Below are positions 1 to 64,000 of a stretch of DNA of 64,000 nucleotides, in pieces. The stretch spans positions 1,240,001-1,304,000 of the forward strand of contig NZ_CP127221.1 in the NCBI RefSeq assembly GCF_030284385.1. Direction: 5' to 3'. The notes beneath the pieces were generated by a model that did no database searches, was not told the DNA's origin, and saw nothing but the letters and a program-made list of their open reading frames with translations. Position numbers and translations under genes: made by a program. The first letter of the stretch is position 1. Each line of letters begins with the position of its first letter. This DNA is from Altererythrobacter rubellus. Lineage in GTDB: Bacteria > Pseudomonadota > Alphaproteobacteria > Sphingomonadales > Sphingomonadaceae.

Positions 1-1998
1 TACAGCAGCCTTGTGAGCTTCAGAGCCCTTGCCGCCGTGGTTACCGTCTTCGATGTACTTCTTGGCGTTATCCCAGGCGCCACCACCAGCTGTCATCGAC
101 AGGGCAACGAATAGACCGCCTACGATCACGCCGAGGAGCAGAGCGCCTACGGCCGCGAACGCTTCGTTCTGGCCCGCCAGGAAGTAGATCACGTAGTAGG
201 TCGCGATCGGCGCAAGCACCGGAAGCAGCGACGGGATGATCATTTCCTTGATTGCGGCCTTGGTCACCAGGTCAACGGTACGGGCATAGTCTGGACGGCT
301 GGTGCCCTCCATGATGCCCGGGTCGTTCGCGAACTGGTCACGCACGTCTACAACCACGTCACCCGCAGCGCGGCCAACAGCGGTCATGCCCATCGCACCG
401 AACAGGTACGGCAGCAATGCGCCGAGCAGCAAACCGACGATCACGTAAGGATTCTCGAGGCTGAAGTTGACTTCAGCGTTCGGGAAATACTCGCGAAGGT
501 CAGCGGTGTATGCAGCGAACAGCACGAGCGCTGCGAGACCGGCGGAGCCGATTGCATAGCCCTTGGTCACAGCCTTGGTGGTGTTGCCAACCGCGTCGAG
601 TAGGTCGGTCTTTTCGCGGACGCTTTCGTCCAGACCGGCCATTTCAGCGATACCGCCAGCATTGTCTGTAACCGGGCCGTAAGCATCAAGCGCGACAACC
701 ATGCCAGCAAGTGCGAGCATTGCCGTAGCACCGAATGCGAGGCCGAGAAGACCAGCAAGCTGGTACGCGCCGATGATCGCAGCGATGATCACGATGGTAG
801 GCAGAGCGGTTGATTCAAGGCTGATTGCCAGACCCTGGATCACGTTGGTGCCGTGGCCCGTTTCCGAAGCCTTGGCGATCGAGCGTACCGGACGGTAGTT
901 GGTGCCGGTGTAGTACTCTGTGATCCAGATGATGACGCCGGTCAGAACCAGACCGATCAGCGAGCAATAGAACAGGTCACGGCCGGTAAATTCGACCATA
1001 CCCAGGCCCGGATTGAGCACTGTGTTCATGTCCATGCCTACGGTGCCCAGTGCGTATGATGTCGCATACCAGATCAGCGGGATCGCTAGAACGGCGGTAA
1101 CGATGAAGCCCTTGTACATCGCGCCCATGACGTTGGTGCCATTGCCGAGACGGACAAAGTAAGTGCCGATGATTGATGTCACGATACACGCGCCGCCAAT
1201 CAGCAGCGGAAGAGCCATCAATGGCAGCAACAGATCGCCAATACCGGTCAGAAGCAGCGCCATCAGAACCATGGTTGCGCCAACGGTCACAACATAGGTT
1301 TCGAACAGGTCGGCAGCCATGCCGGCACAGTCGCCAACATTGTCGCCCACGTTATCAGCGATGGTCGCCGGATTGCGGGGGTCGTCTTCAGGAATGCCTG
1401 CTTCGACTTTGCCGACCAGGTCAGCGCCAACGTCTGCAGCCTTGGTGAAGATACCGCCGCCGAGACGTGCGAAGATCGAGATCAGCGATGCACCGAATGC
1501 CAGCCCAACCAGACCGTCAATGACCGCACGGCTGTTCTCTTCGAGCTGCATCGGACCGATCAGAACGTAGAAGAACACAGCGATAGCCAGAAGAGCCAAG
1601 CCTGCCACCAGCATGCCGGTGATCGCGCCAGCGCGGAATGCGATGGTGAGGCCTTGCTGCAAACCAGCGCTTGCTGCCTGTGCTGTGCGTACGTTGGAGC
1701 GAACCGAGATGTTCATCCCGATATAGCCCGCAACGCCTGACAGGACTGCCCCGATAACGAAACCTACAGCCGGGATCGCGCCGAGGAACACCCCGACCAA
1801 GATCGCGACAACCAGACCGACGCCGCCGATGGTAGTGTATTGGCGATTGAGATATGCCTGCGCGCCTTCTTGAATGGCACCGGCGATTTCTTGCATTTTT
1901 GCGTTCCCGGGATCTGCCCCGAGAACCTGGCGGCTGGTGAAAATGCCATACACGATGGCAAGCAGTCCCAGCCCGATTGAAATAAGAATTAGGTCCAC
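1..1998 (-). CDS. hppA: Proton-translocating membrane pyrophosphatase (partial; 3' end beyond window)
   Basis: Integral membrane pump that hydrolyses pyrophosphate and moves H+ across the cytoplasmic membrane. The first 666 codons are present; the family is usually about 690-720 residues, so only the C-terminal tail is missing. It starts at GTG ([20 protein letters not shown]), giving an immediate first membrane helix. Visible signatures are [15 protein letters not shown] near residue 188, a [16 protein letters not shown] stretch, and a C-terminal [16 protein letters not shown] block. At about residue 475 the motif reads [10 protein letters not shown]. In this family Lys at that place marks the K+-independent class, and Ala the K+-dependent class. 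It is monocistronic on the minus strand with its own promoter. Function assignment is firm; the coupling ion is inferred from the Lys. Confidence 0.96.
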
Positions 1999-2031
1999 GA
2001 ACTTTTCCCCTTAAACCCACGTGGAAATACG

Positions 2032-2049
2032 CCCCTGCGGACGCAGAGG
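2032..2049 (-). other. Hairpin in hppA 5' leader
   Basis: CCTCTGCG and CGCAGGGG can pair (one G-U) within the predicted hppA leader, between the candidate promoter and the GTG start. The loop would be very short, so the innermost pair may not form. It could affect translation or mRNA stability; no known riboswitch is recognised. Confidence 0.3.
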
Positions 2050-2063
2050 CGATTAGTGTCGGT

Positions 2064-2091
2064 GCTATAAGGTATGCGACGCGGGTGACAA
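2064..2091 (-). promoter_or_regulatory. Candidate sigma70-type promoter of hppA
   Basis: On the minus strand TTGTCA (2091-2086) is separated by 16 bases from TATAGC (2069-2064), about 65 bases before the hppA GTG. The match is good by eye, but no transcription start is known. Confidence 0.45.
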
Positions 2092-2141
2092 GGGTGGAAT
2101 CGGCGGTTTGCGGCCAATTTCCGTGCGTTTCACCAGTTTCG

Positions 2142-2969
2142 CTAGTGTTGGTAGCCTAAACCTTCGGGGTTCACGACCGGATTGCTGTCAAAGATAAGCG
2201 GCGCAAAACCTTGCGGTTCGACTGTGCCAATGCGCATGCAGTCGACGGGTGGTTCGGTTTCGAGCGGTAGCGTGAACAATAACTCGTAATCTTCGCCCCA
2301 ACGCATGCATTCATTGCGTCTTTTATTAGATGCCACGGGTACAAGTGCACTGTCGATTGCAATCGAGACTTCGCTTGCGCTTGCCATGCGGAAAGTATCA
2401 AGCATCAACCCGTCCGAGATATCCATCATTGCGCTTACATGCGGTGCGAGAGCTTGGCCTTCAATAAGGCGGGGGGTAGGGCGGTTGTAGGCGGCCAGAT
2501 GTTCTGGATCGCCTTCAAAACCCAACATCGCGCAACCCAGCAGACCTGTGACGTATAGCTGATCGCCAATCTGCGCACCGCAGCGCGACGGAACCGGTGT
2601 ATGCGAGGCTCGGCCGATTGCGGTTAAGCCGAAAGCGCGTTTACCAGTCGTCTTGATCGTATCCCCGCCAAGCAAAGGAACATCATGGGCGGAGAGCGCT
2701 TCATACAGGCCTTCAAGAAACCGTTCGTCGCCACTGCCAAGGCTATGGCCCAATAGCAGACCTATCGGCTCTGCACCTTTGGACGCGAGATCGGACAGAT
2801 TCACCGCGACCAGCTTCCAAGCGGCATCCGCCAAGTCGCCGCCTTCCTGGAAATGCGTACCCTCGGCCATCATGTCATGCGTCAGAATCAGCGTTTCATT
2901 GCCAATCTCAAGTATCGCGCAATCATCATCAAGCCCGCGCGCGCCCGGATGCAGCGGGAGTTTGCGCAA
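2142..2969 (-). CDS. thiL: Thiamine-monophosphate kinase
   Basis: Phosphorylates thiamine monophosphate to thiamine diphosphate with ATP. Family motifs read in order: DDDCAIL near the N-terminus, LTHDMMAEGTHF, AVNLSDLASKGAEP, MMDISDGL and GEDYELLFT. The coordinates use the only canonical-type start, a TTG, giving 275 residues; the family is usually 300 or more. The frame continues upstream with DERAFIEA, which resembles the normal ThiL N-terminus, but no ATG, GTG or TTG occurs before an in-frame TGA. An ATA at 2996-2994 overlaps the nusB stop as ATAG, mimicking an ATGA coupling junction. The real start may therefore be ATA at 2996. It is the last gene of hisG-hisD-nusB-thiL. Confidence 0.9.
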   Translation of the reverse strand: MRKLPLHPGARGLDDDCAILEIGNETLILTHDMMAEGTHFQEGGDLADAAWKLVAVNLSDLASKGAEPIGLLLGHSLGSGDERFLEGLYEALSAHDVPLLGGDTIKTTGKRAFGLTAIGRASHTPVPSRCGAQIGDQLYVTGLLGCAMLGFEGDPEHLAAYNRPTPRLIEGQALAPHVSAMMDISDGLMLDTFRMASASEVSIAIDSALVPVASNKRRNECMRWGEDYELLFTLPLETEPPVDCMRIGTVEPQGFAPLIFDSNPVVNPEGLGYQH

Positions 2970-2992
2970 GGCTTCGATGAAAGCGCGTTCGT

Positions 2993-3460
2993 CTATGACC
3001 GCACATCCTTGCCAACCGCATCAAGAAGGCCGTTCACGAATTTGGCTTCGCGGTCGTCGAAGAAAGCTTTTGCGACATCGACATACTCATTGATCGCGGT
3101 TGCGGTTGGCACATCGGCGCGGGCCATCAATTCGTAGGCCCCGGCGCGCAGGATTTGCAGCATGGTCTTGTCGAGCCGCGCTATTGTCCATCCGTCGGCC
3201 AACTTGCCGACCAGCAGTTCATCAATCTCCTCGCGGCGGGCATCTACTCCGCTGACGATATCGTCAAAGAAATCGGCTTCAGCATCGGCAAAGACCTCGC
3301 CTTCATGATCTTCGTCATCGACTTCGCGACCTAGCCGGTGCTGGTGAAATTCGTTGAGCAGTCTGGCAAGGGCAGTGCCTTCCATTTGCATCTGGTAAAG
3401 CGCCTGAACCGCAGCAAGACGTGCAGCAGACCGGGCCTGAGAGCGAGCGGGGGTATTCAT
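2993..3460 (-). CDS. nusB: Transcription antitermination protein NusB
   Basis: A 155-residue all-helical RNA-binding factor that works with NusE (S10) in antitermination of rRNA operons. The N-terminus (ARSQARSAARLAAVQALYQ) and the C-terminal block DVPTATAINEYVDVAKAFFD are typical of NusB. An acidic insert (DDEDHEGEVFADAEADFFDD) sits between the first helices. The start ATG overlaps the hisD stop as ATGA, so translation is probably coupled to hisD. The stop TAG overlaps the presumed thiL start. nusB next to thiL is a common arrangement; being coupled behind hisGD is a feature of this lineage or strain. Confidence 0.93.
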   Translation of the reverse strand: MNTPARSQARSAARLAAVQALYQMQMEGTALARLLNEFHQHRLGREVDDEDHEGEVFADAEADFFDDIVSGVDARREEIDELLVGKLADGWTIARLDKTMLQILRAGAYELMARADVPTATAINEYVDVAKAFFDDREAKFVNGLLDAVGKDVRS

Positions 3461-4746
3461 TTGAGCCTCAATTCAACCGATTTGGCGTGCGCGGGCAAGC
3501 CCTCTGCATGTGCCAGCGATACCGCAGCAGGACCGATCCTGCCGAGCGAAGCATCGTCCAATGCAATAAAGCTGGTGCGTTTCATAAAATCGAGCACGGA
3601 AAGCCCGCTGGCAAAACGCGCACGTCGCCCGGTGGGCAAAACATGGTTTGGCCCTGCCACATAGTCACCGATGGCCTCCGGCGTCATCCGGCCAAGGAAA
3701 ACGCTGCCAGCGTGACGGATCGCTTTGAGTAAGGGTTCCGGGTCAGCTACTGCAAGTTCGACATGCTCAGCGGCCAACTGATCAGCGAGCGGTGCTGCAT
3801 CGGCCACATTGTCGACGATGATGATAGCACCATTTGCGTTCCAGCTCGCAGTGGCCGTTTCACAGGTAGCAAGCTCGACCAGTTGTGCTTCAACCTGCGC
3901 CGACACCGCATCGGCAAAACCGGCGTCGTCAGTGATCAGGATTGATTGCGAAGTCGGGTCATGTTCCGCCTGACTGAGCAAGTCTGCTGCGATCCAGTCT
4001 GCGCGATTGTGCTTGTCCGCAATCACTAGGATTTCGCTTGGGCCAGCGACCATGTCGATCCCGACGACGCCGAACAACTGGCGTTTCGCCTCTGCCACCC
4101 AGGCATTGCCCGGGCCAGTAATGACATCCACTTTGGCGATGCGATCGGTTCCATAGGCTAGCGCTGCGACTGCTTGTGCGCCGCCGACACGCCAGATCTC
4201 GTCGACGCCTGCCATGTGCGCAGCCGCGAGAACCAATGGGTTGGTCTTTCCTTGCGGGGTAGGGGTGACCACCACCAACCGCTCTACCCCTGCTACCTTA
4301 GCTGGAATGGCATTCATCAGCAGCGAGGATGGATAGGCTGCACGTCCGCCCGGAACATACAGACCAGCCGCATCAACCGCGCGCCAGATCGCACCTTGGC
4401 GCACGCCCGCATCATCGGTGAAATCGCGGTTCGCGGGAAGCTGGTCGGCATGATAGGCGCGGATCCGCTCTGCTGCGAGTTCCAGCGCGTCGCGTAATTC
4501 GCCGTCCAGAGCCTCGTATGCTTCTTTGCATTCATCCGCGGTGATGATCCAATCGCAATCGCTGGCCAGTTCGTGACTATCGAAACGCTGCGAATATTCC
4601 GCCAGCGCCGCATCGCCGCGCGCCTTTACGTCAGCCAATATGCGGGCAACGTCTGCGCTGACATCAGCATCGCTTTCGCGCCGAGCATTGACCAAGGCAT
4701 CGAATGCGGCAGCAAAGCCGGGATCAGAGGAAACCAGTCTTTGCAT
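3457..4746 (-). CDS. hisD: Histidinol dehydrogenase
   Basis: Zn-dependent cytosolic enzyme for the last two steps of histidine synthesis: L-histidinol to L-histidine with two NAD+. At 429 residues it has family length. It shows ITGPGNAWVAEAKRQLFG and the C-terminal GPNHVLPTGRRARFASGL and VLDFMKRTS segments carrying conserved active-site and metal ligands. An ATG at 4746 overlaps the hisG TGA as TGATG; a TTG one codon upstream is possible but less likely. Only hisG and hisD of the pathway are present, so the other his genes must lie elsewhere, as is usual for the split his loci of alphaproteobacteria. Confidence 0.95.
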   Translation of the reverse strand: MQRLVSSDPGFAAAFDALVNARRESDADVSADVARILADVKARGDAALAEYSQRFDSHELASDCDWIITADECKEAYEALDGELRDALELAAERIRAYHADQLPANRDFTDDAGVRQGAIWRAVDAAGLYVPGGRAAYPSSLLMNAIPAKVAGVERLVVVTPTPQGKTNPLVLAAAHMAGVDEIWRVGGAQAVAALAYGTDRIAKVDVITGPGNAWVAEAKRQLFGVVGIDMVAGPSEILVIADKHNRADWIAADLLSQAEHDPTSQSILITDDAGFADAVSAQVEAQLVELATCETATASWNANGAIIIVDNVADAAPLADQLAAEHVELAVADPEPLLKAIRHAGSVFLGRMTPEAIGDYVAGPNHVLPTGRRARFASGLSVLDFMKRTSFIALDDASLGRIGPAAVSLAHAEGLPAHAKSVELRLK

Positions 4747-5414
4747 CAAGCCGCAGCTTTCTTGCTGGCAAACTCGCGGAAGGCAGACACAAGTTCAGCG
4801 ACGCGTGGATCGGTTTTCAGCGCCGCGCGATTGACGATCAGCCGCGCAGAAATGTCCAAGATGCGATCAGTCTCGACCAAGCCGTTCTGCTTCAGCGTCG
4901 CGCCGGTTGAAACCAGATCCACGATCTGCCGCGCCAAGCCTAGCGAAGGTGCCAATTCCATAGCCCCATTCAGCTTGACGCACTCAGCCTGAATGCCTTG
5001 CGCCTCGAAATGTCGGCGCGTGAGATTGGGGTATTTGGTTGCAACGCGCAGATGGCTGACTGTGCCGCTTGGTGCTTCGTCCCCGGCTACGCGTGCAACC
5101 GACAGTCGGCAGTGGCCGATGTCCAGATCAACCGGTGCATAAAGGTCAGCGTAATCGAACTCCTCGATCACGTCAGAGCCGACGATACCGATCTGCGCTG
5201 CGCCATGCGCGACGAAGGTGGCTACGTCGAAAGCGCGCACGCGGATCAGCCGCATATCTGGACGCGTTGTTGCAAAACTTAGCGCGCGGTTGCCTTTGTC
5301 GTGAAAGGCATCTTCTGGCACCACGCCTGCATGCGCCATCAAGGGCAGCGATTCATCGAGAATGCGGCCTTTGGGAATTGCGAAAGTCAGCAGTTTGTTC
5401 ACGATGTCAGTCAT
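4746..5414 (-). CDS. hisG: ATP phosphoribosyltransferase catalytic subunit, short form
   Basis: Catalyses the first committed step of histidine synthesis: ATP plus PRPP to phosphoribosyl-ATP. At 222 residues it is the short HisG form, which lacks the C-terminal regulatory domain. Features are [16 protein letters not shown] near the N-terminus and the [16 protein letters not shown] segment matching the PRPP-binding region. ATG at 5414 was chosen because family homology begins shortly after it; an upstream in-frame start would add a non-homologous peptide. Short HisG needs the HisRS-like partner HisZ in known cases, and no hisZ is seen in this window. It is first in the hisG-hisD-nusB-thiL run. 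Confidence 0.93.
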
Positions 5415-5701
5415 TGCGTGGCGGCACTTAGTGACTGGCGGCAGAAAGGGCAATGAAAAGGAGGCGCAGTGGCGGATAGTGCGTTGATGGACATGACATC
5501 CGTGTCAGAGAGGGCATCGAATGGCAGGCTGAGCATGCTGAAAAGGGTGGGGCGCCTGGCACGGGGCGCTTTATTCGCGCTACTCTGAAGTTGCTTGATG
5601 GAGACACTGCGACCGGCCGGAGCATGGCCAATTGGCAAGAGCTGGCGGTGAAAGACGCCATGCTGCTGCGGATCGCGGGCGCGGGTCGAATGGTTGGCGG
5701 G
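5415..5701. other. Intergenic region before hisG, no supported gene
   Basis: This stretch of just under 300 bases separates the alpha/beta hydrolase from hisG, both read leftward. Two overlapping minus-strand frames of about 75 codons cross it, but their sequences resemble no family and end beside the hisG start. It presumably holds the hisG promoter. No histidine-codon-rich leader peptide is visible. Confidence 0.4.
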
Positions 5702-6595
5702 CTAGCCGTTGGCTGCCAAGAAATATTCCATCGCGGCGATCACCTTGTCCGGCGCCTCCCAAGGAACGAAATGCCCGCAATCGGGCACTTGAACGATGGT
5801 TAGTGGATCGATCACTTCGTCCAGCCCTTCGAGATTTTCCGGCGGCAATGCCAAATCATCCAGCGCCCAGATCACCAGCGTCGGGATCGTCAGCTTGGGA
5901 ATTGGCGGAGGCGTGTAACCCGCGGGAACTTCGAACGGCTCGTCCATCGTTGGGACAGTCATCTGGCTGGCGCGATAGTAATTGAGCATGCCGAAACACG
6001 CGTCGCGATCTTCCCAATCCCTTAGCAATTGTGCGCGTTCTTCAGCGGGCATTGTGTCGGGCCGGTCCCAATTCACTTCCTGTTTCAGGATGCCGGTGAT
6101 CCCCTTCTCGCGGATCAGGCCATCATTGGCAGGGTCACGAAACGCGCGAATATATTGGCTCGCCTCACGCTGGCCGCGATTGGTGTAGAGCAGCTTCTGA
6201 AACACGGCCGGATGCGGAGCATTGGCAATAATCGCACTCTCCACGCGGGTATGCTGTCCACCCAGTGCCACACCCCAGGCAATCGCGCCGCCCCAATCGT
6301 GTCCCACGATAGTGAACTTGGCGATTCTCAGTGCGTCGGAGAGAAGAAAGACATCACCGATCAGCTTGTCGGGCGTATAGGCGTCGACTTCTTGCGGTTT
6401 TGAAGAACCGCGATAGCCGCGCTGATCGGGGGCAATGCACCGAAAACGGTCACTGAAATGTGCGATTTGGTGTCGCCATGTGCGATGGCTTTCGGGAAAA
6501 CCATGCAGGAAAATTAGGGCAGGGGCGTCGACCGGGCCTTCATCGACCACGTCAAGTTCGATACCGTTCGCGAGCGATACGCGCTTTTGCTCCAT
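5702..6595 (-). CDS. Alpha/beta hydrolase, epoxide hydrolase-like
   Basis: A 297-residue soluble alpha/beta-hydrolase. HGFPESHRTW (31-40) supplies the HG oxyanion-hole motif. GHDWGG puts Asp100 at the nucleophile position, as in epoxide hydrolases and haloalkane or haloacetate dehalogenases rather than Ser esterases. VPDCGHFVPWEAP near the C-terminus carries the catalytic His. DQRGYRGSS is the usual strand-4 motif. It starts 2 bases after the SDR stop and is the last gene of bolA-pirin-SDR-hydrolase. Epoxide hydrolysis is the likeliest activity, but a dehalogenase cannot be excluded from sequence alone. Confidence 0.88.
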   Translation of the reverse strand: MEQKRVSLANGIELDVVDEGPVDAPALIFLHGFPESHRTWRHQIAHFSDRFRCIAPDQRGYRGSSKPQEVDAYTPDKLIGDVFLLSDALRIAKFTIVGHDWGGAIAWGVALGGQHTRVESAIIANAPHPAVFQKLLYTNRGQREASQYIRAFRDPANDGLIREKGITGILKQEVNWDRPDTMPAEERAQLLRDWEDRDACFGMLNYYRASQMTVPTMDEPFEVPAGYTPPPIPKLTIPTLVIWALDDLALPPENLEGLDEVIDPLTIVQVPDCGHFVPWEAPDKVIAAMEYFLAANG

Positions 6596-6597
6596 TG

Positions 6598-7410
6598 TCA
6601 GCCTTCCGATTCCATCTTCTCGATATATCCAGCGGCGACCATGGCCGCGACCTGATCGAACAGCTGATCCGGTGTGCGCCGCATTTCGCCCATGGCCTGT
6701 TCCATACCTTCAGCCACAATGATTTCGCGCTCGCCCGCGGCAACTGCATCGATCATGGTTTTGGCTGCGTCATTGGGCCGAATCCCTTCGTCGATCACTT
6801 TGTCGCTGCGCCCGCGCTTGCTGCCGTCAGATGTCAGCGCGTTGCGGCTGACATCGGTGGCTATTGAACCGGGATAAATGACATGGACGGAGACACCCTT
6901 CTGGCTCAATTCCGCTCGAAGCGCATCGGCATAGCCGGCAAGGCCGAACTTCGCCGCGCAATAGGCAGTGCGCATTGGCACGCCGACCTTGCCTGCGATT
7001 GACGAAATGAAGAGCAGGTTGCCAGAGCCGCGTTCAGCCATGTGTCCGATCAACCCTTGCGTGAAGGCAATCTGCGCGGTCAGGTCGATATCGATAATGT
7101 CGCGATAGACGCTCATCTCGGTCTTGAGTGCCTGGCTGCGTTGGGAGACGCCGGCATTGGCGACGGCTGCGTCTACGCCACCTTTCCAAGCGATGGCTTT
7201 GGCCGTGGCATCTGCAAGCGCGGCATCGTCGCGCACGTCGAACGGCAGGATCAATGTTTCGCCGCAATCCGCAGCGACCTTTGCAAGCCGCGCTTCATCG
7301 CGGCCAGACAGCACCAGATGAGCGCCGCGGCTGGCCCATTTGCGCGCCAGCGCAGCGCCAATCCCGGATGATGCGCCAGTGATCCAAACCACCTTGCCGG
7401 TGAAATCCAT
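6598..7410 (-). CDS. Short-chain dehydrogenase/reductase
   Basis: A 270-residue classical SDR. The cofactor motif TGASSGIG lies at 11-18, NAG at 85-87, the catalytic Ser at about 137 (FISSIAGK), and Tyr150-x3-Lys154 in AYCAAKFG. SGRDEA after strand 2 has Arg after Gly-Ser, which favours NADP(H). The C-terminal half resembles SDR family members annotated as lipid or steroid-type oxidoreductases, but the substrate cannot be named. It is flanked closely by pirin upstream (36 bases) and a hydrolase downstream (2 bases), so co-transcription is likely. Confidence 0.9.
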   Translation of the reverse strand: MDFTGKVVWITGASSGIGAALARKWASRGAHLVLSGRDEARLAKVAADCGETLILPFDVRDDAALADATAKAIAWKGGVDAAVANAGVSQRSQALKTEMSVYRDIIDIDLTAQIAFTQGLIGHMAERGSGNLLFISSIAGKVGVPMRTAYCAAKFGLAGYADALRAELSQKGVSVHVIYPGSIATDVSRNALTSDGSKRGRSDKVIDEGIRPNDAAKTMIDAVAAGEREIIVAEGMEQAMGEMRRTPDQLFDQVAAMVAAGYIEKMESEG

Positions 7411-7446
7411 TTATCTCTCTCCCTGCGCGGATCACCCGCGTCTGTT

Positions 7447-8328
7447 TTAGTCAGTGACGGTTTTTGGCCTTCCTTCGGGTAGCGGGATATACTCCTCTGC
7501 GTCTCCCGGCACTTTTGGGAAGCGACCTGCTTTCCAGTCCTCGCTGGCTTGGCGAATACGCTCTTTGTCAGAGCTGACGAAGTTCCACCAGGCGTGGCGC
7601 GGAGTCGAGAAGGCTTCACCCCCTAGCAGCATAATTCGCCCGCCCCGATCGCTTGAAAGCATCATATTCCTGCCCGGTGCGAGCACGCTCAATTCATAGA
7701 GCCCAAGCGCTTGCCCATCGACGCTGGCTTCGCCGCCCACAAGCATGACCGCGCGTTCGTCCGCGCTCACCTCAATAGGTAGGGACCCCGTGGGCGCGAG
7801 CACAATCTCTGCGTATATTGTGTCAGCATAGGTGGTTGTAGTTGCGCGCTTGCCCCAAAGCTCGCCCATGATGATCGTGGCCTTGGCGCATTGGTCCTCG
7901 ATAACCGGAAGGTCATTAACTGCTTCGAACGCAGGATCGATTTCTTCGCGTCCATCCGGCAGGGCGAGCCAGGTTTGTATACCGTAGAGTTTCGGCCCGA
8001 TAGCGCGTTCTTCAGCAGGTGAGCGTTCCGAATGGACGATCCCTTTTCCCGCCGTCATCAAATTTACTGTTCCGGGGCGAATGGTGGAAAACGTGCCGAG
8101 ACTGTCGCGGTGTTCGATCGCGCCTTCAAACAGCCAAGTTACAGTCGCAAGATTGATATGTGGGTGCGGGCGCACATCCATCGCGCTGCCGACGTCAAGC
8201 TGTGCGGGGCCAAACTCGTCAACAAAGATAAAGGGTCCAACCATCGTGCGCTCGCGCTTTGGCAACACGCGGCGGACCTCGAACTGGCCAAGATCATGCG
8301 TAGTTGGTGTGACGGTTTGCTCAATCAT
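7447..8328 (-). CDS. Pirin family protein
   Basis: A bicupin of 293 residues. The N-terminal cupin has the metal-binding set His55, His57 (RPHPHINLAT), His99 and Glu101 (GIVHSERSP), matching the Fe site of pirins. Some bacterial pirins have quercetin 2,3-dioxygenase activity and others act as regulators; which applies here is unknown. ATG 8328 was chosen because the match starts at IEQTVTPTTHDLGQFEVRRV and it lies just after the bolA stop. An upstream start would overlap bolA in a different frame. Second gene of the bolA-pirin-SDR-hydrolase group. Confidence 0.9.
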   Translation of the reverse strand: MIEQTVTPTTHDLGQFEVRRVLPKRERTMVGPFIFVDEFGPAQLDVGSAMDVRPHPHINLATVTWLFEGAIEHRDSLGTFSTIRPGTVNLMTAGKGIVHSERSPAEERAIGPKLYGIQTWLALPDGREEIDPAFEAVNDLPVIEDQCAKATIIMGELWGKRATTTTYADTIYAEIVLAPTGSLPIEVSADERAVMLVGGEASVDGQALGLYELSVLAPGRNMMLSSDRGGRIMLLGGEAFSTPRHAWWNFVSSDKERIRQASEDWKAGRFPKVPGDAEEYIPLPEGRPKTVTD

Positions 8329-8332
8329 AGTG

Positions 8333-8617
8333 CTATCCGCCCTTATGTTCACCTGGAGCGCGCGCCTTGATCGCCAATGCGTGGACCCGTTCTCCGGGAA
8401 TATTGTGCAGCGCCGCGTTGACCATGCGTTGCCTCTGAAGTCGTGAGACACCGTCAAAAGCTTTGCTTTCGATCACAATGGTAAAGTGCGATTCGCCGCT
8501 GCCATCGTCACCGGAATGCCCGTGGTGCAATGTGCTGTCATTGATAATATCGAGGTGGGTGGGATGAAGCGCTGCGCGCAGCAGTTCTTCCATTTCTTGA
8601 GCTATAGAACCTGTCAT
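8333..8617 (-). CDS. BolA family protein
   Basis: A 94-residue single-domain BolA-type protein. It has the class features of an N-terminal helix (EMEELLRAALHPTHLDI), the HFTIVIESKAFDGVSRLQRQRMV core and a C-terminal VHALAIKARAP strand. BolA proteins partner with monothiol glutaredoxins in Fe-S trafficking. A loop rich in His, Gly and Asp (LHHGHSGDDGSGESH) contains candidate cluster or metal ligands. In related genomes bolA sits next to a J-domain gene, as here (divergent, about 35 bases apart), implying a shared bidirectional promoter. Confidence 0.9.
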   Translation of the reverse strand: MTGSIAQEMEELLRAALHPTHLDIINDSTLHHGHSGDDGSGESHFTIVIESKAFDGVSRLQRQRMVNAALHNIPGERVHALAIKARAPGEHKGG

Positions 8618-8652
8618 GAAAGTGAATTTGGGGGTTCCAATCGCGCTTGTCC

Positions 8653-9264
8653 ATGACCATCTTGCCGTGCGTGGCTCAGACTAGGTTTCATGGACGTTTC
8701 GAAGACACCGGGCAGGTGTGCCAGCACCCTACGTGCCAGCAGGATGGCGAGTTCCGCGCTCCGGGCTATCGCGCAAACGGTTTTGATGGGCCGGGCGAAT
8801 ATCGCTGGTTCTGCTTGGATCACGTTCGCGAGTTCAATGCCGGATATGACTGGTTTGAGGGGATGAGCGCAGAAGAAATTCTGGAAGCGCAATCGCCCGC
8901 GTTGGGATGGAAGACGGAGAACCCCAGTTTCAGGCCAACGGCTGGCGTCGATGGTATGCCACGCTGGGCCGATTTCGACGATCCGCTGGACGCGATCAGC
9001 GCGCGCATGGCAGGAATAAAGAGCCGCGCAGAGCGGGAAGCCAGGATGGCGATGGATGGCAGGTTCTCATCCGATGAGGCGCGTGCGCTCGACACTATGG
9101 GGCTGGGGCTGGACACCGATCGGCGGCGATTGCGGCGACGCTATTCAGAGCTGGTACGGCGCTATCACCCTGATCGAAATGGCGGCGATCGGAAGTTTGA
9201 AGACCGGCTCAATAACGTAGTGGAAGCCTATCAATTACTTAGGAAAAGCCGCGCTTTCGTTTAG
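8653..9264 (+). CDS. J-domain-containing protein
   Basis: About 203 residues. The C-terminal 60 or so form a DnaJ-type J domain with the essential HPD in RRYHPDRNGG near residue 172, and helix IV runs to the end. The N-terminal half has a Cys pair (CQHPTCQQDGEFRAP) and FCLDHVREFNAGYDWFEGMS, a putative small metal-binding segment common in alphaproteobacterial proteins of this type. It should stimulate a DnaK-type chaperone; the client is unknown. A TTG two codons upstream is an alternative start. Its stop overlaps the convergent GST stop by 4 bases. Confidence 0.88.
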   Translation: MTILPCVAQTRFHGRFEDTGQVCQHPTCQQDGEFRAPGYRANGFDGPGEYRWFCLDHVREFNAGYDWFEGMSAEEILEAQSPALGWKTENPSFRPTAGVDGMPRWADFDDPLDAISARMAGIKSRAEREARMAMDGRFSSDEARALDTMGLGLDTDRRRLRRRYSELVRRYHPDRNGGDRKFEDRLNNVVEAYQLLRKSRAFV

Positions 9265-9893
9265 CTGCTCTCTGCCGCATCATTGATCAATTTCTGGTCG
9301 ACTGCGACCGCTTCGACACATTTCGGTCGTGATGTGATCCGCTCGACATAGGCTTTGAACGCCGGCCGTTCTTCAATCGAACCAAACCGCAAGCCCCAGA
9401 TGAACTGGCTGCCGAAATAGACGTCTGCCATTGTGAAACGACTGCCTGCTGCGAAATCGTTTTGGCTTAGCCAATCGTGGCACGCACCCAATGTAAGGTC
9501 GAGCGAGCCGAACCCAGCCATGCCGCTGCGCTCGGGGGGCACCTCCCAGTTCATTGCCTTTGCGATTACCGCTTGTTCAAGCGGGCCAGCAGCAAAGAAC
9601 AGCCAGCGAAAATAGGCGGCGCGCTCATGCTCGTCAGGAAGCAATCCGGCTTGCGGGTGCGTTTCGGCGAGATAATGACAGATTGCCGCCGCTTCGGTCA
9701 CAATGTGATCATGCCCGCCATGATGGTGAACCAAAGTGGGCACTTTGTTCATCGGATTTATGCCTTTGAAGTTCTCTGGTCGCGTCGCCCAGTCAAACAC
9801 CACGTGCTCGTAGTCCGCGCCCGCCTCATGTAGCGCCCAGCGCGCAATCTGGCCTCGGCTCATCGCGACAGTGTAAAATGTGAACTCGGCCAT
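9261..9893 (-). CDS. Glutathione S-transferase family protein
   Basis: A 210-residue cytosolic GST. The N-terminal thioredoxin fold begins FTFYTVAMSRGQIARWAL. The cis-Pro loop is NKVPTLV, and TEAAAICHYLAE carries the residues that bind the glutathione gamma-Glu. The C-terminal helical domain includes FTMADVYFGSQFIWGL. Ser13 (MSRG) or the nearby Tyr7 may be the activating residue. It conjugates glutathione to electrophiles; the substrate is not predictable. It follows the MpaB-like gene by 27 bases and is probably co-transcribed with it. Confidence 0.9.
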   Translation of the reverse strand: MAEFTFYTVAMSRGQIARWALHEAGADYEHVVFDWATRPENFKGINPMNKVPTLVHHHGGHDHIVTEAAAICHYLAETHPQAGLLPDEHERAAYFRWLFFAAGPLEQAVIAKAMNWEVPPERSGMAGFGSLDLTLGACHDWLSQNDFAAGSRFTMADVYFGSQFIWGLRFGSIEERPAFKAYVERITSRPKCVEAVAVDQKLINDAAESS

Positions 9894-9920
9894 AGGCTCT
9901 CTCCCTCAGCTGAAGCTAAC

Positions 9921-10766
9921 TCAATTCTGCTTGAACGCCCAGCGCAGTGTTTTGCCCATTCCCCATGTTGCGGCGCGCGCAGGCAGGGCGGCGATGCCAG
10001 GGCGTTGCAGGCGCAGCATGGTGCGGGCAAACGGCGGCAGCATTTCGACTGCGTCGCCGCCGAGAACGCTCTGCATTCCTGGCGGGGTACCGGGCGGACG
10101 CTGCGTCAGCACCAACTGTGCAATTTCGCGTGCCTCAGGTGATGTCCGCAATTCATCGCGAAGCTCGCGGAGCACCTCTTCGGCCTCATTGCGATTGATC
10201 GGGACAGGATCTGCGCCCAATGCTTTCGCAATCACTGCAAACTGGCGATAGTACTCGTCTTGCTCATAGCCAGGCATATCGGGGCGCACATGGCGCAGAT
10301 ATCCAGCGAGAAAGCTCGAAGCTTCGGTCACATGCACCCAGGCCAGCGTACGCGGATTGGTCGCCGAATACGGTGTTCCATCCGGCAGTGTGCCTGAAAC
10401 CTTGGAATGGATGCGGTTGACCCGTTCGATAGCTTTCATCGCTTCGTCGCGATGAGCAAAGGTGGTCACTGCGATAAACTTCGCTGTGCGGCGCAGTCGC
10501 CCGTGCATGTCCTCGCGGAAATTCGAATGGTCTATCACGCCTTGCAATGCGTCAGGATGCAACATTTGCAGCAGCAGCGCGCGAATCCCGCCCACCATCA
10601 TGCCCACCAGATCGGCGTGCACCATGCGAATCGGCGAATCCCTTTCAAACAAGGCTTCGTCCGATGGTGGCGTTGGCTGCTCGCCTTGCGCTGTGTCATT
10701 GAACACACCGCGCACGCGCTCGACCAAGCCTAGGCGTAACTGTTCTATCGGATCGGTTCCTGCCAT
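9921..10766 (-). CDS. MpaB-like oxygenase (DUF2236)
   Basis: A 281-residue protein of the family containing fungal MpaB and the rubber oxygenase catalytic domain, which bind heme b in studied members. Typical motifs are LLLQMLHPDALQGVIDHSNF near residue 75, RRTAKFIAVTTFAHRDEA, and TLAWVHVTEASSFLAGY with a conserved His. ATG 10766 precedes the first homologous segment; further upstream the frame becomes non-homologous and would cross the cobS promoter. The substrate is unknown; pairing with a GST suggests lipid or xenobiotic oxidation, an inference only. It is divergent from cobS, 90 bases apart. Confidence 0.85.
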   Translation of the reverse strand: MAGTDPIEQLRLGLVERVRGVFNDTAQGEQPTPPSDEALFERDSPIRMVHADLVGMMVGGIRALLLQMLHPDALQGVIDHSNFREDMHGRLRRTAKFIAVTTFAHRDEAMKAIERVNRIHSKVSGTLPDGTPYSATNPRTLAWVHVTEASSFLAGYLRHVRPDMPGYEQDEYYRQFAVIAKALGADPVPINRNEAEEVLRELRDELRTSPEAREIAQLVLTQRPPGTPPGMQSVLGGDAVEMLPPFARTMLRLQRPGIAALPARAATWGMGKTLRWAFKQN

Positions 10767-10856
10767 TGGCGAACAATACAGCTTGTTATGGACTAATGAA
10801 AATGTTGACTTCGCAACGCTTGCAGCGGCGCGTGCACGTGTATAGGCGTTCGATGC

Positions 10857-11849
10857 ATGGCTAGCTTGATGGAAACCGATTACGATGGAACAGGCAAGAC
10901 CCTGTTTCCAGAGCCTGACACAGTACTCGACGTGCGTGACGCGTTCGGGATCGATGTTGATTGGCAAGTCCCCGCCTTCAGCCTAGCCGATGAGCGTGTG
11001 CCGGAGAAAGACGACAGCTATGTGTTCGATCCGGACACAACGCTAGCGATCCTTGCGGGCTTTGCACATAACCGCCGGGTGATGGTGCAGGGCTATCACG
11101 GTACGGGTAAATCGACCCACATCGAGCAGGTTGCAGCGCGCCTGAAGTGGCCCAGCGTTCGCGTGAACCTGGATGCGCATATCAGCCGAATCGATCTTGT
11201 TGGCCGCGACGCCATTGTTCTGAAAGACGGCCTGCAGGTAACTGAATTCAAGGAAGGCATTCTTCCGTGGGCATTGCAGCATGCCGTCGCATTGACCTTT
11301 GACGAGTATGATGCCGGTCGCCCAGACGTGATGTTCGTTATCCAGCGCGTGTTGGAAGCGTCAGGTGCATTGACGCTGCTCGATCAGAACAAGGTGATCA
11401 CGCCGAACAAATTCTTCCGTCTGTTCGCGACGACAAACACGGTCGGGCTGGGCGACACCAGCGGGCTGTATCACGGCACGCAAGCGATTAACCAGGCGCA
11501 GATGGACCGCTGGAATGTCGTTGTTGCGCTCAACTATCTCAAGCCGGAGGTGGAACAGAAGATCGTCAAGTCAAAGAGCCCGGAAACGGATGACAAGACG
11601 ATTGCCGACATGGTCAAGGTGGCTGATCTGACGCGTCAGGGTTTCATGAATGGTGACATCTCGACCGTCATGAGCCCGCGTACCGTTATGACCTGGGCGC
11701 AGAATGCGGAGATATTCAAATCGATTGGCTTCGCATTCCGGCTTTCGTTCCTGAACAAATGCGACGAATCCGAACGGGTGATCGTGAGCGAATACTACCA
11801 ACGCGTGTTTGACGAAGATCTGCCGAGCGGTGCCGGAAAAATGTCCTAA
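10857..11849 (+). CDS. cobS: CobS-type AAA+ ATPase (cobaltochelatase subunit family)
   Basis: A 330-residue AAA+ protein very similar to CobS, the ATPase of the aerobic Co-chelatase CobNST. Walker A is GYHGTGKS (79-86), Walker B is ALTFDEYD, and a sensor-1-like region reads [12 protein letters not shown]. The N-terminal [11 protein letters not shown] and C-terminal segments follow the family. In CobNST the partner CobT carries a VWA domain and is usually encoded beside cobS. Here no cobT follows: the next gene is PBP1A after 40 bases. Either cobT is elsewhere or the protein serves another VWA partner. An ATG at 10869 is an alternative start. Confidence 0.9.
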
Positions 11850-11862
11850 GGGACTGGCAATC

Positions 11863-11886
11863 ACTGTGTTAATTGGATAACACAGT
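11863..11886 (+). other. Perfect 9-bp hairpin abutting the PBP1A start codon
   Basis: ACTGTGTTA and TAACACAGT pair perfectly around a 6-base loop. The 3' arm ends 3 bases before the PBP1A ATG, where a ribosome-binding site would be, and no clear Shine-Dalgarno is present. There is no T-run, so it is not a classical terminator of cobS. It could occlude translation initiation or be a protein-binding dyad. Confidence 0.5.
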
Positions 11887-11889
11887 CCG

Positions 11890-14070
11890 ATGTTTGCCTG
11901 GCTTCGATCATCCCGACGGAGGAATCGCTCAACGGATCGCTATGAAGATGGTCGGCCGAAGGCTGGCTATTATGCGCTCCAAGATCCCTACGGCAGTGCG
12001 CTTGAGGATTTCGACGACGCATTCGATTTTCGGCCGGATGCACCGCGCCGGAAGCGCCGCTTCTGGCACCGTAAGCCCAAGCTGAATTCCGGCATCGAGC
12101 AGCCCCGTTTTGGCGAGCAATGGAAAGAGCCTGAAACCCGCTGGTATCAACCGAGCCATTATCGCGGCCGGCGTAAACGCTGGTGGCTGGTCAGGTTGAT
12201 CGCGGCATTGCTGGCGATCTTCATCGCTATTGTTGCTTGGCTTGCGATAACTGCTCCGCTTGGAAAATCGCTAGAACCGATTGCACCTCCGCAGATAACT
12301 TTGCTCGCAAGCGACGGAACGCCGATCGCTCGAAGTGGGGCGTCGGTGGATGCGCCGGTTTTGGCGAGCGAATTGCCTGATCATGTTGTTGGTGCATTCC
12401 TTGCGATTGAGGACCGGCGTTTCTATTCGCATTGGGGCATCGATCCACGCGGGATCGCACGGGCAGCTTGGACAGGTGTGGGCGGTGGCAGCACAATCAC
12501 CCAGCAGCTGGCCAAATTCACATTTCTTACCCCGGAACAGACACTTTCGCGCAAGGCCCGTGAGGCATTGATCGCGTTCTGGTTGGAAACCTGGCTGACC
12601 AAGGATGAAATCCTGTCGCGCTATCTTTCCAATGCCTATTTCGGAGATAATCAATACGGGCTGCGCGCTGCCAGCCTCCACTATTTCTACCGTCAACCGG
12701 AAAACCTGAGGCCGGAGCAGGCAGCAATGCTTGCCGGACTACTGAAGGCACCTTCGCGGCTTGCGCCCACTCGCAACTACGATCTGGCTGAAGAGCGCAT
12801 GCGATTGGTGATCGGCGCGATGGCGGAAGAACGCTATTTGACCGATGCCCGCGCGAGAAATCTGCCGTCACCCAGGCTTGATGTGCGCAATCGCAATCGG
12901 TTGCCGACGGGCACCTACTTCGCGGATTGGGCACTTCCTATCGCCCGCCAGAGTGCCGAAGCGAGCTATGCCAAGCAAACGCTGACAACCACCCTTGATG
13001 CGCGCCTCCAAGGGGTGGCGAGCCGGGCAGTCGCGAATGCTGCATTGGGGAATGCTCAGGTTGCTTTGGTCGCAATGCGGCCGAGCGGCGAAGTGGTCGC
13101 GATGATCGGCGGCAAGGATTATGCGAATTCGCCATTCAACCGTGCAACACAGGCAAAGCGGCAGCCGGGATCGACCTTCAAGCTGTTCGTTTATCTGGCC
13201 GCGCTTGGATCGGGAATGCGACCAACGGACCGCATCGATAATACGCCGATTGAGACAGGTTCCTACCGTCCAAAGAATGCCGCAGAACGCTATTCAGACA
13301 GCCTGACGCTTGAACAGGCATTTGCTTCGTCCAGCAACGTTGCAGCGGTTCGGCTTTTTAATCAGCTTGGGAGCAAACGGGTGATCGAAACCGCGCGGAA
13401 TCTGGGCATCACGTCCCCTCTGCCAGAGGGTGATCCCAGCCTGGCGCTAGGCACTTCGACGATGAGCCTGCTGGAACTCACCAGTGCCTATGCGGCGGTC
13501 GCTGCCGATGCCTATCCGGTTGAACCTCATGCTTTCCTGCAAGAGGAAGAAGGGTGGATTGAATGGCTCTTTGATGGACAGTCACATTTCCCGGGGCGTG
13601 TGCAAAGCGACATGGAACGTTTGCTGCGCGCGGCAATCAATGATGGTACAGGCAAAGCTGCGATGCTCGCTGGGCCGAATTTCGGCAAGACAGGGACAAC
13701 ACAGGATTATCGGGATGCTGTGTTCGTAGGTTATGCTGGCGATCTTGTGGTCGGCGTTTGGGTTGGCAATGATGACAACACCTCGCTCAATGGTGTGACC
13801 GGCGGCGGATTGCCCGCGCGTATCTGGCGCAATTTCATGCGCGGTGCGCGGGCCGGAAGTGACATCGTAGAACCGGCAGAGCGACCCGATCCGGAAGGGC
13901 CGATCCGCCCGCTCGACATCGAGGAACTGCGAGACATCCCGATTGATGACAACGGTCCAACCCTGTCAGTCGAACAGGAAGGGCTGACGGTGGTGACTGA
14001 GATTGACGGTCTGCCTGTGGAGTTTCGACTGACCGAAGACGGACTCGAAATTGAATCTGGCAGGCGTTAG
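11890..14070 (+). CDS. Bifunctional penicillin-binding protein 1A family
   Basis: Class A PBP of 726 residues that polymerises and cross-links peptidoglycan from the periplasmic face. A 97-residue, strongly charged cytoplasmic N-terminus precedes one membrane helix (about 98-121). The GT51 domain has AIEDRRFYSHWGID and GGSTITQQLAK (catalytic Glu174). The transpeptidase has SxxK in GSTFKLF (about 427), SxN in SSNVA and KTG in FGKTGTTQDYRDAVFVGY (about 599). The long Arg/Asp-rich N-terminus with YYALQDPYGSALEDFDDAFD is a lineage trait and a possible interaction site. It follows cobS and overlaps the convergent thioesterase stop by 4 bases. Confidence 0.93.
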   Translation: MFAWLRSSRRRNRSTDRYEDGRPKAGYYALQDPYGSALEDFDDAFDFRPDAPRRKRRFWHRKPKLNSGIEQPRFGEQWKEPETRWYQPSHYRGRRKRWWLVRLIAALLAIFIAIVAWLAITAPLGKSLEPIAPPQITLLASDGTPIARSGASVDAPVLASELPDHVVGAFLAIEDRRFYSHWGIDPRGIARAAWTGVGGGSTITQQLAKFTFLTPEQTLSRKAREALIAFWLETWLTKDEILSRYLSNAYFGDNQYGLRAASLHYFYRQPENLRPEQAAMLAGLLKAPSRLAPTRNYDLAEERMRLVIGAMAEERYLTDARARNLPSPRLDVRNRNRLPTGTYFADWALPIARQSAEASYAKQTLTTTLDARLQGVASRAVANAALGNAQVALVAMRPSGEVVAMIGGKDYANSPFNRATQAKRQPGSTFKLFVYLAALGSGMRPTDRIDNTPIETGSYRPKNAAERYSDSLTLEQAFASSSNVAAVRLFNQLGSKRVIETARNLGITSPLPEGDPSLALGTSTMSLLELTSAYAAVAADAYPVEPHAFLQEEEGWIEWLFDGQSHFPGRVQSDMERLLRAAINDGTGKAAMLAGPNFGKTGTTQDYRDAVFVGYAGDLVVGVWVGNDDNTSLNGVTGGGLPARIWRNFMRGARAGSDIVEPAERPDPEGPIRPLDIEELRDIPIDDNGPTLSVEQEGLTVVTEIDGLPVEFRLTEDGLEIESGRR

Positions 14071-14498
14071 CGGTCTGCCATCAGTATATTCATCACTGCT
14101 GTTGCGATTGGCCGATTGCGATCATCCTGCCATGCTTCCACAGTAATATTGGCATTGCGCCGCCCAAGTCGCGTGATCCGCCCCTGAGCGAAAGTTTTCT
14201 TGCGCTTGCCAGCGCTTAAGAACTGGACAGTGATGTTGATCGGCTTGAGTTGCGGGTCGCGATCTTCGCGCTGCAAGATTGCGCGCAATGCAGCGTAGCC
14301 GGCTGTTTCAAGCAATCCGCTTGTGGCCCCGCCGTGGAACGCACCAGGTCTGCCCTCGATGATCGAGCTGAACTCGACTGTGAGAACAGGTAAGCCGTCA
14401 TCGCCCAGACTGTGGACGGATATGCCAAGCGAGCGCGCGTAAGCGGTCAGGAACCGGTCAAGATCCGCGTTACCGGTCACTGCGCGGGTCCTTATCAA
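14067..14498 (-). CDS. PaaI-family hotdog thioesterase
   Basis: A 143-residue single hotdog domain. The central helix motif IIEGRPGAFHGGATSGLLETAGYAAL carries the HGG...(E/D) pattern of PaaI-type acyl-CoA thioesterases; KPINITVQFLSAG and GRITRLGRRNANITVEAW are the usual strands. It is expected to hydrolyse an acyl- or aryl-CoA in the cytoplasm. Its start lies 29 bases inside the upstream thioesterase gene, so translation is coupled; the two paralogues may form a heteromer. Confidence 0.85.
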   Translation of the reverse strand: MIRTRAVTGNADLDRFLTAYARSLGISVHSLGDDGLPVLTVEFSSIIEGRPGAFHGGATSGLLETAGYAALRAILQREDRDPQLKPINITVQFLSAGKRKKTFAQGRITRLGRRNANITVEAWQDDRNRPIATAVMNILMADR

Positions 14499-14922
14499 TG
14501 GTCATGAACACACCTGCCATCGTAGCGACCGGATCGCTGCGGTTCCCATCATGGGCAATGCCGCGCACGAAGGCGGCAGAACGGGTAATGCGATAACATT
14601 CAACTCGTCCCAGGACTGAACTGCGCTCTTTCGCGGGCCGTTGATAGTCCACGCGCAGGTCCAGCGTTGCAATGGGCGTGAAGACTTTCTTTGTGTGCCA
14701 GATGCTCATGCCTGACGCCATGTCGAGCAGGCTGACAATAGGCCCTGATGCAAGCACATGACGGTCTTCCTCGCCCAGCAAATCTTCTCGCCAGGGCAGT
14801 TCCAATTCCACCCAGTCTTCACCATGGTCTGAGTATTGCAAGCCCAGCCAACCCGAATGGCCATGCTGGCAGAAGAACTGCAACGCCTGTTTGGGATCGA
14901 AAGGAGGCAAGTCTTTAGCCAT
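14470..14922 (-). CDS. Hotdog-fold thioesterase family protein
   Basis: A 150-residue hotdog protein: GHSGWLGLQYSDHGEDWVELELPW, then PIVSLLDMASGMSIW in the helix, and IATLDLRVDYQRPAKERSSV. The catalytic position reads SLLDMASG instead of HGG, so the active-site composition differs from its downstream partner. ATG at 14922 (MAKDLPPFD) matches family N-termini; ATG 14934 and starts farther upstream are possible. It overlaps the next gene by 29 bases. The tandem arrangement suggests a working pair. Confidence 0.8.
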   Translation of the reverse strand: MAKDLPPFDPKQALQFFCQHGHSGWLGLQYSDHGEDWVELELPWREDLLGEEDRHVLASGPIVSLLDMASGMSIWHTKKVFTPIATLDLRVDYQRPAKERSSVLGRVECYRITRSAAFVRGIAHDGNRSDPVATMAGVFMTIDKDPRSDR

Positions 14923-15116
14923 TGTCCTAACCATTGCCTGCAAGGCTCTGTCCTTACAATGTTTTAATTTTTCAGAGCGCGTTCTGAGCGCCATTCCTTT
15001 GCTGGTCCGCTGGCCAATCAAGCTGCACGCGATATGTTGTGGCGTGAAGCGGAACTGTCCGGCAGCCTAATGCTCCCAGCTATTGCTAGAGGCAAGCGAT
15101 CAGCGGTGGCTGAAGC

Positions 15117-15602
15117 CTAAAATGCGTTCCCGGCCAGCGCATCAATCGCACCTTGCAGAATGATTGCCGCTGCATGACTGTCGATTTTTTCCGCGCGTTT
15201 GGCACGGCTCATGTCCTGCCCGATCATCGCGGCCTCTGCACTTTGCGTGGACCAGCGCTCGTCCCATAGCAGCACGGGCAAATCAAATGCCTCGTTCAAA
15301 TTGCGCGCATATGCGCGAGCTGACTGCGCCCGCGGACCTTCACTGGCGTCCATGTTGCGTGGCAGGCCGATCACTATGCCCTTAATGCTGCGCTCCTTGA
15401 TCAGCGCAGCCAGAGCTTCGCGATCACGCCCGAATTTGCCGCGCGCCAGTGTCTTGCCCGCTGTTGCAAATCGCCAACCCGCGTCGCTGGTTGCGATGCC
15501 GATGGTCTTGGTTCCTAGGTCCAGCCCGAGCAAAGCGCCTCCGTCAGGCAGCGCATCGCGCAAATCAGCCGCGCTGTCGGTGATCAGCGGTTTTGTGCCC
15601 AT
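15117..15602 (-). CDS. ruvX: Holliday junction resolvase-like protein RuvX (YqgF)
   Basis: A 161-residue RNase H-fold nuclease of the YqgF/RuvX family, linked to pre-16S rRNA 5'-end maturation and possibly junction resolution. It shows LLGLDLGTKTIGIATSD (first catalytic Asp), IKGIVIGLPRNMDASEGPRA (the conserved GLP), LLWDERWSTQSAE and KRAEKIDSHAAAIILQ (C-terminal Asp-equivalent DSHAA). It overlaps the DUF3089 gene by 19 bases and ends the pyrE-to-ruvX operon. Confidence 0.92.
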   Translation of the reverse strand: MGTKPLITDSAADLRDALPDGGALLGLDLGTKTIGIATSDAGWRFATAGKTLARGKFGRDREALAALIKERSIKGIVIGLPRNMDASEGPRAQSARAYARNLNEAFDLPVLLWDERWSTQSAEAAMIGQDMSRAKRAEKIDSHAAAIILQGAIDALAGNAF

Positions 15603-16720
15603 ATTTCCACCCGGCGTTTGACGTCGGCCTGCAAATTCGCCCAGAACAGCGGGATGTCATAGACGTGATAGTCATTGCCCGGCAGAACATAGCGACCCAG
15701 ATCAGGAGGATCGCCAATCAGCAATATTCCGCGCGGATCGCAGCGAGCGGGGACAGCGTCAGCCACAAGTGCGCCGTCGGTCAGATCGGTTTCAGGTACC
15801 AATGTGCCCAGATTTGCGCTGGCTGGCGCAGTTCCGCCGCGCGTTCCCGTCAGCGGATTCGTGCAAAGCACCGGGCTGCTCCCGCGTGACCCTCCATTGA
15901 AGCCGACTGATCGGCTGTAATAGGCTTTGACCTGCGATGGATCGGCTGGCTCGGCATAGCTCGCCCAGCTAAGGATACAGCCGGCCTGATCAGACGCGGT
16001 GCAAGCCGGCAGCCCCATAAGCGGCAAATCATGGGTTTCAGAAATCGGCCAGCCGACAACATATGCGGCGGCGATCCGATCGGCGAGTGGGGACCCGGCG
16101 ACCCGCTCGCTGAGCAGGCTCATCATGTGGAGTGAGCCTTGACTGTGGCCGGCGAGCACAATCGGTAGGTCAGGATCTATGGTATCAACAAAATACGCAA
16201 ATGCCTGTGCAACATCGCGGTAAGCGGTGTCGAAAGCCATTTGACCCTCGGGCTTGTCGGTCATGAACGCACCGATTGTCGCTTGGCGATAGCGCGGCGC
16301 CCAGATCTCGCTCGCTTTGCTAAAAGGGCTGGCCATTCCGCGCAAATATACGCGTGCGACGCGTTCCGCATCTTCATCACCCAGTTCGGCATTCCAGCTC
16401 GACCGACTGAGGTAACTGGTCGGATGGACGAAAAAGACTGCAAAATCGGGTGGTGAGGGGTCAGCCGGAGTAGGCAGCAAGCCGCGATTATTGGCGTAAT
16501 CTGGCTGCCAGCGAACCAACTCGTCGCCCTTTCCCGGACGAACAAACCACATATCCGTTTCTGCATAGGCATTTTCGGCAAGCGCCTCTTGCTCAACGAA
16601 TTGCTCGGTCGGAACAAAGGCAAGCGCGGTCAATTCCGCCGCCCAAACGCGCAGGACCATGAGGCCCGCAATCACCAAGACGATGATCACGGCTACGAGA
16701 TAAAGGAACTTCTTAGCCAT
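15584..16720 (-). CDS. DUF3089 domain-containing alpha/beta-hydrolase-like protein
   Basis: A 378-residue protein with an N-terminal signal anchor (FLYLVAVIIVLVIAGLMVL). The body is a DUF3089 domain resembling lipases: DFAVFFVHPTSYLSRSSWNA near residue 95 and PIVLAGHSQGSLHMMSLLSE, with GHSQG as the nucleophile elbow. The C-terminal LPGNDYHVYDIPLFWANLQ contains a candidate catalytic His. It is probably exported or membrane-tethered with the hydrolase domain in the periplasm; the substrate is unknown. It sits 12 bases after lepB. Confidence 0.85.
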   Translation of the reverse strand: MAKKFLYLVAVIIVLVIAGLMVLRVWAAELTALAFVPTEQFVEQEALAENAYAETDMWFVRPGKGDELVRWQPDYANNRGLLPTPADPSPPDFAVFFVHPTSYLSRSSWNAELGDEDAERVARVYLRGMASPFSKASEIWAPRYRQATIGAFMTDKPEGQMAFDTAYRDVAQAFAYFVDTIDPDLPIVLAGHSQGSLHMMSLLSERVAGSPLADRIAAAYVVGWPISETHDLPLMGLPACTASDQAGCILSWASYAEPADPSQVKAYYSRSVGFNGGSRGSSPVLCTNPLTGTRGGTAPASANLGTLVPETDLTDGALVADAVPARCDPRGILLIGDPPDLGRYVLPGNDYHVYDIPLFWANLQADVKRRVEIWAQNR

Positions 16721-16732
16721 TGCCTGCGCGCG

Positions 16733-17626
16733 CTATTCCGCGCTGGAATATTCGGCCTTGGGCGCGCGCAGTGTCGACCAAGAACGGTTATCACGCAGCG
16801 CAGACCACCAGGTAAACGGGTTCCAGCTGGCTGAGCCGTTTAGCGAAAAGGTTATGAACTCTGCGCGCCCACCGATGTTTTCGAGCGGCACGGCGCCCAT
16901 CAGTCCGCGATCGCTATTTAGCTCGCGGCTATCGGCAGAGTGGTCCCGGTTGTCGCCCATCACGAAGACTTCGCCTTCCGGAATGGTGATTTGTTCGAAA
17001 TTGTCGAGCAATTGGTCTTCAAGATGGTCAATCACCAGAAACGAAGCGCCGTTGGGCATTGTCTCGCGATAGGCGGGCACTTCGTAATATTGTGTGCCGT
17101 CGGCATCCCGCACGAGGTAGGCTGAAAAGGCACTAAGGCAGGGCGATCCCTCGCATAGCAGCTCCGGCTCGAACGGGATTTTGACGTTGGGCACTATCTC
17201 GCGCTTCACTGGCTCACCGTTCAGGATAATGATGCCATTTTCGACTGCAATCGTATCGCCGGGAAGGCCAACAACGCGCTTGATATAATCCTCGTCGCGA
17301 ACCGGATGAACCGGGATGACAACGTCACCATATTCCGGCGTATCGCCTAAAATCCGCCAATCGCCGCGCGGTAGAAGGTGGAAGCTCGCCGAAGCCCAGC
17401 TCCAGCCATAGGGATACTTGCTGACCACCAGGCGATCGCCCACCCAAAGGCTCGGCATCATTGACGTCGACGGGATGTAGAATGGTTTTGCCACCAGGCT
17501 GTGAAAAACGAGCACGGCGAGAAGCATCAGGCTGAGCCCGCGCAATTCCGCGAGCCAGTTTACCTTTTCTTCGGTGTCCTTGGATTTGATCTTGTCGTTT
17601 GTCACAGTGTCAGAGCCGGTAGCCAT
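16733..17626 (-). CDS. lepB: Signal peptidase I
   Basis: Membrane-bound serine endopeptidase that removes Sec/Tat signal peptides. At 297 residues it has a cytoplasmic N-terminus, then a membrane segment (LRGLSLMLLAVLVFHSLV). The nucleophile Ser is in YIPSTSMMPSLWVGD, the general-base Lys in DEDYIKRVVGLPGD, and the box E motif GEVFVMGDNRDHSADSR follows. An insert with two Cys (LLCEGSPCLSAF) lies between boxes D and E and could form a periplasmic disulfide. It starts 15 bases after acpS; in many alphaproteobacteria rnc and era follow, but not here. Confidence 0.95.
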   Translation of the reverse strand: MATGSDTVTNDKIKSKDTEEKVNWLAELRGLSLMLLAVLVFHSLVAKPFYIPSTSMMPSLWVGDRLVVSKYPYGWSWASASFHLLPRGDWRILGDTPEYGDVVIPVHPVRDEDYIKRVVGLPGDTIAVENGIIILNGEPVKREIVPNVKIPFEPELLCEGSPCLSAFSAYLVRDADGTQYYEVPAYRETMPNGASFLVIDHLEDQLLDNFEQITIPEGEVFVMGDNRDHSADSRELNSDRGLMGAVPLENIGGRAEFITFSLNGSASWNPFTWWSALRDNRSWSTLRAPKAEYSSAE

Positions 17627-17641
17627 ATCTTTGTGTCGCGT

Positions 17642-18049
17642 TCAGCCTAGGATTGGATGCGATTCGATGATCACGAATGCCTGCGCCCATGGATGATCGT
17701 CGGTGAGAGTGAGATGAATGAAGGCCTCATGGCCATCCGGCGTCAATTCCGCAAGCCGTTTCGCAGCGCCACCCGCGAGCGCTAGGGTTGGCGCACCCGA
17801 TGGCGCATTAACAACGCCGATATCTTTCATATAGACACCGCGTTTGAAACCAGTGCCTACAGCTTTGCTGAAAGCTTCCTTTGCAGCGAAGCGCTTGGCG
17901 TAGGTTCCCGCGATAGTGAATGGCCGACGGCGTGCCTTGGCGCGCTCTATCTCTGTGAAGACCCGGTATTCAAACCGCTCGCCATAACGCTCGAGCGAAT
18001 TTTGGATCCGCTCGATACTGCATAGGTCAGAGCCGAGCCCGATGATCAT
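17642..18049 (-). CDS. acpS: Holo-[acyl-carrier-protein] synthase
   Basis: Transfers 4'-phosphopantetheine from CoA to apo-ACP, activating fatty acid synthesis. It is 135 residues with both family motifs: [13 protein letters not shown] (Mg-binding Asp) at the N-terminus and [16 protein letters not shown] (catalytic Glu/Lys) centrally. The ATG overlaps the stop of the small membrane-protein gene as ATGA, indicating coupling. It lies between pdxJ and lepB, as in many alphaproteobacteria. Confidence 0.95.
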
Positions 18050-18327
18050 GATCCACCTCGTAAAATCATAGCTGCCAGCAGGAACACGATCATCCAGTGC
18101 AAAATGACCTGAGTCTTCACGAGATAATGCGCGGGGTCACCTTTCGCCATCTTAAGGGTCATGCCGTAGCCAAAGATTTGAAGGAGCGGCCATAAAATCG
18201 CAAATGAAAGAGCGATTCCGGTCCACAGGGAATAGCCGAGCAATGCAATGCTCAGGACGAACGACAGGGCTCCGGCCAAAAACCAGCCGAACTGAGCGCT
18301 GGTAACCTGAGCCTGTTCGCTGCTCAC
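18046..18327 (-). CDS. Small conserved-context integral membrane protein, function unknown
   Basis: A 93-residue protein with three likely membrane helices: [40 protein letters not shown] and [16 protein letters not shown]. The short loop [13 protein letters not shown] is basic. It overlaps pdxJ upstream and acpS downstream by 4 bases each, so it is certainly translated as part of the operon. I do not recognise a family. Its fixed place between pdxJ and acpS suggests a role in membrane or lipid biogenesis, but that is only context. Confidence 0.75.
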
Positions 18328-19079
18328 CGCGCCTCGTCCATCAGATTGCGCATGCGACGCACGGCAGGCTCCAATCCTAAAAACACCGCTTCGCCAATCA
18401 GGTAGTGGCCTATATTGAGTTCGGCCAATTGCGGGATGGCTGCAATGGGCTGGACATTCTCATAGGTCAGACCGTGGCCAGCGTGTGGCTCGATCCCGTT
18501 CTTTGCCGCGAGTGCCGACATATCTGAGATACGCTTCAGCTCCGCTGCAAGACGTTCATTGTCCCCATCCAGAAAAGCGTGCGCATATTCACCAGTGTGA
18601 AATTCGACGACGGGCGCGCCCAGCCGCAGTGCTGCGTCCAGTTGGCGTTCCTGCGCTTCGATGAACAAGCTTACTCGAATTCCTGCATCGGTAAGGCGCG
18701 TGACAATCGGTGCGAGCTGGTTGTCCATGCCGGCCGCATCCAGCCCGCCTTCAGTCGTACGCTCTTCGCGCTTTTCCGGGACAATGCAGGCGGCATGCGG
18801 TTTATGACGCAACGCAATTTCCAGCATTTCCTCGGTCGCAGCCATTTCCAGATTGAGTGGCAGGTCGGTTGCTGCCTGAATCCGTGCGATGTCGGCATCG
18901 CGGATGTGGCGGCGGTCTTCGCGCAGGTGAGCGGTAATGCCGTCACCCCCTACGCTGGCGACAATCTCTGCTGCGCGAACCGGGTCGGGGTGGTTGCCCC
19001 CGCGGGCATTGCGGATTGTCGCGACGTGATCAATGTTGACGCCCAGCCGCAACCGCTCAGGATTGTGAACATTGACCAT
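18324..19079 (-). CDS. pdxJ: Pyridoxine 5'-phosphate synthase
   Basis: TIM-barrel enzyme condensing 1-deoxy-D-xylulose 5-phosphate with 3-amino-2-oxopropyl phosphate to make pyridoxine 5'-phosphate (the DXP-dependent vitamin B6 route). The 251 residues show RLGVNIDHVATIRNARGG at the N-terminus (active-site His), CIVPEKREERTTEGGLD and IEPHAGHGLTYENVQP with conserved catalytic residues, and the phosphate-binding LNIGHYLIGEAVF. The ATG overlaps the pyrE stop by one base (TGATG-type). Second gene of the operon. Confidence 0.96.
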   Translation of the reverse strand: MVNVHNPERLRLGVNIDHVATIRNARGGNHPDPVRAAEIVASVGGDGITAHLREDRRHIRDADIARIQAATDLPLNLEMAATEEMLEIALRHKPHAACIVPEKREERTTEGGLDAAGMDNQLAPIVTRLTDAGIRVSLFIEAQERQLDAALRLGAPVVEFHTGEYAHAFLDGDNERLAAELKRISDMSALAAKNGIEPHAGHGLTYENVQPIAAIPQLAELNIGHYLIGEAVFLGLEPAVRRMRNLMDEAR

Positions 19080-19657
19080 CAGGCACGGCTACCCGGCTTC
19101 GTGATCGGCACGGCAGCTAGTTCGGCGGGAACTTCCTCGTCTGCATAGGTCGGGAAATTGAGTGCGACCAGCGGGAAGAACGGCACGCCAAGATCTGCTG
19201 TGCCGCCAGAGCGGTCGACCACAGACACTTCGGCTATGACCTCGCCGCCCTCTTCGCCGACGGCTGCAATCGCTTCGCGGCTGGAAAGGCCGGTGGTGAC
19301 GACATCTTCCACCATCAGGACCTTGGCCCCCGGCTTGATCGCGAATCCGCGCCGCAGATGGAATGTCCCTTCTGGCCGTTCGAGAAACATAGCGTCTTTC
19401 CCGAGCGCGCGGCCCATTTCGTGACCAATGATTAGTCCACCCATCGCTGGGGAGATTACCACATCAACGCTGGAACGAATCTCTCGCGGGAGGTTTTTTG
19501 CCATAGCAACCGCAATGCGCGATGCTCGGTCAGGATTCATGAGGACTCGTGCACATTGCAGATAATATGCGCTGTGCCGCCCGGACGAGAGCAGAAAGTG
19601 CCCTTCCAATAGCGCGCCGCAGCTACGGAATTCGGACAGCACTTCTTCTTCAGTCAT
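19079..19657 (-). CDS. pyrE: Orotate phosphoribosyltransferase
   Basis: Converts orotate plus PRPP to OMP in pyrimidine synthesis. It is 192 residues from ATG 19657 (MTEEEVLSEFRSCGALLEG); an earlier in-frame start would add nine residues without support. Features are HFLLSSGRHSAYYLQCARVL, the catalytic-loop region with FLERPEGTFHLRRGF, and the PRPP-binding motif VLMVEDVVTTGLSSREAI. First gene of a seven-gene leftward operon; its promoter shares the region at 19658-19869 with coxB. pyrC lies elsewhere in the window (44.5 kb). Confidence 0.95.
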   Translation of the reverse strand: MTEEEVLSEFRSCGALLEGHFLLSSGRHSAYYLQCARVLMNPDRASRIAVAMAKNLPREIRSSVDVVISPAMGGLIIGHEMGRALGKDAMFLERPEGTFHLRRGFAIKPGAKVLMVEDVVTTGLSSREAIAAVGEEGGEVIAEVSVVDRSGGTADLGVPFFPLVALNFPTYADEEVPAELAAVPITKPGSRA

Positions 19658-19750
19658 TCGTGAAACACCTACTAAAAAGATCAAATTGCGTCGGACTCAT
19701 CCCGACTTGCATAAATTTCTCCCTAGAAGCGCTTGAGGCGCTGGGCAAGC

Positions 19751-19764
19751 GCGCCTATAGGCGC
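19751..19764. promoter_or_regulatory. 14-bp perfect palindrome in the pyrE/coxB divergent region
   Basis: GCGCCTATAGGCGC is fully self-complementary and lies about midway between the divergent pyrE and coxB starts. A second, imperfect GCGC-rich dyad (GCGCTTGAGGCGC) lies just upstream. It may be an operator; the regulator is unknown. Confidence 0.35.
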
Positions 19765-19869
19765 ATCAATCTCGGGGGTAGTTCCGGGACTTTGGGTTGG
19801 CTAATGCGGTTTCTGTGATTAGAGGCCGCGCAGCTTATACATACGATTGAATCGGGAAACGTCACAAAG

Positions 19870-20817
19870 ATGGTTTTGGGTCAAACAGGCCGCTACGCCT
19901 ATTCACTTATCGTCACTGCCATGGTGGCCCTGATGCTATTGTTTGCATCGAGCGCTCATGCTCAGGTCGATGCAGCTCCTGCAGACGCAGCGGCAACAGA
20001 AACCACCGCCGGTTACACGCCAATGACACCAACCGAAGGCAAGGGAATGCCGGTTGACGGTCGGCTGAGCTTCCAGGACCAATTTACGCAGGACGGCCGC
20101 GACGCGCTGTGGATGCATGACGCAATCCTGATGCCGATCATTACAGTGATCAGTCTGTTTGTGCTTGGCCTGCTTATGTGGGTGATTGTTCGCTACAACC
20201 GCCGGGCGAACCCGGTTCCATCGAAAACAACGCACAACACTTTGATCGAAGTGATCTGGACTGTGGTGCCAGCGCTGATCCTGGTTGTAATCGCGGTTCC
20301 TTCGATCAATCTGTTGCTGAGCCAATACGAAACCCCGCCTGAAGAGGCGATCACAATCAAAGCGACCGGATACCAGTGGTATTGGGGTTATACCTATCCC
20401 GACAATGGTGGCTTTGAAGTCATTTCGAATATGCTTCCGCCGGAAGAAGCGCTGGATCGCGGTGAGCCCAATCAGCTTGCTGTCGACAACCGTATGGTTG
20501 TGCCAGCGAACACACCATTACGCCTCCAGACAACAGCAGTGGACGTGATCCACTCATTCGGTGTGGCATCGCTGTGGTTCAAGCTGGACGCGGTTCCGGG
20601 CCGTTTGAACGAGCGCCTGCTCACGATCGAAGAGCCAGGCGTCTATTACGGCCAGTGCTACGAACTTTGTGGTGCACGCCACGGCTTTATGCCGGTGGTG
20701 GTCGAAGCGCTTCCGCGCGAGGAGTGGGAAGCTTGGGTGCTTGAGCAAGGCGGCACTGTTGGCGAACCAGAAGTGGTTGAGGCCGAAGTGGAAGCTGAAG
20801 CAGCGCCTGCCGCATAA
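19870..20817 (+). CDS. coxB: Cytochrome c oxidase subunit II
   Basis: A 315-residue CuA-bearing subunit of the aa3-type oxidase that accepts electrons from cytochrome c. It has a signal peptide (SLIVTAMVALMLLFASSAHAQ), two membrane helices (about 85-110 and 130-155), the WYWGY motif (YQWYWGYTYPDNGG) and a periplasmic cupredoxin domain. The CuA ligands are in DVIHSFGVASLWFK and GQCYELCGARHGFM. An acidic Ala-rich tail (EVVEAEVEAEAEAAPAA-like) ends the protein. First of the cox operon; coxA follows after 32 bases. Confidence 0.97.
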   Translation: MVLGQTGRYAYSLIVTAMVALMLLFASSAHAQVDAAPADAAATETTAGYTPMTPTEGKGMPVDGRLSFQDQFTQDGRDALWMHDAILMPIITVISLFVLGLLMWVIVRYNRRANPVPSKTTHNTLIEVIWTVVPALILVVIAVPSINLLLSQYETPPEEAITIKATGYQWYWGYTYPDNGGFEVISNMLPPEEALDRGEPNQLAVDNRMVVPANTPLRLQTTAVDVIHSFGVASLWFKLDAVPGRLNERLLTIEEPGVYYGQCYELCGARHGFMPVVVEALPREEWEAWVLEQGGTVGEPEVVEAEVEAEAAPAA

Positions 20818-20849
20818 CGAATAGATTTAGAGCAGAGAGTATCTGAACG

Positions 20850-22556
20850 ATGGCAACTACCGCAGAAGGCATCACCGCTCCCCATACAGATCATGGGCAT
20901 GATGCGGACCACAAGCCGGGCTTTTTCGCCCGCTGGTTCATGTCGACCAACCACAAGGATATCGGCACACTCTACCTGATCTTCGCAATTTGTGCGGGCA
21001 TCATCGGTGGTGCGATTTCCGGCATCATGCGGATGGAACTGGCAGAGCCGGGCATCCAGCATCTGGGCATGTGGGTTGATATGCTGGGTGGTGACGGCAC
21101 CTCGATGGATGCGAACTACCACATGTGGAACGTGTTCATCACTGCGCACGGCCTGATCATGGTCTTTTTCATGGTCATGCCGGCGATGATCGGTGGCTTC
21201 GGTAACTGGTTCGTTCCACTGATGATCGGCGCGCCAGACATGGCTTTCCCGCGCATGAACAATATCAGCTTCTGGCTGACCGTTGTCGGTTTCTTCAGCC
21301 TGCTGTTCTCCATGTTCGTCCCGGGCGGTACCGGAATGGGCGCTGGCGTGGGCTGGACAGTCTATGCACCACTTTCGACGACGGGTTCGCAAGGGCCGGC
21401 AGTAGATTTCGCGATCTTCTCGCTCCACTTGGCGGGCGCTGGCTCGATCCTGGGGGCAACCAACTTCATCACGACCATCTTCAATATGCGTGCGCCGGGT
21501 ATGACCCTGCATAAAATGCCGCTGTTTGTATGGTCAGTACTTGTCACGGCATTCCTGCTGCTGCTCGCACTTCCTGTGCTGGCGGCTGCGATTACGATGC
21601 TGCTGACAGACCGCAACTTCGGCACGACATTCTTTGATCCGGCCGGCGGTGGTGACCCTATCCTTTACCAGCACCTGTTCTGGTTCTTCGGTCACCCTGA
21701 AGTCTACATCATGATCCTGCCGGGCTTTGGTATGATCTCGCAGATCGTTGCTACCTTCAGCCGCAAGCCCGTTTTCGGCTATCTCGGCATGGCGTATGCA
21801 ATGGTTGCGATTGGCGTGGTTGGCTTCATTGTTTGGGCGCACCACATGTATACCGTTGGCCTCGACGTGAACACGAAGATGTACTTCACAGCAGCGACCA
21901 TGGTTATCGCGGTCCCGACCGGTGTGAAAATCTTCAGCTGGGTCGCCACGATGTGGGGCGGCAGCCTTGAGTTCAAATCGCCGATGGTTTGGGCGATGGG
22001 CTTCATCTTCCTGTTTACCGTCGGCGGTGTAACCGGCGTTGTTCTCGCCAATGGCGGGATCGACGACAACCTGCATGACACATATTACGTTGTGGCCCAC
22101 TTCCACTACGTGCTGTCGATGGGTGCGGTATTCTCGCTCTTCGCGGGCTTCTACTACTGGTTCCCGAAGATGAGCGGCCGCATGCATTCAGAGCTGCTGA
22201 GCCACCTTCACTTCTGGGGCTTCTTCATCGGTGTGAACGTGATTTTCTTCCCGCAGCATTTCCTGGGCATGCAGGGGATGGCGCGTCGCTATCCTGACTT
22301 CACCGCTGCTTACAGTTACTGGAATGAAATCTCGTCCTACGGCTACTGGATTATGGCCGGTTCGATGTTGCTGTTCTTTGCCAACCTTGCCTATGCATTC
22401 CTTGCCGGCAAGAAAGCAGAAACAAACCCATGGGGCGAAGGTGCAACTACGCTTGAGTGGACGCTTTCGAGCCCACCGCCGTTCCACCAGTTCGAAACGC
22501 TGCCAGTGATCGAGGATTACCACGATTACCACGATCACCGTCCCGCAGGGGCTTAA
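20850..22556 (+). CDS. coxA: Cytochrome c oxidase subunit I (aa3 type)
   Basis: Catalytic heme-copper subunit of 568 residues and 12 membrane helices. Ligands seen: a heme a His in [16 protein letters not shown]; the CuB His and cross-linked Tyr in [16 protein letters not shown]; the His pair in WAHHMYTVG; and the heme a3/a His pair in [12 protein letters not shown]. The Glu in GHPEVY marks type A1 with a D-channel. [10 protein letters not shown] holds the K-channel Lys. The His-rich C-terminus ([15 protein letters not shown]) is unusual and could bind metal, but is not an active-site element. It is followed by a 118-base gap, then ctaB. Confidence 0.98.
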
Positions 22557-22597
22557 ATTGCTGCGGCGTTAGATCGAGCGATTGCAGACAAGGGGGA

Positions 22598-22621
22598 GGG
22601 GCGTGCTGAGAAGTGCGCCCC
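22598..22621 (+). other. Short inverted repeat in the coxA-ctaB gap
   Basis: GGGGCG and CGCCCC flank a 12-base loop between coxA and ctaB. There is no T-run, so read-through into the assembly genes is expected. It may lower expression of ctaB relative to coxBA by mRNA processing, which is inference. Confidence 0.25.
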
Positions 22622-22674
22622 GCCTCGCAAAAGAAGCGCACAACAGGCGCATATATTGAACGAGTAGACAGGTA

Positions 22675-23592
22675 ATGACTGCGACGACCGCTACAGCAAT
22701 GCCGGCCGATTGGCGCGATTTCTTCGCGCTAACCAAGCCGCGCGTGATGTCGCTGGTGATCTTCACCGGAATTTGCGGCTTGCTGGCCGCGCCGGGCAGC
22801 ATTCATCCTGTGATCGGCTTCACCGCGATCCTGTGCATTGCCATGGCCGCAGGCGGTTCAGCGGTGCTAAACCAGTGGTGGGAAGCAGAGATCGATGCCG
22901 GCATGAAACGGACGGCCAACCGTCCGCTTCCCGCAGGTCGTATGCGCCCCGATGATGCGCGCGACTTCGGCATTATGCTATCTGCGGCCTCGCTGGTCAT
23001 CATGGGTGTTGCGGTAGGATGGCTCGCAGCTGCGATCCTTGCGGTTGCAATTGTCTATTATGCAGCAATCTACACCATGTGGCTGAAGCCTCGCACGCCG
23101 CAGAATATCGTGATTGGCGGCGGTGCCGGAGCGTTCCCGCCGATGATAGGCTGGGTTGCTGTGACCGGCGAGGTTACCGCCATGCCGATCCTGCTGTTTG
23201 CGATTATCTTCTTCTGGACCCCGCCGCATTTCTGGGCGCTCGCTCTGTTTGTGAAGTCGGACTACGCCAAGGTCGGTATTCCGATGCTGCCCGTGGTTGC
23301 CGGAGAGAAAGCGACGCGCCGGCAGATTCTGGCTTATTCAATTCTGCTGGTGCCGGTGGCGATCGCCCCGTGGTTAATTGGCGGGACCGGCGCGATTTAC
23401 GGATTTACAGCGCTTGCGCTCACTCTGGCGTTTCTGGGCATGTCGCTGCCGGTGGCATTCCGTACCTCTGTAGAGGGCGACACAATGAAGCCGGAGAAAA
23501 GCCTGTTTGCCTACAGCATCCTGTACCTGTTCGCGCTGTTCGCAGCGCTGGTAGTTGATGCTCTGGCGCGTGGGCAAGGGTGGATAATCTGA
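22675..23592 (+). CDS. ctaB: Protoheme IX farnesyltransferase (heme O synthase)
   Basis: UbiA-superfamily membrane prenyltransferase (305 residues) converting heme b to heme O, precursor of heme A for CoxA. The first Asp-rich motif is in [20 protein letters not shown], with [30 protein letters not shown] following, both typical of CtaB/CyoE. About nine membrane helices are evident. The start follows a short leader TATATTGAACGAG with weak SD. The stop TGA shares a base with the next ATG (TGATG), coupling the small CoxF-like gene. The oxidase therefore gets its heme modification gene in the same operon. Confidence 0.96.
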
Positions 23593-23720
23593 TGACGCCT
23601 GAAGAAGAATCCGAAATCAAGCGCCGTCAGAAAAGCCGCAATCTCGTGCTCGGCGGATTGTTGCTGTTCATGGTTGTGTTGTTCTATTTCATCACCATCG
23701 TTCGTATCGGAGGCCAGTAA
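23592..23720 (+). CDS. Small CoxF-like cytochrome oxidase assembly membrane peptide
   Basis: A 42-residue peptide: a charged N-terminus (TPEEESEIKRRQKSRN) followed by one membrane helix (LVLGGLLLFMVVLFYFITIV) and a short RIGGQ tail. It overlaps the ctaB stop by one base and ends one base before the ctaG GTG. Peptides of this size and layout between ctaB and ctaG are found in many alphaproteobacterial cox operons and are named CoxF by position. It is too short for a firm homology claim; the assembly role is inferred from place. Confidence 0.8.
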   Translation: MTPEEESEIKRRQKSRNLVLGGLLLFMVVLFYFITIVRIGGQ

Positions 23721-23721
23721 A

Positions 23722-24312
23722 GTGACCGCTGTTGCTGCAACATCGCTTGAGCAGAAGAACCTAAAGACCGGCATTTACGCATTCATGGGCGCGCTCGCGA
23801 TGCTGGGTTTGGGCTACGCAGCGGTGCCTTTGTACGACCTGTTCTGCCGCGTGACCGGTTTTGGCGGTACGACGCAGGTGGCGAGTGAGTCTGAGGCGGC
23901 CAATGCGGAGCGTATTGGCCTTGCTGCCGGCAAAACGATGTCGATCCGATTCGATGCATCAACCGCGCGTGATGTGCCGTGGACATTTCGACCAACGCAA
24001 CCGACTGACACAGTTCAAATCGGCGTGCGCGACATGGCGATCTATACCGCCAAGAACAACTCAAACGTTCCGATCACCGGTACAGCGACTTTCAATGTCG
24101 AACCGGAACATGCGGGCGCTTACTTTAACAAGATTCAATGCTTCTGCTTCACCGAGCAGACTTTGCAGCCGGGGCAGGAAGTGAGCATGCCGGTGCTGTA
24201 TTTTGTCGATCCGGCGATGCTGGAAGACGAAGCAATGGAGGGGGTGGAGCAGATCACCTTGAGCTACACCTTCCACAAGTCACTCAATACTAACAGCGAA
24301 CCAAGTTCGTAA
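23722..24312 (+). CDS. ctaG: Cytochrome c oxidase assembly protein CtaG (Cox11 family)
   Basis: Periplasmic copper chaperone anchored by one N-terminal helix, delivering Cu to CuB of CoxA. GTG at 23722 was chosen because it directly follows the CoxF-like stop and gives the usual N-terminus; the protein is 196 residues. Features: membrane segment TGIYAFMGALAMLGLGYAAV, PLYDLFCRVTGFGGTTQVA with a conserved Cys, and the Cu-binding KIQCFCFTEQTL (CxC). The C-terminal VEQITLSYTFHKS is conserved. It is distinct from the unrelated caa3-type CtaG of firmicutes. Confidence 0.95.
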   Translation: MTAVAATSLEQKNLKTGIYAFMGALAMLGLGYAAVPLYDLFCRVTGFGGTTQVASESEAANAERIGLAAGKTMSIRFDASTARDVPWTFRPTQPTDTVQIGVRDMAIYTAKNNSNVPITGTATFNVEPEHAGAYFNKIQCFCFTEQTLQPGQEVSMPVLYFVDPAMLEDEAMEGVEQITLSYTFHKSLNTNSEPSS

Positions 24313-24320
24313 CACTCTGG

Positions 24321-24351
24321 ACCCGTCCCGCGAGGGCATCTAAGGACGGGT
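24321..24351 (+). other. Stem-loop between ctaG and coxC
   Basis: ACCCGTCC and GGACGGGT form a perfect 8-bp stem with a 15-base loop directly after the ctaG stop. The following bases (TGAATCT) are not a T-run. It may be a processing or partial termination signal that sets coxC apart from the assembly genes. Confidence 0.4.
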
Positions 24352-24388
24352 TGAATCTAAGATACGGGCCAAAAGACGGGAACTTTCC

Positions 24389-25261
24389 ATGGCTGGAACA
24401 AAGAACCACGACTATCACATCCTCGAGCCAGACATCTGGCCGCTGATCGGTGCGTTTGCTGCGCTGACATTCACCACTGGCATGGTTTTCTTCATGCATG
24501 AGATGAACGGCTGGCAGATCATCCTCGGTCTCGGCATCGCGGGGCTGATCGCGACTTTCTTCAGCTGGTTCAGCAATGTTGTTAAGGAAGCCGAAGGCGG
24601 CGATCACACACCGGTTGTGCAGCTGCACATGCGCTATGGCATGATCTTGTTCATCGCATCCGAAGTGATGTTCTTTGTCGGCTGGTTCTGGGCGTTTTTC
24701 GATTTCGCTCTGTTCCCGGACGCACTGCAAGTCACTGCGGCGGGCACTGCTGAGCAAGCAACCGAGAATCTGTTCGTCACGCAGGGCGTAACGGATGGCA
24801 CGCTCGTGCCTGCTGGGATGGAAGTGCTCAACGCATTCCAGCTTCCCCTTTTGAACACCCTCATCCTGTTGTGTTCGGGCACTACGGTTACCTGGGCGCA
24901 CCATGCGTTGATCCACGGTGATCGCGATGGTTTGAAGCAGGGCCTTTGGGCGACGATCGCCCTGGGTGCAGTCTTCACCGCTATTCAGGCGTATGAGTAT
25001 TCGATCGCTCCGTTCAACTTCGGTCAGAACACCTACAGCTCGGCCTTCTTCATGGCGACCGGTTTCCACGGTTTCCACGTTCTGGTTGGCACGATCTTCC
25101 TGATCGTCTGTTTGGTGCGCGCCTATGCGGGTCACTTCACCCCGCGTCAGCATTTCGGCTTCGAAGCGGCAGCATGGTACTGGCACTTCGTTGACGTAGT
25201 GTGGCTGTTCTTGTTTGTAGCCATCTACATCTGGGGTGGTTGGGGCGCGCCGGTTCACTAA
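24389..25261 (+). CDS. coxC: Cytochrome c oxidase subunit III
   Basis: A 290-residue membrane subunit with seven helices that stabilises CoxA and proton uptake. The N-terminus NHDYHILEPDIWPLIGAF and TGMVFFMHEMNG are typical. FIASEVMFFVGWFWAFFDFAL, TLILLCSGTTVTWAHHALI and AAWYWHFVDVVWLFLFVAIYIWG match the family's conserved helices, with Glu in ASEVMFF. It has its own leader after the ctaG hairpin. The stop shares a base with the DUF983 start (TAATG). Confidence 0.97.
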   Translation: MAGTKNHDYHILEPDIWPLIGAFAALTFTTGMVFFMHEMNGWQIILGLGIAGLIATFFSWFSNVVKEAEGGDHTPVVQLHMRYGMILFIASEVMFFVGWFWAFFDFALFPDALQVTAAGTAEQATENLFVTQGVTDGTLVPAGMEVLNAFQLPLLNTLILLCSGTTVTWAHHALIHGDRDGLKQGLWATIALGAVFTAIQAYEYSIAPFNFGQNTYSSAFFMATGFHGFHVLVGTIFLIVCLVRAYAGHFTPRQHFGFEAAAWYWHFVDVVWLFLFVAIYIWGGWGAPVH

Positions 25262-25650
25262 TGGCGAAGAGCGTAAGCTCTGAAGAAATGAAGGGGCTGC
25301 CGGGGGTAACTCAGGCAGCCCTTTTCGGTTTGTGCCCCCGCTGTCATAAGCGCACGTTGTTCGACACGCCTGCAAGCGTTGCCTATCGCTGCAAAGCTTG
25401 CGGGCTGGAGTTCGGCCAATTCGAGCGGGGTAGCCGCGCGGCAAGCATTGTGACATTTGCGGTTGCGGCGATGCTGATGGGCGCAGTGCTGCTAATCGAC
25501 GAGTGGTTGCGCTTTCCAATGTGGCTGATGGGGCTGATTGTGGTTCCGATGACCATTGCAACCACTTTAGCCGCGCTGCGTTTCTTCAAGACAGTGCTGC
25601 TGATGGCACGCTATCAGCGCAGCCTGGAAACGAAAGACATGGATCAATGA
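25261..25650 (+). CDS. DUF983 family membrane protein
   Basis: A 129-residue protein with an N-terminal zinc-ribbon-like domain (GLCPRCHKRTLFD and YRCKACGLEFGQFERG; two CxxC pairs), then two membrane helices (ASIVTFAVAAMLMGAVLLI, MWLMGLIVVPMTIATTLAAL). DUF983 genes are regularly found in alphaproteobacterial cox operons between coxC and surf1. The function is unproven; a role in oxidase assembly or metal handling is inferred from position and the Cys pairs. It overlaps coxC by one base and surf1 by four. Confidence 0.88.
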   Translation: MAKSVSSEEMKGLPGVTQAALFGLCPRCHKRTLFDTPASVAYRCKACGLEFGQFERGSRAASIVTFAVAAMLMGAVLLIDEWLRFPMWLMGLIVVPMTIATTLAALRFFKTVLLMARYQRSLETKDMDQ

Positions 25651-26243
25651 ACCTCCGCCAGCTTCCGATTGTTCCGACTATCATTGTGTTCGTGGCCGCA
25701 AGCATCATGGTGTGGCTTGGGTTCTGGCAATGGGGTAAAATCGGGGAGCAGGAAGCGCGCCTGCAACAATATGAAGCAAACGCAGGCAATCCCGAATTGG
25801 TGCCGTTTCCGCTGACCGCTGAAGAGGTGGATCGCTATGCCTATCGACGATCTTCTATCTTGTGCGTGGAGATTGTGGGTGAACCAAGGGTTGTTGCAGG
25901 CCGAAACGCCAATGATCAGTCGGGGTATGTGCAGGTCGCAACGTGCAGGCTTGGCAACGGTGGACAGGCAGATGTCCAGTTGGGCTGGGCGAGGGGACCA
26001 TCTGCTGTCAGCTGGGAAGGTGGCGAGGTAACCGGCTCTATAGAACCCCTGCGGACTGGTTTTGCAAAGCTTGTTGCTGACCCGCCGGTTGAAGGTCTTT
26101 CTGCAAGCGCTCCGCCAAAGAAGAAAGTCATCGACCACATGGCTTATGCGGGACAGTGGTTCTTCTTCGCGCTGACGGCGCTGGTAATCTACTTCCTTGC
26201 AATCCGCAGCAAGTTGGCTGGGCGTCGGGAAGGTGGGGATTGA
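25647..26243 (+). CDS. SURF1 family cytochrome oxidase assembly protein
   Basis: A 198-residue SURF1/Shy1 homologue that helps insert heme A into CoxA. It has the two-helix hairpin topology: an N-terminal helix (IVPTIIVFVAASIMVWLGFWQWG), a periplasmic domain, and a C-terminal helix (AGQWFFFALTALVIYFLAIRSK). The family signature at the second helix reads HMAYAGQWFFFALTAL, matching the usual xYxxQWFxF. WLGFWQWGKIGEQEARLQQYE is the conserved N-terminal motif. The periplasmic part is on the short side. ATGA overlap with DUF983 gives the start. Confidence 0.9.
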   Translation: MNLRQLPIVPTIIVFVAASIMVWLGFWQWGKIGEQEARLQQYEANAGNPELVPFPLTAEEVDRYAYRRSSILCVEIVGEPRVVAGRNANDQSGYVQVATCRLGNGGQADVQLGWARGPSAVSWEGGEVTGSIEPLRTGFAKLVADPPVEGLSASAPPKKKVIDHMAYAGQWFFFALTALVIYFLAIRSKLAGRREGGD

Positions 26244-26248
26244 CGAGC

Positions 26249-26300
26249 ATGAAGCGTCTCTTTCTTGCCCTTGGGGCCGCCCGCGTCTAACCGCCCCAAG
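26249..26300 (+). promoter_or_regulatory. Possible thrC leader: 13-codon reading frame and 8-bp hairpin
   Basis: A short frame (MKRLFLALGAARV, 26249-26290) begins just after surf1. Overlapping it, CTTGGGGC (26270-26277) and GCCCCAAG (26293-26300) form a perfect 8-bp hairpin whose 3' arm ends 2 bases before the thrC ATG and covers the ribosome-binding region. Ribosomes on the short frame would disrupt the stem. The peptide has no Thr or Ile, so classical attenuation is not indicated. Confidence 0.35.
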
Positions 26301-26302
26301 TA

Positions 26303-27703
26303 ATGGAATATATCTCGACCAGAGGTAGCGCATCCGCGCTCGATTTCGAAGGTGTCACGCTGGCGGGGCTCGCCAGCGATGGCGGGCTGTACCTGCCGGC
26401 TGAATGGCCGCGCTTCAGCGAAGCGCAGATCGCGGACATGGTTGGGCTGCCCTATGCAGAGCTAGCTACGCGGGTGATGTGGCCCTTTGTCGAAGGCAGC
26501 CTGACCGAAGAGGAATTGCGCAGCCTTTGCCAGCAGGCCTATGGCCGCTTTGCGCACAAGGCGGTGACGCCGCTGGTGCAGCTGGATGAGCGGCAATGGC
26601 TGCTCGAGCTGTTTCATGGACCGACGCTGGCATTCAAGGATGTCGCGCTACAGCTGCTTGGCTTGCTGTTTGAGACCTTCCTCAGTCGCCGCCAATCGAA
26701 CCTGACCATCATTGGCGCGACCAGTGGCGATACAGGATCAGCCGCGATCGATGCGGTGGCCGGGCGCGAAGGTGTAGATATCTTCATGCTTCACCCTAAG
26801 GGCCGCGTCAGCGATGTGCAGCGCCGCCAGATGACGACAGCGCGTGCGCCCAACGTTCACAACATCGCGATCGAAGGCAGCTTTGATGATGCGCAAGCGA
26901 TGGTGAAGCGTATGTTCGGCGATGCCGATATGACGGGCCGTTTCAACATTGGCGCGGTCAATTCGATCAACTGGGCGCGGCTAATGGCGCAAGTGGTCTA
27001 TTATTTCGCCAGTGCACTGCAGTTGGGTGCACTCCATCGTCCGGTCGCTTACTCTGTGCCGACGGGTAATTTCGGTGACGTGTTTGCAGGCTATGTTGCC
27101 GCGCAAATGGGCCTGCCAATTGCACAATTGGTGGTGGCGACCAACGTCAATGACATATTGCATCGCGCGCTGTCAGATGGGGACTATTCGACTGGCACAG
27201 TCACGCCGACCGACACACCCTCGATGGATATTCAGGTCAGCTCAAACTTCGAGCGGCTGCTATTCGATTGCGGCGGGCGCGACGGTGCCGCGATGGCGGA
27301 ACAAATACGCAGCTTCGAAGCGGATAAAGCCATGCAGCTGACCAATAGTCAGCGCGAAGGCGCGTCGGCCCTGTTCACCAGCGTTCGCGCGGATCAGCAG
27401 CAAGTGTTGCAAGCGCTGCGTTGGGCGCACGAAAATGCTGGCGAAGTGATCGATCCGCATACTGCCGTCGGCCTGCATGCAGCGCTTGCAAGCGAACTCG
27501 ATCCTTCAATCCCGATGGTAACGCTGGCGACTGCCCACCCGGCAAAGTTCCCCGATGTGGTCGAGCGCGCAACGGGATTGCGTCCGAACCTGCCTTCACG
27601 CGTGGGTGATCTGTTCGCGCGCGAGGAAGCCTATAGCGAGCTGCCCGGCAAATATGACGCTGTGCGCGACTTTGTGACGCAGCACGCGAGCCCAGCCGCC
27701 TGA
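26303..27703 (+). CDS. thrC: Threonine synthase
   Basis: PLP enzyme turning O-phospho-L-homoserine into threonine. At 466 residues it is the longer class of bacterial threonine synthase. STRGSASALDFEGVTLAGLASDGGLYLP is the usual N-terminus; the PLP Lys is in HGPTLAFKDVALQLLG (about 112); IGATSGDTGSAAIDAV and YSVPTGNFGDVFAGY are cofactor phosphate and substrate loops. It has no clear Shine-Dalgarno; see the leader feature. It is placed after surf1, an arrangement repeated in alphaproteobacteria without obvious functional link. It overlaps the next gene at TGATG. Confidence 0.96.
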   Translation: MEYISTRGSASALDFEGVTLAGLASDGGLYLPAEWPRFSEAQIADMVGLPYAELATRVMWPFVEGSLTEEELRSLCQQAYGRFAHKAVTPLVQLDERQWLLELFHGPTLAFKDVALQLLGLLFETFLSRRQSNLTIIGATSGDTGSAAIDAVAGREGVDIFMLHPKGRVSDVQRRQMTTARAPNVHNIAIEGSFDDAQAMVKRMFGDADMTGRFNIGAVNSINWARLMAQVVYYFASALQLGALHRPVAYSVPTGNFGDVFAGYVAAQMGLPIAQLVVATNVNDILHRALSDGDYSTGTVTPTDTPSMDIQVSSNFERLLFDCGGRDGAAMAEQIRSFEADKAMQLTNSQREGASALFTSVRADQQQVLQALRWAHENAGEVIDPHTAVGLHAALASELDPSIPMVTLATAHPAKFPDVVERATGLRPNLPSRVGDLFAREEAYSELPGKYDAVRDFVTQHASPAA

Positions 27704-28596
27704 TGGTCGAGCTTCGCCGCGATCCTGTGTTGATGGTGGGCGAGGGCTGGGAAGGCGGCTATCGCCTGCTCGACAGCGGGAATGGTCGCAAGCTTGAACA
27801 ATTTGGTCCGCGCGCATTCATCCGCCCCGAGCCGCAGGCGATGTGGAGCCCGCGCATGGCGGATTGGCAAGCCGCTGGCGAATTTATCCCTGGATCCGAT
27901 GAGGATGGCGGCGGGCGCTGGCAGCTTGACCAGTCATTGCCAGAGGATCGCTGGCCGGTGAGCTGGAACGAAGTGACCTTCTCTGCGCAGCCGACGCCGT
28001 TCCGGCATCTGCAGTTTTTCCCGGATATGGCCCCGGTGTGGGATTGGATGCGGGAACAGTTGAGCGAGGCGACTGAGGCCGAGACGATGAACCTGTTCGG
28101 CTATACCGGTGTTGGATCGCTGGCGTTGAGCCAACATGGCCGCGTGACACATGTCGATGCGAGCAAGAAATCGGTTGCGCAGGCTCGCGAAAATGCGGCG
28201 CTGTCAGGGATGGAAGACCGCCCCATCCGCTGGCTGGTCGATGATGCGGCCAAGTTCACTGCGCGAGAGGTTCGCCGCGGTAATCGCTATGACGGGATTA
28301 TCCTTGATCCACCCAAGTTTGGGCGCGGGCCGAAGAATGAAACATGGCGTTTGGAAGAGAACCTGCCCGCGCTGCTTGCCGATTGCCGCAAGCTGCTGGA
28401 TCGCGATAGCAAGTTCCTGTTCCTTACAGTTTACGCGGTGCGAATGAGCAGTCTGGCGCTTGCGGGTTTGGTCGATGAATTGTTCGCAGATATGCCCGGC
28501 ACAATCGAGCACGGCGATCTCGCGGTGCAGGAGACCGGCGAGAGTGGCAGGCTGCTGCCCACAGCGATCTTCGCACGTTGGGGTAATTCCGGCTAA
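27703..28596 (+). CDS. Class I SAM-dependent methyltransferase (RlmI/SAM C5-type)
   Basis: A 297-residue protein whose C-terminal two-thirds is a Rossmann methyltransferase: NLFGYTGVGSLALSQHG is motif I, VTHVDASKKSVAQAREN motif II, and IILDPPKFGRG the catalytic DPPKF (motif IV) seen in rRNA cytosine or guanine methyltransferases of the RlmI/RlmK type. The N-terminal part (LDSGNGRKLEQFGPRAFIRPEPQA) is a family-specific substrate-binding segment. The target base is not predictable; an rRNA is likely. It starts within the thrC stop, so it is co-translated. Confidence 0.85.
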   Translation: MVELRRDPVLMVGEGWEGGYRLLDSGNGRKLEQFGPRAFIRPEPQAMWSPRMADWQAAGEFIPGSDEDGGGRWQLDQSLPEDRWPVSWNEVTFSAQPTPFRHLQFFPDMAPVWDWMREQLSEATEAETMNLFGYTGVGSLALSQHGRVTHVDASKKSVAQARENAALSGMEDRPIRWLVDDAAKFTAREVRRGNRYDGIILDPPKFGRGPKNETWRLEENLPALLADCRKLLDRDSKFLFLTVYAVRMSSLALAGLVDELFADMPGTIEHGDLAVQETGESGRLLPTAIFARWGNSG

Positions 28597-28605
28597 AGGG
28601 CGCGC

Positions 28606-28977
28606 ATGAAAGATTCGCTGATCCTTGAAGTGGCTGATTTCGAACACGATGTCCTGACTGGCATATATTCGGAGGAGACCGGTAAGCCTCAACCACTGCG
28701 TTTCACCATTCAGGTGCGCATGGCGGTCGCTGAAAAATATGAAGCTGACACTCCCCTTGAGGGCAGCAAGAACTACATGGACCTGAAATTCGCAGCTTCC
28801 GATGCGCTGCCTGAAGGGGTCCATTTCAAGTTGATCGAGGCTGTGGCAGACCACATCTGTGAAACATTGTTCGTGCAGGATGCGCGGGTGGAAGCGGTAA
28901 CTGTCAAGATCGTGAAACTGGCGATTGCCGAGGCTAATGAAAAGATCGGCATCACCCTCCACCGCGAGCGGAAGTAG
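28606..28977 (+). CDS. folB: Dihydroneopterin aldolase family (FolB)
   Basis: A 123-residue T-fold protein of the FolB/dihydroneopterin aldolase group, in folate synthesis converting 7,8-dihydroneopterin to 6-hydroxymethyl-dihydropterin. It has DFEHDVLTGIYSEETGKPQPLRFTI, with an aldolase-type N-terminal strand, and a central FKLIEAVADHICETLF helix with a Glu. The DxYE... core is partly altered, so the residues at the substrate site should be compared with characterised FolB before asserting catalysis. It is 10 bases after the methyltransferase and one base before the Rossmann-like gene. Confidence 0.78.
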   Translation: MKDSLILEVADFEHDVLTGIYSEETGKPQPLRFTIQVRMAVAEKYEADTPLEGSKNYMDLKFAASDALPEGVHFKLIEAVADHICETLFVQDARVEAVTVKIVKLAIAEANEKIGITLHRERK

Positions 28978-28978
28978 G

Positions 28979-29296
28979 ATGGAGCAGGCCGAGTTGAAGG
29001 TGGAACACCTGCCGGCTGAACCACTCGATGCGGCTGCCGCATTCCACCGCGCGCATCTGAATCCAGCGATAGCGGCTCTAGAGGGCGCGGTAGCTGATCT
29101 GACCATTATCTTGCCGCTTGCCCCAAGCAATCACGATGACTGGCGGCGGACAGTTGCGCGCGATCTGGCCCGAAAATTCGCGCCCAAAAGGGTAAATGTG
29201 GTGGGTGGAGGCAGCGAAGCGGCTGTCCAATCAATGCTCGCATATTTGAGGGGCGCGCCCGGCGTCACTGGGCAGTACCTTCCATTGCATGACTAG
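28979..29296 (+). CDS. Small Rossmann-like protein, function unknown
   Basis: A 105-residue protein with an alternating strand-helix pattern: LKVEHLPAEPLDAAAAFH, ALEGAVADLTIILPLAPSNHDDWRRTVARDLARKF and KRVNVVGGGSEAAVQSMLAYL. VVGGG before a helix resembles a nucleotide-binding turn. It begins two bases after folB and overlaps moaA by 8 bases, so it is part of the operon. No family is recognised beyond the fold impression. Its constant position next to folB and moaA would suggest a pterin-related accessory role, which is inference. Confidence 0.65.
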   Translation: MEQAELKVEHLPAEPLDAAAAFHRAHLNPAIAALEGAVADLTIILPLAPSNHDDWRRTVARDLARKFAPKRVNVVGGGSEAAVQSMLAYLRGAPGVTGQYLPLHD

Positions 29297-30323
29297 GGTC
29301 CGAGACGTTTTGCTTCCCAGCGCCAAGCCTGCGCCATTGATCGATGGCTTCCAGCGCCAGATCAAGTATCTGCGCTTGTCCGTTACTGATCGCTGTGATT
29401 TGCGCTGCACCTATTGCATGCCGGAGCGGATGACGTTCCTGCCGCGCAAGGAAGTCTTGAGCCTTGAGGAACTATATCAACTATCGCTCGGCTTTATTGC
29501 CCGCGGGGTTACCAAGATCCGCATTACTGGCGGGGAACCGCTGGTCCGGCGCGACATCATCGACCTGTTTCGCGCGTTGGGGCGCAAGCTTGGTGAGGGG
29601 CTGGAAGAGCTTACGCTGACAACCAATGCAACTCAGCTTGCCCAGCATGCTGACGAATTGGCGAGCGTGGGTGTGAAGCGGGTAAACGTTTCGCTCGACA
29701 CACGTGACCGAGACCAGTTTGCCAAGCTGTCACGGCGCGATGTGCTGCGACGTGTCCTGGAGGGGCTTGCTGCGGCAAATGAGGCCGGACTCAGGGTCAA
29801 GATCAACACTGTCGCGCTTAAAGGCGTGAACGAGCATGAACTTCCCGACCTAATCGCATGGGCGCATGGTGAAGGCTTCGATCACACATTGATCGAAGTC
29901 ATGCCGCTGGGTGATGTCGATGAGGACCGGGTCGATCACTTTCTGCCGCTATCGGCTGTGCGCGAACAGCTGGAGCAGCGCTGGACGCTCACTCCGCTGA
30001 GTGAAAGCTCTGGCGGTCCTGCGCGCTACGACCGGATTGAAGAGACCGGAGGAAAGCTCGGCATGATTACGCCGTTGACCAACAATTTTTGCGCAGGCTG
30101 TAACCGCTTGCGTGTGACGGCGACGGGGCAGCTTTATCCGTGCCTGGGTGGTGGAGAGCGAGTGGATCTGCGCGCGGCGCTGCGTTCGGACGATCCGGAG
30201 GCAAATCTGCAAGCTGCGCTGAATGAAGCCATGCGGATCAAGCCTGAACGGCATCATTTCGATATCTCTGAACGCGGCGCTGAACCGGCGCAGCCACGCC
30301 ATATGTCGATGACGGGTGGCTGA
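29289..30323 (+). CDS. moaA: GTP 3',8-cyclase MoaA
   Basis: Radical SAM enzyme that rearranges GTP to the cyclic precursor used for molybdopterin. At 344 residues it shows both iron-sulfur centres: CDLRCTYC near residue 38 for SAM cleavage, and a C-terminal Cys set in NNFCAGCNRLRVTATGQLYPC for GTP binding. ITGGEPLVRRDI and NVSLDT are typical. The chain ends MSMTGG: the C-terminal Gly-Gly stimulates the reaction in studied MoaA. It is followed 1 base later by moaD and then moaE; moaC and moaB/mog are not in the window. Confidence 0.96.
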   Translation: MTRVRDVLLPSAKPAPLIDGFQRQIKYLRLSVTDRCDLRCTYCMPERMTFLPRKEVLSLEELYQLSLGFIARGVTKIRITGGEPLVRRDIIDLFRALGRKLGEGLEELTLTTNATQLAQHADELASVGVKRVNVSLDTRDRDQFAKLSRRDVLRRVLEGLAAANEAGLRVKINTVALKGVNEHELPDLIAWAHGEGFDHTLIEVMPLGDVDEDRVDHFLPLSAVREQLEQRWTLTPLSESSGGPARYDRIEETGGKLGMITPLTNNFCAGCNRLRVTATGQLYPCLGGGERVDLRAALRSDDPEANLQAALNEAMRIKPERHHFDISERGAEPAQPRHMSMTGG

Positions 30324-30324
30324 C

Positions 30325-30567
30325 ATGGCCGTGACGGTGCTCTTCCTTGGTCCGTTGCGCGATCTGGCGGGTGTAGAAAGCCGCGAATTTTCCGCGCCAC
30401 TCGACTGGGAAGGGCTGATATCATCTGTCGCGCCTGAAGTTGCCGAACAGCTCCGGCAGGCACGCGTCAATGTCGCCTGCGCCGGAAAAGTTCTGGCGGA
30501 CAAGGCGTCGCTTAATGCGCAAGAGGGTGATGAAGTTGCGTTGCTTCCGCCCGTAAGTGGTGGCTGA
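30325..30567 (+). CDS. moaD: Molybdopterin synthase sulfur carrier subunit MoaD
   Basis: An 80-residue ubiquitin-like protein ending in LPPVSGG. The terminal Gly is thiocarboxylated and gives sulfur to precursor Z in the MoaD-MoaE complex. VTVLFLGPLRDLAGVESREF is the first beta-hairpin. The ATG at 30325 lies just after the moaA stop; an upstream TTG-type start is unnecessary. Spacing of 2 bases to moaE supports equimolar expression of the two subunits. Confidence 0.93.
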   Translation: MAVTVLFLGPLRDLAGVESREFSAPLDWEGLISSVAPEVAEQLRQARVNVACAGKVLADKASLNAQEGDEVALLPPVSGG

Positions 30568-30569
30568 TA

Positions 30570-31013
30570 ATGCGCGTTGTTCGCTTGTTAGCAGACGCAT
30601 TTGATCCGGGCGCGCTAGTCGAACAGTTCAAGGCCACCAACCCGGGATTGGGCGGGATATGCACCTTCGTTGGCGAAGTGCGAAACGATACGGGTGTCGA
30701 AGCTTTGGAGCTATCTCACTACGAACCGCTGACGCTACCAAACATGAAAGAGCTTGCTGACAAAGCCTTCGCGCGGTTTGATCTGATGGGACTATTGATG
30801 GTTCACCGGGTTGGGCGAATGTTTCCCGGCGAGCCCATCGTTTGCGTGTCTGCAGCAGCCAAACATCGACGCGGCGCGATCGATGCCGTCGATTACTGCA
30901 TGGATCATCTGAAAGCCGCTGCCTGGTTCTGGAAACGCGAAAAACGCGATGGCGAATGGAGTTGGATCGAGCCGCGCAGTCATGATTACGCCGATCTTGC
31001 GCGTTGGAAATAA
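30570..31013 (+). CDS. moaE: Molybdopterin synthase catalytic subunit MoaE
   Basis: A 147-residue catalytic subunit that adds two sulfurs to precursor Z. GGICTFVGEVRNDTG is the first conserved segment, FDLMGLLMVHRVGRMFPGEPIV the second, and AAKHRRGAIDAVDYCMDHLKAAAWFWKREKR holds the His-Arg and Lys residues of the active site. It is the last gene of the cox-thrC-moa run; an FNR-type site lies 16 bases after its stop. Confidence 0.94.
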   Translation: MRVVRLLADAFDPGALVEQFKATNPGLGGICTFVGEVRNDTGVEALELSHYEPLTLPNMKELADKAFARFDLMGLLMVHRVGRMFPGEPIVCVSAAAKHRRGAIDAVDYCMDHLKAAAWFWKREKRDGEWSWIEPRSHDYADLARWK

Positions 31014-31028
31014 GATAATTCGCGCGAT

Positions 31029-31042
31029 TTGATCTTGATCAA
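31029..31042 (+). promoter_or_regulatory. FNR-type operator
   Basis: TTGATCTTGATCAA is a perfect TTGAT-N4-ATCAA box, the binding site of FNR/FnrL-type regulators, 55 bases before the 31097 start codon. A Crp/Fnr-family gene with matching E-x2-S-R recognition residues is next door but interrupted. Oxygen-dependent control of 31097 is the natural reading. Confidence 0.85.
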
Positions 31043-31096
31043 GGAGCTACCTTCGCGGGGGTGGCAAGAGATGTCTCAACGGAAGGAGACATCGTC

Positions 31097-31537
31097 ATGT
31101 CAAAATTGCTTACACCAGAAATCGTCCAGCAGAAGGCGCGGATCGTTGATGCGCCCGAAGCCGAAGCGCAAGTGCAGACCAATGTCGACCGTAATTTTGA
31201 GCTTCCCAAGGCACTCTATGGTGCGACGCTTGCTTGCTACCTTGGATTTGTAGCCATCACAGCGATGGCATTCGGCAATCCTGCCTTGATCATTCCTATG
31301 GTGATCATTGCGCTCATCGTTACCGCAGGTTTCGTGGTTCCAGGTATCTGGACACAGCTCAAACCGGAAACCAAAAAGGTACGCTCCATGGGCCTTGATC
31401 ACTTCGCAGGCAAAGGCATCATGACCAATACCAGCCCGCTCAAAGCCAGAGATGCCGCCACACAAGTTTTGATCCTGCCAGTTCTCGTACTGCTCTGGGG
31501 CGTCGCGGTGGTGACGATAGCCGCGCTGGCGGGCTGA
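31097..31537 (+). CDS. Small membrane protein under an FNR box, function unknown
   Basis: A 146-residue protein. The N-terminal 40 residues are charged (TPEIVQQKARIVDAPEAEAQ), followed by two membrane helices (LYGATLACYLGFVAITAMAF, LIIPMVIIALIVTAGFVVPGIW), a cytoplasmic or periplasmic loop with a conserved-looking GLDHFAGKGIMTNTSPLKARDA, and a C-terminal helix (QVLILPVLVLLWGVAVVTIAAL). The ATG has a strong SD (GGAAGGAGAC). The perfect FNR box upstream implies expression at low oxygen. No family is recognised. It is convergent with the interrupted fnr-like gene. Confidence 0.8.
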   Translation: MSKLLTPEIVQQKARIVDAPEAEAQVQTNVDRNFELPKALYGATLACYLGFVAITAMAFGNPALIIPMVIIALIVTAGFVVPGIWTQLKPETKKVRSMGLDHFAGKGIMTNTSPLKARDAATQVLILPVLVLLWGVAVVTIAALAG

Positions 31538-31548
31538 GAGGGCCCCGC

Positions 31549-32247
31549 CTACTCCCGAGACCTTCCCGAGAGAGCTTGCAGGTGCGCGGGGTCGATCAAT
31601 TCGATCCCGCGCTTGCCTATGCGGCGAATTGCGCCGGTAGCTTCCAAATCGCCCAGTTTCCGGCTTACAGTTTCAATCGTTAGTCCAAGCATATTGGCGA
31701 TCTCGCCGCGCGACAGCGGCAAATCGAACTGCGCCACAGGGTGGCAAGGCGACTGGCTGGCCGCGTGTGCGAAATCATAGATCAAGGCCGCGAGGCGTGT
31801 TTCCGCATTGGCATTGCCAGTCAGCTCCAAAATACAGCGTGTCGCATGCAAATCTTACTGACTGCGCCGCAGGAGTGCTTTGGTGAGCGCAGGATAGGCA
31901 TCCACGGCGCGGTTGAGATCTGCTTTGGCAAAGGTGCAAAGCTGGCTTTCGGTCAAAGCAACGACATCATGCTGGGTAAACGGAGCAAACAAATCGCCGA
32001 TGACGCCGGCTGGGTGAACCAATGCCAGGATTTGTTCATTGCCATCCATATCGGTTGCAGAAACTTTCAAGGCACCGCTTACCAACGTGGCACACGCGGC
32101 ATTGTCGTCTCCGGCCGTAAACAAGGTTTACCCGCGTTTGAGGGTGCGTGTTCGCCCGGCAGCGGCCATGACTGCACGCTCGGCCTCGTCTAGAACTGAG
32201 CACGCTGCGCTGCCACGGACTGGGCATGTGGCACAGGCGAGGTTCAT
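31549..32247 (-). pseudogene. Crp/Fnr-family regulator (FnrN/FnrL-like) interrupted by two in-frame stops
   Basis: Reading from ATG 32247 (ATGA overlap with the lipoprotein gene) gives one continuous frame of 232 codons, with TAA at codon 40 (32130-32128) and TAA at codon 131 (31857-31855). Around them everything is intact. The N-terminal FNR-type Cys cluster is C-x2-C-x7-C (residues 5, 8, 16), with a central Cys104. The cAMP-fold body includes FTAGDDNAACATLVSGALKV, and the HTH reads LSRGEIANMLGLTIETVSRK with E-x2-S-R. The first stop falls where relatives have Glu (LKRG-stop-TLFTAGD), consistent with GAA to TAA. Either a recent pseudogene, a sequence error, or recoding. Confidence 0.85.
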
Positions 32248-32786
32248 GGGTTGCTGCCGTTGGGGGTTGAATCTAGCAAGGTAATCAACTCTGTAATCAA
32301 TTGGCGTTCAACGGTATGATAATCGGAAACTTGCTGTCTGGCCAAGTCGATTTGCGTTCGCTCTGCGAAGGAAAGGGAAGCGTCTGCATAAAGCGAATCA
32401 AGGTCAGCCAACAGCGATACAGTCTGACCATTGTGCGATTCGAGCGAACCGATCGCGATTTGCGCGATTGGCCAGCGATTGTCTTCAATGCCGGTGCCGG
32501 AAGCCGAAGCGATAAGTGGCCTTGCCCTGTTTGCTTCTGAAAGGAAGCGCGCGTGCTGATCACCCGCAGCTAGCAAAGCATTTCCGACTTCGGCCATTTC
32601 CTTAGCGCCGAGGGAGGCCGGAGCAGCTGCCTGTGCCGGGGCAGCAGCGCTTGTGAACGTACCTTGCACACGTTCAAAATTGCGTAGATTTAAGTCGGGA
32701 TAACGGCTTCCGCCGCCGGCGCAGCCACTGAGTGATGCGACAGCGAAAACCATTACAAGAGTACGAGGAAGGAGAGGATAGTCCAT
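32244..32786 (-). CDS. Putative lipoprotein, function unknown
   Basis: A 180-residue protein with a lipoprotein signal peptide: LLPRTLVMVFAVASLSGCAGG, with LSGC as lipobox (Cys about 25). The mature part is mostly helical and Ala-rich, with EVGNALLAAGDQHARFLSEAN and ERTQIDLARQQVSDYHTVERQLITELI. ATG 32786 was chosen because it directly precedes the signal peptide; the longer frame upstream is not signal-like. It overlaps the interrupted fnr gene by ATGA, so the two were translated together. No family recognised. Confidence 0.75.
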   Translation of the reverse strand: MDYPLLPRTLVMVFAVASLSGCAGGGSRYPDLNLRNFERVQGTFTSAAAPAQAAAPASLGAKEMAEVGNALLAAGDQHARFLSEANRARPLIASASGTGIEDNRWPIAQIAIGSLESHNGQTVSLLADLDSLYADASLSFAERTQIDLARQQVSDYHTVERQLITELITLLDSTPNGSNP

Positions 32787-32895
32787 TTGAGCCAGTGAAT
32801 AGCACGAACACCGCTCCTTGCCACCCACTCGTGGCGCGCCGTGTCCACATTCGCGCATTTTCTTGTGCGGTGCGCAAAAATGCGATGATCCGGCG

Positions 32896-33017
32896 TTGAC
32901 TTGAGCCCGCCTATCCCTTAACGGCACGCTTCTTTCCGGCGCCACCTTCTGGTGGAGAGTCGGGTTCGCCCTTTCGAAGAGTGAAAGGGCACAGCTTTAG
33001 ATTGAGAGATTACCACC
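32896..33017 (+). promoter_or_regulatory. rplU promoter/leader with two tandem hairpins
   Basis: TTGACT (32896-32901) may be the -35 element, with a weak TAACGG 17 bases later. The leader then holds two hairpins: CCACC/GGTGG with loop TTCT (32942-32955), and GCCCTTTC/GAAAGGGC with a 7-base loop (32968-32990), ending 27 bases before the ATG. Ribosomal operon leaders often bind a ribosomal protein for feedback control; here that is an inference. Confidence 0.45.
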
Positions 33018-33485
33018 ATGTTCGCAGTCGTGCGCACAGGCGGCAAACAATACCGGGTTGCCGCTGGAGACAAAATTGCAGTCGAAAAACTCGCTGGCGA
33101 CGCCGGCGACACGGTGACGCTGGGCGATGTCCTGCTCGCGGGTGAAGGTGACAAGCTTGCTGATGCTTCGAAGGTTTCTGTTTCGGCAGAGATCATCGCT
33201 CAAGCGAAGAGCGAGAAGGTTGTCGTTTTCAAGAAGCGTCGTCGCCATAACTATCGTCGCAAGGCCGGTCACCGCCAGCAGATGACTCTGCTGCGTATCA
33301 CCGATGTAGGCGAAGTCGCAAAGAAGGCACCGGCCAAGAAGGCCGCTGCCAAGACTGAAGACGCACCGAAGAAGGCTCCAGCCAACAAGGCCGCTCCTAA
33401 GAAGGAAGCAGCTGAGAAGAAGGCACCGGCCAAAAAGGCTCCAGCCAAGAAGGCTGCTGCCAAGAAGCCGGCCGCGAAGAAGTAA
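33018..33485 (+). CDS. rplU: 50S ribosomal protein L21 with Lys/Ala-rich tail
   Basis: Large-subunit protein binding 23S rRNA and L20. Residues 1-100 are a normal L21 ([17 protein letters not shown], with [18 protein letters not shown] as the rRNA-binding block). Residues 101-155 are an extra tail built of [15 protein letters not shown] repeats with 20 Lys in 55 residues, histone H1-like in composition. Such tails occur in sphingomonad L21 proteins; the tail is probably disordered and RNA-binding. It is first in rplU-rpmA, with a structured leader. Confidence 0.96.
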
Positions 33486-33497
33486 GGATCAGGGCCC

Positions 33498-33767
33498 ATG
33501 GCACATAAAAAAGCAGGTGGTTCATCACGTAACGGTCGCGATTCAGTCGGCCGTCGCCTTGGTGTGAAGAAGTTCGGCAGCGAAGGCGTTGTCGCAGGCA
33601 ACATCATCGTGCGTCAGCGCGGCACCAAATTCTATCCAGGCAGCAATGTAGGTATGGGCAAAGACCATACCCTATTTGCGCTCGAGAACGGCGTGGTGCG
33701 ATTCCACAAAGGCAAACTCGGCCGCAAATACGTGTCAGTGGACGCGATTATGGAAGCAGCCGAATAA
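33498..33767 (+). CDS. rpmA: 50S ribosomal protein L27
   Basis: An 89-residue ribosomal protein whose flexible N-terminus reaches the peptidyl transferase centre. [20 protein letters not shown] is the conserved start and [20 protein letters not shown] follows. There is no N-terminal extension of the type cleaved in firmicutes. It lies 12 bases after rplU. A GNAT gene follows after a candidate terminator; obgE, often next in this cluster, is not present. Confidence 0.97.
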
Positions 33768-33834
33768 CCGGACGTTCCGATAAAGGGATCGTCCACCGGG
33801 ACGGTCCCAGCCGGATTTAACCACCGGCACTCGA

Positions 33835-33865
33835 AGAGGGAGATGGGGCTGACCCGTCTCCCTCT
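33835..33865 (+). terminator. Candidate terminator of rplU-rpmA
   Basis: AGAGGGAGATGGG and CCCGTCTCCCTCT pair over 13 bp (one G-U) with loop GCTGA, followed by TGTCGTTTCTCC. The U-run is poor, so termination may be partial, but the stem is strong and placed right after rpmA. Confidence 0.6.
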
Positions 33866-33967
33866 TGTCGTTTCTCCCTCTTAGACCGGCGAAATCCACT
33901 TCGCCGCAATGAATGTGTCACGCATTGCTCCTAAGCGGGCGGCAGCGGGGCATTGAGGAGAAGGAAG

Positions 33968-34501
33968 ATGTTCCACTGCACCGAAAGGTTGCTCTTGAGA
34001 CCGGCTTGGCCAGAGGATTGGCAGGCCGTCTATTCCGGGATCGCCGATGAAGGCGTGGTGCGGAACCTTGCGCGTGCGCCATGGCCATACAGCCAGGATG
34101 ATGCACGCAGTTTTGTGGAGCTGCCGGTTGATCCCAGGTTTCCGCGCTTTCTCATCACACGTTCGCGAGATGCTGCCCTGATCGGTTGCATCGGGATCGA
34201 TATGACGGTCGGTCAGGTTGAACTGGGCTATTGGATTGCGCGCCAGCACTGGGGGCGGGGCTATGCCACCGAGGCTGGCCGCGGCGTAATCGAGATTGCT
34301 TCAACCCTTGGTTATAAGACATTGTTTTCAAGCCATTTTCTAGACAACCCTGCTTCGAGCAAGGTGTTGTCAAAACTTGGCTTCAAGCCCACTGGTCGGA
34401 TCGTAAATCGCCATAGCTGTGGCCGTGGAGCAGAGGCGCTGATCGCTGAATATTCGCTCGATCTGTCTGAGCAATCGGCAGATTGGCAAACTGCCGCCTG
34501 A
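33968..34501 (+). CDS. GNAT family N-acetyltransferase
   Basis: A 177-residue GNAT of the RimJ/RimL-like subtype. TERLLLRPAWPEDWQAVYSG is the usual N-terminus; the acetyl-CoA pyrophosphate loop reads QHWGRGYATEAGRGV (Q/RxxGxG/A type), and NPASSKVLSKLGFKPTGR is the C-terminal motif. The ATG at 33968 has an AAGGAAG SD. In related genomes a GNAT of this kind lies between rpmA and obgE. The substrate (protein N-terminus or small amine) is unknown. Confidence 0.9.
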   Translation: MFHCTERLLLRPAWPEDWQAVYSGIADEGVVRNLARAPWPYSQDDARSFVELPVDPRFPRFLITRSRDAALIGCIGIDMTVGQVELGYWIARQHWGRGYATEAGRGVIEIASTLGYKTLFSSHFLDNPASSKVLSKLGFKPTGRIVNRHSCGRGAEALIAEYSLDLSEQSADWQTAA

Positions 34502-34536
34502 TCCTCTCTCCTCTCCTAATTCAGGCGGCACAAAAA

Positions 34537-34571
34537 GAAGCCCCGGTTCCATTGCGGAGCCGGGGCTTTTT
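34537..34571. terminator. Bidirectional rho-independent terminator
   Basis: AGCCCCGGTTCC and GGAGCCGGGGCT pair (one G-T) around ATTGC; TTTTT follows on the plus strand and an A-run precedes, giving a U-run on the minus strand. It serves the GNAT gene and the converging PF10118 gene. Confidence 0.85.
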
Positions 34572-34606
34572 GATATTTAGGGAAGACGCAAAGGCTATTC
34601 TGCAGG

Positions 34607-35527
34607 TTAAAGAAGAGCGTCTTCGAAGTCACCTTCATACAGACCAATCAATGCGCGATCATCGTGATCCCACGGGTGGAAGCCCGGCTTGAAGTAAGCC
34701 AGCCACGCCGGGAAAATGCGGCGCACAACGCCTGGTGACCATGCCAGATACTTGAATAGGCCCCAGCGCGCCTTCCAGCCGGTAATGCCGTCCTGCGCCA
34801 GCAGGTTCATCGTGTCTTCCCAGCGGTTCTTGAAGAAGCGGCCCGTGACGATCAGCATCATCAGGCTGCGCACTTTCCAGCGGCGGAACGGCGTCCAGTC
34901 GCGAGTGGCGTGGTTCCAGGTGTCATAGGCGACGCCCTTGTGCTCGATTTCCTCGGCCGCATGCCAGCGCCACATATTGCGAACTTCGGGGTCAGCTTTG
35001 TCGAAATGCTTTAGATTCTTCAGGAATTCGCTCGCCATCATAGCGGTGTAGTGTTCCAGAGCCATGGTCGCGGCGAGATTGAGGATCTCTGGCCGGCCTT
35101 TGGTCAGGTTGAGCATTTCCTCAACGCGCTTGTCGATTGCTTTGATGTCGTAACCATGATCTTCGGCGAGGCGGTTGAACGCGATGTGTTCGCGGGTGTG
35201 GTTGATTTCCTGCTTCACGAAAGCGCGGATCTCCGCCGCGAGCTTGGGCGGGGCGCCATCGCGATGCGCCTTGACCGCTTCGATGAAGAAAGCCTCACCG
35301 CGCGGGAAAGTGGCTGACAGGGCATTGTGCCAGGCTGTGCCGAACGGTTCGCCCGCCCACCACCGATTGGGTGTGGTGTTGCGATTAAAGTGTTCGTCAC
35401 GAACCGTGATTTCGAGATCGGCCGGTGTTGGATCTTTAGCGCTGCGGCGGTTTGCGGCTGCTGCGGTTTCAAGATCAATCTTGGCAGGGGCGTTCACTGG
35501 GCACTCCATGATTTGGGTTACTGACAT
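34607..35527 (-). CDS. PF10118 predicted metal-dependent hydrolase, paralogue 1
   Basis: A 306-residue soluble protein of the family Pfam calls Metal_hydrol. Conserved acidic/His groups lie on predicted helices: RGEAFFIEAVKAHRD, VKQEINHTREHIAFNRL (ExxxHxxEH), MALEHYTAMM and WRWHAAEEIEHKGVAYD. This E, ExxH-like pattern recalls ferritin-like di-iron carboxylate sites, an inference. The ATG at 35509 (MECPVN) is an alternative start. It is monocistronic, with a TGACA-N4-TGTCA dyad upstream and a bidirectional terminator downstream. A clear paralogue lies at 41299-42216; the two flank the TBDR/DUF3604/TetR genes. Confidence 0.9.
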   Translation of the reverse strand: MSVTQIMECPVNAPAKIDLETAAAANRRSAKDPTPADLEITVRDEHFNRNTTPNRWWAGEPFGTAWHNALSATFPRGEAFFIEAVKAHRDGAPPKLAAEIRAFVKQEINHTREHIAFNRLAEDHGYDIKAIDKRVEEMLNLTKGRPEILNLAATMALEHYTAMMASEFLKNLKHFDKADPEVRNMWRWHAAEEIEHKGVAYDTWNHATRDWTPFRRWKVRSLMMLIVTGRFFKNRWEDTMNLLAQDGITGWKARWGLFKYLAWSPGVVRRIFPAWLAYFKPGFHPWDHDDRALIGLYEGDFEDALL

Positions 35528-35546
35528 GATTGTAAGTAGACCGTAC

Positions 35547-35560
35547 TGACATCTGTGTCA
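35547..35560 (-). promoter_or_regulatory. Operator-like dyad upstream of PF10118 paralogue 1
   Basis: TGACATCTGTGTCA is a perfect TGACA-N4-TGTCA inverted repeat, 20 bases before the PF10118 start codon. It has the size of TetR-type operators. Two TetR genes lie to the right (40403, 42248); which, if either, binds is unknown. Confidence 0.45.
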
Positions 35561-35596
35561 ATAGCGAGCAGGGTGCGTTGGTGTGTTGTCGAAACA

Positions 35597-35830
35597 ATGC
35601 TGCCTTGTGAAGTGATACGCTCTACAGCCCCCGCAACACGACCAATCGAAGGGTATAGAATCGTGCTTGTTGCCATTGTCATTGCTTCTGCTGCACTCAT
35701 GCTGTTTTTCGTGGTCGTCGCGATTGCGGGGAATCGGGCGCATGACCGACAACAAGTCGATCTGGAAAGGCGTCGTTCGGAGCAGGCGCAATCTGCCCGC
35801 GGCAACACGACACGAGCGAGCGACGACTGA
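35597..35830 (+). CDS. Possible small membrane protein
   Basis: A 77-residue frame with one strong membrane helix (YRIVLVAIVIASAALMLFFVVVAIAG) followed by a highly charged tail (HDRQQVDLERRRSEQAQ). The stop is followed by a 250-base stretch without genes. No family recognised, no obvious SD. The helix plus charged tail makes it more gene-like than random frames nearby, but expression is unproven. Confidence 0.35.
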   Translation: MLPCEVIRSTAPATRPIEGYRIVLVAIVIASAALMLFFVVVAIAGNRAHDRQQVDLERRRSEQAQSARGNTTRASDD

Positions 35831-36081
35831 GGCGAAAGCACGTTCCAATCCAACAGGATGGAACACTTGGAACACTGTCCTAAGAGAGAAACTCTCCTTG
35901 GGGAGAGGGGCGCTATTGCGAGCGGCTTGCAAGATGGATTGAGCCAAGATCATGCGCGCTTTTGAGCCAGATTTTCAGTGAGTAGGAAAGGGAGTTTTTT
36001 GTCCGCTACTGGAAAGCGCTTTCAGCCTCGCCTAGGTCATGAATTGGGGTGGAAAGCGGACATCTTTGCGAGCAGTAACAC
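35831..36081. other. Non-coding stretch downstream of TBDR gene
   Basis: No convincing reading frame on either strand. AT content is slightly higher than in the flanks by eye. It ends at the TBDR terminator. With the neighbouring dyad this is a plausible left boundary of the TBDR/DUF3604/TetR insertion. Confidence 0.35.
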
Positions 36082-36108
36082 AAAAATGGGCCGCCAAGCG
36101 GCGGCCCA
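36082..36108 (-). terminator. Rho-independent terminator of the TonB-dependent receptor gene
   Basis: TGGGCCGCC and GGCGGCCCA form a perfect 9-bp stem with a 4-base loop; on the minus strand TTTTT follows (36086-36082). Another small hairpin (GGTCTC/GAGACC, 36115-36135) lies between it and the receptor stop. Confidence 0.9.
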
Positions 36109-36150
36109 AGGATTGGTCTCGAGAGCGTTGAGACCCCATTCTAGAGAAGT

Positions 36151-38400
36151 TTAGAATTCGAAACCCAGGGCTACACCGTATTGGCGCGGTGGAATGCCAG
36201 TGCCGAAGGTAAACAGACCCGCGACAGGCAGCGCTGAAGACAGCCCGGTATCGTCTGTAAGGTTGCGACCAAAGACGCGCGCATAGATGCGTGAATCTTC
36301 ACCCGTATAAAACGTGTAGGTGATCGCTGCCGACAGATCCGATGTCGCAGGGTGCAGACCCCTCGGATCGTTTGCGCCGAAATTGCCCGGAGCCGCCACG
36401 ATTGTCGTCTGATAGGAACTCAATGTGCGGAAGCTGACATTGAAGTCGAGTTCGCTGTTGTCCGAGACAGGCACTTCATAGTTGGCGGCAACCGAGAATG
36501 TGACATCAGGCGCGCGGCGAAGCTGGCGTGTCGATGCATCTTCGCCCGGGTCCTGATTGCCGTCTAGATTGAGATCTATGAAGAAGTTCTCGTAATCCGC
36601 ATCGAGCAAGCCCAGCGACGCGGTCAGCGAGAAACCTTCGAACAGGTTCGCGCGCATGTCGACCTCGAGACCCTTGATCTCGGCGCTCGCGGCGTTGAGC
36701 GTCACCGTCTCCTGCGGGTTAGCCGATCCCGGCGGGGTCGCCTGGACCACATCCTCCTGTTTGTCGTCATACTTCGAAAGGAACGCTGCGAAGTTTAGGA
36801 TAAGATCGCCGCCGAGGAAGGAATTCTTCAGACCAACTTCGAAGGAATCGACCGTTTCGGGTCCGAAGGCAGTCGCCACCGCCGAAGGGCTGTTCGCACG
36901 GCCATTCAGGCCGCCGGCGCGGTATCCTCTCGCATAGGACCCGTAGACGAGCGTGTCGTCGGAGATGTCGAAATCGAGACTGACGCGCGGGGTGAACTCC
37001 TCAAAGCTGACTGCGTTGCTGAATTGCACACCCGGAGCGAGAATGCGGGTGAACTCCTTATCGTCCCAAGAATAGCGCGCGCCCGCGCTAAGCCGCAGGC
37101 GATCGGTCAGGTCCAGATCGAAGTCGGCAAACAGCGCGAAAGATTCCACTTCGTGATCGGTGAAGGGATTGACCTGCGCACCGCCGGGAAGGGTCGTCGT
37201 CTGGTCAAGCTGGTATTCGTTCTCGAAGTAGAACAGTCCGACCACACCGCTTAAGCCTTCGTTGAACTCGCCGCTGAGGCGCAGTTCCTGGCTGAATTGG
37301 CGATAGTCTTGAACGCGATCAGTCTGAAAGAACGGGATCGATGTCCCGTCGAAGTCCTGCACCACGCGCTCGTCCGAGTCCCGCAAGGCAGTGATCGAAG
37401 TCACCCTGAGATCACCGATGTCCCAATTGATCTGAGCCGACAGCGCCGTCTCTTCAAAATCGATCGAGCCGAGCTCATTAGCAAAGACGGTGTACAGGTC
37501 TTCGTCGAGATTGCGATTGCACTGTTCGGGGATAAGGTTGAACGTGTTGGGCGGCACAGGGTTCGGATTTGCGAAAAGCACGCACAGCACATCGGTGCTC
37601 GCCGACAGCGACGACACTGCCGGATCCCCGCCGATCTCGGAATACTCCGCCGTGAGCAGCAGTTCCAAGGCCGGTGTAGGTTCTATGAGGACGGTGGCGC
37701 CGATATTGGTGTTGGAGTTTGCTCCGGCGTCGACGCCCAGCGTGACGTTGTCATAGAAACCGTCAAACTCGCGATCATAACCAAAGAGCTTGAGGCCGAA
37801 GACGTCGCCGTCGCCGACATTAAGCACGCCGTTAAGCTCGCGCCTGCCAAAATTGCCGAATGTCACTTCGCCGCGTGCACCGAATTCCTTGGTAGGGCGC
37901 GATCGCTGGACATTGATGACGCCGCCGATCGTATTTCTGCCGAAAAGGGTTCCCTGCGGCCCGCGCAGGACTTCGACCTGCTCGAAATCGAATGCATTGG
38001 TCAGTTGCGCCGTGTTGGTCCCGATGAAGACACCGTCAATGACCACGCCGACCGTGGGCTCGAAGGATTTTTCAATGTCCTCAAAACTCACACCACGCAG
38101 CGAAATTGCGCCGCCGCCGGGGCCTGCGCCGACGGGGTCGATCACTAGGTTGGGCGAGAGGCCCTCAACATCCTCGATCGTGAGCGCCCCTTGCGCTGCA
38201 AGCTGTTCCGGGCTGACGACCGTGACGGCAAGCGGCACGTCCTGCACCGCCTCGTCCCCGCGAAGACGCCCGGTGACGATAATCACGTTGTCGTCTTCGT
38301 CCGCCGAAGCTTCTTCGTTTTGCTGGGCAAAAGCTGCTTGGCTTCCAAGAACGCCGGTCAACAGCGTTCCGGTAAGCAGACCAATCCTGAATGTATTCAT
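36151..38400 (-). CDS. TonB-dependent outer-membrane receptor
   Basis: A 749-residue TBDR. Signal peptide MNTFRIGLLTGTLLTGVLGS then QAAFA-QQ; TonB-box-like VIIVTG near residue 40; plug domain QDVPLAVTVVSPEQLAAQGALT to RGPQGTLFGRNTIGGVINV; then a 22-strand barrel ending in YGVALGFEF with terminal Phe. It is of the sphingomonad type often linked to uptake of plant, aromatic or lipid-like compounds; the ligand cannot be read from sequence. It is divergent from the DUF3604 lipoprotein gene (140 bases apart) and has its own terminator. Probably energised by TonB-ExbBD from elsewhere. Confidence 0.95.
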   Translation of the reverse strand: MNTFRIGLLTGTLLTGVLGSQAAFAQQNEEASADEDDNVIIVTGRLRGDEAVQDVPLAVTVVSPEQLAAQGALTIEDVEGLSPNLVIDPVGAGPGGGAISLRGVSFEDIEKSFEPTVGVVIDGVFIGTNTAQLTNAFDFEQVEVLRGPQGTLFGRNTIGGVINVQRSRPTKEFGARGEVTFGNFGRRELNGVLNVGDGDVFGLKLFGYDREFDGFYDNVTLGVDAGANSNTNIGATVLIEPTPALELLLTAEYSEIGGDPAVSSLSASTDVLCVLFANPNPVPPNTFNLIPEQCNRNLDEDLYTVFANELGSIDFEETALSAQINWDIGDLRVTSITALRDSDERVVQDFDGTSIPFFQTDRVQDYRQFSQELRLSGEFNEGLSGVVGLFYFENEYQLDQTTTLPGGAQVNPFTDHEVESFALFADFDLDLTDRLRLSAGARYSWDDKEFTRILAPGVQFSNAVSFEEFTPRVSLDFDISDDTLVYGSYARGYRAGGLNGRANSPSAVATAFGPETVDSFEVGLKNSFLGGDLILNFAAFLSKYDDKQEDVVQATPPGSANPQETVTLNAASAEIKGLEVDMRANLFEGFSLTASLGLLDADYENFFIDLNLDGNQDPGEDASTRQLRRAPDVTFSVAANYEVPVSDNSELDFNVSFRTLSSYQTTIVAAPGNFGANDPRGLHPATSDLSAAITYTFYTGEDSRIYARVFGRNLTDDTGLSSALPVAGLFTFGTGIPPRQYGVALGFEF

Positions 38401-38540
38401 GTTCCCTCCCCTTACCTCACCAATTTAGCCGATTGGCCTATTGGCGGTATTATGTTTATGAACCTGAGATTATATTCGCAGAGGAACGTGCACTATCGTC
38501 AAAAGTGTGAGCGCTCGGGACTCTTCGTAGGGGGTAGGGA
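38401..38540. promoter_or_regulatory. Divergent promoter region TBDR/DUF3604
   Basis: It contains CCAAT-N7-ATTGG (38420-38436) and a further ATTGG at 38440-38444, giving overlapping dyad and direct repeats (GATTGGCCTATTGGCGG). This is a reasonable operator for the TetR regulator encoded after the DUF3604 gene. The DUF3604 ATG has a GGGGGTAGGGA SD. Confidence 0.4.
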
Positions 38541-40370
38541 ATGCAGGCAAGCAGAAAAAAGGGTGTCATGTGGCGACAGGCGGCATCTTCTTGCGTGCTT
38601 GCTCCAGTGATCCTTGCTGGATGCTCGGCAATGCGCGAAGCGCCGGTGGCAGAATCCAATGAAACTCCCACGACTGTTGTCTTGAGCGAGTATCCCGAGC
38701 AGGTGCTTTGGGGAGACCTGCACGTCCACACGAACCTCTCGTTCGACAGCAACAGTCTGGGCAACGAGCGGCTTGGCCCCGAAGACGCATACAGGTTCGC
38801 CATGGGCGAAACGGTGATGGCCTCCAGCGGGCATCCTGCAGCACTGGCCAGACCACTCGATTTTCTCATGGTCGCCGATCATGCCGAATATCTCGGAGTC
38901 CTCTCCTCCGTTCGCGAAGGCGATCCCGCGCTATTGGAAACCCCGCTGGGCGAACGTTGGAGTGGTTTTCTCTCAGGCGAGAGCGGCATTGGCGCTGTCC
39001 TGAGCGATTACGTTGCCATGGTCACTCGCGAAAAACCCATGGATCTTCCCGGTGATGACCATCAACGAACGATCTGGTCTGACCTCATCGACACAGCAGA
39101 GCGATACAATCGTCCAGGCGAGTTCACCACGCTTGCGGGATATGAGTGGACCTCGATGCCGGGCGGTCGCAATCTCCACCGGGTGGTCGTCTTTCGTGAA
39201 GGACCGGACAAGACCAGACAGATTCTTCCCTTCTCTGCTCTCCAGAGTGATGATCCCGAGGATTTGTGGGACTACATGGGCAATTTCGAACGCCGAACGG
39301 GCGGGCAGGTGCTCGCCATTGCCCATAACGGCAATCTTTCCGGCGGTCTGATGTTCGATGATACGACGCTGGATGGTGGCTCTTTGACCGCGGACTATGC
39401 TCAGCGTCGGCAAAGATGGGAGCCGGTCTACGAAGTCACGCAGGTAAAGGGCGATGGAGAAGCACACCCCTTGCTTTCGCCCGACGATCGCTTTGCCGAT
39501 TTCGAGACCTGGTACGAAACCGACATCTCCATGCGCCCACGAAGCGACAACCCGGAAGATGCGCGCCGCAGCCTTGCGGGCGAATATGCCCGGAGCGGTC
39601 TGAAGAAGGGGCTGCGATATGGAGCGAGACTAGGCGTTAACCCATATGAATTCGGTTTCATCGGATCGACCGATTCCCACACCGCCCTTGCCACGGCAGA
39701 CGATGACAATTTCTGGGGGAAGTTCCTCGATTCCGAGCCGACCGAAGAGCGTCTCGGCAGCCAGATGGGTGGGAATCTTTGGGCCAATGCGGGCCTGTCT
39801 GCCTCGGGCTATACGGCGGTATGGGCGCGGGCCAATACGCGCGAGGAGATCTTCGACGCGCTCAAACGGCGCGAGGTTTACGCGACGACTGGACCCCGCA
39901 TACGCTTGAGACTCTTTGCAGGGTGGGACTTTGAGGAAACCGACCTGTCGCGCGACGATTTCGCGCCCTTCGGATATTTTGCAGGCGTGCCGATGGGCGG
40001 GGTCCTCGAAGCGGCCAAACTCCGACAGACTCCACGTCTCTTGGTGCGCGTACTGAAGGATCCCGACGGTGCGATGCTCGAACGTGTGCAGGTCATCAAG
40101 GGGTGGCTGGATGCAAGCGGAGTGCTGCATGAAAAGGTGTTCGATCTGGACGAACCCAGCATCAACGGACTCCCCTATTTCAACGTTTTCTGGCGTGATC
40201 GGAATTTTGAACCGGATCAACATTCCTTCTACTATATCCGCGTGCTTCAGGTGCCGACCAAGAGGTGGAGCACTTACGATGCCGAGCGCTACGGATTGGA
40301 GCTGCCTGACGGGATTCCCCGGATGATCCAGGAGCGGGCCTACAGCTCCCCCATATGGTATCGACCATGA
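38541..40370 (+). CDS. DUF3604 (PHP-like) lipoprotein
   Basis: A 609-residue protein with a lipoprotein signal (VLAPVILAGCS, lipobox LAGC, Cys28), so anchored in the outer membrane or periplasmic leaflet. The DUF3604 domain has PHP-type metal motifs: WGDLHVHTNLSFD (57-69; HxH), DFLMVADHAEYLG, TTLAGYEWTSMPGG, VLAIAHNGNLSGG and FIGSTDSHTALA with Asp/His ligands. A metal-dependent hydrolase, probably phosphoesterase-like, is inferred; no DUF3604 substrate can be assigned here. It is divergent from the TBDR and followed after 32 bases by a TetR gene, so a joint role in uptake and processing is likely. Confidence 0.9.
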   Translation: MQASRKKGVMWRQAASSCVLAPVILAGCSAMREAPVAESNETPTTVVLSEYPEQVLWGDLHVHTNLSFDSNSLGNERLGPEDAYRFAMGETVMASSGHPAALARPLDFLMVADHAEYLGVLSSVREGDPALLETPLGERWSGFLSGESGIGAVLSDYVAMVTREKPMDLPGDDHQRTIWSDLIDTAERYNRPGEFTTLAGYEWTSMPGGRNLHRVVVFREGPDKTRQILPFSALQSDDPEDLWDYMGNFERRTGGQVLAIAHNGNLSGGLMFDDTTLDGGSLTADYAQRRQRWEPVYEVTQVKGDGEAHPLLSPDDRFADFETWYETDISMRPRSDNPEDARRSLAGEYARSGLKKGLRYGARLGVNPYEFGFIGSTDSHTALATADDDNFWGKFLDSEPTEERLGSQMGGNLWANAGLSASGYTAVWARANTREEIFDALKRREVYATTGPRIRLRLFAGWDFEETDLSRDDFAPFGYFAGVPMGGVLEAAKLRQTPRLLVRVLKDPDGAMLERVQVIKGWLDASGVLHEKVFDLDEPSINGLPYFNVFWRDRNFEPDQHSFYYIRVLQVPTKRWSTYDAERYGLELPDGIPRMIQERAYSSPIWYRP

Positions 40371-40402
40371 TCGTCAGCTTGTCCTGGAGAAGGAACTGAG
40401 AC

Positions 40403-41056
40403 TTGCAGGATACGCTGCCAAAATCTCGACACGTCGGAAGCAAAGTGAAGCGCGGCCGCCCACCCGGTTCAAGCGCGGAGGCGACCCGTCAAAGACTCTT
40501 GCTTGCAGCAGCGAGGTACTTCAGCTCAGCCGAGTATTCGGAAGTCAGCTTGCAAGACATCGCGGCGGAATGCGGGATTACCGGTGCCGCAATCTACAAC
40601 CACTTTTCCTCAAAGGAAGAATTGTTCGCGTCAGTCGCCGAACACATGATGAAGGTGAACGGAAAGGCGATTCAACAGGCGATTGCTGACCACACCGAAT
40701 GGCGATCCATGTTGCGAGCCGTCCTGAGGCTCATTTGCAAGGACACCACGGGATGGTTCCGTTTCACTTTGCTGGTTCCGGCAGTCCAGCTAAAGATGAT
40801 GCAGAAGCCCGAGAAGTTCGCTTCGCTTCTCACGCTGAGAGCGGTCTATGTCGATTGCTTCAGGCAAATCGTTGATTGCGCAGTAGCTGCCGGGGATTTG
40901 CCGCAAGCCACCTCGAAAGCCGCCGCCGCTGAGCTCCTGCTCGCCTTCACTTTCAATGGGCTGGGGGCTGTCATTGCACATCGGACGAGTGATGAGGAAG
41001 TCGCCGAACTTGTCCATCATGCGGCCATTCTCTTGGGCTTTGCGAAGCAGGCCTGA
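40403..41056 (+). CDS. TetR/AcrR family regulator 1
   Basis: A 217-residue repressor-type protein. The HTH is in VSLQDIAAECGITGAAIYNHFSSKEELFASVAEH (residues about 47-80); the C-terminal ligand domain is not recognisable. TTG at 40403 has AAGGA at good distance; GTG at 40445 (KVKRGRPPG context) is an alternative. The N-terminus is basic (KVKRGRPPGSS). It is co-directional with DUF3604 and likely controls that gene and the divergent TBDR in response to their substrate. Confidence 0.88.
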   Translation: MQDTLPKSRHVGSKVKRGRPPGSSAEATRQRLLLAAARYFSSAEYSEVSLQDIAAECGITGAAIYNHFSSKEELFASVAEHMMKVNGKAIQQAIADHTEWRSMLRAVLRLICKDTTGWFRFTLLVPAVQLKMMQKPEKFASLLTLRAVYVDCFRQIVDCAVAAGDLPQATSKAAAAELLLAFTFNGLGAVIAHRTSDEEVAELVHHAAILLGFAKQA

Positions 41057-41298
41057 AGATTGCTTGCTGCGGATCGAAGTGGAACGCTGACATAGGAATA
41101 GCCTCAGCCTCAAGTTTCGTTAGCGTACGGCCCGTGCTTCTACCGTGTCCGTGAAGTTAAACGAGCCTCAAGAGAAAAAGACCAATGTCCGCTATCGAGT
41201 CATTTGAAATGATGCCCAAACGGCCGAAGTTGGGGCGCAAACCTGCCGAAGAGGCGAACGGCAGGTATTGGGTCGTTAGCGGAAGTGCAGCTTTCGGC
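41057..41298. other. Gap between TetR 1 and PF10118 paralogue 2
   Basis: There is no convincing gene. An 8-bp perfect inverted repeat, ACCTGCCG/CGGCAGGT with a 10-base loop (41241-41266), lies just downstream of the PF10118 stop, but without a U-run on either strand. A short frame from ATG 41185 runs into the antisense of PF10118 and is not credible. Confidence 0.35.
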
Positions 41299-42216
41299 TC
41301 ACTCTGCCGGCATCACCGCATCGGCATAGGGGCTTTCCGTTTTGCCGATCAGCGTGCGGTCATCATGGTCCCATGGGTGGAAGCGCGGCGTCAGGATTGC
41401 TGCCCATTCGACGAACATCCGGCGCATCATGCCCGGCTTCCACCACAGGAAGGCATAGAGCTTGCGCTTCGCCTGTTTGTGGGTGAAGCCGTCCTGCTCC
41501 AGCAGGCCGATGGCATCGCGGATGCGGTTGCCGAAGTACTTCTTCGTGATCAACGCTGCAACCAGTGCGCGGGTCTTGTAGCGTTTCCACGCGCTCCAAT
41601 CGCGGGTCGCGTGCAACCATACGTCGTAGACCAGGCCCTTATGCTCGATCTCTTCGGTTGCGTGCCAGCGCCAGATATCGGCAGCGACCGGGTCGGCGCC
41701 CTCAAGATAGCGCGGATCGGAAAGCAGATGCCGGCTGATGATCGCCGCGAAATGTTCCAGCGTGATAGTGATCGCGAGGTTGAATTCCTTGGGGCGACCC
41801 TCGGTCAGTTCCAGCATCGCACGGATGCCCTGCTCGATGCTTTCGACATTATAGCCGTGATCTGAAACCAACCGGTTGAATGCGACATGCTCGCGTGTGT
41901 GATTGATTTCCTGTGTAGTAAATGCCTTGATCTCGCGCGCCAGCTTGGGCGGCAGATCTTCGCGGAAATCGCGCAAGGTTTCGATGAAGAAGGCCTCGCC
42001 GCGCGGCAGGCTGGCTGAAACAGAGTTGTACCAGGCCGTCGCCACCGGATCATTCGAATGCCAATGGCGCGGGACCATTGCCTTGCGGTCAAACCGCCGG
42101 TCACGCACGATCAACTCATGCTCAGACGGGGTCGCGCTTCCGCGGGCGGTGATGGGTTCATCGCTGCTCTTGCTGGTTACATCAGAGCGCTCTAGATCGT
42201 TGATTTGGTCGGTCAT
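41299..42216 (-). CDS. PF10118 predicted metal-dependent hydrolase, paralogue 2
   Basis: A 305-residue protein clearly paralogous to 34607-35527: PRGEAFFIETLRDFREDLPPK, TTQEINHTREHVAFNRL, TLEHFAAII and RWHATEEIEHKGLVYD align without gaps, and the C-terminal FHPWDHDDRTLIG is identical in plan. The same set of Glu/His residues is kept, so activity is probably retained in both. The start ATG is divergent from a TetR gene 31 bases away, a typical self-regulated pair. The substrate is unknown. Two copies in 8 kb suggest duplication followed by insertion or divergence of the genes between. Confidence 0.9.
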   Translation of the reverse strand: MTDQINDLERSDVTSKSSDEPITARGSATPSEHELIVRDRRFDRKAMVPRHWHSNDPVATAWYNSVSASLPRGEAFFIETLRDFREDLPPKLAREIKAFTTQEINHTREHVAFNRLVSDHGYNVESIEQGIRAMLELTEGRPKEFNLAITITLEHFAAIISRHLLSDPRYLEGADPVAADIWRWHATEEIEHKGLVYDVWLHATRDWSAWKRYKTRALVAALITKKYFGNRIRDAIGLLEQDGFTHKQAKRKLYAFLWWKPGMMRRMFVEWAAILTPRFHPWDHDDRTLIGKTESPYADAVMPAE

Positions 42217-42220
42217 GGTT

Positions 42221-42241
42221 TTAAGAATCTATTAGGCTTAA
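42221..42241. promoter_or_regulatory. Operator-like dyad between PF10118 paralogue 2 and TetR 2
   Basis: TTAAG-N11-CTTAA fills the 31-base gap between the divergent starts and overlaps where both promoters must lie. Binding by the adjacent TetR protein would repress both genes. The repeat is AT-rich and short, so confidence is moderate. Confidence 0.4.
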
Positions 42242-42247
42242 CAAATA

Positions 42248-42847
42248 ATGACAAGTCGCAAACGGTTAACACCCGAAGAATCAAGATGTTCCGCTCTCGA
42301 GGCAGCGCGGGCTTTACTTATTGAAACAGGGCCTCAGTCAGTCACTCTGAAGGCGGTTTCGGCACGTATTGGGCGGACGCATGCAAACTTGCTGCACCAT
42401 TTTGGGTCAGCTTCTGGACTGCAAAAGGAGCTTGCGCGCCACCTGGCAGAGACTGTTTGCGAGACGATCAAGGAAGCGGTCACTGCGCATCGAGCTGGGC
42501 TTGGTAGCCCGCGCGAGGTGGTCGACCTGGCTTTCGATGCTTTCGATAAAGAGGGAGCCGGGGCGCTGGCCAGTTGGATGATCCTGACCGGCGATGAGGA
42601 TGCATTGAGTCCGATTGTAGAGACGATCCACCAGCTGGTGGACGAGATCGCGCCAGAAGAGGTGGATCATGACGGCAATGCGACCAGTTTTCATGTCGAA
42701 ACGCTTGCGTTGGTGCTGATGGCCATGGGGGATGCACTGATCGGGTCGGCACTCGCGAAATCGCTTGGCCTTCCAGAAACAGCGGCGCGTGATCGCGCTC
42801 AATTAATGCTTGAACGCTCACTTGGACCGATCAACCAACAGGCTTGA
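42248..42847 (+). CDS. TetR/AcrR family regulator 2
   Basis: A 199-residue TetR-type regulator. The HTH is VTLKAVSARIGRTHANLLHHFGSASGLQKELARHL (residues about 29-62). The C-terminal domain (VVDLAFDAFDKEGAGALASWMILTG) resembles a TetR subgroup found next to fatty-acid or PF10118 genes. It is divergent from PF10118 paralogue 2, which it probably controls. Its 3' end overlaps the convergent ygfZ by 17 bases, so antisense effects are possible. Confidence 0.88.
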   Translation: MTSRKRLTPEESRCSALEAARALLIETGPQSVTLKAVSARIGRTHANLLHHFGSASGLQKELARHLAETVCETIKEAVTAHRAGLGSPREVVDLAFDAFDKEGAGALASWMILTGDEDALSPIVETIHQLVDEIAPEEVDHDGNATSFHVETLALVLMAMGDALIGSALAKSLGLPETAARDRAQLMLERSLGPINQQA

Positions 42848-43568
42848 TGGCCTTCCGCAGCCAGTCGGGCGTATTCGCGGGGTTGATATCGCTGACGCGT
42901 AGATGGTCGATGGCCAGGCCGAGGTCGGGATAGGCCACCTTCCGGCGCTTTTCATCTGATGTGTCGAGCGGAACTGCAACCAAACGACGATTCACCTTTT
43001 GCCGCCAGTTCATGCGGGCGGTGTTTTCCTGACCGATGTAGCAGCCCTTGTCGAAGCTAACACCATTCAGTTCGACCGCATTCGTTTCCAGCCACAGGAT
43101 ATCGCCAAGTTCAGCCTGACCCTCGGCCACGCCTAGCGAAAGGCGATGTGCGAGCCATGCCGTGTCAGCTGGCTCCTCGCCATCGATTGCAGGCGCGAGC
43201 CAGCGATACCCTAGCTCTGGCAGGCGGGGGTCTGGCACCGCTCCTTCGCGCGCTTCATTGCTCCAATGGACCGCCAGACTGTGATCGCGCGCAATGTCGA
43301 TCTTGCGGCGTAGGCGATAGAGCGAGAGGCGTTTGGCGAGATCTTCAGCCACAGCCGCTTCACAATCGAGCAGGATGTCGTCGCCGTCCGCCCAGACCAG
43401 AAAGTCGAACATCGCCTTGCCTTGCGCGGACAGCAGCGCAGCATATACGGGCAAATCCGCGCTAACATCATTGGTTACGAGCCATTGCAGGAATGCGCGC
43501 ACGTTCTCGCTCTCATCCTGTGCAGCCATGCGAATGACGGCGCGGCTTGAAAGTCGGGTTGCGGTCAC
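42831..43568 (-). CDS. ygfZ: YgfZ/GcvT-like folate-binding protein (CAF17 family)
   Basis: A 245-residue protein with the GcvT-like fold and the YgfZ signature GCYIGQENTARM (usual KGCYxGQE, Lys before Gly here: DKGCYIGQE). It helps assembly or repair of certain Fe-S enzymes using tetrahydrofolate, e.g. MiaB in E. coli. The start ATG overlaps the ATP-grasp stop by 4 bases, so both are one transcript. Its 3' end is embedded in the end of the converging tetR. Confidence 0.9.
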   Translation of the reverse strand: MTATRLSSRAVIRMAAQDESENVRAFLQWLVTNDVSADLPVYAALLSAQGKAMFDFLVWADGDDILLDCEAAVAEDLAKRLSLYRLRRKIDIARDHSLAVHWSNEAREGAVPDPRLPELGYRWLAPAIDGEEPADTAWLAHRLSLGVAEGQAELGDILWLETNAVELNGVSFDKGCYIGQENTARMNWRQKVNRRLVAVPLDTSDEKRRKVAYPDLGLAIDHLRVSDINPANTPDWLRKAIKPVG

Positions 43569-44452
43569 TTGGTCTCTATCTTCTTGGAAATCGCTTTCGC
43601 GAGTCGGAGACCCAGTTTGGGCCCTTGTTCGGGATAGAGATAGGGTTCGATCAGCTCCGCTTCCATAAGCAGCAGTTCATTTCCGATGCCGCGCACCATG
43701 TCGATCCGGGCATAAAGCGGGGTTTCGAACGGGATCGCATCGACCACAGCCTGCGCCGCCGCGAGATCGGCCCCGTCAGGTGAAACCGCCTCCTCCGTTC
43801 CGCCATAAAGCGACTGTACGCGGTAATCGCCTTCCGCCGGGCGCTTGCACAAGGCGTGGCTGAATTGCCCGTCGACGAACAGGAAGCTGTACTCGCCTTC
43901 ACTGGCGATTTGCGGCAGGTACGGCTGCAGCATCGCAGGATGAAGCATATGCCAATCTGGCTGGGTCTGACCCATATGGTGGATCGTTTGTCCTTCTGCG
44001 CCTGCGCCCACCTGCCGCTTGGCGACAACCGTGTTGCAATGGAAAGCACGCATCGCCGCATCAATGTCGGCAGCACTGGTTTTTTCTATCCAGAGGGTGG
44101 GGATTGTCGCAATCCCGCGCGCTTCCAGATCGCGCAGATAGGTCTTGCGGGCGTTCCAGCGCAAGGTCGCGGCTGAATTGCAGACTATGATACCGGCCGC
44201 TTCAAGCGCGTCCAGCTTGGTAAGGAATGCCGCCTCGTCATCCTGATAGTCCCACGGCGTTCCGACGAGCACCAGATCATGGCTGTCAAAGGCCTCGATT
44301 GGATCGCGCCAATCCACCTCTGTCAGTGTCCCGCCCAGTTTCTCGATCTCCGGACGGATAGCGTCGACCTGCAGATCGTGCTCATAGGCGTCTTCGCGAC
44401 GGCGGGGTGATCCGGGCATTGTGCCGGGGCAAACAAGAAATCCGATTTTCAT
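43565..44452 (-). CDS. ATP-grasp domain protein, substrate unknown
   Basis: A 295-residue protein resembling prokaryotic glutathione synthetase-like ATP-grasp enzymes. DLVLVGTPWDYQDDEAAFL is a family motif in the N-terminal preATP-grasp part; NTVVAKRQVGAGAEGQTIH contains the ATP-binding Lys and Gly-rich loop; and LYARIDMVRGIGNELLLMEAELIEPYLY holds the Mg-binding acidic residues (D, E, E). It would ligate an acid to an amine or thiol with ATP. It is coupled to ygfZ and divergent from pyrC. gshA is far away at 55 kb, so this is not simply gshB. Confidence 0.82.
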   Translation of the reverse strand: MKIGFLVCPGTMPGSPRRREDAYEHDLQVDAIRPEIEKLGGTLTEVDWRDPIEAFDSHDLVLVGTPWDYQDDEAAFLTKLDALEAAGIIVCNSAATLRWNARKTYLRDLEARGIATIPTLWIEKTSAADIDAAMRAFHCNTVVAKRQVGAGAEGQTIHHMGQTQPDWHMLHPAMLQPYLPQIASEGEYSFLFVDGQFSHALCKRPAEGDYRVQSLYGGTEEAVSPDGADLAAAQAVVDAIPFETPLYARIDMVRGIGNELLLMEAELIEPYLYPEQGPKLGLRLAKAISKKIETK

Positions 44453-44520
44453 ACTGGCTCACTTAGGGATGAAGATAGCGGCTGGAAAGATACCGCGCAC
44501 AGCATTAGAGGCTAAAGTCG

Positions 44521-45558
44521 ATGACTGACACGCTGACGATCCGCCGCCCCGATGACTGGCACCTGCATTTCCGCGATGGCGTTATGATGCGTGATGTCCT
44601 GCCCTATACTGCGCGCCGGTTTGCGCGCGCGATCGTGATGCCGAATCTCACGCCGCCTGTGACGACCGCTGAACTGGGCGCGGCCTATCGTGAGCGGATT
44701 ATGTCCGCTGTGCCGGACGGAGTAACTTTCGCACCGTTGATGACGTGTTACCTCACCGACAATACCAATCCTGATGACCTGGCACGCGGGCACGCAGAAG
44801 GGGTGTTCACGGCGGCCAAGCTTTACCCGGCCGGTGCAACCACCAATTCGGACAATGGCGTGACGGACGTGCGCAAGCTCGATCCCGTGCTTGCCCGGAT
44901 GGAAACCCATGGCATTGTCCTGTGCGTGCATGGCGAAGTGACCGATCACGATATCGACGTTTTCGATCGCGAAGCGGAATTCATCGAGCGGCATTTGCGC
45001 CGGATCACGAGCGAGTTTCCCAAGTTGAAGATAGTGTTCGAGCACATCACCACCAGCGATGCAGTGAACTTTGTGCTTGATTGCGGCCCCAATGTAGGCG
45101 CCACGATTACGCCGCAGCATTTGCACATCAACCGCAATGCCATGCTGGTGGGCGGGATTCAGCCACATAATTACTGTCTGCCGGTGGCCAAGCGTGAAAC
45201 ACACCGGCTGGCGCTGCGCAAAGCGGCAACCAGCGGGAATGCGAAGTTCTTCCTTGGCACCGATAGCGCCCCGCACGAACGCCATACCAAGGAATCTGCC
45301 TGTGGCTGTGCGGGCATTTTCAATGCACCGTTCGCGCTGGAAAGTTATCTTCAGGTGTTTGAAGAGGAAGGCGCACTCGACAAATTCGAAGCCTTTGCCT
45401 CGCTCAATGGACCGGCGTTTTACGGCCTGCCAGCGAATGAAGATACCATAACGCTGGAACGCGTGGACGTGTCCGTTCCTGATGAATTGAAGGCGGGTGG
45501 CAGCGTGATCGTGCCGTTTCACGCCGGACAAAGGCTTGGCTGGCGGATTGTCGATTAA
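44521..45558 (+). CDS. pyrC: Dihydroorotase (class II)
   Basis: A 345-residue Zn amidohydrolase closing carbamoyl aspartate to dihydroorotate. Motifs: DDWHLHFRDG (HxH metal ligands), the Lys of FTAAKLYPAGATTNSDNGV (carboxylated Lys), LCVHGEVTDHDIDVFDREA (His), FEHITTSDAV (His), and LGTDSAPHERHTKESACGCAG (Asp). This is the type I-of-E.coli-like (PyrC) class that is monofunctional. The start ATG overlaps no gene; the end overlaps the convergent rarD stop by 4 bases. pyrE is at 19.1-19.7 kb. Confidence 0.95.
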   Translation: MTDTLTIRRPDDWHLHFRDGVMMRDVLPYTARRFARAIVMPNLTPPVTTAELGAAYRERIMSAVPDGVTFAPLMTCYLTDNTNPDDLARGHAEGVFTAAKLYPAGATTNSDNGVTDVRKLDPVLARMETHGIVLCVHGEVTDHDIDVFDREAEFIERHLRRITSEFPKLKIVFEHITTSDAVNFVLDCGPNVGATITPQHLHINRNAMLVGGIQPHNYCLPVAKRETHRLALRKAATSGNAKFFLGTDSAPHERHTKESACGCAGIFNAPFALESYLQVFEEEGALDKFEAFASLNGPAFYGLPANEDTITLERVDVSVPDELKAGGSVIVPFHAGQRLGWRIVD

Positions 45559-46475
45559 GCAGGTTTGGCTTTGCGGCCGCGCTGGACAAGGTCCCACACA
45601 AAGATTGCGATTGCGGTCCAGATAAAGGCAAAGCTCGCCAGCTGTGCCGGCAGCAGGGGGCGGTCGAATACCGTCAGCCCCAGGATGAACACGATTGATG
45701 GCGCCAGAAACTGGATGAAGCCGAGCGTGGAATAATCCATCCGCTTTGCCGCCACCGCGAACATCAACAACGGAACTGCGGTAAATACGCCGCCCAGCAC
45801 AATCGCAAGGCTCAGATAAATGTCTTGCCCGAATGATGATCCACCCGGTCCAGCGGCATACCACATGGCAATTCCGGCAGATAGGGGCAGCAACAGGGCG
45901 CTTTCGATTGTCAGCCCCGGCAGCGACCCCACGGCAACCTGTTTGCGCAGCAAGCCATAGGTGCCAAAGCTCAGGGCCAGCGTTAAGCTGATCCAAAGGG
46001 TAGTGAGCGCACCTGCCAGCAAGACTGCAACGCCGGCGCCGGCCAGCGCCACTGCGATCCATTGTCGCCTGGAGAGCTTTTCTCCCAACAGCATCGTTCC
46101 CAACAGCACATTAACCAGCGGGTTGATGTAATATCCAAGGCTCGCTGCAAAGATTTCTCCGGTCTGGACCGCCCACACATAGACGAACCAATTAGTGGCA
46201 ATCAGGATAGAGCTGGCAAGCAATATCAACATGGCGCGCCGGTTAAACAGCGCGGTCTTCAGCTCCGGAATCTGTTTGCGAAACAATACAATCAGCAAAC
46301 AGAAGGGCAGGGTCCAGATTATCCGCCATCCAACGAATTCGATTGGCGGCACGCTTTGAACCAAAATCAGATACAGCGGCAAGAAGCCCCAGATCAGATA
46401 GGCGCCCAGCGCCGCAGGAAGGCCCGATGGCTTGCTGCCAGCCTGACTGTCTGCTTGAGGTACTGGAGTGCGCAC
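45555..46475 (-). CDS. rarD: EamA/RarD family transporter
   Basis: A 306-residue drug/metabolite superfamily protein with ten membrane helices in two EamA halves. The N-terminal block AALGAYLIWGFLPLYLILVQSVPPIEFVGWRIIW and SLGYYINPLVNVLLGTMLLGEKLSRRQW are the RarD hallmarks, and MDYSTLGFIQFLAPSIVFILGLTVFDRP starts the last repeat. The transported compound is unknown; RarD was linked to chloramphenicol resistance. It converges on pyrC. Confidence 0.92.
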   Translation of the reverse strand: MRTPVPQADSQAGSKPSGLPAALGAYLIWGFLPLYLILVQSVPPIEFVGWRIIWTLPFCLLIVLFRKQIPELKTALFNRRAMLILLASSILIATNWFVYVWAVQTGEIFAASLGYYINPLVNVLLGTMLLGEKLSRRQWIAVALAGAGVAVLLAGALTTLWISLTLALSFGTYGLLRKQVAVGSLPGLTIESALLLPLSAGIAMWYAAGPGGSSFGQDIYLSLAIVLGGVFTAVPLLMFAVAAKRMDYSTLGFIQFLAPSIVFILGLTVFDRPLLPAQLASFAFIWTAIAIFVWDLVQRGRKAKPA

Positions 46476-46677
46476 CAGCGGCCCCTAGGCCTGCCGTGCC
46501 ACACCTGCAAGCAACGATTTATCCGATGATTTCGCACGGCCTGTCGCTGTTTTCCAATTCTGACACCTCTGTTGCAAATTGTTCAGGTTAACAGACCTAA
46601 ACCTGAACACATCGAATCGCGGTGTTTTCATCAGCCCCCGCAACAGCAAGCACTCGATGAGAGCAGGAGTTGGAAGA

Positions 46678-47145
46678 ATGACTGTTAAGACTGGAAAGAA
46701 ATTCACCCCTATCGCCGCGGCCGGAATGGCGTTTGCTGTCTCGGCACCAACGCAAGCGGCTGATGTTCCTTCTGCTGCCCCACTCGCGTCATCGCAATAC
46801 GCCCATGTCGAAGTGCTGGGTGAGACGACGGCCGAGCATAAGCGCAAGCGCCACCCGCATCATGCGCGCGGCCATGCCTATGGCCATCGCAATCACTACG
46901 ATGATCGCGGCTATTATGGCGAGCTTGTCTATCGCGATACGCGCATCTGGCGTGGCCGTGACGGCAGTTACTACTGCCGCAAGGAAAATGGCACGACAGG
47001 ACTGCTGATCGGTGCCGGCGTTGGCGCACTGGCTGTCAACGAGCTGGCGGGCCGCGGTGACCGGACTTTTGGGACGTTGCTTGGTGCGGTAGGCGGCGCG
47101 TTGCTTGGCCGTGAAATCGATCGCAGCAATTCGCGTTGTCGCTAA
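46678..47145 (+). CDS. Glycine-zipper envelope protein (17 kDa surface-antigen-like)
   Basis: A 155-residue exported protein. The signal peptide cleaves near residue 28 (AVSAPTQAA-D). Residues 54-80 are rich in His, Arg and Tyr (eight His between 43 and 73), a possible metal- or polyanion-binding segment. Residues 107-144 are a glycine-zipper 2TM motif (GLLIGAGVGALAVNELAG, TFGTLLGAVGGALLGREID) as in the 17-kDa rickettsial antigen. ATG 46678 has a GGAGTTGGAAG SD. Function unknown; an envelope integrity or stress role is common for such proteins. Confidence 0.85.
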   Translation: MTVKTGKKFTPIAAAGMAFAVSAPTQAADVPSAAPLASSQYAHVEVLGETTAEHKRKRHPHHARGHAYGHRNHYDDRGYYGELVYRDTRIWRGRDGSYYCRKENGTTGLLIGAGVGALAVNELAGRGDRTFGTLLGAVGGALLGREIDRSNSRCR

Positions 47146-47205
47146 TTCGATGACGTAATCACAAGCTTGGGCCGCTTCCACCAAGTGGCTCCGGGGCGGC
47201 AACCA

Positions 47206-47251
47206 CCATGCCGCGGAAAACGCTCTCTCGCTTCGGCATGGGGGCGTTTTC
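47206..47251 (+). other. Pseudoknot-capable pair of interleaved inverted repeats
   Basis: CCATGCCG (47206-47213) is complementary to CGGCATGG (47234-47241), and GAAAACGC (47216-47223) to GCGTTTTC (47244-47251). The arms interleave (A B A' B'), so the two 8-bp stems form either an H-type pseudoknot or mutually exclusive hairpins. It lies between the glycine-zipper gene and the convergent astD. The B stem with CTATATTTG resembles a terminator. Confidence 0.5.
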
Positions 47252-47269
47252 TATATTTGTAACAAAGAG

Positions 47270-48685
47270 TTATTTCTCGATCAGACCAATGCTGATGGTT
47301 GCACGCGGTTGCTTCATTTCAGTGCTGGCAACCGGATATGCGCAATAATCTGCTGCGTAATAGGCAGCGGGGCGGTGATTACCCGACAGGCCGATTCCGC
47401 CAAAGGGAGCAGCCGATGAAGCGCCATTGGTCGGGCGGTTCCAGTTGATGATGCCAGCCCGGACGTTTGCCCAGAAACGGTCATAATCTTGCGGCCTACC
47501 GCCGACCAGCGAAGCAGACAGGCCAAAGCGCGTGTTGTTCGCCTCTGCAATGGCCGCATCGAAATCCTTCACCCGGATAACTTGCAAAATCGGACCGAAC
47601 AGTTCGACATCGGGCCGATCTTCGATCTCTGTTGTGTCGATAATGCTTGGCGTCAGGAACGGCTTGGTTTCGTCCGGACGACGCAAATGCTGGATAGGTT
47701 TTCCGCCCAGGCCAATCAGATGGACATAGCTTTGCATCAGCTTGTCAGCGGTGTCATTGTCGATCACCGGGCCGAAATAAGGCGACGGCTCAGCGAAAGG
47801 CTCATCGACAATCAGCCGTTTGGTCAGCTTGAGCAGATCTTCCATCAGCGGCTCGTACATGCTTTCCAGCACGACCAGGCGCCGCGCGGCCGTGCAGCGT
47901 TGGCCGGCGGTTGTAAACGCGGATTGTGCAATCAGAACGGCTGCGTCCTCGAGCAGCGGCGTATCGATTGCCACAATCGGATTATTCCCGCCCATTTCCA
48001 GCGCAACTATCTTGCCGGGATTTGTCGCGAGGGTCCGGTTGATCGCGATCCCGGCTTGCACAGACCCGGTGAACAGCACGCCGTCGACGCCAGGGTGGCT
48101 GACCATGGCTTTGCCTTCTTCGACCCCACCGATCACGATTTGGATGGCATCTTCGGGAATACCGGCTTGGTGGAAGCAATCGACCAGAAATACGCCCACA
48201 GCGGGGGTTTTCTCGCTTGGCTTGAACACGATCGTGTTGCCCGCGATCAAAGCTGGCACAATATGTCCGTTCGGCAGGTGCGCCGGGAAATTGTAGGGCC
48301 CGAGAACAACCATCACCCCGTGCGGCTTGTGGCGCACGGCAGCGGTGCCCTGAAGTGCGCTATCGAGCTTTTTCTTGCCCGTCCGCTCAGCATAGGCGTT
48401 GACGGAGATTTCGACCTTGTTGATCACCGCATCGACTTCTGTCCGGGCTTCCCACAAGGGCTTGCCCGTTTCGCGCGCGATCAGTTCGGCAAATTCGTCG
48501 GCACGCTTGCGCACCTGATTGGCAAACCGGCGTACCAGCTCGATACGTTTGGTTAGCGATTGGCCAGCCCATGCAGGCCAGGCGCCGCGCGCGGCGGCAA
48601 CCGCTGCGTCAACGTCAGTCGCTTCGCCGCGCCACAGTTCTTCACCAGTGGCCGGCTCATAGGAAATGAATGTGTTGTCGCTCAC
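47270..48685 (-). CDS. astD: N-succinylglutamate 5-semialdehyde dehydrogenase
   Basis: NAD-dependent aldehyde dehydrogenase (471 residues) of the arginine succinyltransferase pathway: succinylglutamate semialdehyde to succinylglutamate. VVLGPYNFPAHLPNGHIVPAL is the AstD-type substrate-side motif, LEMGGNNPIV the Glu loop, TTAGQRCTAARRLVV has the catalytic Cys, and NRPTNGASSAAPFGGIGLSGNHRPAAYYAADYC is a strong AstD signature. astA, astB, astC and astE are not in the window. The gene stands alone between the glycine-zipper gene and selO. Confidence 0.93.
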   Translation of the reverse strand: MSDNTFISYEPATGEELWRGEATDVDAAVAAARGAWPAWAGQSLTKRIELVRRFANQVRKRADEFAELIARETGKPLWEARTEVDAVINKVEISVNAYAERTGKKKLDSALQGTAAVRHKPHGVMVVLGPYNFPAHLPNGHIVPALIAGNTIVFKPSEKTPAVGVFLVDCFHQAGIPEDAIQIVIGGVEEGKAMVSHPGVDGVLFTGSVQAGIAINRTLATNPGKIVALEMGGNNPIVAIDTPLLEDAAVLIAQSAFTTAGQRCTAARRLVVLESMYEPLMEDLLKLTKRLIVDEPFAEPSPYFGPVIDNDTADKLMQSYVHLIGLGGKPIQHLRRPDETKPFLTPSIIDTTEIEDRPDVELFGPILQVIRVKDFDAAIAEANNTRFGLSASLVGGRPQDYDRFWANVRAGIINWNRPTNGASSAAPFGGIGLSGNHRPAAYYAADYCAYPVASTEMKQPRATISIGLIEK

Positions 48686-48784
48686 GTTGTAGCCCGCGGC
48701 CTCCCTCCTTCAATCCGGTTAGTCGGGACAGGCAAAAATGGGAAAGGGATATTGCGCAAGATCACAAGCTTTTACGAGTTCTGC

Positions 48785-50200
48785 TCAGGCCCGAACATGA
48801 CCAGCTGGCACCGGTGCGGCGCCGTGGGCATCGCCCATCCTGCGGATTGCCTCGACCTTGTCATGCAGTGGTTGCCAGTCATCGCGTGCATCAATGGCCG
48901 ACCAGATGGCTTCAACCTCGTCGATCAGCATCGATTGCGGCTGATCATCGCTCCAATAATCATGGCTATCGTCGACGGGCTCATATGGCTCTAGAATGTC
49001 CGCCAGCTCGCCTGACGCGCCGCGCCCACCACGATGCGCGTGGAAGAAAGCGTCCGGCTGCTTGCCGGTTTCCCGCAGCGCCTTTTCGCAGGCAGCGACA
49101 AGGGCGCCATCCTCTTCTGCGCCGCGCCGATTGATGCCCAAACGCCAGCACCAGCGCCGCGCGACCGCGTCCATATAGAGCGGCCCGAACCGGTTCATTG
49201 CAGCAATCAGCGGCTCCGCATCGCTCAACAGCCGCAATGCGACCGCGAGTTGCCCGCAATTCCAATGCAGCGCCTCTGGCTGGCGGCCGAAGGCATAGAG
49301 CCCCTGCTGGTCGAAATAGGCGGCGGTGAAGCCGGGATCCCAATTGGGCAGCCAGCGCCATGGGCCATAGTCGAAGCTTTCGCCCGAAATATTCATATTG
49401 TCGGTGTTGAGGACGCCGTGAACAAAGCCCGCGACCATCCAGCTGGCGGCAAGATCTGCGAGCCGCTCGACCACATTGTGAAGCAGTCGCACAGATGGTT
49501 CATCGCGGCCCGGCGCGTCCTCGGGTGGAGGCGGACCGGGAAAATGCTTCAGGCAATAGGCAACCAGCGCTTCCATATGATCGCGCTCTTCATACGCCAA
49601 GAGACGCTGAAATGAGCCGATCCGGATGTGACCATGGCTCAGCCGCACCATCACAGCCGAGCGGGTCGGCGAGGGCTCATCATTGCGCATCAGCTCTTCA
49701 CCGGTCTCGATGATCGAGAAAGTTTTGGATGTGTCTACGCCCAGCGCTTCGAGCATTTCGGTTGCCAGGATCTCGCGCACGCCGCCCTTCAGGGTCAGCC
49801 GTCCGTCTCCAGCTCGGCTAAAGGGGGTCTGGCCGGAACCCTTGGTTCCCAGATCGAGCAACCGGCCCCCATTTTCCTTGGTGCCATCGCGCAATTGCGC
49901 AAACAGGAACCCGCGCCCATCGCCGATCTCTGGATTGTACACACGGAACTGATGCCCGTGATAGGCGAGCGCCAAAGGCTGTGGCAGATTGTCTGGCAGT
50001 GGTTCGAACCGGCCGAAATGCTGAGCCCATTGATCGTCGCTCAACCCTGCCAAGCCGACGGCATTGGCCCAGCGATCATTGCGAAAGCGCACGCGTGTTT
50101 CGGGAAAGTTTGCCGTTTCAACAGGCGATCCGAGCCAATCGAGGGTATCTGTGAGCGCAACATCGGGCGTATAGGGCGAGGCATTCGGGGCGCTGGGCAT
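48785..50200 (-). CDS. selO: Protein adenylyltransferase SelO
   Basis: A 471-residue pseudokinase-fold enzyme that AMPylates protein hydroxyls. RNDRWANAVGLAGLSDDQWAQHFGRFEPLP is the N-terminal signature; GTKGSGQTPFSRAGDGRLTLKGGVREIL the nucleotide-binding loop; SIIETGEELMRNDE and HGVLNTDNMNISGESFDYGPW carry the metal-binding Asn/Asp and catalytic elements. LAYHGHQFRVYNPEIGDGRG is conserved. No C-terminal selenocysteine or Cys motif is present. It is oriented with astD (100 bases) and divergent from the next hydrolase. Confidence 0.94.
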   Translation of the reverse strand: MPSAPNASPYTPDVALTDTLDWLGSPVETANFPETRVRFRNDRWANAVGLAGLSDDQWAQHFGRFEPLPDNLPQPLALAYHGHQFRVYNPEIGDGRGFLFAQLRDGTKENGGRLLDLGTKGSGQTPFSRAGDGRLTLKGGVREILATEMLEALGVDTSKTFSIIETGEELMRNDEPSPTRSAVMVRLSHGHIRIGSFQRLLAYEERDHMEALVAYCLKHFPGPPPPEDAPGRDEPSVRLLHNVVERLADLAASWMVAGFVHGVLNTDNMNISGESFDYGPWRWLPNWDPGFTAAYFDQQGLYAFGRQPEALHWNCGQLAVALRLLSDAEPLIAAMNRFGPLYMDAVARRWCWRLGINRRGAEEDGALVAACEKALRETGKQPDAFFHAHRGGRGASGELADILEPYEPVDDSHDYWSDDQPQSMLIDEVEAIWSAIDARDDWQPLHDKVEAIRRMGDAHGAAPVPAGHVRA

Positions 50201-50304
50201 ACACCCTTAGTGGGGTCTAGTGCCGGGGACTGCAAGCTAGGCGCGCTGCGGGCATACGTATCATCTCTTGATTTCCGCCGCGATTTCGCCAAGGCATCCG
50301 TCCC

Positions 50305-51165
50305 ATGAGCGCATCCTACACAGACGAATACTGGATCAGCCCGGACGGGCTGAAACTCTATTACCGCGATTACGCGGGGCCGAACGACAAGCCACCGGTG
50401 CTTTGCTTGCATGGCCTGACCCGTAATTCGCGGGATTTCGCACCGCTTGCAGAGACGCTGGCAGGTGACTGGCGCGTGATCGTGCCGGAAATGCGCGGGC
50501 GCGGAAACAGCGAGTATGCGAAAGACACCAGCACCTACACCCCACCGACCTATATCAAGGATGTCGAGGCTCTGCTGGCCGAGCTTGGAATCGAGAAGTT
50601 TGTAGCCATCGGCACTTCGATGGGCGGGCTTATGACGATGCTGATGGCGGCCAAGGATGCCTCGCGCATTGTCGCCGCCGTGCTCAACGATATCGGGCCG
50701 GAAATCGATCCCACGGGCCTCGCGCATATTGCTGGCTATGTCGGGCAAGGGCGCAGTTTTGACACATGGATGCACGCTGCAAACTCACTGCGCGAAACGC
50801 ATGGCGCAAGCTTTCCTGATTACTCGATTGATACCTGGCTTGAGATGGCAAAGCGCACCATGGTGCTGGGCCAGAATGGGCGTCTCGTACTCGACTATGA
50901 TATGGGGATCGCTGATCCCTTTAAATCCGCCAATGATGCGCCCCAGCCTGATTTGTGGCCAGCATTCAAGGCTTTGAGCGATACACCGACACTGTTGGTT
51001 CGCGGCGAGTTGTCCAATCTTTTGACCGAGCAGACTCAATCGCGAATGGCGCGGGTGCATGGTAATCTACGCACTGTCACTGTGCCACGGGTCGGCCATG
51101 CACCGATGCTTGATGAGCCTGAATCGCTTGCAGCGATCCAGGCACTGCTCGCGGATATAGTCTAG
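50305..51165 (+). CDS. Alpha/beta hydrolase (Ser nucleophile)
   Basis: A 286-residue alpha/beta hydrolase. LHGLTRNSRDFAPLA supplies the oxyanion HG; VPEMRGRGNSEYA is strand 4; GTSMGGLMTMLMAA carries the nucleophile Ser; VPRVGHAPMLDEPESL the catalytic His. It therefore differs from the Asp-type hydrolase at 5.7-6.6 kb. An ester or lactone hydrolase is likely, but substrate unknown. It is followed by a glycosyltransferase gene after 10 bases and probably cotranscribed with it. Confidence 0.88.
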   Translation: MSASYTDEYWISPDGLKLYYRDYAGPNDKPPVLCLHGLTRNSRDFAPLAETLAGDWRVIVPEMRGRGNSEYAKDTSTYTPPTYIKDVEALLAELGIEKFVAIGTSMGGLMTMLMAAKDASRIVAAVLNDIGPEIDPTGLAHIAGYVGQGRSFDTWMHAANSLRETHGASFPDYSIDTWLEMAKRTMVLGQNGRLVLDYDMGIADPFKSANDAPQPDLWPAFKALSDTPTLLVRGELSNLLTEQTQSRMARVHGNLRTVTVPRVGHAPMLDEPESLAAIQALLADIV

Positions 51166-51175
51166 GCGACCAACT

Positions 51176-52231
51176 GTGGCCGCCGACAATCTCCGAATTC
51201 TGCATTGCTTGCGCGATGGGGCCTTGATCGCGGAGGTCGCAGCAGGATTCGGTGCGTTTGGCTTTGAAGCCGCGCACACTATCGCGCTTGCCAATCCCGA
51301 TGTGAGCTATGACAAATCGGTTCTCCGCGCGAATAATCTGACTGTGGCCCGGGACTTTCCCGTTTTTGGGGGCAGCGCGGGGCCGGGCAAGCTGATCGCG
51401 ATTGGCAATGCTCTGGCGAGTTATGATCTTGTCGTCACCTATGGCTGGGATGCGATCAATGTCGCGATGGCGCATAAGGTTTTCGGGCAACATCTGAAGC
51501 TTCCGCCACTGGTGCATCACGAGCAAGGCTCCGCCGGCTTTCTTGGCAAAGAGAAGGGCTTCAAACGCAAGCTTCTGCGGCGAATAGCGTTAAGTTCAGC
51601 ACATTCGCTGGTCACGGGTGCTCCCGCGATCGGCGATTTCGCGCGAAGGCATTGGAGCGTTGCAGCACCCCGGATCGCGCATATTCAACCGGGCATCGAT
51701 CTGAAGCGCTTCCGGCCAAGCACAAAGCCTGACGCACTGCACGGCCTGGTCAAGCGTTCGGCCGAACATTGGATCGGCGCGAATCTGTCGGTCGATACAG
51801 CTGCGTCCGCAAGCAAGCTCGTGCAATCCTTGCAGGATCTGCCAGGCGATTGGCATCTGGTCCTCACAACAGAGCAAACATCAACAGAAGAGATCCGAAG
51901 CTTGGCCGAAGGTCTGGAAGTTAGCCACCGTGTCCATGTGCTGGATCGTTTGGCCGATGAAGCAAAGGCGATGGCGCTGTTTGACATCTATGTCGAGCTT
52001 GCCGGTCCCTTCGAGGCAGCGCCCAGAACCCTGCAAGCCATGGCCGCGGCGACCGCGGTTATCCGGCGCGGGAAGGCTGACCTGACTTCTGCGCTTGATG
52101 ATCTGATCGAAGATAAGGCGGCCCGCAGGGCATTGGCTGCAAGCAATCGCCAGCAAGCATTGGCACAATTTGACAAGGCGGTATCTGCCAGGGCGCTTGG
52201 GTCGCTCTATCAAGCGGCAATTGCCGGATAA
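51176..52231 (+). CDS. Glycosyltransferase family 4-like protein
   Basis: A 351-residue GT-B-like protein starting at GTG. The N-terminal domain: ADNLRILHCLRDGALIAEVAAGF; YDLVVTYGWDAINVAMAH; HHEQGSAGFLGKEKGFKRKLLRR. A C-terminal AHIQPGIDLKRFRPS is the linker common in GT4 proteins, and ELAGPFEAAPRTLQAMAAATAVI aligns with the UDP-sugar-binding Glu region (FE..P..LEAMA). A truncated or divergent variant of typical GT4. Acceptor and donor unknown. It sits after a hydrolase and before the envelope genes yfgM-bamB. Confidence 0.8.
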   Translation: MAADNLRILHCLRDGALIAEVAAGFGAFGFEAAHTIALANPDVSYDKSVLRANNLTVARDFPVFGGSAGPGKLIAIGNALASYDLVVTYGWDAINVAMAHKVFGQHLKLPPLVHHEQGSAGFLGKEKGFKRKLLRRIALSSAHSLVTGAPAIGDFARRHWSVAAPRIAHIQPGIDLKRFRPSTKPDALHGLVKRSAEHWIGANLSVDTAASASKLVQSLQDLPGDWHLVLTTEQTSTEEIRSLAEGLEVSHRVHVLDRLADEAKAMALFDIYVELAGPFEAAPRTLQAMAAATAVIRRGKADLTSALDDLIEDKAARRALAASNRQQALAQFDKAVSARALGSLYQAAIAG

Positions 52232-52359
52232 TCCGGCGCAATACGCTTAACCTAGCGTTCAACTCGTCGGGGACACATGTAAAGCGCCATTGCGGTTGGC
52301 GCTTCGCCCCACTAGAAGCCCACCCCAAGACGTTAATCAGTTTGAGGAAGAGCCAGATT

Positions 52360-53130
52360 GTGGCGCTAGTACCCGGAAAAAAGAAAAACCCCGAAGAAGA
52401 GAAAGCGGCTCAGGACGATGTCCTGATGCGCGAGATCGACGATGCTGTGCGTGAAGACCAGTATAGGGAGTTCGGCGAAAAGTACGGCAAGCCGCTGATT
52501 GCGGCGGTGGTTCTCTGGCTGGCTGGTTTCGGTGGCTATCTGTATTGGGATGGCCAGCGCGAAGCCGATATGGAAGCTGATAGCGAAGCGTTGACAGCTG
52601 TTCTCGATCAAGCCGAAGCAGGAAATTTTGACAGCGCCAACTCAAGCGCAGCGGCGCTTGCCGGCCAAAGCGAAGGCGCGGCGAAAGCTGCGGCGATGCT
52701 GACGCAAGCAGGTATCGCGATGGATCAAGAACGGGTTTCGGACGCAGTCGCGCTATATGCGCAAGTTGCAGCCGATGAAAGTGCCCCACCGGTCTTGCGC
52801 GATCTGGCATTGATCCGTGAAATGGCAGCCAGCTTCGATACGCGTGATCCGGCAGAAGTGGTCGCGAATCTCACCCCACTGGCGGTGCCGGGTAATCCCT
52901 GGTTCGGCAGTGCAGGCGAACTGGTTGCAATGGCGCATGCAGAACAGGGTAACAGCGAGCAGGCCGGGACTTTGTTTGGCGAGATCGCTCGCAATGAAGA
53001 TGTGCCTGAAACACTTCGTGCGCGTGCGCGGCAAATGGCGGGTCTGATGGGGGTTGATGCCATCGAGGACGCAGATGAATTCATGGCCGAGCGGGAGCTG
53101 CCAAACGGTGGCGCTGCTGCGGCGCAGTAA
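52360..53130 (+). CDS. YfgM-like TPR-fold membrane protein
   Basis: A 256-residue protein: a charged cytoplasmic N-terminus with VPGKKKNPEEEKAAQDD, one membrane helix (KPLIAAVVLWLAGFGGYLYWDG) and a periplasmic all-helical Ala-rich domain with TPR-like repeats (EAGNFDSANSSAAALAG; ERVSDAVALYAQVAADES). YfgM is an ancillary SecYEG/PpiD partner in E. coli and is encoded before bamB there, as here (35 bases). GTG at 52360 has GAGGAAGAG SD. The gene order yfgM-bamB supports the call more than sequence alone. Confidence 0.82.
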   Translation: MALVPGKKKNPEEEKAAQDDVLMREIDDAVREDQYREFGEKYGKPLIAAVVLWLAGFGGYLYWDGQREADMEADSEALTAVLDQAEAGNFDSANSSAAALAGQSEGAAKAAAMLTQAGIAMDQERVSDAVALYAQVAADESAPPVLRDLALIREMAASFDTRDPAEVVANLTPLAVPGNPWFGSAGELVAMAHAEQGNSEQAGTLFGEIARNEDVPETLRARARQMAGLMGVDAIEDADEFMAERELPNGGAAAAQ

Positions 53131-53165
53131 ATCGAATACAATTTCGACCGGGATCGAACACACTT

Positions 53166-54497
53166 ATGACACGCAAAATTACACGTTCAGCACTCGCAGT
53201 CGCACTGATTGGCACGGTCTTGTCGGGCTGCGCGGGTGACGGCGGCAGCAAGCGCACAACACCGACAGTCGGTGAACGCGTGCCGGTGCTGACGCGGATC
53301 GAAAGCGGGGCAAAGGTCGATCCAAGCCTGGCCGCCGTTGATGTCGTTTTGCCAGCTGCGCAAACCAATGCCGATTGGGCGCAGGTCAGCAACACGGCCA
53401 GCAAAGCTTATGGCCATTTGAGCCTGGCCGAGAACCCTACCCGCATCTGGACCTCAACCATCGCCGGTTCATCCAATCGCGTTCGCCTTGCCGCTGCACC
53501 TGTCGTCGGTGGTGGCAAACTGATCGCGGTTGATACATCCGGCGTGGTGCATGCCATGGATGCCGCCACAGGTGCATCGGTCTGGATGCACCGGATGGAC
53601 ATCCCGAGCGAGTTGTCGGGCTCTGCCTTCGGAGGCGGCGCCAGCATCGAAGGAGACCGCGTTTTCGCTACCAATGGCGTTGGCGAAGTGATCGTCCTTG
53701 ACGCCAATACCGGGGCGGAAATCTGGAAAGTGCAACCGGCAGGTCCCCTGCGCGGATCACCAACGGTTGCCTTTGGTCAGATATTCGTGATGACGCAGGA
53801 CAACCAGATTTTCGCGCTTAACGCGAGTGATGGCGAGCAGATTTGGCAAGAGTCGGGCTCCGCCACACAGGCGGGCGTGTTTGGCGTGGCTGCACCGGCT
53901 GCAGGCCAAGGTTCGGTGATTGCTGGTTATTCGTCAGGTGAACTCAGCGCCTATCGTTATGAGAACGGCCGCGTGCTGTGGGCGGATGCCCTGGCACGGA
54001 CATCGATCTCTACCGAAGTGGGCGCGATCAGCGATATCGATGCCGATCCGATCATTTCCGACGGCCGCGTATACGCCTTGGGGCAGGGCGGCCGGATGGC
54101 GGCTTACGAATTGCTCACAGGTCAGCGCATCTGGGAATTGAGCCTTGCGGGTATCTCTACCCCTGCGATTGCAGGCGAATGGATCTTTACGCTGACCGAT
54201 GATGCGCGATTGCTGGCAATTGCGCGTTCTAGCGGGCGTGTGCGTTGGATGACCCAGCTGCAACAGTATCGTAAAGAGAAGAACCGCACTGGTCCGATAT
54301 TCTGGACTGGTCCGGTACTTGCGGGCGGCAATCTGTGGGTCGCAAGCTCGGAAGGGCTGCTGTACAAAGTGAGTACTGGCGAGGGGTCAGCGCAGCAATA
54401 TGCGGATTTGAAACAGCCGATTACCGTGCCGCCTATCGTAGCCGGAAATACGCTTTATATTCTGGATGACAGCGGGCGGATTTCCGCGTTCCGCTGA
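53166..54497 (+). CDS. bamB: Outer membrane assembly lipoprotein BamB
   Basis: A 443-residue beta-propeller lipoprotein of the BAM complex. Lipoprotein signal ALAVALIGTVLSGCAG with lipobox LSGC (Cys about 21). It then has repeated PQQ-like WD-type blades: VVHAMDAATGASVWMHRM, VIVLDANTGAEIWKVQPAG, IFALNASDGEQIWQESG and others, ending in YILDDSGRISAFR. It binds BamA and helps fold barrel proteins such as the TBDR at 36 kb. der (engA), usually next, is absent here; a convergent monooxygenase gene follows instead. Confidence 0.93.
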   Translation: MTRKITRSALAVALIGTVLSGCAGDGGSKRTTPTVGERVPVLTRIESGAKVDPSLAAVDVVLPAAQTNADWAQVSNTASKAYGHLSLAENPTRIWTSTIAGSSNRVRLAAAPVVGGGKLIAVDTSGVVHAMDAATGASVWMHRMDIPSELSGSAFGGGASIEGDRVFATNGVGEVIVLDANTGAEIWKVQPAGPLRGSPTVAFGQIFVMTQDNQIFALNASDGEQIWQESGSATQAGVFGVAAPAAGQGSVIAGYSSGELSAYRYENGRVLWADALARTSISTEVGAISDIDADPIISDGRVYALGQGGRMAAYELLTGQRIWELSLAGISTPAIAGEWIFTLTDDARLLAIARSSGRVRWMTQLQQYRKEKNRTGPIFWTGPVLAGGNLWVASSEGLLYKVSTGEGSAQQYADLKQPITVPPIVAGNTLYILDDSGRISAFR

Positions 54498-54505
54498 TCG
54501 ATTGA

Positions 54506-54524
54506 AGCCCGCTTAAAGCGGGTT
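54506..54524. terminator. Hairpin between bamB and the monooxygenase gene
   Basis: CCCGCT/AGCGGG with flanking G-T and A-T pairs makes a short stem spanning the monooxygenase stop. There is no run of Ts on either side, so it is a weak or rho-assisted terminator at best for bamB. Confidence 0.4.
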
Positions 54525-54821
54525 GCCTTCGTCAGTGTTATAGATGCGCAGATCGCGCCCGACTGGCGGGTTTGCGGCCATAACCTTCTGGAATTCGGCC
54601 ATATGCGCGCTCTTGCCATGCGCAGCTAGCGCTTCCTGGCTTTCCCAGCGTTCGTAGATAATGATGCTGTCCGGATCGGAAAGATCCTGCGCGAAAGTGT
54701 AGGTCAGGCAGCCGTCTTCCGCGCGGCTGGCCGCTACCATTGTCTTGATCGCTTCTACAGTGTCGGGATTGTTCGCGATGGTCCCCGGGGCCAACGTGAT
54801 AGTGCCATTGATCTGGATCAT
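54513..54821 (-). CDS. Antibiotic biosynthesis monooxygenase-domain protein
   Basis: A 102-residue ABM-fold protein (dimeric alpha+beta barrel). INGTITLAPGTIANNPDTVEAIKTMVAASRAEDGCLTYTF and IIIYERWESQEALAAHGKSAHMAEF are typical, with conserved EDGC-Y and W/S-H positions as in YgiN-type quinol monooxygenases. It starts 12 bases after gshA and shares its operon, suggesting a role linked to thiol or oxidant metabolism; the reaction is unproven. Its stop lies within the bamB terminator hairpin. Confidence 0.82.
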   Translation of the reverse strand: MIQINGTITLAPGTIANNPDTVEAIKTMVAASRAEDGCLTYTFAQDLSDPDSIIIYERWESQEALAAHGKSAHMAEFQKVMAANPPVGRDLRIYNTDEGNPL

Positions 54822-54833
54822 GCGTAATCTCCC

Positions 54834-56204
54834 TTAGAAGCTGTATTTATACACCCGGCTGACATCACCGTTCCACTCGCCATGATACATGTCGAGCAGT
54901 CGCTGCGCGGGCACTTTGCCGCTTTCGACAATCTCGTCGAGGGTTTCGAGGAAACCTGTTTCATTGTCGCCGGAGCTGTTGAGGCGCGCGCGGGCGCTGA
55001 GGCCCTGTCGCGAGATCTTCATCACGTCACGTGCGAGATCTTGCAAACGGCCGCCGCCGGGTATCTCTGCATCCAGCGCTAATCGGGGCGCGTCATTTCG
55101 CAACTTCTCGCGCTCTTCCATGGTCCAGTCTTTGACCAGGTCCCACGCTGCATCAAGCGCGGCATCGTCATACAGCAAGCCGACCCAGAACGCGGGCAGG
55201 GCACAAATGCGGCTCCACGGCCCACCGTCCGCGCCACGCATCTCAAGGAAGCTTTTTAGGCGCACTTCAGGAAATGCGGTTGAAAGGTGATCCCACCAGT
55301 CAGATTGCGTAGGCTTTTCGCCGGGCAGAACCGAGAGGTTGCCATCGAGAAAATCGCGGAAACTCAGGCCTGCCGCATCGATATACTTGCCGTCGCGGTA
55401 GACAAAATACATTGGCACATCGAGCATGTAATCGACCCAGCGTTCATAGCCGAAACCATCCTCGAAAACGAACGGGAGCATGCCGGTGCGGTGTGGGTCC
55501 GTGTCAGACCAGATATGACTGCGATAGCTCAGGAAGCCGTTGGGCTTTCCTTCGGTGAATGGCGAGTTGGCGAACAAAGCGGTCGCCAGAGGTTGCAACG
55601 CGAGGCCGGTGCGGAACTTCTTCGCCATGTCGGCTTCGGATGAATAGTCGAGGTTCACCTGGATCGTGCAAGTGCGCAGCATCATGTCGAGGCCCAGATT
55701 TCCCACCTTGGGCATGTGTCGCATCATGATCTCGTAGCGGCCCTTGGGCATGATCGGCAGCTCTTCGCGCGTCTTGTCCGGCCACATGCCAAGGCCGAGG
55801 AAGCCCGCGCCGCATTTTTCGCCGATTTCCTTGACCTGAGCCAGGTGACGGCCGGTTTCCGCGCAAGTCTGATGCAGGTTTTCAAGCGGCGCACCCGACA
55901 ATTCAAGCTGCCCGGCGGGCTCGAGGCTGACAGTGCCGTCGCTGCCGCGCATAGCAATAATCTTGCCATTCTCTTCGACAGGCTCCCAACCAAATTCATG
56001 TAAATTCAGCAGGATATCACGGATACCGCAGGGTTCATCATAAGACACCGCAAAGAATTTCTTGCGACAATAGACCAGCTTCTCGTGCTCTGTTCCGATC
56101 CGCCATTGCTCGCGTGGCTTCTCGCCCTGTTGCATCGGTGCGACCAACTGGTCGCGCGATTCGATGATCGGGTCTTCCGCCCCTGATGCTTCACGCGTGC
56201 TCAT
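54834..56204 (-). CDS. gshA: Glutamate-cysteine ligase (plant/alphaproteobacterial type)
   Basis: Rate-limiting enzyme of glutathione synthesis, joining Glu and Cys with ATP. At 456 residues it belongs to the class II (plant-like) group of alphaproteobacteria. WRIGTEHEKLVYC with the metal-binding Glu, MRGSDGTVSLEPAGQLELSGAP (ExxxQ-E), GLGMWPDKTREELPIMPKGRYEIM, and RTCTIQVNLDYSSEADM are signatures. It lies after rsmE (39 bases) and before the ABM protein. Glutathione-dependent proteins in the window include the GST at 9.3 kb. Confidence 0.95.
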   Translation of the reverse strand: MSTREASGAEDPIIESRDQLVAPMQQGEKPREQWRIGTEHEKLVYCRKKFFAVSYDEPCGIRDILLNLHEFGWEPVEENGKIIAMRGSDGTVSLEPAGQLELSGAPLENLHQTCAETGRHLAQVKEIGEKCGAGFLGLGMWPDKTREELPIMPKGRYEIMMRHMPKVGNLGLDMMLRTCTIQVNLDYSSEADMAKKFRTGLALQPLATALFANSPFTEGKPNGFLSYRSHIWSDTDPHRTGMLPFVFEDGFGYERWVDYMLDVPMYFVYRDGKYIDAAGLSFRDFLDGNLSVLPGEKPTQSDWWDHLSTAFPEVRLKSFLEMRGADGGPWSRICALPAFWVGLLYDDAALDAAWDLVKDWTMEEREKLRNDAPRLALDAEIPGGGRLQDLARDVMKISRQGLSARARLNSSGDNETGFLETLDEIVESGKVPAQRLLDMYHGEWNGDVSRVYKYSF

Positions 56205-56243
56205 GCCAGTTGCTCTAGAAAACTGATCGCCATTGGGGAAGCG

Positions 56244-56993
56244 CTAATTATTCCAGTCGCCCTTGTTTCCCATCCAAAGTGCAGTTGCGGCGATGGCCGC
56301 GGTTTCGCCTCTGAGTATTCGTGGGCCAAGAGAGATTTGTTTCGCCCGTGGGTGTGACCGCAGCATTTCGCGCTCCGCATCGTCGAAGCCGCCCTCAGGA
56401 CCGATCAGCATTGCGGCGGGTCCGCTATTGGTGACAAAGGCCTCACCGGCAGGCTGCCCTCCCAGCTCATCTGCGAAGTAGAGTATGCGATCTTCGGGCC
56501 AATCGCGCAGCAGCGCCTCCAGTTTCACTGGCTCATGTATTTCTGGCAGTGCTGTTCGCGCGCATTGTTCGGCAGCTTCGGTTGTGATGGTGTTGGCGCG
56601 CTCCAGATTGAGCTTGTCCGCTACACACCGCCGCATGAGCACCGGATGGATTTCGGCGACACCCAACTCGGTAGCTTTCTCCAGCACCAGATCAAATCGG
56701 TCCTTCTTTAGAAGAGCCGGGCAGAGCCAGAAGTCTGGTACTTCTTCTCTAGCGCGAAGCTTCTCGACCACGGTCAAATCGACGCGCCGTTTGTCGACCT
56801 GCCCAACGCGCGTGGCCCATTCGCCAGTTATATTGTCGCACAGGATTACCGCATCGCCTTCTCGCATGCGCATGACCTTACCCAGATAATGGGCTTGTTG
56901 GCCTACAATCGCGAGAATACGCCCCGCAGCCAGTTCGTCGCTGACGAACAATCGCGGTGCGCTTCGTGGCGGCCAGGCGGGTTTAGCAGGCAT
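56244..56993 (-). CDS. rsmE: 16S rRNA (uracil1498-N3)-methyltransferase
   Basis: A 249-residue SPOUT methyltransferase. An N-terminal PUA-like domain (RLFVSDELAAGRILAIVGQQAHYLGKVMRM) precedes the knotted SAM-binding domain with LCPALLKKDRFDLVLEKATELGVAEIHPVL, AAMLIGPEGGFDDAEREM and ISLGPRILRGETAAIAAT. ATG 56993 was preferred over an upstream TTG. It begins the rsmE-gshA-ABM operon and is divergent from ubiA (38 bases). Confidence 0.94.
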   Translation of the reverse strand: MPAKPAWPPRSAPRLFVSDELAAGRILAIVGQQAHYLGKVMRMREGDAVILCDNITGEWATRVGQVDKRRVDLTVVEKLRAREEVPDFWLCPALLKKDRFDLVLEKATELGVAEIHPVLMRRCVADKLNLERANTITTEAAEQCARTALPEIHEPVKLEALLRDWPEDRILYFADELGGQPAGEAFVTNSGPAAMLIGPEGGFDDAEREMLRSHPRAKQISLGPRILRGETAAIAATALWMGNKGDWNN

Positions 56994-57031
56994 GGCTTCC
57001 AACTAAGCGTGGCTGACGCTAGTGAGCAAGC

Positions 57032-57940
57032 ATGAACGATCACATCGTCCCCGATAGCGAGCATCGCGGCCTCATCGCGCGGCTGCCGCCATTGCCGCGT
57101 GATCTGGCACAATTGGCGCGGTTTGACCGACCGATAGGATGGTGGCTGCTTTTCTGGCCCTGCGTATTCGGGGTATGGCTGGCCGGGGCAGGATGGCAGT
57201 TAAGTTTGCTTGGCTGGCTGCTGCTGGGCGCCATTGCGATGCGCGGGGCAGGCTGTGTCTATAATGACATCGTCGATGCAAAGCTGGACGCCAGCGTAGC
57301 GCGCACGGCGGCGCGCCCTGTTGCGAGCGGCCGTGTCAGTAAGCGATTGGCGTGGGGTTGGCTCATTACGCTGTGCCTTATCGGACTGGTGGTGCTGCTG
57401 CAATTGCGGCTTCTGGCGCAGCTGGTTGCGCTGGCCAGCCTTGTTTTGGTGGCAGCCTATCCCTTCATGAAGCGGATCACATGGTGGCCGCAGGCGTGGC
57501 TCGGGCTGGTATTCAACTGGGGCTTGCTGGTTGGGTGGACGCAACTGCGGTTTGATAACTGGGACGCGCTGGCGTGCCTTTATGCGGGCTGCATCTGCTG
57601 GGTGATCGGGTATGACACGATTTATGCGCTGCAAGACCGGGAAGATGACGCGCTGGTCGGCATCAAATCGTCTGCGTTGCGCATGGGAGAGGCTGTGAAG
57701 GGCGGCGTGACTGCGTTCTATCTTGGTGCGGTCGTGCTGTGGGGACTCGGCTTGTGGCTTTATCGGCCTGACTGGATTGCGCTGCTGACTTTGGTGCCGG
57801 TAGCGGGGCATTTGCTTTGGCAAGTGGCGACGCTCAATCCTGCAGATCCCGACAATCCGCTTGCACGGTTCCGTTCCAATTGTTGGGCCGGGGCATTGAT
57901 GGCGCTGGCGTGCTTCATCGTCGGAAATGCAGGGGCCTGA
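57032..57940 (+). CDS. ubiA: 4-hydroxybenzoate polyprenyltransferase
   Basis: A 302-residue integral membrane prenyltransferase attaching the polyprenyl tail to 4-hydroxybenzoate in ubiquinone synthesis. The first Asp-rich motif is NDIVDAKLDASVARTAARPVASG (NDxxDxxxD), the second DTIYALQDREDDALVGIKSSALRMG (DxxYAxxDxxDD). It begins RFDRPIGWWLLFWPCVFGVWLAG. About nine helices. It is followed 6 bases later by the SRAP gene. Confidence 0.95.
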   Translation: MNDHIVPDSEHRGLIARLPPLPRDLAQLARFDRPIGWWLLFWPCVFGVWLAGAGWQLSLLGWLLLGAIAMRGAGCVYNDIVDAKLDASVARTAARPVASGRVSKRLAWGWLITLCLIGLVVLLQLRLLAQLVALASLVLVAAYPFMKRITWWPQAWLGLVFNWGLLVGWTQLRFDNWDALACLYAGCICWVIGYDTIYALQDREDDALVGIKSSALRMGEAVKGGVTAFYLGAVVLWGLGLWLYRPDWIALLTLVPVAGHLLWQVATLNPADPDNPLARFRSNCWAGALMALACFIVGNAGA

Positions 57941-57946
57941 CGCACC

Positions 57947-58573
57947 GTGTGCAATCTCTACCGCATGACCAAGAAGCAAGATGAAGTCGCCCAATGGTTT
58001 GATGCGATCGACGCGCTTGGTGGCGCGAATTCCAGCGGCGAAGTATTCCCCGGCTATCCGGGTATGGTAGTTGCCGGAGGGCAGCTCAAGCGCATGAATT
58101 GGGGCTTCCCGCTGGTGATGAAAGGCAAACAGGGCCAGCTATTGAAGCCCAAGCCGGTCAACAACACCCGCACTGACAAGCTCGACAGTTTCTTCTGGCG
58201 GCACAGTTTTGAAGAGCGGCGCTGTCTGATCCCCGTCACTGCATGGGCGGAGGCAGAAGGGCCAAAGGGTGGCAAAACACGCACCTGGCTATCACTGCCT
58301 GACAACGAGCTGTTCGCGTGCGCTGGGATATGGCGAACCTCGGACGAGTGGGGCGATTGCTATTCAATGGTGATGACCGATGCTGCGGGTGCGGCCGGCG
58401 AAGTCCACACCCGCATGCCGGTTATCCTGAGACGCGAAAATTACGCCGCATGGACCGAGGGATCGCCTGATGAAGCGCGCGATTTTTGCGTGCCTTGGAG
58501 CAATGAAATCAGCCTGGATCGGACCGACCAGCCGTGGGCAGGCGGTGTGGCCTCGCAGCGCACTTTGCTTTGA
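57947..58573 (+). CDS. SOS response-associated peptidase (SRAP/YedK/HMCES)
   Basis: A 208-residue SRAP protein that crosslinks to abasic sites in single-stranded DNA through Cys2. It starts at GTG so that Cys becomes the second residue (MCNLYRMT), required for the thiazolidine link after Met removal. PVNNTRTDKL stands in for the NARxE region, CLIPVTAWAEAEG replaces the usual CxxPxxGFYEW, and VHTRMPVIL supplies the catalytic His. The altered FYEW element is notable. It protects DNA in SOS stress; here probably linked only by position with ubiA. Confidence 0.88.
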   Translation: MCNLYRMTKKQDEVAQWFDAIDALGGANSSGEVFPGYPGMVVAGGQLKRMNWGFPLVMKGKQGQLLKPKPVNNTRTDKLDSFFWRHSFEERRCLIPVTAWAEAEGPKGGKTRTWLSLPDNELFACAGIWRTSDEWGDCYSMVMTDAAGAAGEVHTRMPVILRRENYAAWTEGSPDEARDFCVPWSNEISLDRTDQPWAGGVASQRTLL

Positions 58574-58619
58574 CGGGCAGGGGGAGGACCGAACATCGGT
58601 TCGCGTAGGATCGGCTCAT

Positions 58620-59003
58620 TCATTGTGCGCCCCCTGCATAGCTGACGACTTCGAATTCGATCCCGTCCCAATCGAAGAAGTAGAAGCGCTTACCGGGGTC
58701 ATAGTCGTCATGCCCAAACGGCTTGAGGCCGGCCTCTGCGACGATGGCTTCGGCGCCATCCAAATCATCGACCGTGAAGGCGACGTGATTGAGTGGCGCT
58801 CCCTTGCTGTATTCGCCTGTGACATGATCACCGGTGTAGAGTGCCAGGTAATCGTGATCGTCACCCACGTGGATGGTCCAGCCATACTTCTGGCTATCGC
58901 CGCGCCAACGTTCTTTCCAGCCGAGAAGATCTTGGAGCAATGCTGCGCTGCGCTCCGGGTCGGTTACAGAGATATTGACGTGTTCGAGTTTCCCTTTGGG
59001 CAT
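58620..59003 (-). CDS. VOC family (glyoxalase/dioxygenase-like) protein under SoxR control
   Basis: A 127-residue vicinal oxygen chelate protein: LEHVNISVTDPERSAALLQDLLGWK at the N-terminus (His8), APLNHVAFTVDDLDGAEAIV (His about 73), and YFFDWDGIEFEVVSY (Glu about 118), giving the 2-His-1-carboxylate metal set. The two-module fold is compact. Its promoter carries a SoxR operator in the 19-bp spacer, so it is probably induced by redox-active compounds; the substrate may be such a compound or a thiol adduct. Confidence 0.88.
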   Translation of the reverse strand: MPKGKLEHVNISVTDPERSAALLQDLLGWKERWRGDSQKYGWTIHVGDDHDYLALYTGDHVTGEYSKGAPLNHVAFTVDDLDGAEAIVAEAGLKPFGHDDYDPGKRFYFFDWDGIEFEVVSYAGGAQ

Positions 59004-59071
59004 CAGATTATCCTTTCATCAGTGGTGCCGGGCAGAGCAAGAATTGCGTTCCCGAATCACCTCACTTGCCC

Positions 59072-59102
59072 ATTGTGCAATCTCAACCTAAGTTGAGGTC
59101 AA
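59072..59102 (-). promoter_or_regulatory. SoxR-controlled promoter of the VOC gene
   Basis: On the minus strand TTGACC (59102-59097) and CACAAT (59077-59072) are separated by 19 bp, the long spacer of MerR-type promoters. CTCAACCTAAGTTGAG (59082-59097) is a dyad with CTCAAC/GTTGAG arms, close to the SoxR box CCTCAAG-N4-CTTGAGG. soxR lies 30 bases to the right, divergent. Confidence 0.85.
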
Positions 59103-59129
59103 GGGTGAAATGAATAAAAGGCTTACACG

Positions 59130-59582
59130 ATGCATTCGCGGCCCAAATCGAGTGATCTGCTCCCCATTGGCGATCTGGCCCGGCGGACTGGGTTGTCAGT
59201 GTCCGCGATCCGCTTTTACGAAGGGAAAGGGCTGGTAGAGCCGATCCGTACGGCAGGAAATCAGCGGCGCTTTCTGCGCAGTGATATCCGGCGATTGAGT
59301 TTCATCCTGATTGCGCAGCAGCTGGGGCTGGCACTGTCAGAAATCGAAAGCGAGCTCGCCAAGCTGCCGCACGGGCGCACGCCCACGGCGAGCGACTGGA
59401 ATGCGATCAGCCAGTCAATTCGCGGGCAATTGGATGCAAAGATCACGCAGCTTGAACGTACGCGCGACAAGCTTGACGGCTGTATCGGCTGTGGATGCCT
59501 CAGCCTGTCGCACTGCCAGCTCTACAACAAGGATGATTACCTGGCTGCGCAAGGGCCGGGGCCGCGCCAGGTTTTGGCCTAG
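59130..59582 (+). CDS. soxR: Redox-sensitive transcriptional activator SoxR
   Basis: A 150-residue MerR-family regulator with an N-terminal winged HTH (LPIGDLARRTGLSVSAIRFYEGKGLVEP), a dimerisation helix and the [2Fe-2S] Cys cluster CIGCGCLSLSHC near residue 120-131. Oxidation of the cluster activates promoters with long spacers. The VOC gene promoter next door fits exactly. As in most non-enteric bacteria no soxS is seen. The stop overlaps the convergent sixA stop by 4 bases. Confidence 0.95.
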   Translation: MHSRPKSSDLLPIGDLARRTGLSVSAIRFYEGKGLVEPIRTAGNQRRFLRSDIRRLSFILIAQQLGLALSEIESELAKLPHGRTPTASDWNAISQSIRGQLDAKITQLERTRDKLDGCIGCGCLSLSHCQLYNKDDYLAAQGPGPRQVLA

Positions 59583-60106
59583 GTTTCCGGTCCCAATTCT
59601 GCGTCCAGATCGCGCGGGCGGGCAAAATGCACTAGCTTGCCGCAGCGCGGCTTCAGCTCCGACCAGTCATCAATATCGAGCTCGAGTACAGCGAAAGCAG
59701 CCGTTGGGAACTTGCGCGCAGCTTCGAAGAACAATTTGTTCTCATGCTCTTCCGAAACGAGCTCCAGCAGCACTTCCTGCATGCCCGGATTGTGGCCCGA
59801 CACTAGCACAGATTTGCTGTCGCCGGCCAGATCGGCAACCGATTCCAGAATTGTATCCGAACTCGCGATGTAGATCCGCTTGTCATACTGCACGTCTGCG
59901 TCGGGCATCGCGGCTTCCATGGTCAGCCGGTTGCGCTCGGCCGGGCTAGCGATCACCGTACCCCATTTAGTGCCGTGCGTGCGGATATGATCGCCCATCA
60001 ACTTCGCACCGCGCCGACCACGATCGTTCAGGCCGCGATCGAAATCACGTTTGGCCATATCGTCCCAATCGGACTTGGCATGTCTGAATAGACCAAGGAT
60101 CTTCAC
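59579..60106 (-). CDS. sixA: SixA-type histidine phosphatase
   Basis: A 175-residue phosphohistidine phosphatase-like member of the phosphoglycerate mutase family. LGLFRHAKSDWDD contains the nucleophile RHAKS, and VLVSGHNPGMQEVL has the GHNPG second His. It lacks the larger domains of phosphoglycerate mutase. GTG at 60106 was chosen as it directly follows the helicase stop (1-base gap) and homology begins there. Role: dephosphorylation of His in signalling or small substrates. Confidence 0.88.
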   Translation of the reverse strand: MKILGLFRHAKSDWDDMAKRDFDRGLNDRGRRGAKLMGDHIRTHGTKWGTVIASPAERNRLTMEAAMPDADVQYDKRIYIASSDTILESVADLAGDSKSVLVSGHNPGMQEVLLELVSEEHENKLFFEAARKFPTAAFAVLELDIDDWSELKPRCGKLVHFARPRDLDAELGPET

Positions 60107-60107
60107 G

Positions 60108-62861
60108 TCAGGCGGGTTCCTCTCCAATGGGCATGTCAACGGCGTTGCCAATACTCGAAACACCAGCGGCGACCCGTTGTAAAGCCTCCTCCAGCGTCAA
60201 TCTGATGACAGGAGTGCCCTCGGGGAAGGCGCTGAGCAGGCGACTTGGGAAAGCTGGCGATAGCACGATGAAATGCCCCGCATCCTCTTTGCTTCGGATC
60301 AGACGGCCGAATGCCTGCGCCAGCCGCGCGCGGATGATCTTGTCATCATAAGCGCTGCCGCCGCCGGCCAGGCGCCGCGCCTTATGCAGAATATCGGGGC
60401 GTGGCCACGGCACTTGCTCCATCACGACGCAGCGCAGCGAATGGCCGGGAACGTCAACTCCGTCACGCAAGGCATCTGTACCCAGCAGCGACGCGCGCGG
60501 ATCGTCACGAAAGATATCCACCAATGTACCTGTATCGATCGGATCGACATGCTGCGCGTAAAGCGGCAGTCCGCCGCGCGCCAACCGGTCTGCAATGCGC
60601 CCGTGTACCGCGCGCATCCGGCGTATCGCTGTGAATAGGCCAAGCAAGCCGCCGTCCGATGCTTCGATCAGCCGCGCATAGGCACCCGCGAGTGAAGGCA
60701 GATCGCCTTTCTTGATATCGGTTACGATCAGCACTTCAGCGCGCGTGGCGTAGTCAAACGGGCTTTCAGCTGCGGTTGTCTTCGGTTCAAGCTTCAGGTG
60801 CGCCGCGCCCGATCGCTCGACCGCGCTTTGCCAGTCCGCGCCGGTTTCGCTGCGATCAGTCAAGGTCGCGCTGGTCAGCATAACGCCATGTGATGGCTCA
60901 AGCACGACCTTGGCAAAGGGTTTCATCGGATCAAGCCAATGCCGGTGGATTCCGATGTCAAATTCGCGCGCGTCGCTCCGGTCCACCGCCAGCCAATCGA
61001 CAAATTCAGGGTCAGCTGGACCGCCCAATCGCTCCAACAGCGCCTCCCACGCCGCCAACGTGTCGATCCGCCAGCTAAGCGAGTAGCGCGCGCCATCAAT
61101 CCGCGCGCGGCCTTGTGCATCTAGCCAATCCGGCGCGTCCTCCAACACAGCTTCCAGCCGCGTGGCGAGCTTGATCAGTGGAGCACGGATTGCCGCCAAT
61201 GCTGCTTCGGCCTCGCCTGCCGCCTGGATCAGTTCACCAGGTAAAGATGCGGCTTCGGTTTCGATCCCGTAGCCCGCTTCCTGTCCGCCAGATTCGTCGC
61301 GCGCGTAAGTCGTCGCACGAACTGCGGCGAGAAGTGCCTCGACGGGCCCAGATGGTTCGTTCTCGTTAAGCCGCTGCAGCCAGCCATCGGACGGTAATGC
61401 CTCGGCCGCATGGACCGCAGCCTCGACCGCCTGCCCCCCTGCGTCATCATAGCTTGCGACGTCTGCCAGCCGCGCGGCCAGCCCGCGACGGCGGCCATGA
61501 TTCTTGCGTTCCGGCCCGATGATCCAGCGACGCAGCTCGATCGCTTCCTGGCCCGTTAGTGCTGCAGCAAAGGTTGAATCGGCGGCGTCGAACACATGGT
61601 GCCCCTCGTCGAACACGATGCGGGTCGGGCGCTGCGCATGATCGCGACCGCGCGCCGCATTGACCATCACCAATGCGTGATTGGCGATAACCAGATCAGC
61701 CTGAGCAGAGCTGCGCGCGGCATGTTCGATAAAGCATTTCCGGTAATGCGGGCATCCGGCATAAACGCATTCGCCGCGCTGATCGGTCAGCGCTGCAATC
61801 CCGCGCTTGCGGAATAGAGTGCCGAGCCAGCCGGGCAGATCGCCGCCAATCATATCGCCGTCCTGCGAATAGGCGACCCATCGCGCAACCAGCTGAGCAA
61901 GAATGGCCGGTTTCCCCGCAAAGCCGCCTTGCAAGGCGTCTTCGAGATTGAGTAGACACAGGTAATTCTCGCGGCCTTTGCGTACGACCACAGGGCGCGA
62001 CCCGTCCTGGCGCTCGGCGGGCCAGGCGCGGCGGCTTTCCTGGCGCAATTGGCGCTGCAAATTCTTGGTATAGGTGGAAACCCAAACGGTCCCGCCGGAC
62101 GCGTCCGACCAGAGCGAGGCAGGCGCGAGATAGCCGAGCGTTTTACCGATGCCTGTACCCGCTTGTGCCAGCATCAAATGCGGATTGTCGCGTTTGTCTC
62201 GCGGCGCAAACACTTGCGCGGCATCCCGCGAATACATCTGCTGGCCTTCGCGTTTCTCTGCGCCTTCTCCGGTCAGTTGATCGAGCCGGGCAAGCACGGC
62301 CTCTGATGACAGCTCAATTTGTTTAGGGGCGGGGCGCTCGGTCGCTTCCTCCCATTCGGGCAGGCGAGAGAAAAGCCACTTCTCTGCGCGTTCAGGCCGC
62401 GCAATATGCGGCGCCAGGACCTGGGCCCATGGCCAGCGCAGCTTCACAAGGTTTTGCAGGGCGCTCCACGCACCTTCGCGTTCGGGCCAGTTCTCGCTCT
62501 CGCAAACCGCGATCAATGCGCCCGCCGCCTTTTGCAGGAACGCGGGCACGACGGAATCGGCTGCTGGCTCTTCCAGCCCCAGCGTCTCTGCCAGTCCGCG
62601 CGGCGTCGGCACGCAAAACCGGGCTGGGTGTACAAAAGCATAGAGTTCAAGCAGATCAAGCCCCGAAAGATCGGGGTAGCCGAGCCGGTTAGCGACAAGC
62701 GGCGCATTCAGTATCAACAGCGGCGTATCGGCCGCAGCCATTATTGCGTCGCCTTTGGAGACTCCCTCAGCCGCACAATTCGTGCGGGCAAGCCAAGTGC
62801 CTGAATGGCTGGCATGCAACGCGGGAAGGGCCAAAGGAGAAGAGGGAAGCGCTGAACTCAC
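60108..62861 (-). CDS. DinG/XPD-type ATP-dependent DNA helicase with Fe-S cluster
   Basis: A 917-residue superfamily 2 helicase. A family-specific N-terminus (LPALHASHSGTWLARTN) of about 40 residues precedes MAAADTPLLILNAPLVANRLG, an exonuclease-like or accessory segment. Walker A is AGTGIGKTLGYL (about 234), the Fe-S Cys are NYLCLLNLED and ECVYAGCPHYRKC, DEGHHVFDAADS is motif II (about 417), and a C-terminal LLGTDALRDGVDVPG plus RLAQAFGRLIRSKEDAG are motifs V and VI. Start at GTG 62861; an internal Met at residue 41 is an alternative. It resolves DNA or DNA-RNA structures; the exact class is not fixed. Confidence 0.92.
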   Translation of the reverse strand: MSSALPSSPLALPALHASHSGTWLARTNCAAEGVSKGDAIMAAADTPLLILNAPLVANRLGYPDLSGLDLLELYAFVHPARFCVPTPRGLAETLGLEEPAADSVVPAFLQKAAGALIAVCESENWPEREGAWSALQNLVKLRWPWAQVLAPHIARPERAEKWLFSRLPEWEEATERPAPKQIELSSEAVLARLDQLTGEGAEKREGQQMYSRDAAQVFAPRDKRDNPHLMLAQAGTGIGKTLGYLAPASLWSDASGGTVWVSTYTKNLQRQLRQESRRAWPAERQDGSRPVVVRKGRENYLCLLNLEDALQGGFAGKPAILAQLVARWVAYSQDGDMIGGDLPGWLGTLFRKRGIAALTDQRGECVYAGCPHYRKCFIEHAARSSAQADLVIANHALVMVNAARGRDHAQRPTRIVFDEGHHVFDAADSTFAAALTGQEAIELRRWIIGPERKNHGRRRGLAARLADVASYDDAGGQAVEAAVHAAEALPSDGWLQRLNENEPSGPVEALLAAVRATTYARDESGGQEAGYGIETEAASLPGELIQAAGEAEAALAAIRAPLIKLATRLEAVLEDAPDWLDAQGRARIDGARYSLSWRIDTLAAWEALLERLGGPADPEFVDWLAVDRSDAREFDIGIHRHWLDPMKPFAKVVLEPSHGVMLTSATLTDRSETGADWQSAVERSGAAHLKLEPKTTAAESPFDYATRAEVLIVTDIKKGDLPSLAGAYARLIEASDGGLLGLFTAIRRMRAVHGRIADRLARGGLPLYAQHVDPIDTGTLVDIFRDDPRASLLGTDALRDGVDVPGHSLRCVVMEQVPWPRPDILHKARRLAGGGSAYDDKIIRARLAQAFGRLIRSKEDAGHFIVLSPAFPSRLLSAFPEGTPVIRLTLEEALQRVAAGVSSIGNAVDMPIGEEPA

Positions 62862-62998
62862 TCCATTGCCGTTAGAACACAGAGCGAACGAAGCGCAAGC
62901 GGGGTTAAGGCCAGAGTAGTGGAGTTTGTGAAGCGTTCTCTTCGCACTCGCAACATCTTGCTTGCAACACGGCGGCCGATGGGCAAGAGGCTTGTCCC

Positions 62999-64000
62999 AT
63001 GAGCATGAACGATCTTATGGAAGCTGCACGGGTGAACAAGGCATGGCCTTTTCAAGAGGCGCAGCGCTTGCTCAAACGCTATCCAGATGGCGCAAAGCCG
63101 GACGGCTCGCCGATCCTGTTCGAAACCGGTTATGGTCCATCAGGTCTGCCGCATATCGGTACCTTCCAGGAGGTATTGCGGACCACGCTGGTCCGGCGCG
63201 CATTCGAAGCGATGATCGGCGCGAAGCCCGAAGACGGCAAGACGCGCCTTGTGGCGTTCAGCGATGATATGGACGGCCTTCGCAAGGTGCCGGACAACAT
63301 TCCGAATGCGCATGTGCTGGAAGAGAATCTGCACAAGCCGCTTTCCCGTATTCCCGATCCATTCGAGAAAGGGCACGAAAGCTTCGCAGATCATAACAAC
63401 ACGAAACTGCGCGAATTTCTTGACCGGTTCGGCTTCGACTATGAATTTGTTGCCGCGAACGACATGTACAATTCCGGTCGTTTCGATTCTGCGCTGCGCC
63501 AGGTGCTGCGCAAAAACCAAGACATTCTCGACATCATGCTGCCAACTTTGCGCGAAGAACGGCGCCTGACCTATTCGCCTGTCCTGCCGATCTCTCCTAA
63601 CACAGGCAAGGTGCTGCAGGTACCGGTCGAGGTCGTAGACGTGGAAGCAGGGATAATCCGCTTCACTGACGAAGATGGCAGTGTTGTTGAGCAGTCTGCA
63701 CTTGGTGGCATGTCCAAGCTGCAATGGAAAGTCGACTGGGCGATGCGTTGGTACGCGCTTGACGTCGACTATGAGATGTACGGCAAGGATCTTACCGATA
63801 GCGGTGTGCAATCGGGAAAGATTGTGAAGGTGCTGGGTGGCCGTAAGCCCGAAGGCCTGATTTACGAGATGTTCCTCGATGAAAAGGGTGAGAAGATATC
63901 GAAGTCCAAGGGCAACGGACTTACGATCGAGGAATGGCTGACCTATGGCAGCGAAGAGAGCCTTGGCTTTTACATCTTCAACAACCCCAAGAGCGCGAAG
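62999..64000 (+). CDS. lysK: Class I lysyl-tRNA synthetase (partial)
   Basis: First 334 codons of the archaeal-type (class I) LysRS, the form used by most alphaproteobacteria in place of class II LysS. GPSGLPHIGTFQEVLRTTLV is the HIGH-like motif near residue 44, and GEKISKSKGNGLTIEEW the KMSKS motif near 300. ATG 62999 has AAGAGG upstream; ATG 63005 is an alternative. The C-terminal anticodon-binding part is outside the window. It is divergent from the helicase gene. The ALGGMSKLQWKVDWAMRW segment confirms the Lys class. Confidence 0.95.
   Translation, partial: MSMNDLMEAARVNKAWPFQEAQRLLKRYPDGAKPDGSPILFETGYGPSGLPHIGTFQEVLRTTLVRRAFEAMIGAKPEDGKTRLVAFSDDMDGLRKVPDNIPNAHVLEENLHKPLSRIPDPFEKGHESFADHNNTKLREFLDRFGFDYEFVAANDMYNSGRFDSALRQVLRKNQDILDIMLPTLREERRLTYSPVLPISPNTGKVLQVPVEVVDVEAGIIRFTDEDGSVVEQSALGGMSKLQWKVDWAMRWYALDVDYEMYGKDLTDSGVQSGKIVKVLGGRKPEGLIYEMFLDEKGEKISKSKGNGLTIEEWLTYGSEESLGFYIFNNPKSAK

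Follow-up and report, generated by a model that had tools for sequence, protein, structure and literature searches.

In the bacterium Altererythrobacter rubellus, three adjacent genes that encode a TonB-dependent receptor (TBDR), a DUF3604 lipoprotein and a TetR-family regulator were found to belong to a cassette that recurs as one block across the Sphingomonadales, and in our view this cassette is probably a transferable unit, repressed by its own TetR, for the uptake and hydrolysis of a bulky organic nutrient. The genes were studied in a 64,000-nucleotide stretch of DNA (termed the window) from a genome of 2.3 Mb in one contig, the nearest cassette relatives of which are Erythrobacteraceae. 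Proteins with a DUF3604 domain are widespread in the Pseudomonadota, yet nearly absent from the literature searched: no paper on DUF3604 function was found there (subscription papers lay outside the search), and the sole mention is a passing one, as an annotation in Chlamydia trachomatis (PMC11925237). The cassette provides a natural handle on this function, as a small unit that has its own receptor and regulator, and therefore the inducer of TetR and the ligand of the TBDR would reveal the substrate of the enzyme. It also represents a form of specialised outer-membrane nutrient uptake that is able to move as a three-gene unit.

The gene triplet, its distribution and its mobility

The TBDR gene is found on the reverse strand (36151-38400), divergent from the forward-strand gene for the 609-residue DUF3604 lipoprotein (38541-40370), which is followed after a gap of 32 bp by the co-directional TetR gene (40403-41056, forward strand), which has a TTG start and was aligned with 15 other cassette TetRs. 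These are the coordinates and strands given by an earlier reading of the DNA (the sequence-only reading). An intrinsic terminator with a 9-bp stem and a T run lies behind the TBDR gene (36087-36108, reverse strand), and is the strongest of the 11 matches found by the terminator scan, where 5.6 were expected. The sequence-only reading had named linkage of the three genes in other genomes as a check on itself, and this linkage was borne out: the triplet was identified in 15 Sphingomonadales loci (the window alongside L055, L056, L057, L058, L059, L060, L061, L062, L063, L064, L065, L097, L038 and L039), in which comparison of the open reading frames (ORFs) revealed the same order, divergent TBDR - DUF3604 - TetR, with orientation also preserved. 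A further locus, L101, ends at the contig end, with DUF3604-TetR still present there. The cassette loci are found in Erythrobacter, Altererythrobacter, Sphingopyxis, Sphingorhabdus and other Sphingomonadaceae. When all surrounding ORFs were clustered, exactly three families recurred in all contexts, namely the TBDR, DUF3604 and TetR; flanking genes are common only within L057/L064/L065/L097 and within L058/L061, so that the loci represent about 11 unrelated, independent contexts.

The cassette is patchily distributed. Some form of DUF3604 is present in 61 of the 150 relatives' genomes searched, mostly as paralogues that share about 40-50% identity, and six of the 150 carry the cassette; 53 further loci came from a scan of genome contigs. 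Orthologues of the TBDR with at least 69% identity were found in five of these genomes (including that of the window), all of them cassette carriers, and the sixth carrier (G067) has a receptor at 36%. The cassette DUF3604s form a single clade (15 rows, SH-aLRT 99), the next relatives of which are proteins from Halieaceae and Pseudomonadales; L055 is shown as ‘other’ in this tree owing to a spurious overlapping TetR ORF start, and is a cassette locus. Within the clade, the DUF3604s of L063 and L038 are 75% identical to that of L039, and their TBDRs and TetRs are only 35% and 38% identical, respectively, to the L039 proteins; the same TBDRs share 69% identity with the TBDR of the window. The simplest reading of these identities is that the receptor, and perhaps the regulator too, was exchanged inside the cassette, and the presence of a window-type TBDR beside an L039-type DUF3604 indicates that the pairing of receptor and hydrolase is not strict.

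The site of insertion can be defined in the window. The cassette is carried by an insertion of 5.7 kb (about 35573-41295), which is flanked on either side by a PF10118 gene (34607-35527 and 41299-42216). Eight relatives are collinear around this site, from moaA to an aldehyde dehydrogenase gene (47270-48685), at about 66-83% DNA identity; the cassette is absent from the site in all eight, and the alignment breaks at 35572 and 41296. In four of the eight, no more than about 60-110 bp separate the PF10118 genes. Others of them carry different DNA in the same gap (about 2.7 kb in L144 and about 1.1 kb in L145), and for this reason the gap may be an insertion hot spot. In Altererythrobacter xiamenensis (L036/L056, genome G075), the cassette is found at another locus and the PF10118 site is empty of it. 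Judged by these alignments, the three genes move horizontally as one block between unrelated locations.

The hydrolase and the receptor

The assignment of the second gene product to DUF3604 is secure, with a match to the profile PF12228 of 692.8 bits against a gathering score of 20.4 (E 4.8e-208). An AlphaFold2 model built from a 34-sequence alignment reached a pLDDT of 90.2, and when it was compared with solved structures using VIA-align, those of the PHP family came first (3e38, Z 15.7 over 235 residues; 2anu, 15.1; endonuclease Q, 12.7; PsfC, 12.3), with Z scores well above those of unrelated rows; Foldseek alone ranked the PHP structures low. Residues 454-609 resemble Ig/FN3-like domains (Z 6-7), a likeness of common arrangement only. 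The model, which is a confident one, thus describes a PHP-fold metallohydrolase domain (residues ~53-452) and a C-terminal Ig-like domain. The motifs that had been picked out in the sequence-only reading (HVHT, AHNGN and SDSH-like) are present in the protein, as DLHVHT, IAHNGN and STDSH. The first PHP motif, HVHTNLSFD (38721-38747, forward strand), supplies H61, H63 and D69. These three residues, together with D113, H114, E202, H213, H262, D378 and H380, show no variation wherever they align among 76 DUF3604 homologues. In sequence they match the usual pattern of PHP metal ligands (HxH, D, DH, E, H, H, D-x-H).

The lipid anchor that had been claimed for the protein corresponds to a real lipobox, VILAGC-S. 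All 15 cassette DUF3604s have one, compared with only 14 of the 61 others, counts that are drawn from related sequences and are not independent. The residue at position +2 in cassette members is Q, S, G or A and never D. A Lol sorting rule based on the +2 residue has been established for enterobacteria, and because this residue is never Asp in the cassette, the lipoprotein is probably anchored in the outer membrane.

The receptor comprises a signal peptide, a TonB box (IIVT, residues 40-43), a plug (PF07715, E 8.7e-18) and a beta-barrel (PF00593, E 2.6e-41), with both Pfam matches over their cut-offs. Residue V42 of the TonB box is invariant in 14 receptors, and IIVT at positions 40-43 is also the experimentally tested, functional TonB box of DdvT (PMC6874591). 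Receptors with 32-44% identity to the TBDR adjoin genes for RPE65-type oxygenases (twice in L158, in L160 and in the Halieaceae locus L066), and their other neighbours include enoyl-CoA hydratases, an acyl-CoA ligase, an acyl-CoA dehydrogenase, PQQ dehydrogenases and SDRs. These neighbours, which belong to the distant relatives and not to the cassette, are a hint that the substrate may be hydrophobic or aromatic, and a ligand that is hydrophobic, aromatic or isoprenoid would, tentatively, be more likely than an iron chelate. RPE65 was also considered as a partner of the cassette itself, and was rejected: six cassette genomes have 1-3 RPE65 genes, none of which is adjacent to the cassette.

The regulator and the divergent intergenic region

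The regulator matches the TetR_N profile PF00440 at 52.5 bits (cut-off 24, E 4.2e-14) and in profile comparison is closest to sensors of the ScbR/MtrR/AcrR type; control of the TBDR and DUF3604 genes by this TetR is plausible. It had been proposed from the sequence that the repeats CCAAT-N7-ATTGG and ATTGG (38420-38444) act as the operator. The repeats are present, exactly as CCAAT-N7-ATTGG at 38420-38436 and as a second ATTGG at 38440-38444, and the exact spaced pattern is rare (0.05 expected per window); however, they are absent from 14 of 14 other cassette gaps, in which two other blocks are conserved instead. The proposal is weakened further by the finding that the best dyad of the gap is no better than those of shuffled sequences (p about 0.5).

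Block A (38455-38475), as defined in the alignment of the gaps, is AT-rich and dyad-like, sits at a corresponding position in the cassettes and is a candidate TetR operator. In L055, L056, L058, L062, L063 and L039 this block contains the best dyad of the gap (p 0.05-0.11 each); in the window, the best dyad lies elsewhere in the gap, and block A makes a poor palindrome. Block B (38493-38511), which reads CTATCGTCAAAAGTGTGAG in the window and ATCATCAAAACTGACAG in other cassettes, is a candidate regulatory site or promoter element. It is the most conserved intergenic element, with a summed identity of 86, where 100 shuffle sets reached no more than 75, and when fewer, more distant sequences were used the summed identity was 52 against at most 48 for shuffled sequences. 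No further copies with two or fewer mismatches were found in the genome of the window, and by these comparisons block B is significant and private to the cassette. A genome-wide block B regulon was considered and rejected, as the degenerate pattern matches the relatives widely, away from cassettes, in the way that a weak pattern would. A consensus scan of the divergent gap for a sigma-70 promoter returned none. The predicted TetR site is more likely to lie in block A or B than in the CCAAT/ATTGG repeats, since A and B are conserved across cassettes and the repeats are missing from the others. The repeats are thus the part of the sequence-only reading that has to be given up; what stands is a conserved, co-inherited three-gene unit and a lipid-anchored hydrolase with a PHP metal site, and it is on these grounds that a receptor, a surface or periplasmic hydrolase and a TetR constitute the most economical reading of the triplet.

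Proposed function, alternatives and known systems

In the mechanism that we favour, the TonB-energised TBDR would bind and import a scarce organic ligand whose size or hydrophobicity bars it from porins, and the anchored DUF3604, on the surface or in the periplasm, would cleave a bond of this ligand (a phosphoester, carboxylic ester, lactone or carbamate) by means of a PHP-type di- or trinuclear metal centre. TetR would repress both divergent transcripts from the conserved sites in the 140-bp gap, from which the ligand or its product would release it. This succession of import, cleavage and derepression fits all of the facts. The cassette brings with it neither an inner-membrane transporter nor a catabolic enzyme, and the steps after cleavage would consequently be left to the host. 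A more speculative extension, which we regard as possible but doubtful, is that the outer-membrane DUF3604 works directly with its dedicated TBDR as a cutting partner, much as a catalytic equivalent of SusD, and that the hydrolase is kept while the receptor can be exchanged.

The alternatives to uptake and hydrolysis of an organic nutrient each account for part of the evidence. One is metal acquisition, whereby the TBDR would import a metallophore that DUF3604 hydrolyses to free the metal, in the manner of a periplasmic siderophore esterase. The general likeness of the TBDR to siderophore receptors (profile TIGR01783; best PDB match FyuA, 4epa) points this way, as do the neighbours of other DUF3604s, which include HupE/UreJ-type membrane proteins and, for those in Ruegeria, the products of TonB/ExbB/ExbD and FecR-domain genes. 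The receptor scores 130.7 bits, however, well below the siderophore-receptor cut-off of 223.5; siderophore receptors are the commonest solved TBDRs in the PDB; siderophore, reductase and ABC genes are absent from the cassette; and its regulator is a TetR and not Fur. We consider metal acquisition unlikely. Detoxification or signal quenching, in which TetR would sense a lipophilic antibiotic or signal that the hydrolase destroys and the TBDR would serve for fragment uptake or as the entry route, would suit the patchy, transferable nature of the cassette (6 of 150 genomes), the resemblance of TetR to ScbR/MtrR/AcrR-type sensors and the faint match of DUF3604 to CehA/McbA-type metallohydrolases, which cleave carbamates; but a conserved high-affinity importer is an unlikely companion for such a function and an efflux pump is absent, which leaves it a rather improbable explanation. 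A role in envelope maintenance was also weighed, in which DUF3604 would act on the cell's own envelope by trimming its lipids or glycans, and its linkage to the receptor and regulator would have another reason. The neighbours most often seen beside other DUF3604s are a PpiC-type foldase and a HupE/UreJ protein (22-23 loci) and not a TBDR, so that a general envelope role of the enzyme is possible, and its wide occurrence and the C. trachomatis annotation agree with this. By the same token the arrangement in the window is distinct: the cassette DUF3604s form a separate clade without PpiC or HupE, and the cassette is missing from most relatives and was inserted as a unit, which makes maintenance a poor prospect. 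Finally, the notion that the three genes are neighbours by chance, although all three families are common, carries a negligible probability, since with only 20 TBDRs in the genome of the window chance adjacency is estimated at about 2% per gene, and it is contradicted by 15 loci in about 11 contexts with the same order and orientation and a conserved divergent gap.

Sphingomonads are already known to have TBDR loci that serve organic ligands and include a local repressor, as exemplified by DdvT and EdcT; the novelty, within the literature searched, lies in the DUF3604 partner and in a transferable format of three genes. DdvT, from the ddvR-ddvT-ligX locus of Sphingobium SYK-6, is an importer of a lignin (aromatic) dimer under a local repressor (PMC6874591). 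This sphingomonad TBDR resembles that of the cassette in its TonB box, IIVT at residues 40-43, and, on the reading favoured here, in its local repressor and organic nutrient, a likeness that need not extend to receptor homology beyond the superfamily; its locus differs in having a MarR regulator, cytosolic catabolic genes and an inner-membrane transporter, and no PHP lipoprotein is described there (PMC6874591). EdcT, which takes up estrogen in Novosphingobium tardaugens, is a TBDR for a hydrophobic ligand, and its cluster is divergent and includes a TetR gene; the edc cluster differs in its large catabolic operons, and no DUF protein is mentioned (PMC7793797).

On the side of the enzyme, the DUF3604-PpiC-HupE modules of rhizobia, roseobacters and other sphingomonads have the same invariant metal ligands at about 40-50% identity, but they fall outside the cassette clade, mostly have no lipobox and have no dedicated divergent TBDR and TetR. 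CehA/McbA carbamate hydrolases share a faint HMM similarity with DUF3604 in one stretch (NF038032, 18.8 bits against a cut-off of 80), and DUF3604 is not a member of that group. The PHP metallohydrolases BVU_3505 (3e38), TM0559 (2anu), PsfC (7rty) and the Cv1693 type (2yb1) are alike in the fold of residues 53-452 and in the pattern of H/D/E residues, and 3e38 is a two-domain protein, as is DUF3604; DUF3604 differs from them as an exported lipoprotein with large insertions, for which no solved PDB structure is detectable by sequence. A related arrangement is found in the Halieaceae loci L066 and L090, where a TBDR is divergent from a DUF3604 of the sister clade to that of the cassette; these loci are without TetR, and have an enoyl-CoA hydratase, RPE65, SDRs, a sulfatase and a histidine kinase instead.

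Variable DNA between the PF10118 genes

The DNA that carries the cassette (35573-41295) is flanked in the window by two PF10118 paralogues (34607-35527 and 41299-42216), and a small open frame on the + strand (35655-35830), encoding a one-TM peptide (IVLVAIVIASAALMLFFVVVAIAGNRAHD...), lies at its left end. The DNA found in this gap differs among relatives, amounting to 5.7 kb in the window and to ~2.7 kb and ~1.1 kb, respectively, at L144 and L145, two loci with the same surroundings but no cassette; the gap may therefore be an insertion hot spot. The PF10118 gene at 34607-35527 has two palindrome-like sites upstream, TTACTGACATGATTGTAAGTA and TACTGACATCTGTGTCAATAG (35518-35562), which are probably operators for the TetR gene nearby (42248-42847). 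Pairs resembling them lie between the PF10118 genes of the relatives' loci L145, L146 and L151, and partly in L147.

Probable receptor exchange and RPE65-type neighbours

When the cassette loci L063 and L038 are compared with a third, L039, identity is 75% for DUF3604, 35% for the TBDR and 38% for TetR. Judged from these sequences, the receptor appears to have been swapped within the cassette, and perhaps the regulator too. Relatives of the cassette TBDR are directly adjoined by RPE65-type oxygenases at L158 (5476-13043), L160 (623-4504) and the Halieaceae loci L066/L090. The sole RPE65-type gene of the window's own genome (G000:C1:1237145-1238572) is just beyond the window's left edge, ~40 kb from the cassette.

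DUF3604 in other gene settings

A DUF3604-PpiC-HupE/UreJ module is very common (L042, L045, L047, L049, L051-L054, L076-L080, L098-L100 and others), and on Ruegeria plasmids (L152, L154) it is accompanied by ExbB, ExbD, TonB and a sulfatase. At L043 (7325-17602), the third DUF3604 of its genome occurs with a flavin monooxygenase, an amidohydrolase, a prolyl oligopeptidase and a lycopene cyclase. Consecutive genes at L044 (5422-18774) encode a TBDR, two tandem DUF3604 proteins, a flavin monooxygenase, an MFS transporter, an alpha/beta hydrolase, a GST and an acyl-CoA ligase; this row is possibly a catabolic operon, and if so could point to a DUF3604 substrate.
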